64,000 bases of DNA, taken from assembly GCA_002205965.3 (NCBI GenBank), contig NADL03000088.1:186001-250000 (forward strand), read 5' to 3'. The notes beneath the pieces were generated by a model. The model did not search any database, was not told the origin of the DNA, and saw only the letters and a program-made list of their open reading frames with translations. Positions 1-64,000 of this stretch are shown in pieces. Each line of letters opens with the position of its first letter. Within the stretch, counting starts at the first letter, position 1. The DNA is from Kappaphycus alvarezii (Eukaryota > Rhodophyta > Florideophyceae > Gigartinales > Solieriaceae). The position numbers and the translations under genes were made by a program.

Positions 1-273
1 CATACCTTATAGTACTCTCTAGTTCTCGTCTGTCCCAAATACATCGCAAAAGACAGTAAGAGCATGAAAAAAGATTAATGATTACATGTGGAGGAGTTTT
101 GCCGTAGTAAATGTTTCTTTCTGTCAGCATCGGTATAAAAATATTCATCTTAGTTAAAATAGTTGCATGCTAACCCTGCAATTCTTCATGGATCTCCAGT
201 ATTGATAATGGGCTTGCAGCATGGGAAAGATAACAATCAATAAGAAGAATGACGCTTTATTGTTTGAAGACAA

Positions 274-312
274 GTCCGCACTACACAGGACCTGTCCGCA
301 CTACACAGGACC
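274..312. repeat. Two-copy tandem repeat, 19-20 bp
   Basis: The unit gtccgcactacacaggacc occurs twice head to tail, separated by one extra base. No gene is recognised in the surrounding 1-1270, which otherwise looks like ordinary moderately AT-rich intergenic DNA. Confidence 0.9.
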
Positions 313-1491
313 AAAATCCGTCATGGATCACTAAGGTCTTTAAGTTTGATATCGTGAGAGGCAATCCTAAACACTAGATTTCTGAAATCTTGCAGCCATA
401 ACCTCAGTTAGTCCCTAGAAGTACAGAGGAGTCGCATGTATAGAGGAGAATGTCCATGGTTTCACTGGCTGTAAGAATGCCTCAAAAGAACCTTCAAACC
501 AAGTCTGTAGTCATCTTCAAGAATTTTTCACCACAACCGGCAATCTCTCTCGGGCGAAGACATGTTGTTTCTGAGTGCAAACATTTTCCGCAGGAGGCTA
601 GCAAATAGAAAGAAAAATAACATCGGCTCCAACATTCTTCCGTCGTCCTGGGTAGAGTTCCGTCTTCAAAAATTCGCACAACTATTTATTGATCATTTCT
701 GTCCAAACAGTGCTGCAAACGTTAACTAAGCCTCTCAAAACACTTACTTTATGTCCTATGTTTCTCCAAATTCTACCATTCTATACATTCTGCGGGCTTA
801 TGAGTGCTCTTTACTCCTACTCCTATTAAACGGGTATGCCGCGCTTTACTCTTCTATATACCACTTTACTCTTAAACTAAACGTATCTGCCGTACTATAT
901 TCTGAGCAAAGCTGAAATTGTACCCATTACTGTACTATGTATACCGACCCCCGCCCTGGAACCACCAGCACTGAAATCGAGCACACACGTTATCGTCCAA
1001 TTCGCATAAATAATGGGACTAGTCTGTACTTCATATACGCATGCACTTGGTTTACAATATTCCGTGAGTAAATCTAGCTGACAATCTAAACTGCAAAATC
1101 TTAGGATCTGTCGAATTTCTTTTTTACGAGCTTACAATGACCTAGCAAAATATCTGCTACTGGCGTATTATGGAAAATCACTTGGCATCGCTCAGTAATT
1201 TATCTTATCTACTATCTAAATTAGGGAATCTAAACTCCGTTTAGATTGACGAAGTAAACTATCCTTTCATTCCACCCTTAGTATTTACGCAGTGAGAAGA
1301 GAAGACGGCTTTCATATACTGTAACAGATAAGCTGTCGGATACCCAGTTAATTTGTATGGCAGTGTGCATGTACGTGAAACGATGCAGCAGGCGCTTATA
1401 ACAATTCACTCTACCAGGGCCCGCATTACGCGCTTCGAACGGCGTGGGTACAATGGACCTATCTTGGATACATGGAAATAACCCAAATTTT

Positions 1492-1622
1492 CCATGAGTA
1501 AAACACCAAAACCTTTCCTTCTCTACCAGCAAATAGAGGGAGGCTAGCAAACAACAAGCCGCATTGGACGTTACTACCAATGCAGACTCCCTATTGGCAT
1601 GTCTCTGTAAAAGAATTTTCAA
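1492..1622 (-). pseudogene. Reverse transcriptase C-terminal tail remnant
   Basis: The minus-strand reading starting near 1622 contains LLQRHANRESALVVTSNAAC. This resembles the extreme C-terminus of the larger reverse transcriptase at 8892-12618 (LLQRHSALMVASEAACAV) and the tails at 29345, 34740, 47867 and 61394. Immediately 3' is a copy of the dispersed GGTTTTGGTGTTTTACTC motif. Only the tail is present; the polymerase body is missing. The assignment rests on resemblance among copies inside this window. Confidence 0.45.
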
Positions 1623-2126
1623 GTTCGTTTTGTCCCTGAGAGGCAGTAACAGTAATATGTGCAGAACCTATCTCTATTCAAAATATCGTATGTAAAAAAA
1701 ATCCTTTATACTGGAAACTGCTGAAAAGAGAACGTCTAAACGGATCCCTTCACAAAGAGAGCCGAGTTGTGGTAGCTATCATCTGCTGTTCATTCAGTGA
1801 GATGATTGGGTAACAAAAGCTTACAGTTGACGACTATCCACTGAGTGAGATGGAATTTCGTGCAATTTACCGTCTAGGGATATCGAAACGGGGATGGTGC
1901 AGATTTGTGTATTCGGGACGGAGTCCGTCAGAAATGTTGGTGGGGTGTACGATGTTTACTATCATCTGCCTGGAGGACAACTTTCCGGGAAAGGAGAAAC
2001 GGTCCATCCATCCTGAGCAGTAGACGCAGTGGTGCGCCAAAATTAGTTGATCCTTAAATTTCAACACCCTTTTTCTAATTGTGTAAAAGATTTACGGAAA
2101 AGGGAACTATATCTTTCAAAAAAAGC

Positions 2127-4557
2127 CTATTCGACATCTGCACGCTCCCGTCTTCCCTCATTCTGCAGGTGATTCCTTGCAATTTCCAACGCCATTTCAT
2201 ATGCCCTTCCGTTTTCCTTCTCAGTTGCATCGACAAATCTTCCATAAAACTCTTCTCGCGATGCTGGGCTGTACTGCGCGGCAGACAATACACGGTGCAG
2301 ATAATTTGATGCCGTCTTCTCCATTTCTAGGTTCCTACTCTCCCCATCATCTTCATAACTGTCCTCCTCCCATTCGCTGTGATCCCTAGGTCATACAAAT
2401 CCCCAAACACTGCCGCATTTCCCTTTGAGAAGCGCGTGATGGCCTTCAGATACGCCCACATCTCTATTCCGCTCTCGTAAGGTTCCCTGAATCTTTCTAC
2501 CTAGCATCGTAGTCCTCTTGTGAGGGTTTCATGCTCTCATAAATATTATCGAGGACCGAATGCGCGTCCAGCCCGGCTGCGCGCAAATGCGCCAGTGCCA
2601 TCCTCCTCATGGTAAATGATGGTGCATCATTCACAGCCGAGTCCCGGTTGTTCACATCAAACGCGCAGCTGTTTAGTAGCGACTGCCCGCCGTCAGCAGC
2701 CTTGCTGCGGAATCCTTTCCCAAGAAACGTGTTGCTTTCCACTGCCACAGGGCTGCCGTCTTTATTCGAAAAACGGCGGTGCTTCCCAATCGCCGGGATT
2801 GTCCCGTTGCTTTCCTTTGCGGGCCTGACTTGGGGTAACAGCGACTTCCATGTCACATCCGCATCTTTCGTCATCACTCCAGATACTAGCACTGCGTCGT
2901 GGGCTTCGTCATTCAGAATCAGTTGGCCGCCTGCCCCAGCTTGAATTGCGGAATAAGATGCCTGGACGTACTTGGCAATACCAGCTTCGATGAGCAAATG
3001 GAACATGCTATGAACCTCCGACGGGGAAGCAACGATATTGTTCATCACATCTCCCAGACGCTGTATTAGTTGCATGTTCGATGACTTCGCGGCACGTTCC
3101 GGGTTTGTGATGGCAGCTATCTGTGCTCTGTGATACATGTATCCCTGGCGCCCTGTCCACGTTAGAGGAGCCAGTGCATCCATGGTATGGACAGCTTCGC
3201 TTTCCTGTTCAAGGCCGAATCCGAGCAACGTACTGAGAGTGGCTTGACGCCAAGCACCGTACAAAGTCCTGGTTGACAGTTTGAGGAAATGCTTTTTTGC
3301 CCACCATGTCCCCGTTTTGCTCACAAATCCCGGCGTTGCGGCGGCACTGCAGGTGCCATTCAGTTTCCTCAAACTGCGTCTCAAGCAAGGACTCAGTGGA
3401 CGTGGGCTCGTGGAGCTTCTCTGGGGTGGTTCCCGTCGCCCGAGCAACGGCACACTCGAGAATGTCGTACCAAGCCTTGAAAACTTCCTCGCCGTTCTGA
3501 TGAAGGAAGAGGGCATAGATTCCGCGTGTTGCCGATGACCGGAGTTCCCTGTTGCCAATTGTGAGTGAAAGCATGCCTTGGGAGTGCGGCCTTCCCGGCT
3601 CCTGCTGATGTAAGTGAGGGCACCTGGGTAGGCCTGCTTTGCAAAATCTGTCACTCTATATCCGAGAGTGAATCTTCGTCCTCCTCAAACAAATTCATGA
3701 TCGAGCTAAGCGCGGCAATCTGGTCCAGTCCAGACAAGCTCATCCCACCGCTAATAATGCGCTTGCCCGGAATTAGCATACCGTAGCGTTCAAGAGGCCC
3801 TGCTGCGGAGAAACTGCCTGAGGTCAGCAGCGTTCATCGGCTGGCAGAAAGTAGACCTATTTACAGAGGGTCAGAGATGGGATTCACTAGGGCGTGCCAG
3901 AATTGAGTCGGACGACGTCAGCGTGATCTGATTGATGGCCGGAGTCGACATGCTGCACGGTAGCTGTGGCCTGATGGGTTCCGTTGAGACTGATTTGAGT
4001 AGCGAGAGTCGAAGGACGAACGTCCAGTTTGAAGAAGGGGAGGTGCTCTGCGGCGAGCTGGCTGATGTGTGAAAATGATGAGCTCCTCCTCACCAACACT
4101 TCGGCGCATGAGGAATGCTTTCTCCTGATCGAGCATGCCTTGAGGAGTATAGGACATGGGGCCGAGGGATTTTTTGAACATTACAGCCCCGGGCAGATTG
4201 CGTTGACTTAGGGAAAAGAGGTAATGCCCAACATCCACACCCCCGAAACGCCGCTCATAGCGTTCGCGGTAGCTGAGCAAAGCCTTGATGGCGTCCTTTT
4301 CTGGGCTCTGATGGGCGACAGGGATCGGGAAAGTAATATCGCCTTCGACGGTGTGTTAGTCATACCCTCATGGCCTGCTGAGAATGCCATACCTGCGCCC
4401 ACATACGGTTGCTTCTCAATGATTGTGGTCGTGACATCGTAGTGAGCGCCGAGCTCCTGGAGGTATTGGAAATGTTCATTATAGAGAAGCATGAAGACCA
4501 TGTCGGAGCTAGCCTGGATGACACTGCGAGGGCCTCCGCCGACAGAAGAAGATCCAT
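2127..4557 (-). pseudogene. FAD/NAD(P)-binding oxidoreductase-like protein, copy 1 (frame-broken)
   Basis: Read from the ATG at 4557, the coding signal runs about 810 codons to a stop at 2127 across several frame changes. The N-terminus has a Rossmann-type VGGGPRS (GxGxxS) nucleotide-binding motif, followed by an IIEKQPYVGAGMAF segment. Together these resemble the FAD-NAD(P)-binding family PF13454, whose members begin with a GGGPRG-type loop; substrate and pathway are unknown. The C-terminal part (2497-3654) is one long open stretch ending near a one-base deletion relative to the copy at 31692-34113. The tail with ASNYLHRVLSAAQYS lies in another frame at 2127-2324. Start choice: the ATG and about 140 bp upstream are conserved with copy 2. 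It may be a true pseudogene or a gene with assembly indels. Family call moderate; function not claimed. Confidence 0.55.
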
Positions 4558-4687
4558 TTGTTACGTTTTACGAAGGTTGGAAGGTAAGAAGTCGCGAAGA
4601 TGGTTGAAGTTAAAGTAAGCTCTTCCAGTTGCTGCTGAGTGAGGATGGGACAGTGATGGGAACAAAGTCAAGAGAAAGATAGGCGAT

Positions 4688-4700
4688 TATTTATGTATCT
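4688..4700 (-). promoter_or_regulatory. Candidate TATA-like element of FAD/NAD(P) gene copy 1
   Basis: On the minus strand this reads agatacataaata, about 130 bp upstream of the ATG at 4557. The same 13 bases occur about 130 bp upstream of copy 2 (31552-31565). Conservation of both sequence and spacing between the diverged copies supports a promoter role; this is inference. Confidence 0.4.
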
Positions 4701-4759
4701 TGAAGTCTTTTGATCCCTGGAGTCGGACGTAGCATTTGAAGCAGTTATGTTTCAGGGCG

Positions 4760-6828
4760 GCATCGAAGAAGTTAACCTTTCGCACAGTCTATCTATTCGT
4801 CTACGTAGAAATGCGTGCCTCTGGAAGTTAGCTACAAAAGGGAGAGAGGAATTTTGGGCATTGGAATAAATTTAACACCAGACACTGAGCACCATCGATC
4901 ACAGCTTGACCGTTGGTGAATTAGCAATACAATTACATGTATCGACATGACTACAGTTTTCACGAGGAACAATAGGTTCCTCAGAATGCTCTAGTTTCTC
5001 CTCTCATAATACAAGATCACACCCCGAGAATTTCTGTATCCCTCCATGCTCCGAAAGCAAGAGATCAAATTTTGCCCTGAGGAAGTGAGGACGCCTGTTT
5101 TTCGTTTATTTGTTGGGTAATGAAAGTGTTTATTCCCAGTATTTGAGATTTTTCCGATGCCGGATTTGACTGGCGAAAATATTTACTGATAAGCGCTGAT
5201 TTCCCCAGGTGTAGCGTTCCTTCACGATTCTTGCTTGATATGGGAAGCCACTGGCCCCAGTTCATCATTATTGAGTCATCTTCCCTGTTATCTCATACGT
5301 CAGATGCATTAATGGAATATACGAACCTCATGTTCAGTAAACTCCGTGGAAAATTTTACGTTTGTAACCAAAATGGCGGCTGGGATGCATTTCTATTTCT
5401 AAATAATCCTAGTAAAGGATACTGTAGTAGCATGACAATAAATTTAAAAGATGCACAGTTACGGTAAGTGTCCTCGATATACCGTACATAAAAGTAGCCG
5501 ATGTACCTGTACTTTTCGGGTCCACCGGCTACTCGCAATGGGGAAATGTGGCTTGATTCAATATTTGAGAGATACCGTATGGTCGCTTGTGGCCAGGAAT
5601 ATCTTACAAAAAAGCGACTCGCAATGAATTTACCATGCCTCCATGTGTTCCTTTTCAGGTGTAGCTCCAAAATTTTGAAGCTTTTAAGTTATCTGAAAGT
5701 CCTAAGACAAAATGAAAGTCGGTCATGACCGCTGTTTCTCTAAAAGTTTTCCACGCAGAACATTTCCAGGGTTTCTCGCTAAAAGATGACGCTATGTACC
5801 ATTGCAAACTAACGGCATATAGACACCTACGTGTACACTGACATTTCTCCTTGGTGACCGTGCAAGGTTTACGATATTTAACATGTTGCGTTTGTATAAC
5901 TACCTACCTGCGTAGTTGATTTCTGAATATTCTCCGCACACATTCATGCGTTAGAACTCGTAAAGATTTTCCGTTCCGTTCGGTATAAACAGCAATACTT
6001 TAAGTCTGTCGGCATAAAAAATGAGTCAGTGGAAAGTCTTGACCCCCTTCAAACCGTACAAGCGATTACTTGCGCAGTTGCACCCACTTTAGTGATAGGC
6101 CAGTGTTATGGGCTTGTTATATTTTGAAATGATATCCGTCCCTCATTCTTTAAACTGATTTGTTCCGCGGACACTACCAACAATTGAATTAGTGGGATTT
6201 CCAGTCTGCAGGGGCCATATCGCTACTGTTGCATGGAATTACTTGGATATTTCAATGGATACGTTATGCCTGAAGCCTCTCTCCACAGCAGGACTTCTGA
6301 TCTATGTGCATATGTTGACGGAATTTTTCAACGACTTGACTAGTCACCGAATAGTTGCACAAGTCTTTAATGCATTTTTCATGTACCCATTTTCACCCTG
6401 CAGATATAAAATGGAATGAGAAATGTCCCACTAACAATCCTGGAAAACAGAGCTCGGTTGTAATAGTAATGTAATCAAGCTTGTCCACTGTCCGAAACCA
6501 ATCAATGACCTCCTCTGCATGCACCTCTTTGAGCTGTGGTCATGTAAAAATGACATACCAGTACGAACAAGCAGGTTTTGTCCCAGAAATCCAGTTACGT
6601 GCTGAGGATTTTTCATTTCGAGCAAATGACGTAGATTCGGGGATCCTCTCATGACACTTGTCGAATTCAAAAAATAGAGGTACAGTTGGACATTCTTTTC
6701 TTAGAATAACATGGTTCATCCTGTGTGCAGAACTCAGATCATTGGCTAGCTGTTCTCAGAACAGACATGAAGTATCAGTACGGTAGTATTGACATTAAGT
6801 ATTTCAGTTCGCTGTGTGGGGCTAATGA
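4760..6828. other. Intergenic stretch, no gene recognised
   Basis: Short open frames occur (for example 5501-5728 plus, 6192-6419 plus, 6431-6670 minus), but none shows a recognisable domain, signal peptide or compositional contrast with its neighbours. I see nothing supportable here. Confidence 0.5.
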
Positions 6829-6900
6829 GGTTGGTCTACTGCGAGTGTTGCAAAGTTAGGGAATCCTGCTGTATGAACCCGCATTCATACTCCGCCCCAT
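6829..6900 (+). repeat. tRNA-like short repeat, copy A (SINE-like)
   Basis: The start ggttggtctactgcgagtg aligns with ggttggctaactgcgagtgg at 7527-7546, and both are followed by a diverged but alignable 50-bp stretch. The first block resembles a Pol III A box and D arm. The second internal block (gaacccgcattcatac) is a weak B-box analogue. No cloverleaf closes, so this is at most a tRNA-derived repeat. Confidence 0.35.
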
Positions 6901-7440
6901 GATATACTGTACTGTACTGTAAGGATATAGGAAAGCTGCAGTTGCAGGTCCAGCACAAACTTACCTGAACATGAATATTTCGCATGTTGGATTGAATCTC
7001 ATCTTATTCAGCTAGGCTATGCAATGCAACGAATGGTTTCTACGGTATTTAAAATTCAACCATTTCTTTGTAAGAATTGATAAACGTCTTATCATCTTCA
7101 ACAAAACACTTCTCTTCACAAATATTCATTTTAAAATGTATTGACTGTTTTTTCGTTTGAAACCACACTATCCTTTTACAAAGGGCGTCTTCCCTAACCT
7201 CATTTCTGTGTTATGACCCATGTGCAAATTATCCTTTCCGCTGTGGAGGGGCAGATGTTGTGGAACACCGCACTGCTCAAATAAGCGGCTCATGAGCTCT
7301 TACCATGAAAGTTCTTTCATATTGCTGCTAACTTTCTAAACTTTTAAGTTCCATTTCGTCGAAGAAATTGGGCGAGAAATTAGTCTAAATAGTTTAGCGG
7401 TTGCACCGATAACGGAGCCGAGCTAGCCACATACAAGAAA

Positions 7441-7490
7441 GTCTTGGGTGTTTTTACTGTTGGAAGATATATTCGGTCTATCCTAAAAGC
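7441..7490 (+). repeat. Dispersed 45-60 bp motif, copy at 7.4 kb
   Basis: Reads gtcttgggtgtttttactgt followed by tggaagatatattcggtcta and tcctaaaag. It matches the consensus shared with 8691, 34608, 42273, 47749 and 61709. It lies about 40 bp upstream of tRNA-like copy B. Confidence 0.7.
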
Positions 7491-7526
7491 CACTTAGAGC
7501 TGCGTTTTCGAAAAGGGAGTGGATTG

Positions 7527-7605
7527 GGTTGGCTAACTGCGAGTGGTGTGAAGGTTAAGAGTCCTATGAACGTGGATTCAAATCACGTTGCAGGATCTGA
7601 AGTAT
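7527..7605 (+). repeat. tRNA-like short repeat, copy B (SINE-like)
   Basis: The A-box-like ggctaactgcgagtgg (7531-7546) and B-box-like ggattcaaatc (7574-7584; canonical GGTTCRANNCC) are about 30 bp apart, as in tRNA genes. Acceptor-stem pairing is not evident. Copy A lies 700 bp upstream. A tRNA-derived SINE fragment is the best reading. Confidence 0.4.
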
Positions 7606-7619
7606 GGACAACCAAGCAC

Positions 7620-8280
7620 TTCCAGCATCGATACCGATTGCTTGACGATAGGGCCGTTCTTTGAGGAGCGGAAAGCTCGGCTCCTACTCTTGCCATCGAA
7701 AAAGAAATATAACTTTTTCACTCGGTAATTCTCCTCCTTCAATACTTGTCGGTAGGTAAACGTTTTTCGTACTGTTGAAAATCGATCAAAATGCTTCTCT
7801 GTTGATCTTGGTGAGTTTATGCTTTCTAGTCCTCGCTGCTTCTTTACGGATTCAAGGTACTTCAGACGCAGGATCTTTCAACGCTGGAGCACTATCATAT
7901 TTTTATCTACTGTACAGCAATTATTGTCCTCTTCGGGAGGCCTTCTCTCTTTGCTGACATGGTATATCCCGCTAAATCTTGACAGTAATGTCAAAGTAGT
8001 CACTACGCTTACCCCAGTAAAGGTCGAAAGAGGAGGTTCATTTGCTGTAATGGACTTGTATGAGCTAGGCTACCCTGCAAACCACGACACCGGATAGCAG
8101 CTACGATATATTTGTTACTTGAACAACCCCACACTTTTCTCCTGAAATGGAGATGCTAGCTAAAACCCAAAGAGTGGCTGTAAAGTCAACGCAAAAGTCA
8201 ATGTCGTAGACAGCTAACCCGATCGACAATCTAATAGAACATCGATAGGAGGCCAGTCAGCAGACAATCTGCGGTGGGGT
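7620..8280. other. Intergenic stretch, no gene recognised
   Basis: The ORFs at 7775-7957 and 7819-8097 (plus) overlap in different frames. One begins with a hydrophobic MKIDQNASLLILVSLCFLVL, which could resemble a signal peptide, but it has no recognisable body or homologous copy. I do not call a gene. Confidence 0.3.
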
Positions 8281-8660
8281 TTACTCGCAATGGCACGTGT
8301 TGCTACAGACGAATAACTTGAACTTTCGAAACCCGTTCCATTGCACGGTTGGCCACGGTTCTTGCGAGCTCTGCGACGACAAAAAACGCCCCCGGATGCG
8401 ACCAGTCACAAGTGTTGAGTGGAAGATAGGGAATGGCCTGCTTCTCCCAAAAGAATCAGCAAAAAAGGGAAAATGGGGGGTTAATTTACTGTGGTAGATA
8501 TGTGGGTTAAGCAAAAAGTCTTTGGTATTTCCCTTGCTTCTCCGCCCCGGATCTGTTGACACTTGTCATTGCGCTTAACATCTGGACTCTATAATGAGAG
8601 TGGGCGAGTGGATTGACGAATGGTGCCTCAAGATAGTCAGTGCCCCAAATAAAACTCTTC
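8281..8660 (-). pseudogene. Reverse transcriptase C-terminal fragment, diverged second copy
   Basis: The minus-strand frame contains GTDYLEAPFVNPLAHSHYRV and later EKQGKYQRLFA. These parallel GSDYFDVIFFNPLAPSHRRM and YGEKIQKYRDFIA in the larger element at 8892-12618. A further stretch with FFADSFG follows in another frame, as expected for the conserved FxPFxxxxxG region of this domain. The polymerase part is absent. Its 5' edge coincides with a copy of the dispersed motif (8691-8745), suggesting a rearranged insertion. Confidence 0.55.
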
Positions 8661-8690
8661 AAATTAAATACTCGACATGTACAGTACAAG

Positions 8691-8745
8691 GAAAACTTTA
8701 GGATAGATCGAATATACATCTTCCAAGAGTACAGACGCCCAACAC
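8691..8745 (-). repeat. Dispersed 45-60 bp motif, copy at 8.7 kb
   Basis: The minus strand reads gttgggcgtctgtactcttg, then gaagatgtatattcgatcta and tcctaaagttttc, matching the shared consensus. Confidence 0.65.
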
Positions 8746-8891
8746 GTTCCCCTTCCCGTTGTACAATACAAAGCTTGGGACTTTGGGGAATGTTTCGGTT
8801 GGTTTACCGCCTTTGGAAAATAGGGTGAAATCACCATTAGCCTGTGCAGTATGGGGGCGGCATAGAAAGCACTATGGTGAAAATGGCCGCG

Positions 8892-11800
8892 CTATGGAAT
8901 GGCGACTAAAAAGTTGCTGCGAGCCACCGCACATGCTGCTTCCGAAGCAACCATTAACGCAGAATGCCGCTGTAGGAGTGTGCCCCTGACCTTGCGGAAT
9001 TCGTCCTTGGCAAGGTTGGCGACCGAGCGTGACACCTCCGTGACGAGGTAAAAGGCGTCTGGGTGCCAGCTGCCGAGGGCAGATGTTGTTTCGGGAAGCA
9101 GCCGATTCCTGCCCGACAATCCCGCAATGAAATCCCGGTATTTCTGGATCTTTTCCCCGTAGGAGACGTTCAAGCTGGTGAGGGGGTCGAAGGTTCTCAT
9201 CCTCCGATGAGAAGGTGCCAAGGGGTTGAAAAATATGACATCGAAGTAATCGCTGCCCCCGGTAGCTCCAGGCACCCTGATGTCTGGTCTGCTATGTGTC
9301 CCCCGGGTGGTCTTGGCTCTAGGGGCATGCCTTGCGGCAAAGGCGAGGTCGCTGCCCAGTAACGATAATTGGTTGTCGTGGCGCGCGATTCTTTGTCCGC
9401 TGTACTTGCAACGGATCAGGTGGTCTCCATGGACTTCCATTGATTCTGGGAAAGAAGTTCTCGGCCAGAGGGTTCATGGTGCGAACAGGGGTACTTGACA
9501 AAGGAACCGGAGCCAAATTGGGAGGGTCCGCGAGGTAATGGGGAGAATGATGGGGTAGTTTACTTCGTCGTCTGGCACTCTAGCGGGGGTAATCTAAGAT
9601 AATGTCGGTCTTGAGACGTGACCTTGGAACGCAGTGGACCCAGACTTTGGCACTAGGTAGTTTCATAGATGCCCGAGAAGCCCTTATGCGGATGTCGCGC
9701 TGAGACAGCTCCTCGTAGAGTGCCCTGTGGTCTCCATCGGTCAGCTGCTTTCGTGTGGGTGGTTGGAACAAAAGATGCTGAATGGCAGTAAGTCGTGTGG
9801 CGGCAGGAGGAGGGCCATGCATTAAATGCGGCTTTGGCCCCTTCCCATGTGGCCAGACCGGTTATAGGCCAGATCAGGAAACGCCCGCAGTGCTAGTTGG
9901 TCTGAGCGCTGGATGCGAGAAATGCGGCTGATGCTATGTTTGCCGCTGATGTGAGACCGAGTCACAGTGTGGGGTGCTTGTCTATGATCGCTCTGTGGGG
10001 TAGCTGTAACCCCTTGAATATGCTGCTGTGTAGGACGACACCTGCCAGCGTGCGAATATCAGATCTCATTACGATTTCGAAGTACTTTGCCCCTTTCGCC
10101 GTGCATGGGGGCGGGCTAACTCGGAGAAAGTATCCGTGCTTGAAGACGCCAAGGCAGTTTCGCAGGATCTGAAAGGAGGCTTGGGCGTCTTGAATATGTA
10201 GAACGGCGTGCACGAAGGTCTCTATGGAGTGAAAGCGGTCGGTGAATTATTTCTCCATGAAGCTAGAGGAACCTACGGGGCCGTTCAAAATCACCCTACC
10301 TTCGCAGTATTGCCGATTGATTTCTGATGGGTACGCATATCTGACGGAGTCCTGTGGAGCTTTGGGACACCAGATGCTACATTTAGGGAGAGAAAAGGTG
10401 CAAACCCGGGCTTATCGCCTCCGGGGAAGACATGATGTGAATGGCTTTCACTAGTGCTTCGTGTTTGGGGTCAATTTTACCAATCTTCGTGGTACCACAG
10501 CCATAAGAAGACATTGCGCACCTCTTAGTCCCCGTCGGACAACGACAGTAGTTGCTGTAGCTTCCGGACCATTATCTGCAGGACCAGATTGAAAAGTAGG
10601 CCACCGGGTGGGTCCCCAGTTGGCTATCAATGACGCGTTTATATTATCGAAGCCTGTCCACAAACATGCTGGATCGTTTTTGTAACAGTACTGCACCCAC
10701 CTTCGCAACTGGGGGAACTTACGTTCAATCTCCTCGAGGAACGCTGAGCAACTGCATAGGTTGAAAGCGTTCTTCAAGTCGACGGGTAAGAGGGCGAGCT
10801 CCGGGCTTGTATCCACTTTGGTCACTATTCGCCGGATGCCGTGAACTACGACGTCAGCCCGGCCCTGGTAGTGATTCCAGCTTGGATTGTTTGGAAGTAC
10901 TCCGCCGCGTTTCCCTTTGATTTAGACATGAGACAGCCGCTGAAGAGTCTTCGAAATGTCTCACCAACAACGATACGTGGTCATGTCCTTCCTTGCGAGC
11001 GGGGCTAACAGGGCGCCGGAAATCCATGGGGCGGAGCTATGGGGGCTTTCCCTGCAATGAAGAAGTTGACGAATTCCGTTATAGAGTCGAGAATGCCACC
11101 ACGGGAGGAGAAAGTTGGGTTGCGGAGGAACTCGTATAGTTGGGAAGGGCGTAAGCCTTCGCCGTCGGGGCAGAACTAGGTTTGGACGAGCGAACTGCAT
11201 GTATGACCTCTTCTGTTGAAACGTTTGTGAACGGAGGGAGAGCATCGGTTCTTCCTCCGTTCACCGGGGGAGTTTGGTGTTCCGTGAGGGTGCTAGTGGC
11301 TAGTGAATTGGACACGTCTTGTGTTGCCGGAAGTACACCAAGTAAGCTCAGTGCGTGTGTGGCCTTCCTTTAGTTTCCTTCTCTAGCTAGCGAGAGTGCG
11401 AGACGAATGTTCGCTTTCTTTTGTTCTGGTTGTGTCGAATTCGTCACTGTGCAGCATGTGCAAAGGGGGAGTGCATGTGCCAGAAGGCCTCGTTTTTCCC
11501 AGCACGCCAAAAGCTCATCCTCTGACGGATTGTTTGTAAGTTAGAATGTGTACGGGCTTCGCCGTTCTCGGAGCAGTCCTGAATACCAGGGTGGCACAGC
11601 ATGACCTTTAGAAAGAGGAAAACTTTCTTCTTTTTCTCGACGCTGTCCTCGTGTCCTGCTTCGCATGCGCGCGCGGCCTCTCGCAGGGTCTGGGAGAAAA
11701 GATCACCGAGCTCAGGACGGAAACATATCGGGATATGGGTCAAGACTGGTATTGCGTGGCAGAGATGTCCCTCGGGCCTGGAGACTCGAAGGTGGTAATG

Positions 11801-12618
11801 CTTCTGTGGCGGCCTGAGCACTGACCCGTTGACCTGCGGGCGTTGTGGTGGTTGGGTGTTTGCGGGCGGGACCGTCGTGTACAAGGCGGGGTTTGGCGAT
11901 GTTTGCCCTCTGCTGACGTCAGGCTGCAGCTGCGACTCGTGGGGTGGAAAGTATGATTTTGGCGACGAGTACATTATGCCACGAGTGCAGCATTTGTAAG
12001 AAAACGAGAAGAGGTGATTTGGGAGCGACTTGTATCAATCGGCAAGGGGTTCAAGAACCACAGGCGCGACTGCGCGGTAGTTCAGAGTCCGTCGCTAAAG
12101 TCCGTAGACGAGCGAACGCTTGGTTGCACGGCAGGCGCCGAGATCGCAGACGTACAGGATGTAGGAATGAGGCTGAGTTACTTGATGCTTCATGTCGTCG
12201 GTTTATTGATCTTGTGCAGTTTAGCATCCAACTTATAGTGTCTTACCGCAACATGATTACAGTCCTGCAACTTTGTCACGCAATTAACTAGCAGCAATCA
12301 AGCGATTATGCTCATATCAACATGATAATAGCACAGGTGGCCCAATATTTCACAACTTGGCAACTCGCGTTCCCATGTATTGGTGGAGGCATCCACAGTA
12401 CCAATTTCCGATAGTCGCAAGGTACTTCTGGAGGCTCGCCCGCTGATGGACTTTAGGTAACCAATTCTTAGATTCCGGGAGTGGGCTTGTTCGAGGTGGG
12501 CCACGAATTGTGCCAAAAATTGCAGGCGGGGTTGCGTCGAGCCACAGAGGGGCATTTTCCTGGGCGCGGCAGCGCTCTTTTGGACCGTGGGGATATCATA
12601 TCTCGGCGGGAGAGCCAT
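8892..12618 (-). pseudogene. Non-LTR-type reverse transcriptase, near full length, degenerate
   Basis: Domains can be followed in order on the minus strand across several frames. A zinc-finger-like FVAHLEQAHS lies near 12.5 kb. A basic upstream region with DLFSQTLREAARACEAGHED lies near 11.7 kb. An RT fingers segment (SSKPSSAP, then FVNFFIAGKAPIA) lies near 11.0-11.2 kb. Polymerase motif A is LPVDLKNAFN (about 10760-10786), followed by FPQLRRWVQYCY. A QQGD-like region is shifted out of frame near 10.6 kb. The thumb/connection lies near 10.0-10.2 kb. The C-terminal domain has GDHLIRCKYSGQRIARHDNQ (about 9370-9430), a following RPDIRVPG and GSDYFDVIFFNPLA, ending at a stop at 8892. Single-base frame changes and stops make it non-functional as written. 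The family encodes an element-mobilising polymerase; the C-terminal CxxxxxxRHD...RPD layout suggests a restriction-like endonuclease fold, which is inference. Confidence 0.75.
9541..9592 (-). repeat. 45-bp shared module, copy 1 of 3
   Basis: The minus strand reads cccccgctagagtgccagac then gacgaagtaaactacccc. Near-identical blocks occur at 26955-27003 and 51358-51405 (plus). Here it lies within the reverse transcriptase (coding VPDDEVNYPI in one frame). Confidence 0.75.
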
Positions 12619-12888
12619 AACGCAGAAGGCTGGTTGCTTTGCATTGGGAGAATGTTCTAGGGGATTGATCGGTGTTTCTTCCGCTGGCGGATGATGATGG
12701 GAATAAGACGTTGTTGGGGTACTGCAGTCCTTGTGGCAAGCAATCTACCCCTGACGTCTTAAACCGTTGCACCCTATTAAGCGATTAAGCTTATTATAGT
12801 GCTGTACGATAATCCTTGTGACACCGATCCGGTACGCCGGGATGCACCTCAGACCTCCGTTTCCGTGCTGTTATTGCGCCCAGACTTG

Positions 12889-12970
12889 ACACCGGGTGGC
12901 CGCGTGGCGTAAGCCAAAAAAATGACCGCTTGAAAACTTGATCTTCCCGCGGAGATTCGACGTGGTGGTA
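12889..12970 (+). pseudogene. tRNA-Ser(UGA)-like relic
   Basis: Three blocks resemble a eukaryotic tRNA-Ser in order and spacing: gtggccgcgtggcgtaagcc (D arm), gaccgcttgaaaacttgatc (anticodon arm with loop cttgaaa, anticodon TGA) and cgcggagattcgacg (T arm region). The acceptor stem does not close and the T stem is imperfect. It is a decayed tRNA or tRNA-derived repeat rather than a working gene. Confidence 0.35.
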
Positions 12971-13392
12971 GATCTTTACGAGTTGTACAGTATGGCACAG
13001 AAGCGTGCGGAGGGTATTCAGAAATTAACTACGAATGCGGGCGGCGGGTGGAAACCTGTGGCGCCTGCATCGCTTGGAGACTAAACGCAAAACGTGTAAC
13101 GAGTCGCGGAGCTTCGAAGTTGCGATTTTCGGATCCAGGGTGAAGAAAGAGCGGGAAGGGTCTGGTTTCGTTGCTGATTGCCTAGGAGAAGGTAGGAATA
13201 TGTCATCAGGCGTGGCGTGGAACTTGGTGGGAACCCGGCGAGTCGGGGATGGGAACGGTACCCTGGGAAGTCCTCGCCCTTGGCGGAGTGAAAGCAGAGC
13301 GAGAAGGAAAGAGAAATTTTGGAGGAAAAACTACGTACGGTATTGGAAGTTCAGGGAAGGGTTAGAGCCAATGGCGGGGCTCTGCCCGCAGT

Positions 13393-13468
13393 GAGAAGGG
13401 AGGGGTGGGGGCTACGTGCACGCGCGCGCGGGTGGAAGGGGCGGGGGGGAAGAGGAGGGGGGATGGGT
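13393..13468 (+). other. G-rich tract with alternating purine-pyrimidine core
   Basis: The tract holds repeated runs of 3-6 G (gaagggaggggtgggggc, ggggcgggggggaagagg) around cacgcgcgcgcggg. G-quadruplex and Z-DNA formation are plausible. It begins about 50 bp past the TBL1-like stop at 13521, on the strand opposite to that transcript, so the RNA would be C-rich. Confidence 0.7.
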
Positions 13469-13520
13469 AGACTAGATGCATTGATATTGCTTTGGACTAC
13501 ACCTTTAATCGGACGTCCAC

Positions 13521-15269
13521 TCAAGTCTGCGACCTGAGTGTACTTGCTTGCATCTCCTGCAAATCGATCACAGCAACCGTATTGCTCTTGAAGCCGCGGA
13601 AACCTTATTCTCCACTGAACTCCATGCCACGTCATATACGCTTCCATCTCCGAGGAATCGCTTTAAGAGGGTGCCATCCTCTGCATTCCAGATATTGACG
13701 CACCTATCAAATGAGCCGCTTGCCAAATATTGGCCATTTGGACTATAAGCGAGACAGTAGATAGGTTCAGTATGACCAGCAAGCGTCTTCACGCAGGAGC
13801 CAGATTTGACGTCCCATAATTTGATTGTGGCGTCAAAGGAGGCAGAGGCGAGAATGGGCCGCTCAGACGCGCGCGGGCACCATTCGAGCTTGTTAACTTC
13901 TCTCAAGTGGCCTCGAAGGTTTCGAACTGTTTTCGAGGTTCTACTACTCCATATCTTTACCGTACCATCATCGGAGCAGGAGGCCAGGAGAGTGCCAGAA
14001 GCATAAAACCTCAAGCAATTGATCTCGTCATCGTGCCCCTCAAGGACCTGCTCTGTAGTTTGATTCCAAGGAACACACGTAAATCCTTTTATCAGTTGAG
14101 CAGGACGCAAAAGTTTTATCGTCTTTCCAGTCGACAGCTAATGTCGGTCCATCATGGAATTTAAAGTGCCTCACGCACCGTCCAGACTTTGCACTCCAAA
14201 TAGATGTTGCATGATCTGCAGAGCCAGCAACAACGTACTCCCCATCCTTATTCCATTTGATGGATAAAAGCGGGCCTTCGTGCTTCACAAATGTATGCTT
14301 GAGCGTACCATTAAGGGACCAGACTCTTGCACGTCCATCATTGGATCCCGTCGCAAGCAGTGTCCCAGAAGGTTCCAATCCAGTGTATCACTTCATTTGA
14401 TCCTTGCTTTCGCTGCAGGGATTTTCGCGCTTGTCCGAGTGTTGCAAAACTAGAGGTTTAGAAGCATATGCAGCGACCGCTGTACTCGTGACTGGAAAGT
14501 TCCGGGAATTGAACCATATGCTTGCCGTTGCATCCCAGACCCCGTTGCTAGAATAGAGGCCTTCGGATTCCATGCACACGAAAAAACCTCTGCCGAATGT
14601 CCTTTCAACATAAGAACATCGGAATAATGCACTTCCACACTATTCGCATTCAGATTATTTGCTGACTTTTCATCATCATTCCTACATAAGCAGCGGTGCA
14701 CCTCGAACATTAGAGATAGCCCGATCTAGCACTGGTGGGGGATGTCCAGGATTTTTGTTATCGTTAAGAGTTCCCTCAGTTTCGGCAAAATTCATGCCAC
14801 GTTCCACAAAAGACTTAAGAGCAAAAGGTGGGATTTGAGAGTTTTCTATGTCACTGTCAGCTAATTGGCTTTCTTTGCCAAACATGAAAGCGGTGTGAAC
14901 GAAACCTTTCAGGAGAGAAAACAAACAAGCGAAATACCAGTCCGAAAATTGAAACCAAAACACAACAGTCAGGCCGGGGTTTGATCATATCCACATCAGC
15001 ACCCTTGCAACTATCATCGGCTTGGCTTCCCCATCTAGCCTAGCAAACGTTTTCAGCATCGGCATTGAATCTACGTAACTATTGGCTCGTCATGATATTC
15101 CCCGACGGGAAAGAAGTTGATAGGAAACTAATTCGCAACCCGCGCCGAGAAGGAAATTGAAGGAGGCATCAAAATAATGCAAAACAACTTACCAGACTCT
15201 TGCAAATAATGAAAGATGAGAAGGTTGATTTTCTTGGGACTGACGGTACTCTCGACCTTTTGAAGTCAT
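13521..15269 (-). CDS. TBL1/TBLR1/HOS15-type LisH-WD40 co-repressor subunit (frame-interrupted)
   Basis: This family links histone deacetylase complexes (NCoR/SMRT in animals, HOS15 in plants) to chromatin in the nucleus. Exon 1 ends with FHYLQESG just before a gtaagt donor. Exon 2 begins by completing that Gly, then FVHTAFMFGKES, together forming the N-terminal LisH motif. An F-box-like/linker stretch follows (IPPFALKSFVERGMNFAETE). WD repeats then run to the C-terminus: GHSAEVFSCAWNPKASILAT, PSGTLLATGSNDGRARVW, FASCSTDKRIYVCSLE, GTLLASCSDDGTVKIW, LASASFDATIKLWDVKSG, YLASGSFDRCVNIWNAEDG. The last strand, TVAVIDLQEM, leads to a stop at 13521. At least five one-base frame changes interrupt it, near 14690, 14540, 14385-14400, 14065 and 13580, several at short homopolymers. 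The putative start (ATG 15269) is itself one frame off from exon 1. Motif conservation argues for a functional gene with sequence indels; a recent pseudogene cannot be excluded. Length (about 480 residues) fits the family. Confidence 0.85.
14906..15192 (-). other. Spliceosomal intron in the TBL1-like gene (287 bp)
   Basis: The donor is G|GTAAGTTG at 15192 and the acceptor is ttgttttctctcctgaaag at 14906, with a pyrimidine-rich tract. Removing it joins ...LQESG to FVHTAF... in phase 1, restoring the LisH motif. It lies within the first 30 codons, as is typical of intron-poor genomes. Confidence 0.85.
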
Positions 15270-15484
15270 GATTCGATACTAGCCACTAGACTCTAAAGAA
15301 ACCCAAAGGAAGGAGGTGACCACTAAACGACCAGGACTCTGTATCTTGTTACACCTGACACTAGGAGAACAGTTTTCGGACGCAAGAAGGTGGTGAGGTA
15401 GGGCAGTGTCAGATACTGGCGTAGATAGCCCGAAGAAGCTGGTGTCCAGAGAAAGGTTTGTTGACGTGTCGACCCGCGATTTCA

Positions 15485-17540
15485 ACTAATTCGCAAGCCG
15501 AACATAGTTCAAATGTCCACCAGCATTGGTCCGACGGCGGTGATCTGGAATTGATCCGAGTAAAATTAATAATAAGACAAAACTTGAAAAAGCAGCACTG
15601 TGATGTGTATAGGAGACTATGGTACTTTCTCTAAATTTTTAGATGACGTATGGCAGCAGCGAAAAAAGTAGAGTATACTGCACTGTACAGTAGAACTCAA
15701 GCATTACACTGTCAACCACTTTACATACACATAACGCATTAGCCGCGTGGATATAACCGACCACATCTTCCATGCATTAAAATAACCCAAAAATCCCCCC
15801 CTTTACATACATACAGTACAGTACTGTACATACCGTATTGCCGTTTGTAGAAGACTACCGTACCGACCTTTCAACCAATTTTTTGGGTACGACGGACGAT
15901 AGCGCCCGGAGTGTACTGTACAGAGGAAACCTAGGATGAATCTGTCAATTATACCAAATTAGTACTTATGACAAAAAAGTTTCAAGACACGTCGTGTCCT
16001 GTTATAGTCTGTGCACTTTGCTCTTAGGGACGACTGTAAAATTTTTCAAAATGCAAAATGAAATTAGATCTGGGGACTTCAAAACCCAAGTGGGGAGAAA
16101 CATTCAGTTGAGTACCGCACCTCTGGAATACATAGAGTGAATTCAATGGGTTTCATAAAACTTTTGACTTCTGGTCATCAAAAAAATCATTTTGTTGACA
16201 GAAAAAATAAAAGGGATACTCCGTTCACTCCCATTTTGCTTTTTAAACAGATCAGCGGACTCGATCCATCAAAAATAATCTCGAGAATTGATTCGTAAGC
16301 ATGTTGTACAGTACTTCAGTAACGATCGTAAAGTCAAGACAAAGTTTGTACTTTTTGTTACTTATGTCGCTATCAGAATCGAATATTTAGTTCAAGAATA
16401 GTTCACCCAAACCTTCCACTTTCAATGGTAAGAATCATTTCCGAAAGGCATTTCACATTTTTGAAGACGAAGGTATGAATATTTAAACAATTACTCCTTA
16501 TGCGCCATCTTCGAATAGACTGACAAAATGCATCGACAGAATAACTATATAAACTGTCTGCACTTTGCCCATTCAGAAAAGTGTACAAATTTTTGACCTG
16601 GATTGCTAAGCACAATGTGCAAGAAGAGATAGTAGGCAGTGTGTTTACCGCGAGACTTCGGAGTCTTGAAAATCAGGGGATGTTTAAGGTAGGTGCTGTG
16701 CGATGGAGAGAATGGTAGCCAAATCCATTCTATCTGGAATATTTGAAAAAACATTCCAATAAAAAACGCCCACACTTTTTCCTCATTCTACCAGTGCAAA
16801 TGAAAAAACGCATCTACCCTCTCGGATAATACAGAAATTCCATGGCACGCAAGAGAACCAAGAATAAAATAATACCCGAATCCCAGAGATAATTATTCCT
16901 TTTACTCGCTGTTCAATACTATTCTAAGCTCTCTAGATTAAGACGTGGGAAGTGTCTGATAGGGGTAAATCTTCGGAAGAACAGATACTCAGAACCGAAT
17001 AATCCAAGAAAGAAGTGTTGCAAGCGACAAAAGTGCAACCGTGGTATAGTTGGAGCGAACAAAAAGAAGTGGATAAGGAAGACAACTAAGAGGGCTACAG
17101 GCAAGTGTAGAAGGAGCAGGAGTCTACCACTGATGCTCTGTGACCAGCGTAAGAAAAAAAATTTCATGGGTCTGAAGTTGACTCTCAACTTCCTACTACT
17201 CTTAATTTGACTTGAATTTGTGTGCCAACTTGCTTGAACTCCACAAGAGGAAGCATTTTGCTCAGCTCGTATAGACTTTTTAGCTAACTCTAAAGTCTCA
17301 AAGAAACATACTAAGAACCACAAAATGCATCAGATGGATTCTTGTGAACGAGAAAGGCTAACAGCAGATAATATTAGGATAAATATCTAGATTTCTTTCC
17401 TAATATCTTCGTCTTGTAGATCAGAGCCAAATAACTCACCTAAAATATTCATTTCACACAAGCAGTCCCAACATATATCCACGCATGTCTTGCAATTCTT
17501 TATGTCCTCTTGGGAATTATCTTAACCACTGAAGATGCCC
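15485..17540. other. Intergenic stretch upstream of the TBL1-like gene
   Basis: No gene recognised. The stretch is notable for repeated GTACTGTAC-type palindromes near 15680, 15816-15829, 15912 and 16306. The small ORF at 16919-17323 (minus) has no recognisable features. Confidence 0.5.
15816..15829. repeat. Perfect 14-bp palindrome GTACAGTACTGTAC
   Basis: The sequence equals its own reverse complement. Partial versions (ctgtacag, tactgtac, gtacagtac) recur near 6907, 8690, 15680, 15912, 16306, 29052 and 30186. Confidence 0.8.
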
Positions 17541-17903
17541 TCATTCGGTTCCAGGGTCGGAACCACCTGGTCTATACTTTCCACCCCCCTCCCCACCGTT
17601 CCAATACTTTCCATTTCTCCTCCGCCTCATCCACCTCGTCCTCCTCTTTATCCTCCTCTCCATCCTTGTCAGAAGAGTCAGAAATAACGAATACTCCCTT
17701 AGGCTCCCCTTCGTTCTCCACAGCGGCTCCCCTACCGTTGTAACTAGTGGCTCCCACGGGTCCACCCAGTCCCCCTCTTCATCCTCCTCTGCCTCCTCTG
17801 CCTCCTCTGCCTTCTCGAAGCAATGCCGGCGGACCCGCTCCCAAACGCGTTCCCTGTCCAATCTTCTGCAGAAATCATCATAGTATGATGGTCCGTTGCT
17901 CAT
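17541..17903 (-). CDS. Hypothetical acidic protein
   Basis: The ORF starts MSNGPSYYDDFCRRLDRERV and moves into an acidic run (EKAEEAEEAEEDEEGD). The overlapping frame at 17572-17757 continues the acidic character (DSSDKDGEEDKEEDEVDEAE), while the annotated frame turns basic. A frame change near 17760 would therefore give one continuous acidic protein of about 120 residues. The strand asymmetry (pyrimidine-rich plus strand) follows from this composition. No family recognised; it could be a random low-complexity ORF. Confidence 0.3.
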   Translation of the reverse strand: MSNGPSYYDDFCRRLDRERVWERVRRHCFEKAEEAEEAEEDEEGDWVDPWEPLVTTVGEPLWRTKGSLREYSLFLTLLTRMERRIKRRTRWMRRRRNGKYWNGGEGGGKYRPGGSDPGTE

Positions 17904-17929
17904 CAGAGCCAGCGCGTTGAGGGGACAGC

Positions 17930-20900
17930 AGCCTCAGGATGACTTGGAGACGGGGCGGACGGGCGCAGGTTGGTCATGTTGAGGCAAAAAAGGGTGACCG
18001 ATGGGGTAGTTGGAGGCGGAGGTTTTCTTCAACGACGTCGATTTCGAACTTTAAATAGGGTGAGGTCTTCGAAAAGTTTCACGGGCTTGGACGAAGTAAA
18101 AATGTGAGGCGACGCAACACCGTTGAATTTGGATGCAATCAGGGCAATAACTAAAAAACTGGTCGAAAAAATATCGGAACTGAATTTGGAAGGGATCAAG
18201 AGTTGAAACATTTATTTTTTTGAAAAAGAAGGACCAAAATGCTTAAAGATAAAATAGAAATGGAGTTGCTCAGTGAATTTGGATTCATGGAGAAAAATTC
18301 GTTTCATGGAGAAAAATTCGTTTCATGAAGAAAATTCGTTTCATGATGTTGTTTGTAGAAAAAAGGTGGGAAGAGTTGTTTTTGAAAACAAATAGGGAAG
18401 GGGAAAACAGAAGCTTGTGGCTAGGACCGCTTTCCTACAGAAAGGACCGTTTCGTAACAGCAGTGTCAATTAAATCGTCATTATCACTGTTTATGTAGTA
18501 AAAAGCGCAACAGATTCTTACCGCCGCTGAATAAATTTATTCAAAGCATATGAATATGTTTGAATCATTCTTTCCTGCATAAAATTCCCGTTCTTGATCG
18601 TGTAATTTCAACCAGTGATCAGTTTCTTCTTATGTGAAAATGGTTATTAAATGATTCATTTGAAGCACTAAGAAAGCCTATTTGTCTGAATTAAACTAAT
18701 TTTGAGCTTATGAAATGTAGTACCCCAAAGAATTTTCGCGAATTGACTCAGGTTCCAAGCTATCTTTTATTACAAAAATTTTTTCTCTCTCTTTACCGAG
18801 GAAATTGGGATATCTCATACAATAAATTAATCTGTAAACCCTTGAATGGTTTTTCTACACAAATGCAGTGAATATTTTCAATCTTTGATGAGAAAAGTCT
18901 AAAGAACTCAAAAAGTCAGAAGTATCTGATTTGCTTGAAGCGCCATGCGAAACGTTTCGCAACTCTGACGGCGCTAGTAGCTTCATTAATGAATTAAAAT
19001 CCTATTAAATGCGGAAATAACTCTACCAGTTATAAAATACTTGCTTGAAGGCTGAGAAAGCTGTAAGAAATCGATTTACGTTTCTAACGAATAATGATAT
19101 TGAATGTAGTTCGGGGCCCATGTTGTTTAACTTATTCTGAGATTTGGATTTTTTTATTCAATGAATAGAGCAGTTTTGCTAGCTAGTATATTTTTCGAGG
19201 GGAAAGGAACATGAAATATACAATAAATACAGATATTCATGAACTACAGACTTCGAAGATGATATTTTTTCAGTAACATACAAAAACATCGGATTTTTGA
19301 GGTCAAATGACAGAAAAATATGGTTAGATATATAATTTTTCTCCTTCTAATTGAGAAATGTAAGGTGATTTAATATTTGAAAGATATGTTCCGTTGTAGA
19401 TGAATATAAGTGCTTATTATTGACTCTTTTTATTAGGACTGGTTCGCAGCTCAACTTTTAGATCCAGATAGCTTTTGGAAACTTTAAAGTTACTGCTTTA
19501 TTTCGTGTGATATCATCATGTATTGAACATGGTCTTGATGCACAACTCTGATAGTGAAACTTCTCGTTCTATCATAATTTACTTGTACCGATCTTGTGTT
19601 ATCCTACATCTGGAGGATACAATAATTTATACTCCTCTCTAAGCTTTCAATGTGAAAATCCGAAGTACTCAGGTCCGAAAGCTTGTACAGAATATCATTC
19701 ATTGCTGAAAAATACTGTCCCGTGAAGGTACATGAAGATTCCGCAGTTTAGCGACATCTGAAGAAGCCAGGTCTCTTCAAAACTGACTCCCTTTATTTGC
19801 TTCTAGTAAACCACTCATACATTTTTTGCGATCTTAAATGTCATAAAATTGAACATTTAGAATATGAAATGGCTTCATTTCGAAATTTAGAATCATCTGA
19901 ATTACATTTTCTGAAACAAATAAGATTTTCAGTGTTAATGAAATTTACTGCCAATAAATCAAATAGGGTAGTAATATAGTTGATAAACTTTTTAGAGTAT
20001 CTAATTCGGAACGTCAGTCGGTTACCAAAATTTAATGTCCAGTATCCCTAACAGTACATATTGTATTACCGACATGCAATTGAAAAGAATCGAAACCTCC
20101 CAAAGTCATATACATTAGAAGAATAAATACATTACTCATTCTAATGAGGAAGTAGGTGTAAAAATGATCAGTTCTTCAAAACTTGGGTACAAAGATGATG
20201 CATAATTGCGCTGTCTCATAGCAATGAACTTTTATTTTCTGGGTTATTTTTGAAATGAACTTTTTCTGACTCTGATTTAATTCACTTATTAAATGACTTC
20301 AAATATAAACTCCCATAAATATATCATAGTATGTCGTTTTGGTTGAAATTTCTCTGTTTCTGCATTCCTTATATACGGAGAAACCCACTTTTTTTGCTCT
20401 GTTGGGCACTCTTTCCAGTTTAGACTTGAAAATTATTGATGATAATACTTTAAAACGAATATAAATTTGTATCAGCCATCATAGCAAAAATTATGGTATT
20501 AATTTTAACCTATCTTAATACGTAGATGTAGAGTCTTTCAAAATAAACTGTCATTACAGTGCTTTATCCCAATTCACCATATAGTATACGATATCAACGT
20601 CACAAATCTGCAAAAAAAATTAGTTCAAGGAAACTCATCCTCGAATATTAAGTTTGAATCATATTTAAAAACAAACGATGGGCTATATTCGCAATGGTAT
20701 GTAGTCATGTTGGTTATTCCAAAAAATAGTCAAAACTTCACATTATTTATAGTAACTTATTGCCGGTGAATATAAAGAAATAAGTTTCTTCTTTTAGTTA
20801 CGCATGCAATCGTAGAGCCAAATATCAATTGATGTTCATTCTACCACACATTATCGATAAGAGAAGGGGATGTATTTGGGTCTCTTTACTGATTATACAC

Positions 20901-21830
20901 TTTAAGTGGCTACAAATCAGGACAGAAAGAAACAACTCTGCGTAGAAAGACTTAATTGGACAAAAACCTTACAAGAATATAAATGGCTACAAATCAGAGA
21001 AAGCTGGGCATATACTAAGCCAAAGTGAGTACTTACATGATGTTTTATCTGCAGACTGAAGGTTCCTAAACATCTGGCAGCCACTTTATTGACCACGTCT
21101 GACAGATAGGTACATGAGTGAGAAAAACACACTCCAGAAGCAGATATTGGCGCCTGGATAGGTCCGAATCTGGCATTTGCTATGTTTCACTCTTTATATT
21201 TCACAGAATCTGAAGCTCACTTGACGTTCAAAGATGACCGTACGTTGACGCACCGAGAAATTGTGTTTGGGAGAGCTAAAGGTTTCAAAAATGTCGCGTT
21301 CAAGAGCCTCGTCCCTCGGCCATCCAATCGTTCTAGTACCTGCGTCTATTAGATGTAGCTGCTTTTGGACATGATATACATAATATCATTTCCAGTAATA
21401 GAAAATTGAGAACGTTTTCTGCGGTTCTTGCTCTAATAAAAGAATTTAGTTTCAGGTAGATTGTTCTCAACTCCCTTCCTTATTTTCAAAAGTTGTACAA
21501 ATTAAAAAACATTGCAACGTGAAATGAATGTTGGTTTCGTATATTTTACGTAACGGTTAGCTGTTACGATTAAAGAGGTGACTGTAAGGAAAAAATTGTT
21601 GAATAGGAAAACTATTCCGGGGGGAAAATAGCAGCTTCAAAAACAAGAATATTGAAACCTGATATGAATATTGGATAGGTTTTGTCAGAGGTCAAATTTT
21701 CCTCCCCGAAAATCCTTTTAGAAGGGAAGTTCTGAGCGTTCAGTTTCTAGTTTTCAGTTCCATACTAAGTGATATCTTAGTGTAAGTGATATAACTAAGT
21801 GATAGTCCTTAAAATATGCAATTCAGAAGT
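17930..21830. other. AT-rich gene-poor tract
   Basis: Strongly AT-rich DNA with only short ORFs. It contains the small tandem repeat at 18285-18346 and a short duplicated phrase (ggctacaaatcag near 20909 and 20983). No gene or mobile element recognised. Confidence 0.6.
18285..18346 (+). repeat. Short tandem repeat, 3+ copies of 19 bp
   Basis: The unit tcatggagaaaaattcgtt occurs three times in a row (the third with one substitution and one deletion), followed by a partial fourth (tcatgatg). It looks like a minisatellite. Confidence 0.9.
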
Positions 21831-21832
21831 CA

Positions 21833-22096
21833 TTGAAGCCTGAAGCCGTTCCCCAGGCACATTTAATGGTATCGCTGAAAAAAAATCTGTGGAAGTATAG
21901 GAAGCCTGTATGGAAAGATAGCGGGCATGTTATAAAGAAATTGCAGACAGAAAAAATTCCTCTAAATCTAATATATATTCCAAAACTAGAAATTCACAAA
22001 AATTTCTCCCTTCCTCTTAATGTAGCTCGATTGAAAAAGACAATATCTGAGAAGATGCGTAAAAGCTCTTTCAAAGAGGATGCATGGGCGGATTAA
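21833..22096 (+). CDS. Unrecognised Lys-rich ORF, 87 codons
   Basis: It begins MKPEAVPQAHLMVSLKKNLW and is rich in Lys (about 20 percent), with no Cys and no membrane segment. It stands out as the only ORF of this length in a 4-kb AT-rich tract, but no domain or second copy supports it. Probably chance. Confidence 0.15.
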   Translation: MKPEAVPQAHLMVSLKKNLWKYRKPVWKDSGHVIKKLQTEKIPLNLIYIPKLEIHKNFSLPLNVARLKKTISEKMRKSSFKEDAWAD

Positions 22097-22099
22097 GTA

Positions 22100-24720
22100 T
22101 TTTTAGATATTAGATAGAGACCAAGACCGCCGTGAGAGATGGAAAAAGAGGGGTTCTCCCATTCTGTTTTAAAATGTCCATGGGTCTTAATAAAAGCCTT
22201 CCGCTGCTTTACGTCGAAGGTGACGTCCAATGCGGTAGATTATTCAGAGGCAAGAATTTGCTCCTAATACATAGCGTTTCATGCAGTGGCACATAAACGG
22301 TGGAGTTGATATGCCAGCTGGGCTTCGTCTGATTCCTGAAGAAAATCACATGATGAGATCAGCGCTGGCCTGGTGGGAAGCGAAGGATTCAGTTTCGAAC
22401 TGATCAGCGCAAAGAGGAGAGCCAATGAAAGTAAATCCAGAGGGATGAAAAAGAAGCAAGGCCGGCTAAGGGGGTGAGTAGTGGATATGAGTCTTAAGGC
22501 ATAAGTTTCGGGCATTTTCAATGCAAAGACAGGACCAGATCCGTGATTTTGACAGAGTACATAGAGTGATTGGCTCCGTGGAAATCACATTACAGTCTTC
22601 TCCATACCGTTTTTCAGGTGTGGGCGAAAGAGCTCTTGAAACTTCAAAAGAACAATGGAGGACAATGGGGAAAAAAAGGCAGATTGGATCCCGCTGCAGG
22701 TGGTACTTTGTGTAAGTCGTCAAACGGCTGGAAGAATGGCCCCTCACCATCGCATACGCCCACTTTGAGTGAATAGTGCAGGAGATATGCGCTAAGAGTA
22801 GCTCTCGTCTTGTGGACAAATAGCCGGGGAGGGGATGGCAAAGGAGGAGGCCGATACAGCGACTACATTTTTTCAAAAAAGTGTTGCCCATCGCTAATAA
22901 CTTTACCTGACGTGAAAGGTGATTACTCCCGGGTTATATCGAAAAATCACAAATTTTAGAAACTCCCTTTGGGAATAATTAGTACGAAGCCAGTCATTTC
23001 CGCAAATTCCCATTTCCTTCCTCTCGCGATCAATCCTTCACCCCTCTTTCCTCAAACCAATAGTTCTACTTCTCTTTCAAACTGAAAAGAAATTCTACAG
23101 TCCTTTTTTTATAAATCCAAATTCACTGTACGAATACATTTTCTATTTTCTATTTGAATATTTTTCCTCCTTTTTCAAAACGAAATCTCTCGGCCCACGA
23201 TTCGCTTTGCTCTCAAATTCAGTTGCGATATACAATCAAGCGTATTGTTTTATTGCCACGATTCCATACAAACTCAAAGCTGAAAAAATGTCGCAGTCGT
23301 TATTTTGCCCAAGTCCGTGAAAATTTCGAATACATTGACCTACTTAAAATTCCATAGCAAATTTTTTGAAGCAACAACACCTGCTATCAACCTTTGCATT
23401 GGCTCACACACTTTTTCCTAAATATGGCCAACTTTCTCTCGTCTATCACTATCGCTAAACCAATCAGGGCCCGCTATCCTATCAGCGAACTTGCTTCGAT
23501 GGCCGATGGAAAGACTGCATACGAGTATTACTGCAGAAAATGAACCTAGAACTCGTTCGGGAGTGTTTTCGACTTCAATTTGTGGAGAAGGCAGAGAAAA
23601 CAGACGAATAAGAAAAAGCAGAGGATACAGGAGAGCTGGTTGAGCCGGAAAAGAATATAGCAGATCTAGAGGATCCGAGGATGATAAAGATTGGTTGTAA
23701 CAATGGGAGCCACTAGTGTACAACCGGTGGGGAGTTGCTGCGGAGGACAGAGGGGAGAGTGAGGATGTAGTTGCAATCGCAGATCCCTCTGTTGCGGTTT
23801 TGTGAACTTTGGGGACCTTGTTGAGGGATTAGAGGACCTTGGTATGTCCAAAGAGGCTACTTCTCATTCTGGGCCGTCCGACAGAGTTCGTAAAACCTGC
23901 ATTGCGGGAGCAGATATTTTGGATGAATCCTTTTACTGAATCCTTTTACTCTGATTTCGACGACAAAGACTGTGTGATGGACTCCATAAATGTATCCGGA
24001 GACACATATGTTTACCCTGATAGTATCTGTTGTTAGTCTTTCCCGTCCACAAGGTTCCAATTAATGGTTTTTATACTATTTAATATTTTCTGTTGAGACT
24101 GAGGGGTTAGCCAAAAAGTCTATATAAGCTGAGTAAATTCGATCCTATAGGAGAGGTCAAGAAAGTGGGGAAAGAACTTCGTGTATGGACCCAAGTAGCT
24201 CAGATGTCAAAGGTCAACTTCTGGCCGAAGAAGCATTTCTTTCACGCTAGTCCATAACCATAGGGGTGGACCCCGGCCCTTCCGTACTCCCTCATAGCCC
24301 CTTGCACCCCCCTGATTCATCTCTTATCGTTCCCACAACTATACCTCAGTAGCACTCCAGTCGCTTACAATACTTCCGTTCTAGGATAGTCGATTGTAAG
24401 AATCTCATCCCCGGTGAATTATTCCTATGCGAGATCATGCTGAGACGAAACGATCTCTTTCGGATATTGAGTTAGAGCAGCTCGGCGAAGGTGCGAGAAT
24501 AGGGCGATCCAGACGTGGAATCTCGCGTGAGCGCTAGCAAGCCTCTGAGAAGGAGTAAATATCCAGAGCAATGGAGGATTTCTGTACTTGCGGTGGAAAA
24601 ATAGAAGAGAAACACGGGATTCTCGTTTACTGTAAAAAGTAAGCTGGCTGATATCCAGGCAACTTGTATGGAGAATTTGATCATGGCAATAGTTCAGAGA
24701 TTATGATTCCTGTCACAAGT
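22100..24720. other. Mixed-composition stretch, no gene recognised
   Basis: Several overlapping short ORFs on both strands (22466-22891 minus, 23418-23723 minus, 23839-24036 plus) lack recognisable domains. A 13-bp direct duplication, gaatccttttact, lies at 23925-23950. Confidence 0.45.
23925..23950 (+). repeat. 13-bp tandem duplication
   Basis: gaatccttttact occurs twice without spacer. Thirteen bases is not a multiple of three, so it would shift any reading frame crossing it (the ORF 23839-24036 crosses it). Confidence 0.85.
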
Positions 24721-24729
24721 GATGCAGTC

Positions 24730-25560
24730 GAGTTTGAGGTTAGCAGCACCTCGCGCGATACGTCTTCTGGACCTGACCACACACTAGCAGGTTGGTTTCA
24801 CCTCCGGTGATCGATGTCTTCGAAAGCGTAAAAAATTGCAAACTGCTCCGCCTTTTCACCTCCTCGTCCAGACTCTAGTCAGCCTAAAATCTTGAGTAAA
24901 TTGCAATGGTTTCCTCCCCCTACTTATCAATCATAGCGCCAGAGGCTACCTGCCATGCTCTTTCCTGCCTCTCGGGGCTCATGCAACTCTTCTTACACTC
25001 TGGCCAAAGCACTATAAGACCCGGACCATCGTTGATCTGTCGGTTTTTCGCCACCGTGCTACGAAGACGCTATTCCCTCAAGTAATCGATGGCATTCGCG
25101 ACTTTCGCGGCCCATTACAAAGGGTAACTGGAATCAGGGCCGGAATGGACGGGATCTTCAACAGCACTCGCACTCTATTCCGTCGTTTCTCTCGCAGCTG
25201 AGCTACTTCGGCGGTCCTCATAGACGCGGACAAAGCCTCCAACCAAGATGATCGCCAGGTACTGCTTGACCGCATGCTGCCCTTGGTCCCGGGCCTCGCT
25301 CGATTCAAAACATGGTTTTCGGGCGTACAACAACCTTCGTAGGTGGTTCCAAACTGTCACAATACGACTATCACGGGTGACCAAGGTACTCAGCAGGGCG
25401 ATTCTGCCAGCATGCTACACGTTACCCTTCCTATCCAGCCGCTCATCCACAGAATTGCAAAGTAAACAGATTTGGTCGTAATTTACTGGTATGCTGATAA
25501 CACTACGCTCAAGGGGTCTCTTATGGACACCCGAGGGGCCCTATGCTTACCTCCGAGACG
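24730..25560 (+). pseudogene. Reverse transcriptase core fragment, frame-broken
   Basis: Plus-strand frames contain, in order: TSSGPDHTLAGWF (fingers, near 24765); LIDADKASNQDDRQVLLDRM with LPLVPGLARFKTWFS (motif A region, near 25220-25320); GTQQGDSASM (motif B, 25385-25411); and WYADN at 25487-25501, in place of the catalytic YADD of motif C, followed by TLKGSL and TRGAL. Asn for the second Asp, plus several stops and frame changes, indicates a dead copy. The element stops abruptly at about 25565, where an AT-rich repeat begins. Confidence 0.75.
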
Positions 25561-25565
25561 AAGGA

Positions 25566-26640
25566 TGTGAAAATTTAAAAATTGTTTTAAAAAATAATGG
25601 AAACTTTTCAACTTATTTTTTGCATCGATTGCAGTGATGAAAAATAATGGAACAATATTTTATCAGATGTCTGCAGCTATTATTTACTGTGAATCATCGA
25701 AAAAAGCATGTAGGCAGGTTGGTTTTTGAATTGTACAATTATAATTACTGAAATCATACCGTTAACAAATATCATTTGGATTAATTGTGTAAATTGACCA
25801 AATATTTTAATCTCTATCCCGGTGCCCTACAGTGATGCTAAATTGTGGAGCAATATTTTTATTGAGGCCCACAATTTATATTTATTATGAATCATCAAGG
25901 AATAATTTTAACTATTTTACACTGGCACTTTTTTATGCTGAATTAAGTGTGAAATAATTTTTATGTCCTACAGTTGGGTTTTTATATTATACAGGCTATA
26001 ATCATTGCATTAATGCTACCAACAAATTATTATCTGGATGATTGCTTACCTGGAAAATACTGCAATAATTATTGCTGAGCCTGAATTATGTCTGCCAAAA
26101 TTATTGAACGGCTCACCTGATTTTTGTAGTAGGTTCACCCTGGTGTAGATTATAAGTAGTCTAGGTTGTTAGAAATATTTTACATCCTCGGGCTATCGAA
26201 ATATTCCCCTCGATCAGATATTATAAAATTTGGTTTTCTATTCATTATTCATTCTAAGTCCAATTGTGGCATTTATTTATTTATTCAATTTGGAACTATT
26301 TATTATTATTGGGATCTACCTATCCCAATTATTTTGCATTAATGCTCACCTGATAACTATTCTATAATTTTTAGTGAGCATGAATTTAGTCTAGAAAAAT
26401 CATGTTTGTAGCTTTTCTACATATATTAAGATTTTACCAATGATCCACTATCGTCTACTTTTCTAAATTATTCTGATCTAAAGTATAAATAGTCTTCGCC
26501 TGTTAGAAAAAAATTGGCAAAGCTCGGGTCATCGAACTATCCCCGTCGATCAGCTATCAATAAATAATGGTTTTCATATTACTATTATTCTCAGCCCTAT
26601 TCAGGTAATTGGATCTACGCACTTCATTTAATTTTTTACA
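25566..26640 (+). repeat. AT-rich repeat family, about two to three diverged units
   Basis: Units share a 5' block (aaca/gcaatattttat... then gaatcatcraaaaaa-like) near 25630 and 25840. They also share a 3' block: a GTTAGAAA stretch, then ctcgggctatcgaa and cccctcgatca, near 26168-26220 and 26500-26560. A further single unit lies at 52850-53345. The 3' block contains an ATCGA...TCGAT inverted pair. No coding potential seen; likely a non-autonomous mobile element or satellite-like family. Confidence 0.6.
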
Positions 26641-26954
26641 AAGGACCCGCGTATGGCGCGCCTCTGAATGCTAAGAAAATCCGCATCTACTCGCCGCCCG
26701 TCCCGCGACAAGAGCGCCAGGCTTTTCTTGGTGAGTTTCGCCTCTCACAATGCTCAACCAACGGGTTCGAACTATTGGGCGTTCCAATCAGCAGATGCTG
26801 GTTCACAAACTCGTTTCTGCAAGGCAAGATCGATAGCTACTGCGGCACTCTCCAGTTGCGAGACACAATGATGACGAACCTTGGCCGCGCTACCACAAGC
26901 ACCGCCTGTGTACATCGGGGTGCCTAGGCAAGCATGCTTTCATGCCGTTTTAGA

Positions 26955-27003
26955 TTCCCCCCGCTAGAAGTGTCTGAAGACGAGGTAAACTACCCTCTTC
27001 CCC
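26955..27003 (+). repeat. 45-bp shared module, copy 2 of 3
   Basis: Reads ccccgctagaagtgtctgaa then gacgaggtaaactaccctct. It matches the copies at 9541-9592 and 51358-51405. Confidence 0.75.
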
Positions 27004-27009
27004 CCCCCC

Positions 27010-28020
27010 TTTCACGCTCGCCGAACAGGCAGAAACTCGTGCCGCTACCGAGTTCTTTGACGACTTGCAGAGGTAGTTCTTCGCGGAGCTTCATGGTTTC
27101 ATGTTCTCCGCAAAAGCATGGTCGCAGCCCGCCCTGCCTGTCCGACATGGTTGCCTCGGCTTCACACTTCTCGAAACGTTCCTCCGAGGTACTGTTGCCG
27201 CAATTCTCATTGATGCTGCACCGGCCTGTGTCAGGGCTGAGGCACACATCGAACACTGCTCCACTGCCCTCATCAGCTCCTGATGCAGCCAAGGTAAGTC
27301 TTTCTTTTTCCGTCAAGATGCCATCCCCATGCGGGTGTTTGTGCTCCGCATCCCCGACCATCTCCACTCTCTCGAACTGGGCTTGTACGAGTTGCCTCCC
27401 CTCGCTGCAGAGCACATCGACGTCCAATCTTACCGTAAGCTTGTGCAGCATGTGGCGCAGGCCAATGCACACTGGGACGACGAAGTATTGGCTCGTTCCC
27501 CGAATCCCGAAGACCACACCGCCACCGCAGTGAGGCCCCGGATACGCAGCCCCGCATCCCACAAAGGCCCTTGTGCCGCATTCCTCTTTGTACATCCGTC
27601 CGCAGACATGGAAGTGTCTGCGGCGCACTGAAAGAATATGTTACCGCGCTAACTCGGGCTGCCCGTTTATGATGACTCGCTTCCTCGGAACTACGAGCAT
27701 TGTAAAAAGCCCGATGTACAGGTTTGGAGTACACACAGTAGACCTGTGCCTCTCTGGCTTCGGTCGCAAACAACGGCATGATTCTCTCCGCAACGTCATT
27801 GCTGGCAGTATCGCCCATGCAACAAGCCTGGACTGCCAGATCGAAGTCCGCTGCCCATGACAAGTACTGAGCTGCGACTCGCTGACATACTGGTCCATCC
27901 AGCAGCAGCTCCCGACGGCACTGCGGTCCGCCTAACTGCCTGTGGCGACACCGTCGTCTAACAGTAGGATGATGTACGATCAAAGGCCACTCGGAAGTGG
28001 AAGGTGCGTTTGCAGTTTCG
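27010..28020. other. GC-rich island with overlapping ORFs, probable decayed transposon
   Basis: Long ORFs overlap on both strands (26934-27533 plus Ser-rich; 26990-27628 and 27273-28028 minus), and none is recognisable. The minus frame includes AADFDLAVQACCMGDTASND, and another has CGTRAFVGCGAAYPGPHCGG. Composition contrasts sharply with the AT-rich tract to the left. The RT-like region at 28020-28510 adjoins it on the same strand, so this may be the rest of that element. Coding strand uncertain. Confidence 0.35.
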
Positions 28021-28510
28021 CACCGCAACTGTGTTCGTGGCAGTAAGCGCCGTAATGACGATGATTGTCGCGCTCTGGAGTGTCACGGCAGGGCCTGTAG
28101 TAGCTGTACTTGGCAATATGTGTTGGCGAGCAGAAGGATTTGCAATAGTAACGTTGACAGCAATATCACTTGTGTAAAGACCATATGACTTCGGGGTATA
28201 GATGGCCAATCGTATTGGACGGGACTCCCAATGAATAGAAGAGTTGGGATCTTGGGGGAAGCGTATTGTTCGACTAGTGCAGGAACACCAAATTCCTTAC
28301 AGAAGCGGCGAAAACGTTGCGAAGGACCTGATTCCGGCGAGTCATGCCGTCTTCGTACTTGCAGATCAACGCATGTTGACTGCTTGGATCCAAGACGGGC
28401 GCGACGTCGACAGAGCGCCGGGAGCAGACCGTACAACGAGTAGATCCTGGGAATGTCGCGATACCGAACGCATAGCCAGAGCGACCTTCCAAGCAGGGCA
28501 GGCAATTACG
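28020..28510 (-). pseudogene. Reverse transcriptase C-terminal domain, degenerate
   Basis: Minus-strand frames give ALICKYEDGMTRRNQVLRNV, then RRFCKEFGVPALVEQ, then SDIAVNVTIANPSARQHI and FHFRVAFD. The order C-x-Y-x-D-G...R-x-N-x-x-R, then ...DIxVxVTxxxP, then a FxPxVFD-like end matches the C-terminal domain of non-LTR reverse transcriptases of the same broad type as 8892-12618. The reading changes frame several times. Polymerase motifs are not seen nearby. Confidence 0.5.
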
Positions 28511-28749
28511 TACCGCGGTGGGGGTGAGGAGCGAAGAGAAAACAGAACAAGAGTACGATCTGTGCACAGAGAGGATCCGTGGTTGGTCGGGTGCTGCTGT
28601 GGACAAGAACAACCTGTCAGACTTTCAGACTTGGAAAGCATGAGTTGAGTTGTGATCGCAGACTGGAGCTATTGGCGCATTAGTTGTACAATCTGGTGGT
28701 CTATCGGACAATCTAATTTTCGCGCATGTCGCGGCATGTGTGGATCACC

Positions 28750-31550
28750 CTGTTAGCTGTTTGGTAGCAATACAGTCGGATCCTGCTGGGGACACCAGTC
28801 ATACTAATGGCGTAAAGTTCTCATCACCTCTCCATACTGGACGGGTTGTCTCGACTGTAACAGAAGAGAGGGCACGTAATATTCCAAGAATAAAACTCGC
28901 TGCTTGCTGTTGTAGTCTGGCGAATGAGCAATGCGACTGGTGCTGCAAAAGGATTGGAACGGCCGAAAAAAGGAATGCCAGAGCAGAATTGTAAGGACTT
29001 TTAAATATGATAAAAAATCCTGGCCAAATGAAAATTACTGGCATACTGTATTACTGTACAGTGATCAGAAACAGTAAACGGTATTATAATAAGATCTAAA
29101 TAAATGAAGCGTATTATTAATATAAGAAGAAAATTGTTAATTAAAGATACTAACATAAAATTTATTATCAGCAATAAAAAATTATATTGAGCCTGTAGAA
29201 ATCATTCGCTCCAAACAAATGCTTTGGTGGATGGAACGGAAATTCTGGATGAACTCAATCCAACATGAAAATATTGATGTTAGGATAATTGCATGACTTT
29301 TCCATTGGTCGCAGTAGAAAAGCCTCGCACTAGGATTCGCATGTGCACTTGCCAGTTCGCACGAACGCCGCTGCCACGTCCAACGCGGCCTGCTAGGCTG
29401 GTCTGGCGGCGGCCTTCTAGCGCCTTTGACCCGGATTAACTCCGTTTCTTGGTTCCCCCATGCCGACCACTTGTACCAATTATTGATGCGTTTTGAACAT
29501 AGGCTAACCTATTTTTCAATCATAAAACAACCCAATTTTTCCCCTTGCCAGTTGGAGGCGGGACAAGCGATGCACACGTATTTCCCTGCAGATATCATAA
29601 CTTTATAAAACGATCCGCATGTGAAAACATCTCAGAGAGGACCTCCTAAATATTTGCAGTACAGGAATAATTCTCAGTGCTGTACTCGTTGGATTGCCAG
29701 CACGAAATCTAATGCATTTTCTTAATGCGTAAAGCCATGCCTTCTTTGCGCATATTAAAAAAGGACATAGAGAGGAATTTATCGATTGCTTTCATAGAGG
29801 AGGGCTTCATGGCATTATTGCTGCGACTGCGTTTTCGTTTTGACTGATGATAGGACATTGTATTTTATTCTTGTTTCCCTTGCTTAGGCACCTGGAAATC
29901 CGGTACAGGCCCACAACTGAAAATTTATTCTACCATTTTTGACATTTCATGTCGTTGAAAAGCTGTCAATGCATTGCGAGGAGCACGAATCCACAAAAGA
30001 AGCGAGGATTTCATGCCATGCATCTGCTCACTTGATCGAAATGATTCTCCACAGCAACAGCCACTCAACCACAGTTTGGGAATGCCTCGAAATCCATCGT
30101 TGCAATATCTGTGGAATCAATAAATTTAACGGAATGAGACTGGATCTTGTTTCAAAACATAACGGGTACAATGTTCTCGTGTAGTACAGTACCAAATGGA
30201 GCACAACCGTGCAAATTTATTTAATCACTTGGCCACACGTGATGAGGTGGCAATGCTTTCTGATGAATCACCCTTTATTACTATCAGACTCGAATATCGA
30301 GGGAGAATAACAAATATCGAAAATCCTCTGCAGTGGTTCGGTAGAAAACTGAAGTTAAAATTCTTGTGCAGTGCACATTGGTGCATGGGGCAATTTCGCT
30401 ACAAGGAATTCTTGCAATGTCCAGCGTAGAGAACCGTCACAAAACACGTGTGATCGCTACGTTGATTTTCAAAGCGGGCGTATGGACTTGTAAAAGTTTC
30501 ATCTTTGCTTTTAATCCCTCCGATAAGCTGGGAAATCTGTGCTGTTTTATTGCTTGAAAAGGAGGCCAACTATGACGACAAGGGCGCGCTCTTTACTGTA
30601 AGATTCGAGAGCCTCCCTGGAACTGAGCACATGTAAGCACGAAGCTTTAGTGGCAAGTAGCCGATGTTCTAGAAATCGTATCGTCGGAATCGTTCTAAAC
30701 AATAGTAATACTGTAACTACGGCATTTCACGCAAAGTATTGGTGGCTTAATCAGGTTTAGTGGCAGACAAGCATCGATGTCGCAGATTTGTTTTCAAAGA
30801 TTAATATTTCCACCTAAGAAATAACTGACCTCTAGTTTCTGGCAGTCTGTTAATGCATCTGATATGTTTGTTAGCAGGGACGAAGACGAGGACGAGGCCT
30901 CCAAGAATGGCGGCATGCAGCTAGGCGTCCTGTATCGACAAAAAAATCGTCAAGAAATTTTAAAACCATTGGATGACATCGCTTATCAGTTTATAATTTT
31001 GCGACCCAAACCAATGCAACCAAAAAATCTGCTTGTACATGAAAAATCTCAGATGTTAGGAATGTGAAAACAATTTTATTCATCTGACAGATCATGTGTA
31101 AAGACTAGTCTGTACAATAAAGTGTACTATGTCGCTTCAGTAGAACACAGGGTACGAAAATTACCAGGCAAGTTCTCGTAGCATGCGAAGAGATACCTTT
31201 GCAAACGAAATGTGATTGGGTTACAGACAATACATCTGTCACAGTAAACGAGCACCTCCTTTCCCCTATTGCAAAAAAAGGAGATTCCTTCACGAGTATC
31301 GTCGGTACAATCAGAAGAGTACCTGTATCGCTATATTGTCTGTCTGGCTTTGATCAAGTTGTGGTCAGTATCTATTTTCCATTTCTTACAAGGCCGGCAA
31401 TTTTGTCCTTTGCTTGACAACTGAACTTGCTGAGGCATAGATTTCTACGATCCTAAAATGAAAGGTGTGAAATATATCAATGTTATCAATATTTCCCTAG
31501 AAGATAGCTATTTTACAGCCTCATGTTGTTCAGCAATGAGCAGGACTCTT
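28750..31550. other. Sparse stretch with small unassigned ORFs
   Basis: The ORFs at 29939-30184, 30196-30429, 30864-31067 (starting MFVSRDEDEDEASKNGGMQL) and 31199-31417 on the plus strand have no recognisable domains. A phrase at 31210-31245 (acatctgtcacagtaaac) resembles the repeat segment at 62356-62373 (acatctgtcacgttaaat). Apart from the RT tail at 29345-29412, nothing is supportable. Confidence 0.4.
29345..29412 (+). pseudogene. Reverse transcriptase C-terminal tail remnant
   Basis: The plus frame reads TNAAATSNAAC, an in-frame stop, then AGLAAAF and a stop. This parallels SAVMSNAACLMAGLKVAF* in the inverted-repeat arms. Only the last 20 or so codons are present. Confidence 0.5.
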
Positions 31551-31551
31551 A

Positions 31552-31565
31552 GAGATACATAAATA
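31552..31565 (+). promoter_or_regulatory. Candidate TATA-like element of FAD/NAD(P) gene copy 2
   Basis: agatacataaata lies about 130 bp upstream of the ATG at 31692 and is conserved with copy 1 (4688-4700). The 5' leader in between also aligns (for example ctttgcgacttcttac here, cttcgcgacttcttac in copy 1). Confidence 0.4.
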
Positions 31566-31691
31566 CCCTCTCTCTCGTTCCGGTCTTCGGTCCCCTCGCT
31601 CTCTCATCCTTATTCAGCATCTGCAAAATCTAACATCAACTTGAACTACCTTTGCGACTTCTTACGTTCTAACTTCCTAAACACCTAACAA

Positions 31692-34113
31692 ATGGATCTT
31701 CTTCTTATTGGCGGAGCCCCCGCAGCGTCATCCAGGCTAGCTCTGATATGGTCTTCATGCTCCTCTACAATGAACACTTCCAGGATCTCCAAAAGCTCGG
31801 CGCTCACTACGATGTCACGACCACAATCATTGAGAAGCAACCGTATGTGGGCGCAGGTATGGCATTCTCAGCAGGCCATGAAGGTATGACAAACACACCC
31901 GTCGAAGGCGATATTACTTTCCCGATCCCTGTCGCTCATCAGAGCCAAGAAAAGGACACTATCAAGGCTTTGCTCAGCTATCGCGAACGCTATGAGAGGC
32001 GCTTCGGGGGTGCAGAATCTGGGCAGTACTTTCTTACTCTGAATCAACAATCTGCCCGGAGCTGTGATGTTCAAAAAATCCCTCGGTCCCATGTCCTACA
32101 CTCCTCAAGGCATGCTCGATCAGGAGAAAGCATTCCTCATGCGCGAAGTGTTGGTGAGGAGGAGCTTGCCTCATTTTCACGCATCAGCCAGCTCGCCACA
32201 GAGCACCTCCCCTTCTTCAAACTGGACGTTCGTCCTTCGACTCTAGCTACTCACATTAGTCTCAACGGAACCCATCAGGCCACGGCTACTGTGAAGCAGG
32301 TCGACTCGGGCGCCATCAATCAGATCACTGCTGACGTCGTCCGACTCAACTCCGGCACGCCCCTAGTGAATCCCATCTCTGATCCTAGTGTAAATAGGTC
32401 ACATTCTGCCAGCCGATGAACGCTGCTGACCTCAGGCAGTTTCTCCGCAGCAGGGGCCTCTTGAACGCTAAGGCATGCTTATTCCGGGCAAGCGCATTAT
32501 TAGCGGTGGATGAGCTTGTCCGGATTGGACCAGATCGCTGCGCTGAGCTCGATCAGAATCTGAATCTGAGGAGGACGACGAGAATCACTACTCGGATATA
32601 GAGTGACAGATTTTGCAAAGCAGACATACCCAGGTGCCCTCACTTATATCAGCAGGACAGCCGGGAAGGCAGCACTCCCAAGCATGCTTCACTCACAATT
32701 GGCAACAGGGAACTCCGGTCATCGGCAACACGCGGAATCTACATGCGCTCTTCCTTCATCAGAACGGCGAGGAAGTTTTCAAGGCTTGGTACGACATCCT
32801 CGAGTGTGCCGTGGCTCGGGCGACGGGTACCACCCCAGAGAGAAGCTAGGAGAGCCCACGTCTACTGAATCCTTGCTCAAAAAACAGTTTGAGGAAACTG
32901 AATGGCACCTGCAGTGCCGCCGCAACGCCGGGATTTGTGAGCAAAACGGAGACATGGTGGGCAAAAAGCATTTCCTCAAACTGTCAACCAGGACTTTGTA
33001 CGGTGCTTGGCGCCAAGCCACTCTCAGTACGTTGCTCGGATTCGCCTTGAGCAAGAAAGCGAAGCTGTTCATACCATGGATGCACTGGCTCCCCTAACGT
33101 GGACAGGGCGCCAGGGATACATGTATCACAGGCACAGATAGCTGCCATCACAAACCCGAAAAGTGCCGCGAAGTCATCGAACATGCACCTAGTCCAGCGT
33201 CTGGGGGATGTGATGAACAATATCGTTGCGTCCCCGTCGGAGGTCCATAGCATGTTCCATTTGCTCATCGAAGCTGGTATTGCCAAGTACGTCCAGGCAT
33301 CTTACTCCGCAATTGAAGCTGAGGCAGACGGCCAATTGATGCTGAATGACGAAGCCTACGACGCCGTGCTGGTATCCGGAGTGATGACAAGACGCGGATG
33401 TGACATGGAAGTCGCTACTACCCCAAGTCAGGCCCGCAAAGGAAAGCAACGGGACAATCCCGGCGATTGGGAAGCACCGCCGTTTTTCGAACAAGGATGG
33501 CAGCCCTGTGGCAGTGGAGAGCAACACGTTTCTTGGGAAAGGATTCCGCAGCAAGGCTGCTGACGGCGCAGTCGCTGCTAAACAGCTGCGCGTTTGATGT
33601 GAACAACCGGGACTCAGCTGTGAATGATGCACCATCGTTTACCATGAGGAGGATGGCTCTGGCGCATTTGCACGCAGCCGGGCTGGACGCGCATTCGGTC
33701 CTCGATAACATTTATGAGAGCATGAAACCCTCACAAGAGACTATATGATGCAGAGGTAGAAAGATTCAGGGAACCTTACGAGAGCGGAATAGAGATGTGG
33801 GCGTATCTGAAGGCCATCACGCGCTTCTCAAAGGGAAATGCGGCAGTGTTTGGGATTTGTATGACCTAGGGATCACAGCGAATGGAGGAACAGTTATGAA
33901 GATGATGGGGGAGAGTAGGAACCTAGACATGGAGAAAGCGGCGTCAGATTATCTGCACCGTGTAACGTCTGCTGCGCAGTACAGCCAGCATCGCGAGAAG
34001 AGTTTTATGGAAGATTTGTCGATGCAACTGAGAATGAAAACGGAAGGGCATATGAAATGGCGTTGGAAATTGCAAGGAATCACCTTGAGAATAGTAGAGT
34101 AGTAAGCGTGTAG
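31692..34113 (+). pseudogene. FAD/NAD(P)-binding oxidoreductase-like protein, copy 2 (frame-broken)
   Basis: Inverted, diverged duplicate of 2127-4557, about 85-90 percent identical by eye. The ATG at 31692 is followed by a glycine-rich Rossmann loop split across two frames, and then by LGAHYDVTTTIIEKQPYVGA and LLSYRERYERRFGG. A later LAPLTWTGRQGYMYH-type segment and SNMHLVQRLGDVMNNIVASP are conserved with copy 1. The C-terminal frame runs EIARNHLENSRVVSV to a TAG at 34111-34113. Frame changes occur near 31730, 32000-32100, 32850, 33085, 33400 and 33740, mostly at sites different from copy 1. The family resembles PF13454 FAD-NAD(P)-binding proteins; activity unknown. Duplication was older than the inverted-repeat arms at 45-64 kb. 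Confidence 0.55.
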
Positions 34114-34607
34114 ATGTCCTATTGGAAAACTAATCAGAGATTACTGCGTGACGTTCAATATGCTGCGATGTTACCGAATTAAATCTTTCAACTATTAAAT
34201 AACACAAATTTTCTCCCTATATGATGCGCTTTTGCCGTTCCGTTATTGGATACCAGCATTTTCCCTGAATTGCTTATGAGGATCAATGAGCAGAGGCCTC
34301 TTAAACTGTGCGGCTTATGTTTATATTTTCGTTGGGTTGTATGAACTAAGAGGTAGTCTCGCTCAGTGTTGTTGTTAAAAAAGTTGAGTGGAACAAGCGT
34401 TGGTTTTCAAAAGAAAGGGATTAACATTCCACGTGAAGAGCATCAGTAGCCATTAGATGCTTATCATCTGACCAGAAATGGTGAATGCTAACAAATTAGA
34501 GTTCCCAATACTCCATTCAAACCCATATCCTATGCTAGTGCCTTAGATAAGGCAACTCAAATTATTGCACTCCATACAAGCCAGGTGTCGATGGAATAGG
34601 GGGGAAG

Positions 34608-34662
34608 TTTTGGTGTTTGTCTTGGAAGATATATTCGATTTATCTTAAAGTTTTCCAGACAA
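34608..34662 (+). repeat. Dispersed 45-60 bp motif, copy at 34.6 kb
   Basis: Reads gggaagttttggtgtttgtc, then ttggaagatatattcgattt and atcttaaagttttccaga. The homologous extension gttttccagacaac is also present at 47749-47810. Confidence 0.7.
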
Positions 34663-34724
34663 CGCAATCGATTCGAATGAGCCTACCGACTCAGTAGTTA
34701 GGAGCAATTACGGCCCCTTAAAAG

Positions 34725-34870
34725 CCACCTTAAGGCCAGCCATCAAGCATGCCGCATTGTTATATGATGGCTACTGCAGCGTGTCTTCGCATCAAAGCCC
34801 CCCGAACATTATAGAACCCTTCTCGCCACGTCGTCAGACGTCTACACCGTCAAGAACTTTAAGAGGTCAG
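34725..34870 (-). pseudogene. Reverse transcriptase C-terminal tail remnant
   Basis: The minus strand carries NAACLMAGLKVAF, shared with the inverted-repeat arms at DNA level (aatgcggcatgcttgatggc), preceded by MRRHAAVAI in a shifted frame. The dispersed motif lies about 60 bp 3' of it, in the same relative orientation as in the arms. Confidence 0.5.
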
Positions 34871-34959
34871 CAAACATGCAAACCTGCGAAATTCATGGTG
34901 CCATCTGCGATGGGTAGGAAAAGCAATGGAGCGATACGCAGAGAGAGGTAGACCTTTTA

Positions 34960-37900
34960 CGTGATTTCCACAGGAACTGGAATGGCTAGTGGCATTCAGT
35001 GGCTACGCAGCGATATCGCGACTGAGCCGTCAGCGACTGATTGCTTTAACCTAAAATATTGTAGTAAGTAGCTAAGGATGAGGGAACGGCGGCTGCGTTC
35101 GTTAGAGGAGTTCGCGCTTTCCAATTTGCCGGAAATCAGCAGTATGGTGTATAGCGGTTTTCTTACCAGGTCCTACAGAGCCAAAATGCCGAAGCCTATG
35201 GTGTACAAATAACGCCGAGTAGGTCACATACGGGCGTATCTATAAAATGTTAAAATACGTAGATCCAAAAAGTATAATTCTAATTTAAAAAGTTGTTAAA
35301 TGCCCGAATTAGGACTTGAGGAAACAATGAATAGAAGAACATTCATTAATAGCTGATGGATGAAGATAGTTCGAAGCAGTGCGAAATATTTTCGACAACC
35401 TAAAAGCATTAACAAGGCGGTACTGTATAGCGAATATCTTCTACCAAAATTCTCGGGACACAGTTTAGTTTTTTCAAAACAAGAATTAGGCTCAGCAATA
35501 AGTGTTCAAGCATTTTCCGGGTGAATCATCCCGATCCTCACCCTTAGCATTATATCGATACAAATTGTAGTCATTAGTAGAGTTAAATATAAACTAAAAC
35601 GACATAAAAACTTTCTTACTGAATGCAATACGAAAAGGCCACTGCAAAATAGATAGAATTAATCCTCTATAATTAACAATGAACATAGATTTTGGTCAAA
35701 ATTAATAGAATTTCCCTGCAGGCAAGCATTACTGTGGGCCTCTGGAATGGAGAATAAATCACTAGCTTAGTTTTCCTCTACCTCAACTTCGAAAAAGTGA
35801 ACCAGTTTTTCACTCTTGACAGGGATTACTCACGTGATGGGTAGTACTAAAACCCTTAGGTATTTATAAATAAATTATAAAGAAGGTAGAAAAATGTGAT
35901 ATGGCACTAATCCATTTTGTTAAATTGTCGTAAGGATCAATTTACCAATGAATTCATATAATTTCTGACCTTTACTCGTTTCAAACCCATACGTTATGAG
36001 TTGAATTTCACCTCTTATTTATATATTTTCAGAAACAAAAAAGTACATACAGTGCTAGATAAATCCTTCGATTCAGCAGCGACGAGAAAAAGAATATTTT
36101 TACAAGCAATTAAACTATATGCAGCCGCAAGTTTTTTTCCTTGTTCAGCAACAGCCTTTATTTCTCCAGGAACAAATGTTTTTCAGGGCGCATTGTTAAA
36201 CTTGAATACTAATAAATAGTATGAAATATAAAATTCAAATTTAAAGCTCAAAACAGCAACCAATGAGTAAATCTAAGCTTCAAAATTGCAGACACTATCC
36301 GTTTTACTGCACCCATGGCCAATATACAAAGTTTTACATAAAAATTTGAGCGGTAATTGGTGCTAATGGAGAAAAATCATAATAAGTCCGTAACATAAAC
36401 GATTAGAAAGGTTGATTTTGGTTGAAAGGTCTATTCATTTTAGCTGTAGTTCACTTGCCGTAATTGCAGATAACAGAGATTAATCGATGCCCCATACAGT
36501 TAATGGAACTATTCGAAGCACTAGAAGATAGTTATTTGAAGCATTTTATTACTTCATACCAATTTTCACCCCAATTTTACGATAATTGCATAAGATTCCA
36601 GCGCATTTATTTAGATTTTAGTGAGTCTGGATATTACTTAATATTGAAATCAAGGCTTTTTTGTGTAGTATATTGATTAGCTTTTGTCCTAGACGTAATC
36701 GAAAAGTAAATTCACATCACATATAGTTTTGGATACATCAATTTTCGAATCATAATCAAAAATCATTTCAATACATATTTGTTGATATTCAAAACATTCA
36801 AGAAATACAAAGAGTATCACTTGGGGAAATGTAAATAAATACTTAATGCAATTGATATTCCTTGCCATTTTCGTTTCGATTTATTTTAACTTTTAGGACT
36901 ATTACGATAAATTATAGGAGGAAAACAAATTCACTTTTCTTCAACACATCTTGCTATAAATTTTGGTTGAAAATTTAATCTACACGTATGTTATGGAACT
37001 CCCAAACGGCTTTTAAGAAGAAGTCTCAAAATAATCAACACGATATTTTATTTCTAAAGAGGTAAATATTGCACTAATTGCTCCAGTAGAATGCACTTAA
37101 TACCTTATTTCAGAATATAAAAATTTCCAAATTTCAAGGAAACTGTCAAGCAAGATAAACATGTAACTTTTACATACTAGGTGAAGTTTTTATGGGTTTT
37201 TTGTGACAACGTGATGCTTCAATGTCTCAGTTGTAGCCGATGATAATTATTTTTTATGATTATATCGGATAAAATTTCTTTGTATTGATATTTTTATGTC
37301 ATCATAGCTTGATTTACGGCGTAAGAGATTTTGCCGCTAAATTTCAATATTATTATCTGCACCAAAAAGTTAGTTTAATTAAAATGGATGAAAGTAAAAT
37401 AAATTGTGGAAGAAAAAGAATTTTCAATTTAATTGAAGTATTGCACAATTTTCTTCCCATGCAAATGAAAATTACCTCCGTGGTCTACCATTTTTACGGA
37501 ATCGTTTACAAATTTACAGTTCAAGTGTCTTTCATATAAGATGAAAAGTAAGGGCTATTATACTGTATGAAGGATGTGTTCGGTTATCATATGAGTGCAA
37601 TTGGATTCATTTTTGAAATTTTGTTTCATTGATCCACTCTGATTATATAATTGCCACTTATTTTCTTTATATCTTTTTATTTATCAAAAGTAGATAATAA
37701 TAATCTTGAAAAGATTCATTATTTCTGTTCCCACTTGAAATGTCTCCAACTCCATAGTACCAGAACATTGGTTTCTTATAGACTCATGGGGATGATCTGG
37801 AGTTCCCTTTGACCCTGTACAATTACTTAAGAAAGTGCTCACAGTTCAAAAATTCCAATTTCGAAATACGGTGCTCTATCATAAGCTACCGGTTGGATTT

Positions 37901-40900
37901 GGTACATTCAATGGGAATTCAGGTATCGTTTTTAAAATGTGAGATGTTTCGACCCGAGATACCTTTGTACATATTTTCTGTACCTTTACTTTTTGGTTGA
38001 GACCCATTAAAGTTACTTTTCACAACCCTTAGAAATAACTTTTCAGTGCTTAGTATCTTACTTTTTCATTGCATGTTGATCTGTCAATAAGTATAGCGAG
38101 TTGCGGAGGGGGGAATGCCTCTTTGATGTTATGTTTTTAATTTGTTTCTCGCGTGGTATTGGATCGAGTTGAGGAGATCTTTTTGGCATAATTGGTTTAT
38201 TTTTTTGATTATTAAAAGCGCGAAAAGCGGATTACACTTAGGATTATTTGACTAAGTATTGAATTTTACTTTCTTAAAATCCTCCTCCTCATTGCGTTTC
38301 AGAAGGTTAGTATCCAGAATAGATAGACAGTGATTTGAATTGATTTTTATGATTATCTAGGAATAAAAAAGATTAAAGTGCTTTGGGTAATTGAAAGCAA
38401 TGAGAGAATAAAATTGAGCAACCTAATCATCAAAATTGCATTCAATAATATTAAAAGAGTCAACATCACCGCCATTAGTGTGCAATAGATCAAAAAAAAT
38501 CTTAAAATTTTTGTAACATATTGATGATAAGGGTTTTGAATCATCAATAGCAACCTAAATTGACCATTTTCACATTAACTTCTTATTTTTTTGAATTTTT
38601 TTGATTAAAAGAACTACTTCATACAGATTTGACTGTAGAAGAAGGCTTTTTACAGATCTAATAATATTATCAGAGTAAGATGCTGATAGTAAACTATGGA
38701 GATATTTCCATACATGAAGAATGCAGAAATAATTTTCTTAAGGCTCTTACCATCTATGTAGTTAAATGCGCGTAAATAACATGAATATATCAGCCATGAA
38801 AGAAGATCGGGGTAGCATAGATTTTTTTCGTATATCCATTGTGACTTTCTAAAATCATATGTTGCTTTGTTATGTATTATAAATTACTTTAAAGAGTAAT
38901 GGTAAAAAAGTAATATGAATAATCTGTTTCGGACAGCAGTATACATATAGCGTATTTAAGTAGACGCATTGTGACAATTACATATGTAGTAATTGTCATT
39001 TTGACCACTACACATGGGAAATACAAAAGAAAAGGTGGAGAAAAGAAGTGTTGCGACGTATAAATTTACCATAGGGTTTGGCGGATACTCCAACGCAAAA
39101 CTGTTATCGATCAATTATACGGCAATCCCTAATTTTCATCTAAGTCGAAGACGCATGTGCAGTTGCTTGCGTCACCATCAGCAAGTCCGCAAATTGATCT
39201 ATTATGCGTGCAATAAGTATTTTGTATTGTGTGCCGTCTTTCCTATACCAATTGCCTCTCATTTCTCCTGTCTCATTTTTCTGGAGACCACGAATTGGAA
39301 GGGTATTTTTTGGTAATTAGATGCTAACTACAGCGTCAACAATATTTTTCGCCGTATTTATTCCGTATTTTATTTCCTACTGGGCAAAAATGACTGCAAG
39401 GTTCTATTTGAACCCTTTCAGGTCAAAGAGACGATACTTAGGTTTTTGCGGTAGATATCACTTATAACATTTTTTGGACAAAATCCGAGACATTTCGAAC
39501 TTTGGCTTTTATTTTGGCCGTTCAGTCAAGAAAAATGAATTTTGTTTGACATTCCCTAGTCCTCAGAATTATATCTGCCAATATATTTGAATATTGTGGA
39601 ACGGAGTCTTTAGTAGAAATGCTAGCTGTTGGGAGGCGAAGAAAGTTCCCACGTTGCGTAAGTCACTCTCTAATTTTTGGGACTAAACGGATCTGATATT
39701 ATTTGAAGGAGATAAATTAATGCCAGAAAATGAGACTTTTGGCTCCGCAAGACGTTATCACAGCATCTTGCAACGAAAATCGAGCCCTTTACAGTTCTGA
39801 ATCATTAAACTGTGAAGTGTTAGCCATATCTGTTTGAATACCTAGCCCTAATTGATCTGACTTCTTCCGACCTAGTTGCATGTAACGCCTTTCCATACAG
39901 AGTTATGACTGCGTCCTTCGCAGTCCGTAGTCTCTGTCTTATTTTTATAACATAGAGAGGGTCCCGAAGCATATTTTCATTTTCAAAGACATTTCTGGAG
40001 GACGAATAAATGGTCTTCTCACTGTCTATAGCAGCAATTCGGCATCGAACGTTAGATCAGGAATCATATGGAGGTTTTTTATACCTTTTTCATGTTTCTA
40101 ATCATTCCAACAAGATGTAGAAAACAAGAAGTAAATATAAGTAAATATATGCTTACTCGCATTGTAGTCAAGTACTTCAAAAAATTTCTGTTGGATATGT
40201 TCTCGGCACTATTTCTATTACTTGCATCCGCAGCCCATTCATTCCTCCATACCTTGCAACACATGCTTAGCGACTGATCGTTCAACAGGTTCCCTTAATG
40301 AAATCTGAATTTATCGCCTACACTGTTAATCTATTGCTTTTTCCAGAAACAGCACAAATTTTTCCGTCATACAACGAAGATGAACCCACGGGTGAATACT
40401 TTTTGCAGACTGCAGCCGTTAATTCTTCATGTCTTCCTTGGAAAGTATGCCTTTTTTAACCATGTTATTTTTCTATCTCAATGTATACTCACATTCTTTA
40501 AAAGAATACGTATTTACCGCCATGATAGCCTCCCAATAAGTCTCAGACTCCTCAGCACTGCTCTGTAGTGATAATATATTGATTGATTGTTTCACTGGTA
40601 AACAAAGTATTTCTGCTTATTACTCTTCTACTACATCAAAGCATTGTTCTGAACACTGTTTTTAACGTTGGATGTATATTTTCAACTTCATTGTGTCATA
40701 GAGTGGCTTCCAGCAAAAAACTGTCATTGGTCTGCAGTTCGGGTTGTGTTATATCATCTTCACGGAAAGAAAAGTTCGTTCCATGATCCCTCCTTGAAAT
40801 ACATCTAGATTAACTAGTTTTAATCCTCAATAAGCCTTTATGTCTGCATCCGCCCTAGAAATACTTCCAAATGACGATATTTTAGGTAAAAATGGTTTCA

Positions 40901-42270
40901 AATTTTAGAAAAGTAGCTTTATTCGTTATTCTCAATTCGCTACTGTCGCTTTCTCCAATCAAATCTAATCTCCTGAAATATTAATCTTTTTACTGTGCTT
41001 AATTTTTAGAGGTCCTCTAATGTACTTAGTATGGTTCTTTCACTTCTGCATCGTTGTAGTGAAATATATTTTTCTACGTTACCACGGGAACACTTGTGTT
41101 CATCTCAAATATTTTAGATCCGGTGGAACATATTCATGGTCCTTCTCAATATTTCTCACATCACCGGAGGTTTTTTCCATCTTCTTGATCTCGGCCCGGA
41201 GCAGAACGATAGTCCTAAACTTCATCATCAAATAAAAGATCTTAAAATTAAACTGGATCGTCACAGAAAACTCCGTCCTAGCAGAGCACATGATGGAAAT
41301 AATACCGTCTACCATTATCATTATGTGATAGATTGCGAGTTTTTATGCATTCATGGCAATCAATAACTGCTCAGAGAAGATAAAGTGCACTGTCATGATT
41401 TTAACTTAGGTTTTTCATGGGAGTATTATGAAACTGTGATCGCGTTGGAAGAAGCTGGGAATCATTTTGAATATTTATTTATTTATTGAAATTTTGCTTT
41501 ACTGCTGCATATTTTTACTACTTTCAATACCACCTTACATGACTACTTTATGTAATATATGTTCTCTGTCTGAGAGAAGTCAATTCTCCGACAAGATTCC
41601 CTGGAGGCGCCCTTGGTAGTCGTTTGAATTGAGACTGGTTATTTCAACTGTTACATTAATAACGACGAATCAAGACATTTATAGTCACGTCTTTATGTTT
41701 ATGGACTTCAGATGGGCATTGAAGTTGTTTGTAACACAAAACCGATCCTGAGTTTTGCGCGTTGACCGAATCTGAAATTTTATCATGTGGATCGGGGATC
41801 TTCTGGTTGAATTGAATTTCGTGTGTTAGAACGGGAAGACAATCATTGAGATACATTAATGTGTGATTGACATTTTAAATAGTTTTCTATCCGGTGTAAA
41901 TGTAGCAGAGCACATTTTAACGAAACGTCAAGTCTTTCTGAGCAATTGGTTCTCGGACATGGCACGCTGTGATTAAAAAGAGACACTTTCCGGCAGTATT
42001 GAATTCACAATGAGGATTTTCGAGTTTCAAAGCTTCTGTGGAATCCACAGAATGAGGAACGGTGCGTTAAACCAACTCTTTACTAACCTGGAGAGTCAAA
42101 AGCACACGAGAAGCCCACCTATTGGAACCTTCAAAAGGTATTCGTTCTTGTACTGTCCCTTAAAATGTATGCGTCAATACTTTTTGCGGTGGAGTTTTTG
42201 TGCGCAAATTAAACTGAACGGGACAATCGTATACGGCAGGCAAATTTTCGACCTGCTCCTATGAGGGCCA
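34960..42270. other. Long AT-rich gene-poor tract
   Basis: Over 7 kb of strongly AT-rich sequence with only short ORFs (60-100 codons), none with recognisable domains. A 9-bp-stem inverted repeat lies at 38973-38997. I see no gene, RNA or mobile element that can be supported. Confidence 0.6.
38973..38997. repeat. Inverted repeat, 9-bp arms
   Basis: gacaattac and gtaattgtc flank a 7-bp centre. It could be a stem-loop or a decayed small element terminus; nothing else supports function. Confidence 0.7.
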
Positions 42271-42272
42271 AA

Positions 42273-42311
42273 GATTTGGTTGTTTTTACACTTGGGAGAT
42301 ATTTTCGATCT
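42273..42311 (+). repeat. Dispersed 45-60 bp motif, diverged copy at 42.3 kb
   Basis: Reads gatttggttgtttttacact then tgggagatattttcgatctt. It is alignable to the consensus with several substitutions. Confidence 0.55.
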
Positions 42312-42779
42312 TATGAGCGTCTGCAGCTGCTCAGCATGCCTCCTGTATAAGGTCGCATCATCTGCCAGTATGTATACTTCATATTTTGCAGTATAGAATG
42401 AATTATGAAAGCTACTCATTACTTGAAGATTATTATACACCGTTACTTATTTAGCACTCTCTCAATTTAGTGCAGCGCATATCGCAGGGACAGTTGAATA
42501 TTTCATGTTACCCTAGTTTTATACGAAACGCTTCGGTACTGAAACCTGGTTAGATTCACTATTTTTGGATCTTGGTCGTTCCTCAACCATTTCCCGCTCC
42601 CACTGGTGCGATCGAAAGCTCTTGACAGCCCGCACATTTCGTCATCTACAATAAGGATCAATTCACAGGCGACTGAGACCTGACGATTGACGTCGTCATC
42701 AAGAGACTTTCGCTCTCCTTCCTCCCTTATCTCGATAAAATCAAAAACGAGTGCATTGCTGGATCTTACCTTTTTTTCC

Positions 42780-44575
42780 TGTGCTCCTGCTCTTTTCTTT
42801 TGTGATTTTATTCGCTATTGCGTAAATTGTGAGTTCATTAACGATCACGCTTTCCACAAGCATGACACTTCCGCGTCATCCTGCGCCTACTTCCCGTATT
42901 CTTGATCCTGCACATTCTTCGCTCGACATTCTTGTTACTCGGCTTCATTGCTCGACTCGAGTGTTAATCCCTGCGGTTCAACTGCTACAGAGATCTTCAT
43001 TCCATCCCTAGTAGACTCTAGGGCAGTTGATGCGCTCCTTTCGTTGTATCAAATAATTCAAAGTTCCGATCCCACGTCTCTGTTCTCAACGCACTTGTCC
43101 ACGGAAGCCATGAAGGACAGACGAAAGAAAACAGTTTCTTAGAGTTTTCCCATCACTTGCCTCTCCGCATTCATATTTCGAAGCCGTTCGCCACCGCCGC
43201 ATCTCCAGTAAGCTGCTCAACCGTCTTCTTGTTCTTGGAAGCGCAGCGTTACAAGCATGACATCTATCTGAAGAAATTTTCCAAAAGGTTTGCGGACTGT
43301 GGGCTAAACTTCCCTTCTACTCTTTGGTGGGCACCAAAAACGATTCGTACGTGCCAGGGCGCCCTCTGGGATGACTTTTCGCGACATTTCGCAGTTTCGC
43401 CGTTCACTTTCAAATAGCGGATTCCCTGACTCGTGTTCGATTATCCGAACAGTAGACCCCCTCAATTTACTTTTTTAGTGCTGCCCAACGCGGTCTTATA
43501 TCTTTTCGTGGGGCCTACTCTGCGTTCTAGTCCCTTGTGAAAATATCGGAAAACCACGAGCCTCCTGAGCTCCAATTTTACGATATTGTCTTCCTGGATG
43601 CTGCAATACCTGATGGTGATCTTGATGCTATCTGGTCCTTGCTGCGTTCCGGAATTACCCGTTTAGAGTCGCCTTAATGTTACTGGCTCCCGGCCTCCTC
43701 CTTCGCCACTGGCCTCCGAGAAGCTGACTCTGTCATTTATAACAAGCTTCCTGGTTTCCCCGTATACCAAAATATCGCGCTGCTCTCCCCGCCGACACCT
43801 AACATTCATTCTGAGAGTCTCAGCGATGCCCCTTCTCCCAACGTCACGAATGATGGCTTGGCTGTTGCTGGATCCGGCTCTTCTTCGCCCCCTCAACCCT
43901 TTATACATACACGTATCATTATAGAATCTTTGCACCCCTCCCCATCCTTGCCGATTCACCCCGGTCTTCCATCCACGCTTCCTCCTCCCGATACATTTAC
44001 CGCGGAAGATGGGCGCCGCGGCCTCAACACCCTTCCGTTTCACAGTACACTTTGTCCCGATGGATTGCGTCCGGAGTGCTGCGATCTCTCTCACATGACC
44101 CTAGGGGTTCCGAGCAAACCAATTTTTTTACTCTCAGTCTTTACAAAGCTTGTTAATTACTGCCTTGCCGGAAAGCTACCCACGCAGCTCACTTCCTTTT
44201 TCTCAAGTGCCCTTCCATTCGAAAGTCCGAAGTCCAATAGCACTGGGCTACGACCCGTTGCCATCAAGGGAAACATACGTCGGTTTTATCGCCTCCTCAC
44301 TTCCCGTGCTTTTACCGACTCTGCTATTCTCAACCACCTTCACTCTCATCACGAGCCGACGAGCAACCCTCGATTATAGTGATCTTCCATAAACCCTTTT
44401 CCCTCCCCTCCTGTACTGCCCTTCTTCAACCTTCACTCTGCCACGCTCGGCGCCTGCGCCGCATTAGGCGCGGGCGCCGGGCCGTCGTGTACTCGCCCGC
44501 CTTGCGGATCGCTCACTTACGTCTACGGGGATCTAGTTGGTCGGTTAGGGATATGGCTTTTCTCAAGTGGCGGTA
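42780..44575 (+). pseudogene. Reverse transcriptase N-terminal half with zinc-finger-like start
   Basis: Near 42800-42890 the plus frame reads YCVNCEFINDHAFHKHDTSA followed by Cys. This C-x2-C...H-x-K-H pattern is typical of the N-terminal zinc finger of such elements. A Pro/Ser-rich region follows. At 44039-44360 fingers-region signatures appear: DGLRPECCDLSHM, FTKLVNYCLAGKLPTQLTSF, STGLRPVAIKGNIRR and SRAFTDSAILNHL. These parallel FVNFFIAGKAPIA of the element at 8892-12618 and the RPIA-G-RR motif of the family. Frames change repeatedly. The catalytic palm is absent; the copy is truncated near 44575. Confidence 0.6.
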
Positions 44576-44579
44576 GTTC

Positions 44580-45495
44580 CATACAGCGATTGCGGAGGGA
44601 AATCCTGTCATGTAGTGCTGCAAAGGGTGCATTCATGTCTCTTTTTCGTGAGAAAGTGTGAGCCAAATGTGGTGAGCTAAAGTCTGTCGACAGGCGGTAC
44701 TAGGCATTTTCAGACCTTCTAATACACAGACATGCCCTTTGCACGTGCAATAGCCGCCCTACATCTCTAATCGGTAAAGCCCTCTAAATCCCCGCCTTTT
44801 CAAACAAACTTGATTGAACGGAGGAGGAAGTTTAAGTGTATTGTTGTCAGTAGGTGCGATCGAGTAATTCCCGAAAAGCTCCAAGTGATTATGTGGGATT
44901 TTGAGTAAGCGTAACTAGAGCCCGTCTATTCACCAATGTATTGAGGCCTAAATGCATAGAGGGTCATTGGCCCTCGTGCACTTCTCTTACCATAGATCAG
45001 GGTGCGACCAAGACAAATTGTATTACTTGTCGCCTCAGGCCATCACGATTATGTGATGTCGCCTCCAGACAGGTCATGGACAAACCGCACTTTGGAGGAA
45101 TGAAAGTGTGAGTTACATTGGATTTGCAGAATATTATTTCGTTATCGAGCACGACATTAGTTGTACTACCGGAAACGAATACCGCGTAAGCAAGCTTGTA
45201 CACACAGAGCACAGCTACACTGACTCATTTTGGCCGAGCCAAACTGCACTCCTTTGAGAGTCTGTCGGAATCTTAATACCATAACGGCCTGTTTGTTCAC
45301 CCGTGGAGAGGTGGATGCACGGGAACATGTTTGAATAGATGTCGCCCGTCCATAACTTTTGATGGATCTGACAGCAAACCAATTACTGTTGCGGGTATGC
45401 CAGCTAGCTCCCAGTTTCGTGCTTGTTGACTTCAGTTGGTAGAACAAAATTATTCTGCTGTATACCTAAATTGGTAGCTTCGATGTTGCCAACTT
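44580..45495. other. Stretch left of the inverted repeat, no gene recognised
   Basis: Short overlapping minus-strand ORFs (44997-45212, 45166-45447) have no recognisable domains. The inverted-repeat homology can be followed leftward only to 45498, because the matching right arm runs off the window at 64000. Confidence 0.5.
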
Positions 45496-45502
45496 AGACT
45501 GC

Positions 45503-45826
45503 GTGCACTGCATGACTCTACTTTTGTTCTTTAGATGTCATGTTTTTCAGACCAGGGCCATGTATTTATTTGTGCAGCATGTTACCATAATAGGTGACAA
45601 CGCAGAAGCAGAAAAGGCGATACGCGGGGCGCTACAAGTCGCAGTTGGGTACTGGACGTTTGAGATGCCGATCGTCTGCATGCAGTGCATGGAGGCTTTA
45701 ATAATGTATGTCTCACTTCAATTGATGGCTACTTTTGGAAACAAAGTATCACGTTGCTGAAGCACCTTCCGTTTTGGATGCCACCGTTTTCGTCTCACGC
45801 ACAGAGTCCTGAAATGGAAAATTGTT
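45503..45826 (+). CDS. Conserved short ORF upstream of the peptide gene, left copy (broken)
   Basis: Homologous to 63684-63959 in the right arm. Shared segments include IIGDNAEAEKA, YWTFEMP and, after frame shifts here, LPFWMPPFSSHTQSPEMENC ending at a stop near 45826. In the left copy these lie in different frames. A pyrimidine-rich cttttgttctttag just upstream resembles a 3' splice site, so this may be a terminal exon of a gene whose earlier exons are outside the repeat. Function unknown. Confidence 0.35.
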
Positions 45827-46013
45827 AGAAGACTACACTTTCATTGAGGTTCTATCTGCGCTGTTTACTTTGTCGAACGCATAACATGTAGCAAAAATTC
45901 CGATTTCTCTCAGTTGGTTATCCATAATGAGTTTACATAGTATCTAGCCACCAAACGGGATACAGACTCAGTTTAATGCACAAAGAACTGTCGACGTGAG
46001 GGTTCGCTACTGG

Positions 46014-46020
46014 TATATAA
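46014..46020 (+). promoter_or_regulatory. TATA box of left peptide precursor gene
   Basis: TATATAA lies 96 bp upstream of the ATG at 46116, so a start about 30 bp downstream would leave a 65-70 nt leader. The element and leader are conserved in the right arm (63493-63499). Confidence 0.6.
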
Positions 46021-46115
46021 CACATCCCCGCCCCTCCTGGTACTCCAAACACTTCTCTCCCAAATCTCAGTTCATCTCTGACTCGCATTCTCACCGCAGC
46101 ACAAAGACTTCAAGG

Positions 46116-46726
46116 ATGTCTCGCTTGTTCTTCTTCGCTCTCGCCCTTGTGGCGTTGCTTCTCACAACCTCGCTGAGATTCCCACATCAACCAACACTAT
46201 TCGAGCTGCAGACGCCCAGCTTGCCAAGCCTCTGTCCCTTGGTAACATCGTTCGCTCCGGTGATGATGACGATGATGATGACGATGACGATGATGACGAG
46301 ATGACGAACGGTGGCAGTAACGGTGGAGGAAAGACCATTTCTAGGACAGTTTTCTTCTGTGATGCTATTCGGGGCCTAGGGTTCCTCCGTCGCTGCCGCT
46401 TGTGTGTCAGGAGTTGCCTCCGCCGTTTTGGCGTCACTATTGAAAAGAAGATTCCTATTGGCAGCGTGGCGTGATGACATGACGATGACGACGACGACGA
46501 CGACGATTGCGATGATGACGATGATGATGATGATGACTACAGTGGTGGTTGTGGAGGGAAAACGAAATTCATAACTCGCACTAGAAGGGTTTGTGGTAGA
46601 GGTAATCGTCGCTGTTTCTGGTGCTCTCGTAGATGCCGTTTCCGTTTTGGTATTGCTAGAGTGATTGTTACTGCGGTCGGTGGCAAAAGCGGCGGAGATG
46701 ACGACGATGATGATGACAGGCGTTGA
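46116..46726 (+). CDS. Secreted precursor with two Arg/Cys-rich cationic modules and poly-Asp spacers, left copy
   Basis: The first 20 codons (MSRLFFFALALVALLLTTS) form a clear signal peptide. A short pro-segment with AADAQLAKPLSLGNIVRSG leads into a run of about 12 Asp. Module 1 follows a GGGK linker: Cys codons at 46358, 46394, 46403 and 46415 give C-x11-C-x2-C-x3-C, with core RRCRLCVRSCLRRFG. A second poly-Asp run (about 46481-46537) precedes module 2. There the core RRCFWCSRRCRFRFG repeats the C-x2-C-x3-C and R-F-G pattern, with an earlier Cys six residues before the first. A final Asp run ends in RR and a stop at 46724-46726. Relative to the right copy there is a one-base deletion at the signal cleavage region (near 46171) and an in-frame double stop at 46472-46477. 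The alternating acidic and cationic pieces suggest a charge-neutralised antimicrobial-like multi-peptide precursor; this is inference, and no known family is recognised. Confidence 0.6.
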
Positions 46727-47053
46727 AGAAACCGTAGAGGAAGTCCTGGAAAGGAGGCAGGTCTGTGAGCTCTGGGTGGATGATTAATGGTACCGATAGA
46801 CTAAGTTTTGTATTAATCTTAATGAAGAGCCCCATCTATGTTTCGCCTCATGCATTCCTATAAACCTGGATTCCATTTTCATCAAAGGGATCCATATCAT
46901 TTGCTTTTGATTAAGTAGTCTATCCAAGTAAGTTCATGAGAGCATACTACCGGTACAGCGATACGTCTGTTTCTGTGACAACAACATTTATGACGTACAC
47001 ATTTTTCATGGCGTATTCCTATGCCCTGTTCTGATTACAGATAAACTCTGCAC

Positions 47054-47641
47054 GCTTTATCCAACATTAAGTTTTTCATTGTTTCCAACCTGACTACAAA
47101 ACTTTCAGAGCGAGTTTGGAGATGGAGGAACACGAAGGGTTCATTTAACGTGACAGATGTGCTGGCTGATACCAATCCAACTTTTATGAGTGTAAAATCG
47201 AGACAGTGATGTCCATTGTTAGTATTTATAGGTATTTGCTTTTGACAAAAGAAAAGTGGTGTGATCAGAGAGCAGGTCATAACAGGATTAAATCAGTGCT
47301 ACATTGCAAGCAAAATGCAATGAGCAACCATAACCGCGCAGAAATAGTGTGAGTAGAAACTCGCAATCCCGCGATTATCTGTTTCCCTGTTTTCCATGAT
47401 CTCTCACCGTAAAAATCCACTGATGACGACCATCTGAATGCAGAAGACAGACATTGCCACGCTTACCTAGACAATTGTCTGGAAGCCATATGGATTTTGC
47501 GAAGTTGTGGCAGTATACTCATGAATATTATTACTACCGGCCTTTTAAATAGTTCATAATCGGAATCCTGCCGTGATGCCCTTGTGTGATAGTTAGTTCA
47601 TAGAATGATTGACAGCTATCCTTGAAAGGAAAGAGCTGGAG
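47054..47641. repeat. Segment z, left-arm copy (588 bp)
   Basis: One of three copies; the others are 58833-59420 and 61874-62461 (both reverse-complement). The minus-strand ORF 47035-47280 in it is maintained in all copies only because the DNA is near-identical; no protein family is recognised. Confidence 0.9.
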
Positions 47642-47748
47642 GACTGTAATATAAGTTTGGCCAGGTATAGCAAAGAGTCAAAAAAGATATCTTCGTATTA
47701 GAACTTTGCCACCTACTAGTCGACCATTTAAGATTATAAGAAAGGGAA

Positions 47749-47810
47749 AAGGTTTGGGTGTTTTACTCTTGGAAGATATATCCGGTCTATCCCATGGTTT
47801 TCCAGACAAC
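47749..47810 (+). repeat. Dispersed 45-60 bp motif, left-arm copy
   Basis: Reads aaggtttgggtgttttactc, then ttggaagatatatccggtct and atcccatggttttccaga. Confidence 0.8.
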
Positions 47811-47866
47811 CGAAATCAACTCAACAAGGGGATACCGACACCGTAATGGGAAAGGAACTACGCTCC

Positions 47867-48121
47867 CTAAAATGCTACCTTCAGGCCAGCCATCAAGCAG
47901 GCCGCATTGGACATGACGGCTGATGCGGCGTTTATAAGAAAGTGATTTGGGAGTCTTTCAATATCACTCCTGTCTAGGGAACCACAAAATGGTCCCGGTC
48001 TTCTCAAAAATCTTCCTGAATGAGCAGCATGGAGAAGCTCAGTGTGGGGTTGCTGTTGTTGCAGGTGAGTTGCATAAAATTCAATGACAAACGAGTGACT
48101 TTTCTGATGGGATCTGATCAT
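47867..48121 (-). pseudogene. Reverse transcriptase C-terminal tail, left-arm copy
   Basis: An 84-codon ORF ends SAVMSNAACLMAGLKVAF and a stop, resembling other RT tails in the window. The upstream part (LLHAAHSGRFLRRPGPFCGS) is not recognisable. It is identical to 61394-61648 on the right arm. Confidence 0.4.
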
Positions 48122-50003
48122 AATTACTATTTAGTCTGCTAACTACTGTCAAACAATACCTATACTTTCTTTGACTTGTCATCAAAAGCATTGGTGTTGC
48201 TGGATTTATTGCCGTAATCGGTATTTGACAAAAAAGACATTGAATCCTGACTAATAATATTTTTTGCAGGACTAGTTATTACTAGCTAAATTACACAGAT
48301 TCGAATTCAGCTACGGTACTATGTTGACTACATCAGTTTTACTTTCAATTACTAGTAGGGTTATCGCTGGGCTTCATCAGCCGCTCTTTCGTCGTATTCA
48401 ACTCCGGCTTAAACCTCCCGTCTAAATATTCCTTCCGTCTGGACTTCCCACCTGTTTAGATTTTTCTCAGCTTTATTCGGTTAAAAATCATGGATATACC
48501 CCTTGGCAACAACCTTTAAGAAGTTTTGTAGTAGTTACAGTACTTTTGATTGAAGTCATTTCTCACAGCTACTCTGTCCTTCCAGTTTTATTTTTTTTTC
48601 GGGAAAAATCCAATAGCGATATATTGTTTCAACCCTCGGGTCATATTTATTAGGCTTCTGTAGTCTCAAGAGAAGAGAACTTTACGAAGTTATCATAAAA
48701 TTGCAGTCTATTGCATTGTAACATTTTTATTCACGTAATATTTTTCTACATATTAATTCTCTATCTGACTGTCTGGTTCCGTTAACTTTTTTCGTAATGC
48801 ATCAAAATCAGAAACAGTAGCTTAATTTGAAGCCTTTGTCACCCATATGTATCCACTCCGAACTCTTTCTTTCGTAAAAGTAAATTTATTCTCCCTGGAC
48901 AAAAAGTGGCGATTCTTCTGTAGGGCAGATAACATTTTTCTATCTTTCAGTAGCTCTAGTTCCGGTGAAATATCTTTTAAATAAATGGAATGTTCTTGAA
49001 CCAATAATGGCTCCGTTTATTCATATATTTCATAAAATTAATACACTTCAATTTTGTGCACAGATGAACGTTGATATTGTGCTGCGACAAGATTGGGCTC
49101 AAGCAAAAATACTTCCTCATATTTTCTATTCTCTGGGCTCAATCGCAACCAACATAATCACAGTCCGCGAGGAACTCCCAAAGGAAGTTCTTTCGTTACA
49201 TTTTTTAATGAAAGTTTATGAGAAATTATTTTGTAATGTTCTTCATTCATTGTAATACCAATTCACATATATATAATTCCTACTCTACTAAATCATTTCT
49301 ACTGAACAGGTGTATATCTACAGCTCGAAACTTGAAATATCCTTCGAGCCCAAAATGTGTGACATTTTCATTCAAAATTCTTGTAAACGGGTCAGCTTTT
49401 TATTTGGACTGTCTTGATATATTTATGAGTTCTAATATCTAATACTGATTTGTTCAAATATAATTTTCATTACTTGCTTTATAAACTTTCCAAGTATCAG
49501 TTATGAAATTCACTTTCGGGGTTCCAACCGCATCATAAATATCTGTACTTTGTGGAATGTGAGGGTTTCTACAATATGTGGATCATAGTAAAGGTTTTTT
49601 TCAATCTTATTAGAAACATTAATGGCGTTGCCTATTCCATAGCGAATATCTGCTTTCAATGAGATGAACATCTACAGATATACAATAGAAATTTATACAG
49701 AGTCAAGGGAATAAATCATAAACCAGCACCATATTGCTAATTACACTAACCAAACTAACAACATAGAACGGAAGTTATTTGAAGGACTAAATAGACCCTT
49801 CACCACGATATGTATATCTTTTGTGGCCTCTGACTCTGATTGTTAAAATCAAGTATTCATCAAATGCAAAATTTCATAATTTTCTTAACTTTTTATATTT
49901 TAGCTGCTGTGCAGAACATATTTGACGTGACAAAAACTGCTAATAATGCCGTCGATGATCCCAAATATAGCCCCTTCGTTGCAAATTTCGTAAAAGCAAA
50001 AAA

Positions 50004-50023
50004 GTCACCTCATATAAGGTGAC
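50004..50023. repeat. Hairpin near the inner end of the left arm
   Basis: gtcacct and aggtgac flank a 6-bp centre, about 70 bp from the arm boundary. The same hairpin lies at 59489-59508 in the right arm. Confidence 0.8.
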
Positions 50024-50092
50024 CCTTAATTTTATTACCTGTGGTGAAGTAATCATTCCGTACTAAACAAATGATAGACAATACTGAGGAGA

Positions 50093-52840
50093 CTAATTCC
50101 AGTTATCTTACCGCTAATTAATGTTCTCGTGTAATATATTGTGTGAAAGTGAAACTTATGTTCAAATTTCTCATCATTTTAAATTTTATATAATTTTTAC
50201 TATTTTCGATTCTTAGGAGTCGAGGAATATTTTTAAATCCTTCATATCGTCAATGATTCAGTTTATCAAGAAGAATAGGTTTCAGTCTGGTAAAGATTGT
50301 TGAACGAAATATATAAATTTCAAGTTTTAGATTGGAGCTTCCCGCCACTAGGTGACGGGCGCGGAGTGCTTGGTTCCATAGGGTAGTTCCTTATGGGCCT
50401 GTTTTTTTGGAGAGCAGACGGAGCCGGGTGAGAATCCGACCTGAATCAATCAAATATTGAGAACACAAGGTCTGTTACGGAGTTGTTCAAACCAGGATTT
50501 GCTAACTTGGAAGCTTTCAGACGAGGTAGCGAATTCGCATATGATTGCCGCCCATCACGTGACTGATCCCTTACTCACGCCACACAGTTACACTATGCAG
50601 GCGGGTAAACCGTTGGAGTTCAGACACGAGATGCTTGACCTGTCCATGTAAACCGTTGAAATCATGTTCCGGTTCACGGAGCAGGGAACGGACGTCAATT
50701 TCTAAAGCAAATTGGACTAGTCAAAAACGAAGAAAAGATTCTCTGGGCGGCTTAAGCTTCCATAGGACGTCCAATCAAGCGGCCTCTGCCTTCTCAAAAG
50801 GCGTTGGGGGGTCCCCCGGGAATTCCAAATCATGCCAATCTCCTTAGTCCTTCCCTTCCTCTCCGTAATCGCCTGACAAGTCGAACATGGCAATGTTTTT
50901 CTTATGATTTCCAGCGGCGTATAGATTATTAACATATTGTGGTGGAAATAAAAGGTTCCTTAAATTTGGGAGTCTGGAAGGCTGAACCATGTGAGTTTGT
51001 GAGGAAGGCGTTTTGCAGCAAAGGGGATAGGGTAGATCTTCATTCTATCTACCGCAGAAAGATAATTGACATGTTGCATATTTGGAAATACTTATTGCGT
51101 GATAGAAATTGCATGCATTTGTGAAGTAAAAAGAAGTTTTAGGTAGTATTGGTTGAGATACAGTATTTTGCTACATATAGTATGACCTGCAGTAAACCTA
51201 GAACTAATGTAATGTGGTCGCATTTGAGAGAGAGAGAATTTTACTGAGGCATGAACATACCAGGACAACAGAACTACGGATCAGGGTGGTTTAGCTCTCT
51301 GCGATTGATAGAAATCGCAGTATGTTTGAAGAGTAGTGCTAATGTTTTTATAAAGGTCCCCCCCGCTAGAAGTGTCAGACGACGAAGTAAACTACCCTAT
51401 CATTACCCCTTGTTATAAAGGATAATTCTGACTCTATCAGCGAAAGCAATACATTGAACAGTCAAACAGCTCCCGAACCTGTCAAATGACCCTCATTTTC
51501 GCCTCGAGCCCTCCATCGCTGAAAGTGCACCTCTCTTACTTACTTATTTTCACGCTGGTACCAAAAGAGTGTCTCTCCTAGAAAATACCCCCAAGCTCTT
51601 GTTTATATAGATTATATCATGAGAATTGGCCCAATAATGGCAAAGGTATCTCATTTCAAGAAAGAACCCCGAAAGAATGTAAACATGAGATATACTGACC
51701 TACTAGTAACGTTACTAGATACGATGTTTAAGAGGGAGTCACCTAGTTCCTGTCGGTTGGAGACCTACAACTCCCTCGCTTACCTCCTTCACCCCTGAAC
51801 TATGGAAGCAACGACGATTCACTATTACGTTTCGGTAACAACAAGAAATAAAGAATAAAGCTGAATCTTCAGATCGCTTCTTGGTATACAGAATCAAGAG
51901 GCTCCTTACTCTCTCTTTATATTTCTTTCCCGTAAAGCTCCTGATATTACTCTATATCAGCCACGCCGCCTCGTTATGTCAACATTTCATCATTATAACA
52001 TCAGCATTCGACTTTAATACAGTTGTGCATGATTTCATGACGATGCGCTGAAACACTTACAGCAAGTAATGCGTCTCTAACCGAGAGGAACCAGTTACAT
52101 ATATTTTGCATACAGCATCCAGTATCGTTTCTAGTTTGTTAATATACTCCAAGTCTACATGCTTTACGTTTTATCTCTTGAAATACAATACCTCTTTCAT
52201 TCTTTGGCCAAATTTCATGATTGCATTGATATAAATAAGAGGAAAGAAGGGTTCTCTACGGAGATACAATCATCTGGTGCTTGCTTGAAGAAAAGTGTCC
52301 TCATGCAGGCTCCCTACATGTCCTACCCCAGAATTGTAGCCTGCAACAAAACGTAAAGTCCCTGCAAGAGCGTAATAGTATCTTTGGGCTTGCGAACTCT
52401 AGATACTTCTTGTGCACTGACACATTTCTCTTCGTTTACCTCTTCATGTGTGAGTCCAGTGCACAAATTCATTTTTCATATAACAAAATCATTCTTCACT
52501 GCAAATTTAAGACAATTTCTTAGGATGGGAATCTATTTATTGGGTACGAGTGTTTTGGACTACTCTTGGATGTAGCCACTCATAAAGAGGAGAGACATGT
52601 AAATTTCTAAATATCATTCGGCGTTTTCTTGCAGAGACGGTATTCTTTCTCGTTAACTCTCTCACTCCATCCAAATGAGAGCTAACTCCGACGTTATATT
52701 ATATTTCGGAGAGGCTGGATCTGAATAAACAGCATCTGTTCGCTTATCGGCGTTATGCTTAGACAGCATTTCGTTCAATGTTATGGGTGTCAAAAATTGA
52801 AAAACTATTTTAAGATTACTGGAAAACTATTTAGTTTGTC
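50093..52840. other. Spacer of the large inverted repeat, left part
   Basis: AT-rich with a less AT-rich patch near 50340-50900. Short ORFs (50457-50651, 50635-50847, 52159-52356) are unrecognised. It contains the third 45-bp module copy at 51358-51405. Confidence 0.5.
51358..51405 (+). repeat. 45-bp shared module, copy 3 of 3
   Basis: Reads cccccgctagaagtgtcaga then cgacgaagtaaactacccta. Here it sits alone in AT-rich DNA, with no reverse transcriptase around it. Confidence 0.75.
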
Positions 52841-52849
52841 TCCCACCTT

Positions 52850-53345
52850 GAATACAGTGATGAGAAATTGGGTAACAATATTTTATCAAAGGCCCACAGA
52901 TTTTATTTTGAATCATCAAAAAATAATTGAATCTTTTTTCTCTGGCCCATACTTTATCCTTTATTACACATGAAGCAATTTTATGGATATCAGTTGGTTG
53001 TTAAATTCTACAGGTGTAACCACAGGAATCATATTACCACTAAGTTGTTATTCGGATAAATGCTCACCCATAGAATTATTATACAATTATAACTCAACAT
53101 GAATTTTGTCTACAAAAATTATTATACGGCTGGAGGTATCCTTATAGCTTTTCTACTCTGATCAACATTATAAATATTTTTAGGCTGTTAGAAACTTTTA
53201 GCAAGCCTCGGGCAATCGAACTATCTCCCTCGATCATCTATCAATAAACAGTGGCTTTTTTGACTATTATTCTTAGTCCTACTCAGGTAATTTTACTATT
53301 CATTTATTGGAAATATAAATTAATGAATCTACGCATTTCATTTCA
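52850..53345 (+). repeat. AT-rich repeat family, single unit
   Basis: Aligns with the units at 25566-26640. It has aacaatattttatcaaagg, gaatcatcaaaaaataattg, the GTTAGAAA stretch, then gcctcgggcaatcgaactat and ccctcgatcatctatcaata. The matching end phrase tctacgcatttcatttcatt corresponds to tctacgcacttcatttaatt near 26612. Confidence 0.6.
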
Positions 53346-56300
53346 TTTTTGCAACTGGTTTACGGTTAAACAGACTACTAATCTTACCAGTTGATGCTAC
53401 TGTTCCACAGTACAAGAGAGTACTATGGTACTTCGGTGCATTCCTGTATCTTATATTTAAGAGTTTCGATCATACTAGAGTTTTAGAATCCTTAGACAGT
53501 CCGTAAAAGGTATATTTTTATCCATATTACTTAAATTTCTAAAATGTCACCCAGTTACGGCAGAATTTTTTCTCTCATCAACATTTATAAACATTTAATG
53601 AACTCTTATTCGTCGCTCCCTATTTTCCAAGCAACTCGTGACACATATACTAGTGTCTATTTGACAAATGTAGTCAGTTGAGTACATTTTCAAAATGCAT
53701 TATATAATTTACTGACCTTTTATAGAGCAAAGAATTTCTGTTACTGTACGCTGATCCGCTACGAATGCTTAAAACGTATTCATTTTTCATGATTTCGAGT
53801 CAATATTTATTGCCTTTTCCAGTTTTTCCGTTTTCGCAAAAATTTGCACTCAATTGAGTACACTTCAGGGTCGAGCAGACACTAGAAGAACTTAACCCCA
53901 ACCACTCGACACAATAGCTATAGGAGGGAAGTTTTGAGTGTCTAATTCTAGCTTTAGAATATTTCCTATGTATGGAAAAAAGGGGTTGTCTTTATTGAGA
54001 TGTATGGATTGGCTGGGAACCATTTGGAGTTGCAAATCTGCATGTCATATTGCTGTGGTATCTAAACTCTTGGACATGAGATTATTTCTCAGTGTTTGAA
54101 AATTTCCAAGATTTCGCCCAGATTTTGTATGCAACTATTGTTTTATGTACGAGTGAACTGTAATTTGTAAAGCTTGTATGTTACGTATTATCTTAACCCC
54201 GTAGTTCCGGTTAGGAAATTTTACCAACATTTGTCACTGAGAAAGTAGTACTAAAATTTTAGGGATATTTTCATGCAAGGAGGATGCGCCCGAAAAAATG
54301 AATACGAAAATGAGGTTAAACCATAATAACAGCATACCTATTCTCTCCTTTTTTATCTGTAGACTATGTGACTTTCTCGGATTAAGTTTGTAAAAAAGAT
54401 TTTGAGGGATTTGTCTCACATATTTCAGAGAATAGCGTGAGGTTAAAAGTGAGTGAGAGGATATAAATATATTTAAAAATTTATATACCCATATCTTTTT
54501 TGGAATTTTTGTGCGAAGCAGTTTTCATATTCTTTTAATTTCAACAAAGTTTTACTATATGATTGAAAAACCAACCCTTATTTCAGAGTAATTTTTTTGG
54601 AGTCCTCTTTGATCATAATGAGTGTACTTACGTTACGAAGCATGGCTGAACTATTATGAGTTCGAGATGCACAAAACTTTGTAAGATTTATATACAATTT
54701 TATACATTTATATGCTACCATTGTTTTTGGTTATTTATGTATGATCAGGATATTCTCAGCCAGTCAATCTAACGTCAAACTCAAATTGAACAGCCTGATA
54801 ATTTTCTGAACAGTATGAAAACTCTCCGCAATAAGCAGAGTCAAATGTTCCGTAAATAATATTAATGTGTTTTAGTTTATCACAGAGATCAACTTATTGG
54901 TGCTACGCCAATACTTTCAGTAGTTTCTAGCTCATCTCTTAATTTCGTCTAAGTCAATGGTTTTCTAGCATCATACCCGGGGAAAGTTGTTTTCTTAAGA
55001 TTTCATCCATTTCAATTTCAATTAAATCACATGGCATGCACTGATGACCACATACGAGTAGAAACTGAGAGACTATTTTTTCAATGTGGGGGCAAGTATT
55101 ACCAGCTTATAAAAAAAGATTCCTAGAAGCTTTATAATCTGGTTTCCACAAAAAAAAATTGCGGATTTTGTACTGGTTCTCGATGCTTCATCCGTGAGTA
55201 GCCTTAGCTTTAGATTATGTAAATTAATATTTTTTAAAGACGACTTCCTTTTCTACGAAAGAGGTAGTTTTGGAGTCTCAAAAATGTAATCTATTTAGAA
55301 TCAGCTCCTTCGGTCAGCTTTGCGGGATATAGTCCTTGATCATCATTTTTTTGGATGGAAATTGCAATTTCAATAAGCAAAAAACCTTTTTTTTGTTAAT
55401 TTTACATTTATTACGCAGAAAGATTTACGATAATACAATGTACTTCTTCATATTAAAATAGAAGTGCTTCAGGTGTTTTTAAATAAAATAAAATAAAAAT
55501 AGAAAGAAAGGAAATATATGCCTTGAAGCTTGTCAAAACTATTTTAGTTGAAAAAAACATTTTGCAGGAAATTATTCGGATATAAAACGTTTCCATAAGT
55601 TTTCTTTTTTTTCATTGAATTATTGGAGTAAATTTAATAATTATTCTTTTTAGAGCAACTCGATGTGGTCGCAATGTAGTGTTTCTGGACGAATTTTCCT
55701 GAAAGTAAATGACCTAATTCTAGTCCAGATTTCTCAAGACTTAATAACTGAGTTCTAACTCGTAGGACTCTAAGGTTTTCGTTCCTCACTTTTTTCTCCC
55801 AGCTCTATTTTAAGAAGTACAATTCCCGTAATTTAATTGCAGGCCACATTTTAAATTATGAACTAAAATATACAGACGATAGAGCAGACCAAAATTACCC
55901 AATATATTTGTAGAGATAATTAAGAATAAGAAAATATTGGTGGAAACAATTTCAAGGCCTTCAATGCTCTCTATTTAAACACCGCAGTGCAGTTTAGTCG
56001 CAAATATTTATTTTAGAATTGATTAGCTTAGTAATATTTGTAATAAATTGCTTGCATTCATCAGATGATAATTTCCACTTAGATACGCACTACTTTATCT
56101 CAGAAAATCGCGGTATATATCATTTTGCTTTGAGTGGGATACGAAAGACTTTTCGTTATCATGCTTACTGCAGATAAAATTTAGAGCATGGAAACTAATC
56201 TCAGAGTCATAGTTGGTACCAACTACTTCAAATAAATGTAAAAAAACAGCGGAAGGGCATCTACTTCTTCTACGCAATACAAGATAATATTATGATAGTC

Positions 56301-57540
56301 GATGATTCTAACTCACGAAACACCTGTCAATACTCATAATTGGGGGTCTGCGAAGTGAGATATACTGGATTAAAGTAAACAATGCAACTATAACTGAGAA
56401 GGATAGGAAATTCTGATGTCATGCCTTATACTAGGTCTAGAAGTACATTACGCTCCGCATTTTTTCGCAATTTCCCCGGATTTAGATATTATGAATGGTA
56501 ATGATAAAATCGCAAAAAAAATCGCAAAAAATGAAACTATTTTCTTGGAATTCGCCCTCCTGAAGGTTGACTACGAGCTGTCATATTTCCCTTGATTATA
56601 CCGTAGGCTGAAATAGTTTGGGTGCTCTTGGAAATACATGAAGGGATAAGTGTCCATCTATTTTGTCGACTTGAAACTTGAAGTAGATCCAATTAAAAAC
56701 GACGAAATAAGAATTCATTTGTTACATTTTGAAAGAATCATGTTTGCGTAGGAGCAACCTAGCACGAAAATTTTTTAACAAGATTCCGATGGAGAAGACA
56801 ATTGTTGATGTTTTGAGCATTAGGAAAGTAGTAAAGAATGGCTGTACTTATAATCCAAAAAATTGCAAATTTTGTATACAAAAGGAATTCTGACAGGCTA
56901 GCAATCAACTGGAGAGGTTTTTAAGACGTTACATGTTGTTCATATTTTTGTGAAGTACAATGTAGAAATAGGATATGGTTAACATGCTTGTCTTGCGTTT
57001 GGATGACGAAAATATTGATGCGGTAAAAGTTGCCGAATTTCTGACGAGAACAACCCTACATTTCATTTCAATTTATTTCTATGATAACAGAACTCATGCA
57101 TCTTCTTGTGGTAAATTTTAAGACGAAAAAGAAGAAATTTCTATCCAAATCTTGAAGTTTACATGTTTCGTTCAACAATCAATGACCAGAATGAAACTTG
57201 ACTTATTTGATGGACCTATAAGTTGGCGATATAAAGGATCTAGTAAAATTAGTAATCGATTTTAAGCTGCTGAAAATAATAAAAATGTTATAGCCTACCA
57301 GATGACGAGAATTTGAAATCGAAAATTCAGTTTTCTGGATTAGTTTACAAGAGAAATTTTATTTAGATTAGAATAGAAAAATATTCTCTTAACTCTTGTA
57401 GACCATTATCTTGGTTTCGAAACTTTAAACTACCGCAAGCATTAATTCACAACAGCCATATGAATGCAATTTGTTTGTTTTTACCAAATATGCAAAGAAA
57501 TGGCTATGAATAGAAACGGAAAAGGTACTTTTTGCCTATA
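53346..57540. other. Spacer of the large inverted repeat, AT-rich gene-poor part
   Basis: Strongly AT-rich; no gene recognised. A decayed match to the dispersed motif (aggagggaagttttgagtgt) lies near 53923-53960. Confidence 0.55.
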
Positions 57541-57544
57541 TCAT

Positions 57545-58832
57545 GAATTGAATATGTTCCACAAACGGATCGTTTAATGTTGATACATAAAACTATACTT
57601 AGCTTTATTTGATGAGTATCTGTTTCTAACGACCAGCATGAGAGGCCACAAAAATACATCTATCCTGGTGAGGAGTCTTTCAAGTCCTCAGAACACAATT
57701 TAAATCTAAATTATCAGTGAAAGTGCGCTGACTCGTGCTAATTTATGATTCACTTCCGTAGCTCTGTGCAAATTTCTCTTTTAAATCAGGAGATATTGGT
57801 ACTATTTGAATAAGAGCTTTGTTAAGTATTCGCGAAAGCCGTTAAATATGTGGTAATCATTGGATTTCTACACTTTACTACGATCTACACGTGTAGAGAC
57901 CCTCACCTTCCACCGAGTACAGATATTCATGATGCAGTTGAAAATCCGTGAATTGAATCTTATGAGTAACACTTGGAAACTTTATACTGCAAAAATGAGT
58001 ATACTATTGAAACAAACTATTTTGAGAAATCTGAGCTCGTAAAGATATCAGGATAGCCTAAAATAAAACTGTCCCATCTACAGGAAATTTGAATGAAAAT
58101 GTCATACATTTTGGGCTCGAAGGATATTTAGAGTTTCCAACGGTAGATTTACACCTGGCCAACAGAAGAAACTGAGTAGAGCAGTAACTATTCATGTGAA
58201 TTGGTATTCCAAGGAATGAAGAATATCAACAAATACATTCCCATAGACATTAATTCAAAATTTCAACGAAAGTATTTCCTACGGGAGTTCCTCGCAAATT
58301 ACGATTAGATTAGTTGCGCATGGGATCTGAGAATAGCAAATATACGGAAACATTGTTCCCTGAGCCCAACATCGCAGCATCAGCAGTCCGACATTCATGT
58401 GTGCACAAAAATTGAAATGTATGAATTTCATGAAATATCTGAATAAAGTTGTACATTACTAGTTGGAAAATATTCCATCGTTTCGATAGGTACTTCATAC
58501 AAACTGAAGCTACTAAAAGATTCAAAACTATTGTTTTCCTGCAGAAGAAGCACCACATTTTGTCTAGAGAGAGTAAATGTATTTTTACGATGAAAAACTC
58601 AAAGTGGATACTTAACTGTGAAAAATGCTTCAACTGAAACTAAGAGTTCTGATTTTGCTGCCTACCAGAATTGTTAAAGAAGTAAAAACTAATGTAGAAA
58701 ATTTACGTATAAACATCTTTATAATGAGTATGAATGCCACAATGCAATGGACTACAATTTTAAAAAAAACTTCATCAAATTTTCTCTTGAGACAATCGGA
58801 TGAGTAGTATATAGGATTCTCGCCATTCAGTT
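57545..58832. repeat. Segment x', diverged direct copy of segment x
   Basis: Alignable with 59580-60860 in the same orientation. For example gaggccacaaaaatacatct matches gaggccacaaaagatataca, and cattttgggctcgaaggata is shared at 58111 and 60157. Many substitutions and indels show it is much older than the near-identical arms. Confidence 0.8.
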
Positions 58833-59420
58833 CTCCAGCTCTTTCCTTGCAAAGATAGCTGTCAATCATTCTATGAACTAACTATCACACAAGGGCATCA
58901 CGGCAGGATTCCGATTATGAACTATTTAAAAGGCCGGTAGTAATAATATTCATGAGTATACTGCCACAACTTCGCAAAATCCATATGGCTTCCAGACAAT
59001 TGTCTAGGTAAGCGTGGCAATGTCTGTCTTCTGCATTCAGATGGTCATCATCAGTGGATTTTTACGGTGAGAGATCATGGAAAACAGGGAAACAGATAAT
59101 CGCGGGATTGCGAGTTTCTACTCACACTATTTCTGCGCGGTTATGGTTGCTCATTACATTTTGCTTGCAATGTAGCACTGATTTAATCCTGTTATGACCT
59201 GCTCTCTGATCACACCACTTTTCTTTTGTCAAAAGCAAATACCTATAAATACTAACAATGGACATCACTGTCTCGATTTTACACTCATAAAAGTTGGATT
59301 GGTATCAGCCAGCACATCTGTCACGTTAAATGAACCCTTCGTGTTCCTCCATCTCCAAACTCGCTCTGAAAGGTTTGTAGTCCGGTTGGGAATAATGAAA
59401 AACTTAATGTTGGATAAAGC
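58833..59420. repeat. Segment z', recent direct copy of segment z
   Basis: Near-identical to 61874-62461, with about ten differences seen by eye. It is joined directly to diverged x' on its left and to segment x of the right arm on its right; the roughly 1-kb segment y is missing here. Confidence 0.9.
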
Positions 59421-59488
59421 CTCCTCATTATTGTCTATCATTTGTTTAGTACGGAATGATTACTTCACCACAGGTAATAAAATTAAGG

Positions 59489-59508
59489 GTCACCTTATAT
59501 GAGGTGAC
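59489..59508. repeat. Hairpin near the inner end of the right arm
   Basis: Reads gtcaccttatatgaggtgac; counterpart of 50004-50023. Confidence 0.8.
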
Positions 59509-61393
59509 TTTTTTGCTTTTACGAAATTTGCAACGAAGGGGCTATATTTGGGATCATCGACGGCATTATTAGCAGTTTTTGTCACGTCAAAATATGTTCT
59601 GCACAGCAGCTAAAATATAAAAAGTTAAGAAAATTATGAAATTTTGCATTTGATGAATACTTGATTTTAACAATCAGAGTCAGAGGCCACAAAAGATATA
59701 CATATCGTGGTGAAGGGTCTATTTAGTCCTTCAAATAACTTCCGTTCTATGTTGTTAGTTTGGTTAGTGTAATTAGCAATATGGTGCTGGTTTATGATTT
59801 ATTCCCTTGACTCTGTATAAATTTCTATTGTATATCTGTAGATTTTCATCTCATTGAAAGCAGATATTCGCTATGGAATAGGCAACGCCATTAATGTTTC
59901 TAATAAGATTGAAAAAAACCTTTACTATGATCCACATATTGTAGAAACCCTCACATTCCACAAAGTACAGATAATTATGATGCGGTTGGAACCCCGAAAG
60001 TGAATTTCATAACTGATACTTGGAAAGTTTATAAAGCAAGTAATGAAAATTATATTTGAACAAATCAGTATTAGATATTAGAACTCATAAATATATCAAG
60101 ACAGTCCAAATAAAAAGCTGACCCGTTTACAAGAATTTTGAATGAAAATGTCACACATTTTGGGCTCGAAGGATATTTCAAGTTTCGAGCTGTAGATATA
60201 CACCTGTTCAGTAGAAATGATTTAGTAGAGTAGGAATTATATATATGTGAATTGGTATTACAATGAATGAAGAACATTACAAAATAATTTCTCATAAACT
60301 TTCATTAAAAAATGTAACGAAAGAACTTCCTTTGGGAGTTCCTCGCGGACTGTGATTATGTTGGTTGCGATTGAGCCCAGAGAATAGAAAATATGAGGAA
60401 GTATTTTTGCTTGAGCCCAATCTTGTCGCAGCACAATATCAACGTTCATCTGTGCACAAAATTGAAGTGTATTAATTTTATGAAATATATGAATAAACGG
60501 AGCCATTATTGGTTCAAGAACATTCCATTTATTTAAAAGATATTTCACCGGAACTAGAGCTACTGAAAGATAGAAAAATGTTATCTGCCCTACAGAAGAA
60601 TCGCCACTTTTTGTCCAGGGAGAATAAATTTACTTTTACGAAAGAAAGAGTTCGGAGTGGATACATATGGGTGACAAAGGCTTCAAATTAAGCTACTGTT
60701 TCTGATTTTGATGCATTACGAAAAAAGTTAACGGAACCAGACAGTCAGATAGAGAATTTATATGTAGAAAAATATTACGTGAATAAAAATGTTACAATGC
60801 AATAGACTGCAATTTTATGATAACTTCGTAAAGTTCTCTTCTCTTGAGACTACAGAAGCCTAATAAATATGACCCGAGGGTTGAAACAATATATCGCTAT
60901 TGGATTTTTCCCGAAAAAAAAATAAAACTGGAAGGACAGAGTAGCTGTGAGAAATGACTTCAATCAAAAGTACTGTAACTACTACAAAACTTCTTAAAGG
61001 TTGTTGCCAAGGGGTATATCCATGATTTTTAACCGAATAAAGCTGAGAAAAATCTAAACAGGTGGGAAGTCCAGACGGAAGGAATATTTAGACGGGAGGT
61101 TTAGAGCCGGAGTTGAATACGACGAAAGAGCGGCTGATGAAGCCCAGCGATAACCCTACTAGTAATTGAAAGTAAAACTGATGTAGTCAACATAGTACCG
61201 TAGCTGAATTCGAATCTGTGTAATTTAGCTAGTAATAACTAGTCCTGCAAAAAATATTATTAGTCAGGATTCAATGTCTTTTTTGTCAAATACCGATTAC
61301 GGCAATAAAATCCAGCAACACCAATGCTTTTGATGACAAGTCAAAGAAAGTATAGGTATTGTTTGACAGTAGTTAGCAGACTAAATAGTAATT

Positions 61394-61648
61394 ATGATCA
61401 GATCCCATCAGAAAAGTCACTCGTTTGTCATTGAATTTTATGCAACTCACCTGCAACAACAGCAACCCCACACTGAGCTTCTCCATGCTGCTCATTCAGG
61501 AAGATTTTTGAGAAGACCGGGACCATTTTGTGGTTCCCTAGACAGGAGTGATATTGAAAGACTCCCAAATCACTTTCTTATAAACGCCGCATCAGCCGTC
61601 ATGTCCAATGCGGCCTGCTTGATGGCTGGCCTGAAGGTAGCATTTTAG
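61394..61648 (+). pseudogene. Reverse transcriptase C-terminal tail, right-arm copy
   Basis: Mirror of 47867-48121. It ends NAACLMAGLKVAF* and is followed about 60 bp downstream by the dispersed motif in reverse orientation. Confidence 0.4.
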
Positions 61649-61708
61649 GGAGCGTAGTTCCTTTCCCATTACGGTGTCGGTATCCCCTTGTTGAGTTGAT
61701 TTCGGTTG

Positions 61709-61770
61709 TCTGGAAAACCATGGGATAGACCGGATATATCTTCCAAGAGTAAAACACCCAAACCTTTTCC
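61709..61770 (-). repeat. Dispersed 45-60 bp motif, right-arm copy
   Basis: Mirror of 47749-47810. Confidence 0.8.
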
Positions 61771-61873
61771 CTTTCTTATAATCTTAAATGGTCGACTAGT
61801 AGGTGGCAAAGTTCTAATACGAAGATATCTTTTTTGACTCTTTGCTATACCTGGCCAAACTTATATTACAGTC

Positions 61874-62461
61874 CTCCAGCTCTTTCCTTTCAAGGATAGC
61901 TGTCAATCATTCTATGAACTAACTATCACACAAGGGCATCACGGCAGGATTCCGATTATGAACTATTTAAAAGGCCGGTAGTAATAATATTCATGAGTAT
62001 ACTGCCACAACTTCGCAAAATCCATATGGCTTCCAGACAATTGTCTAGGTAAGCGTGGCAATGTCTGTCTTCTGCATTCAGATGGTCGTCATCAGTGGAT
62101 TTTTACGGTGAGAGATCATGGAAAACAGGGAAACAGATAATCGCGGGATTGCGAGTTTCTACTCACACTATTTCTGCGCGGTTATGGTTGCTCATTGCAT
62201 TTTGCTTGCAATGTAGCACTGATTTAATCCTGTTATGACCTGCTCTCTGATCACACCACTTTCTTTTGTCAAAAGCAAATACCTATAAATACTAACAATG
62301 GACATCACTGTCTCGATTTTACACTCATAAAAGTTGGATTGGTATCAGCCAGCACATCTGTCACGTTAAATGAACCCTTCGTGTTCCTCCATCTCCAAAC
62401 TCGCTCTGAAAGTTTTGTAGTCAGGTTGGAAACAATGAAAAACTTAATGTTGGATAAAGCG
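61874..62461. repeat. Segment z, right-arm copy (588 bp)
   Basis: Near-identical to 58833-59420 (direct) and to 47054-47641 (inverted). Confidence 0.9.
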
Positions 62462-62786
62462 TGCAGAGTTTATCTGTAATCAGAACAGGGCATAGGAATA
62501 CGCCATGAAAAATGTGTACGTCATAAATGTTGTTGTCACAGAAACAGACGTATCGCTGTACCGGTAGTATGCTCTCATGAACTTACTTGGATAGACTACT
62601 TAATCAAAGCAAATGATATGGATCCCTTTGATGAAAATGGAATCCAGGTTTATAGGAATGCATGAGGCGAAACATAGATGGGGCTCTTCATTAAGATTAA
62701 TACAAAACTTAGTCTATCGGTACCATTAATCATCCACCCAGAGCTCACAGACCTGCCTCCTTTCCAGGACTTCCTCTACGGTTTCT

Positions 62787-63396
62787 TCAACGCCTGTCAT
62801 CATCATCGTCGTCATCTCCGCCGCTTTGCCACCGACCGCAGTAACAATCACTCTAGCAATACCAAAACGGAAACGGCATCTACGAGAGCACCAGAAACAG
62901 CGACGGTTACCTCTACCACAAACCCTTCTAGTGCGAGTTATGAATTTCGTTTTCACTCACAACCACCACTGTAGTCATCATCATCATCATCTTCATCATC
63001 GCAATCGTCGTCGTCGTCGTCGTCATCGTCATAGTTGTCATCACCGCCACGGCTGCCAATAGGAATCTTCTTTTCAATAGTGACGCCAAAACGGCGGAGA
63101 CAACTCCTGACACACAAGCGGCAGCGACGGAGGATCCCTGGGCCCCGAATAGCATCACAGAAGAAAACCGTCCTAGAAATGGTCTTTCCTCCGCCGTTAC
63201 TGCCACCGTTATCGTCATCGTCATGTCATCATCGTCATTCGTCATCATCACCGGAGCGAACGATGTTACCAAGGGACAGAGGCTTGGCAAGCTGGGCGTC
63301 TGCAGCTCGAATAGTGTTGGTTGATGTGGGAATCTCAGCGGAGGTTGTGAGAAGCAACGCCACAAGGGCGAGAGCGAAGAAGAACAAGCGAGACAT
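62787..63396 (-). CDS. Secreted precursor with two Arg/Cys-rich cationic modules and poly-Asp spacers, right copy
   Basis: Counterpart of 46116-46726. The ATG at 63396 opens the same signal peptide, here in frame through the predicted cleavage (TTSA|EIP) and the pro-segment. In the first Asp run one extra base and one missing base (about codons 53-58) create a local stop, after which the original frame resumes. Module 1 (RRCRLCVRSCLRRFG core) reads through SRGG and the second Asp run without the stops present in the left copy. Just before module 2 a one-base deletion (near 62957) shifts the frame, and another lies after its GGK. The homologous stop is at 62787; in the shifted frame translation would run to 62726. 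Lesions do not coincide with those of the left copy, so the ancestral design is visible. No family recognised. Confidence 0.6.
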
Positions 63397-63492
63397 CCTT
63401 GAAGTCTTTCGTGCTGCGGTGAGAATGCGAGTCAGAGATGAACTGAGATTTGGGAGAGAGAGTTTTGGAGTACCAGGAGGGGCGGGGATATG

Positions 63493-63499
63493 TTATATA
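63493..63499 (-). promoter_or_regulatory. TATA box of right peptide precursor gene
   Basis: The minus strand reads TATATAA, 97 bp upstream of the ATG at 63396, matching the left copy. The leader includes cccgcccctcctggtactcc in both arms. Confidence 0.6.
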
Positions 63500-63683
63500 C
63501 ACATGTAGGAACCCTCACGTCGACAGTTCTTTGTGCAGTAAACTGAGTCTGTATCCCGTTTGGTGGCTAGATACTATGTAAACTCATTATGGATAACCAA
63601 CTGAGAGAAATCGGAATTTTTGCTACATGTTATGCGTTCGACAAAGTAAACAGCGCAGATAGAACCTCAATGAAAGTAGCCTT

Positions 63684-63959
63684 CTAACAATTTTCCATTT
63701 CAGGACTCTGTGAGTGAGACGAAAACGGTGGCATCCAAAACGGAGGTGCTTCAGCAACGTGATACTTTGTTTCCAAAAAGGACCCATCAATTGAAGTGAG
63801 ACATTCATTATTAAAGCCTCCATGCATGCAGACGACCGGCATCTCAAACGTCCAGTAAAACTGCGAATTGTACGCCCGCATCGCCTTTTCTGCTTCTGCG
63901 TTGTCACCTATTATGGCACATGCTGCACAATAAATACATGGCCCTAGTCTGAAAAACAT
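63684..63959 (-). CDS. Conserved short ORF upstream of the peptide gene, right copy
   Basis: Open for 91 codons. It has RLGPCIYCAACAIIGDNAEA, YWTFEMPVVCMHGGFNNECL and a C-terminus PPFWMPPFSSHSQSPEMENC before the stop. It has seven Cys and no membrane segment. It lies about 290 bp upstream of the peptide gene in the same orientation. The left copy (45503-45826) keeps the same segments but is frame-broken. No family recognised; it may be the end of a longer gene or exon. Confidence 0.4.
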   Translation of the reverse strand: MFFRLGPCIYCAACAIIGDNAEAEKAMRAYNSQFYWTFEMPVVCMHGGFNNECLTSIDGSFLETKYHVAEAPPFWMPPFSSHSQSPEMENC

Positions 63960-64000
63960 GACATCTAAAGAACAAAAGTAGAGTCATGCAGTGCACGCAG

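Follow-up and report, generated by a model that had tools for sequence, protein, structure and literature searches.

A putative acid-masked precursor family with paired cationic Cys-rich modules in Kappaphycus alvarezii, represented by damaged-looking copies in one 64-kb window

At 46116-46726 of the 64-kb window (the whole stretch of DNA analysed here), runs of Asp codons separate two Arg- and Cys-rich modules, raising the question of whether the locus encodes a secreted precursor and, if so, of what kind. According to the original prediction, it holds one continuous precursor with a hydrophobic N-terminus, three Asp runs and two Arg/Cys modules. All of these elements are present in the window; however, they are split between two frames, and a single intact ORF is ruled out by a frame change near 46170 and two stops at 46472-46477. 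The frame of 46116 supplies the ATG and the signal sequence MSRLFFFALALVALLLTTS, which we judged to be a signal peptide by eye, and then departs from the family sequence near the frame change. The frame of 46118 carries the pro-region, Asp run 1, module 1 to 46471, the stops, Asp run 2, module 2 and Asp run 3, after which it terminates with a stop at 46724-46726. The features are listed below, where L011 is an open paralogue elsewhere in the genome.

46014-46019, + strand: TATA box, 102 bases before the ATG
46116-46169, + strand: start codon and most of the putative signal peptide, in the frame of 46116, with the frame change near 46170
46172-46261, + strand: short pro-region, in the frame of 46118; 14 of 29 amino acids identical to L011
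46262-46300, + strand: Asp run 1, 12 Asp then Glu
46310-46465, + strand: cationic module 1, C-x11-C-x2-C-x3-C-x2-RFG
46472-46477, + strand: two adjacent stop codons between the modules, absent from the seven open near copies
46481-46537, + strand: Asp run 2, a central Cys with nine Asp on each side; this Cys also in L011
46538-46696, + strand: cationic module 2 with linker Cys, GGC...C-x6-C-x2-C-x3-C-x2-RFG
46697-46726, + strand: Asp run 3, Arg-Arg and stop; Arg-Arg end in 8 of 8 open members
45499-50094, + strand: left arm of an inverted duplication, carrying copy 1; 98.4% identity with the opposite strand at 64000-59418
62791-63396, - strand: second, inverted gene copy, broken too, at places other than those of copy 1

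The inverted copy (63396-62791) went unmentioned in the original prediction, as did the Cys of Asp run 2 and that of the module 2 linker. The arms of the inverted duplication extend beyond the window end and are distinguished by 65 difference events, 55 of them within 45553-46685. A candidate partner gene in the duplication, a 123-aa ORF at 48884-49255, was rejected because it is interrupted or incomplete in the related stretches fetched from contigs C88 (which holds the window), C531, C873 and C877; this ORF is identical in both arms (48884-49255 and 60258-60629) and is probably no gene. A 593-base segment occurs three times at ~98% identity (47054-47646, 58828-59420 and 61869-62460), with one copy directly adjoining the end of an inverted arm. 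Rfam and tRNA scans of the 64-kb window returned no match.

A multi-copy family on other contigs

Searching the genome assembly (336,021,096 bases in 884 contigs) with the gene DNA, we found matches at 33 places: 9 near copies that are 93-100% identical, the window's two counted, 3 diverged copies at 65-67%, and 21 short matches. Seven of the nine near copies (L003-L009) are uninterrupted ORFs of 200-204 codons with 10 Cys, and in these seven the N-terminus seen in the window continues in frame; the two broken near copies are both in the window. Among the diverged copies, L011 is open, and L010 and L012 are broken, the latter on the window's contig. The eight open members, L003-L009 and L011, all lie on contigs other than the window's. 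The nine short matches inspected of the 21 (six loci, L013-L018) consist of Asp runs without modules, and diverged members beyond the three matched at the DNA level may exist. On comparison of these copies, the window locus is best described as a member, damaged in appearance, of a genuine multi-copy family.

L011 is 65% identical to L003 and has the same order of elements: signal peptide, pro-region, Asp13, module 1, Asp11-Cys-Asp11, module 2, and Asp9-Arg-Arg. The Asp block lengths are thus 13/11/11/9 in L011 versus 13/11/10/8 in L003, and run lengths also differ among the near copies, with run 2 of L005 containing Asn and Ala. The TATA box of the original prediction recurs: all 10 genes examined (the 9 near copies and L011) have a TATA-type box at -101 to -106.

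The family copies are clustered in the genome. The short contig C877 carries three of the seven open near copies and is 98.4% identical to C873 over 12 kb, so its copies may be alleles or assembly duplicates instead of extra genes. Beside the three-copy gene cluster of C873, the locus L019 (C873:20000-29999) holds ORFs at ~21.0-23.8 kb of that contig, which we take to resemble a copia-type retroelement. C88:258-276 kb is collinear with C531:19-39 kb at ~79-89% identity, with a near copy and a downstream diverged paralogue on each, the result either of an ancient segmental duplication or of haplotypes that have diverged strongly. C88 and C531 are 92% identical over the interval from 1000 to 500 bases ahead of the gene and 95% identical over the last 500 bases and the gene; past the gene the identity is 88, 84 and 82% in three stretches, with 386 gap columns in the last.

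Module structure, constraint and searches for relatives

Both modules contain C-x2-C-x3-C-x2-RFG in the same register, in agreement with the core given by the original prediction; RFG, placed there two or three residues after the core, follows by two in both. The motif arises by chance in 4 of 200,000 shuffles of module 1 and 20 of 200,000 of module 2, and in the six frames of the window it occurs at four places, all in modules of the two gene copies. The open members have a Cys spacing of C-x6/11-C-x2-C-x3-C in all eight cases, with no CC pair, and two additional Cys, at the centre of Asp run 2 and within the linker that precedes module 2, are likewise invariant in the eight. This gives ten Cys per chain: four per module, one mid Asp tract and one in the linker. 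The Gly-rich linker had been described as of the type GGxGGK, which is not general: the linker before module 2 is GGCRGK in the open near copies, and in L011 module 1 is preceded by GGR and module 2 by GGCKK.

The earlier proposal of an internal duplication kept under constraint is supported. A local alignment of the two modules scores 64; when module 2 was shuffled 20,000 times, 2 of the shuffles scored as high. Comparing L003 with L011, module 1 against module 1 scores 156 and module 2 against module 2 scores 168, versus 62 and 84 for module 1 against module 2 inside one protein and 52 and 71 for module 1 against module 2 across proteins; the comparison of L003 module 1 with L011 module 2 (52) is weak, being reached by 63 of 10,000 shuffles. 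Each module is thus nearer to the corresponding module of the other paralogue than to its partner in the same chain, which suggests that the internal duplication came before the duplication of the gene and that the two modules have seemingly kept separate identities since then.

Between L003 and L011, 26 of 47 amino acids are identical in module 1 and 32 of 50 in module 2 (58 of 97 together); the pro-region is the most variable part (14 of 29). In the modules of this one pair of open sequences, on which the selection test is based, pS is 63.7/74.3 = 0.86 and pN is 55.3/216.7 = 0.26, and no pN/pS ratio is quoted because synonymous sites are saturated. Across the 159 codons outside shared Asp columns, codon positions 1, 2 and 3 differ 53, 40 and 106 times. 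Neutral change in the Cys codons of other copies, the outcome that the original prediction had named as contrary to it, is not what the open paralogue records: 10 of 10 Cys are kept in L011, and 5 of the 10 codons have changed, silently only. There are 41 shared Asp columns, with a GAT/GAC switch in 14. The broken L010, by comparison, has Phe in place of one module 1 Cys, a stop in place of a module 2 Cys codon, and eroded Asp runs. The open paralogues thus conserve the family layout, the ten Cys and the Asp blocks, and the modules are under purifying selection between them.

These comparisons bear on the reading that there is no gene here, and that the open frames are a chance product of GAY microsatellites. 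Trinucleotide repeats do indeed encode the Asp runs, and long stretches are open in the antisense frame too, but the eight open members, the codon-position pattern, pN versus pS and the erosion of the Asp runs in L010 make this exceedingly improbable; provided that the alignment of L011 holds, the paralogue comparison rules out a microsatellite artefact.

Searches for relatives agree with the remark in the original prediction that no described family is known to have this layout. A protein search with L003 gave 373 candidates, none at E <= 0.001, and one with part of L011 gave 8 candidates, none at E <= 1. Among the 7994 candidates listed and scored in a family-profile protein search there were two rows, P0001 (E 0.17) and P0002 (E 0.22), both rejected as relatives since they are poly-Asp proteins without the modules. 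L003 and L011 together gave 8 rows in Pfam and 3 in NCBIfam at E <= 1, all below the curated cut-off, the best (E 0.011 and 0.017) each lying over Asp run 2; in a scan of window pieces with profiles of the same type, module 1 gave no rows and module 2 gave two, also below cut-off. Against PDB sequences, the module 1 piece had 11 rows, mostly over the Asp run and none better than E 0.29, and the module 2 piece had none. No relative was found among viral contigs, prokaryote contigs and a phage collection, part of the viral and prokaryote scans having used Asp-run patterns. Nothing similar appeared among the literature matches listed. At the sensitivity of these protein and contig searches, which depend on close similarity or on short words in common, the family appears to be an orphan, found so far only in this genome.

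Possible functions of the encoded protein

The reading we prefer, to which we give about an even chance, is that of an orphan, amplified precursor of host-defence type, in which Asp blocks mask two cationic Cys modules. The product would be a secreted precursor of ~200 residues, with a signal peptide, a short pro-region and two related cationic Cys-rich modules set between Asp blocks. Predicted net charge is +9 or +12 for module 1 and +14 or +15 for module 2; owing to the Asp blocks, the mature protein is acidic overall, at -16 (L003) and -15 (L011). The Asp blocks may keep the cationic modules inactive within the secretory pathway, and the modules could then be freed outside the cell by proteolysis, reduction or ion change, to act on anionic microbial surfaces, as in an Ib-AMP-like antimicrobial precursor. 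Masking, release and antimicrobial action are inferred.

Among the closest known systems is the Ib-AMP precursor of Impatiens balsamina, which consists of a signal peptide and six basic four-Cys peptides between acidic propeptides (PMC10136942). The likeness lies in the signal peptide, the short, highly basic four-Cys peptides, the acidic propeptides between them and the restriction to one species. The order of signal peptide, cationic Cys units and acidic separators is found in seven of the nine near copies and in L011. The Ib-AMP peptides, as described there, differ in being six 20-residue CCx8Cx3C units, whereas here there are two modules of ~50 residues with C-x6/11-C-x2-C-x3-C and spacers of almost pure Asp with an invariant Cys; the two are set apart by description, not by alignment. 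The mature motif CCx8Cx3C is absent from the modules.

Defensin and cathelicidin precursors also place an acidic propeptide next to a cationic antimicrobial peptide. The family resembles them in that an acidic block adjoins a cationic peptide, but here each of the two modules has an Asp block on either side, and the family has no match in Pfam or NCBIfam. Protegrins and tachyplesins, with Cys spacings of C-x-C...C-x-C and C-x3-C-x4-C-x3-C, are likewise Arg/Cys-rich with four Cys; they differ from the modules in Cys spacing and length, and the hairpin of this kind suggested originally is not supported by the C-x6/11-C-x2-C-x3-C of the eight open members. RFamide-type neuropeptide precursors share the acidic spacers and the RFG string, which in them is followed by Lys or Arg. 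In the copies read here the residue after RFG is Val, Ala or Ile (RFGVT, RFGIA, RFGAA, RFGVR), leaving no amidation-cleavage site, and this candidate was rejected.

Masking of this kind has a parallel in a model system, in which attaching ten Glu residues to a cationic peptide inhibited its antimicrobial activity completely (PMC6057973). The authors of that study observed no complexation between acidic and basic parts and ascribe the inhibition to a conformational change and further effects (PMC6057973), so that simple charge pairing is not an established mechanism. The Cys invariant in Asp run 2 argues against a spacer that is merely cut out and discarded. A variant that we consider unlikely is a self-inhibited, disulfide-gated precursor, in which the Asp-tract Cys pairs with the linker Cys and clamps the Asp tract to module 2; the mask, instead of being a passive spacer, would be opened by reduction or proteolysis. 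If so, it would be a red-alga defence-precursor design without description among the literature matches listed. The broader acid-masked reading, if true, would give a red seaweed its own orphan family of cationic peptides encoded by genes, an unusually simple charge masking by near-pure Asp blocks, and an open multi-copy gene set for direct tests of masking, processing and activity.

The Cys within the Asp tract, together with the absence of conserved cleavage sites (no dibasic site around the modules is conserved in the open copies), also suits a structural cell-wall protein that stays uncut, whose Arg/Cys modules would bind sulfated galactans (carrageenan) and whose Asp blocks would bind calcium, cross-linking the matrix via ionic bonds and disulfides. 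The Kappaphycus cell wall is anionic and sulfated, and two distinct modules in fixed order, several copies and a secretion signal would all fit such a role. We nevertheless hold it to be possible but somewhat improbable, given that the modules are compact, Cys-rich and not repetitive, and that no wall protein family was matched in Pfam or NCBIfam. Such alternation of charge would be unusual for a matrix protein. A metal-binding or redox protein, in which C-x2-C-x3-C clusters and Asp tracts hold metal ions, is suggested by the presence of that cluster in both modules of both paralogues and by the ten Cys per chain, and Asp runs can bind divalent ions; it is quite unlikely, since the window modules are without His, strongly basic modules would probably be poor sites for metal cations, and no known metal-binding family was matched in Pfam or NCBIfam.

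AlphaFold models, built from alignments of four window sequences per module, have a pLDDT of 58.3 for module 1 and 44.7 for module 2; they are unreliable and are given no weight. The low-confidence model of module 1 has a strand, a short helix over the Cys cluster and another strand.

Frame breaks in the window copies

The damage to the two window copies could come from errors in the assembly or from true decay. The breaks lie at different places in two copies that are 98.4% identical, and all eight open members are on other contigs, both of which argue against true pseudogenes. So does an excess of one-base gaps on the window's contig: 78 in C88 against 43 in C531 (p 0.002) and 76 in C88 against 45 in C873 (p 0.006), with C531 and C873 even between themselves (10 and 13). 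The excess is patchy, amounting to 4 versus 0 and 8 versus 0 in the gene-bearing kilobases 232 and 269, though some other kilobases have none. In addition, a conserved TBL1XR1-like WD40 gene of the same contig (window 14620-13540, - strand) changes frame mid-gene, with no intron in the stretch compared: residues 108 and 30 of its two pieces align to TBL1XR1 residues 225 and 231 and are 13 bases apart, too close together for an intron to fit. Assembly errors are therefore the more probable cause of the frame breaks in the window copies.

True pseudogenes are a doubtful but substantial alternative. The nearby L012, which shares the contig with the two window copies, is broken as they are, and the differences between the arms are uneven, dense in the gene-bearing part noted above. 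The control contig C877 has a one-base gap excess as well (20 versus 8 against C873 and 19 versus 9 against C531), yet its three family copies are open. Finally, both window copies differ from L003 by three amino-acid changes and three silent ones in common in the module 2 tail, a count that omits the break-adjacent codons 116-118, 130 and 146-147 as well as any change that only one copy carries; with shared changes in these proportions, constraint on the window's contig may be relaxed.

Elsewhere in the window lies a 2.6 kb inverted pair, 91% identical (2133-4700 and 34118-31553), whose ORFs, as far as pieces of them were compared with Pfam, matched no family there, and one of which had no match among viral contigs either; the pair is perhaps an unclassified mobile element.
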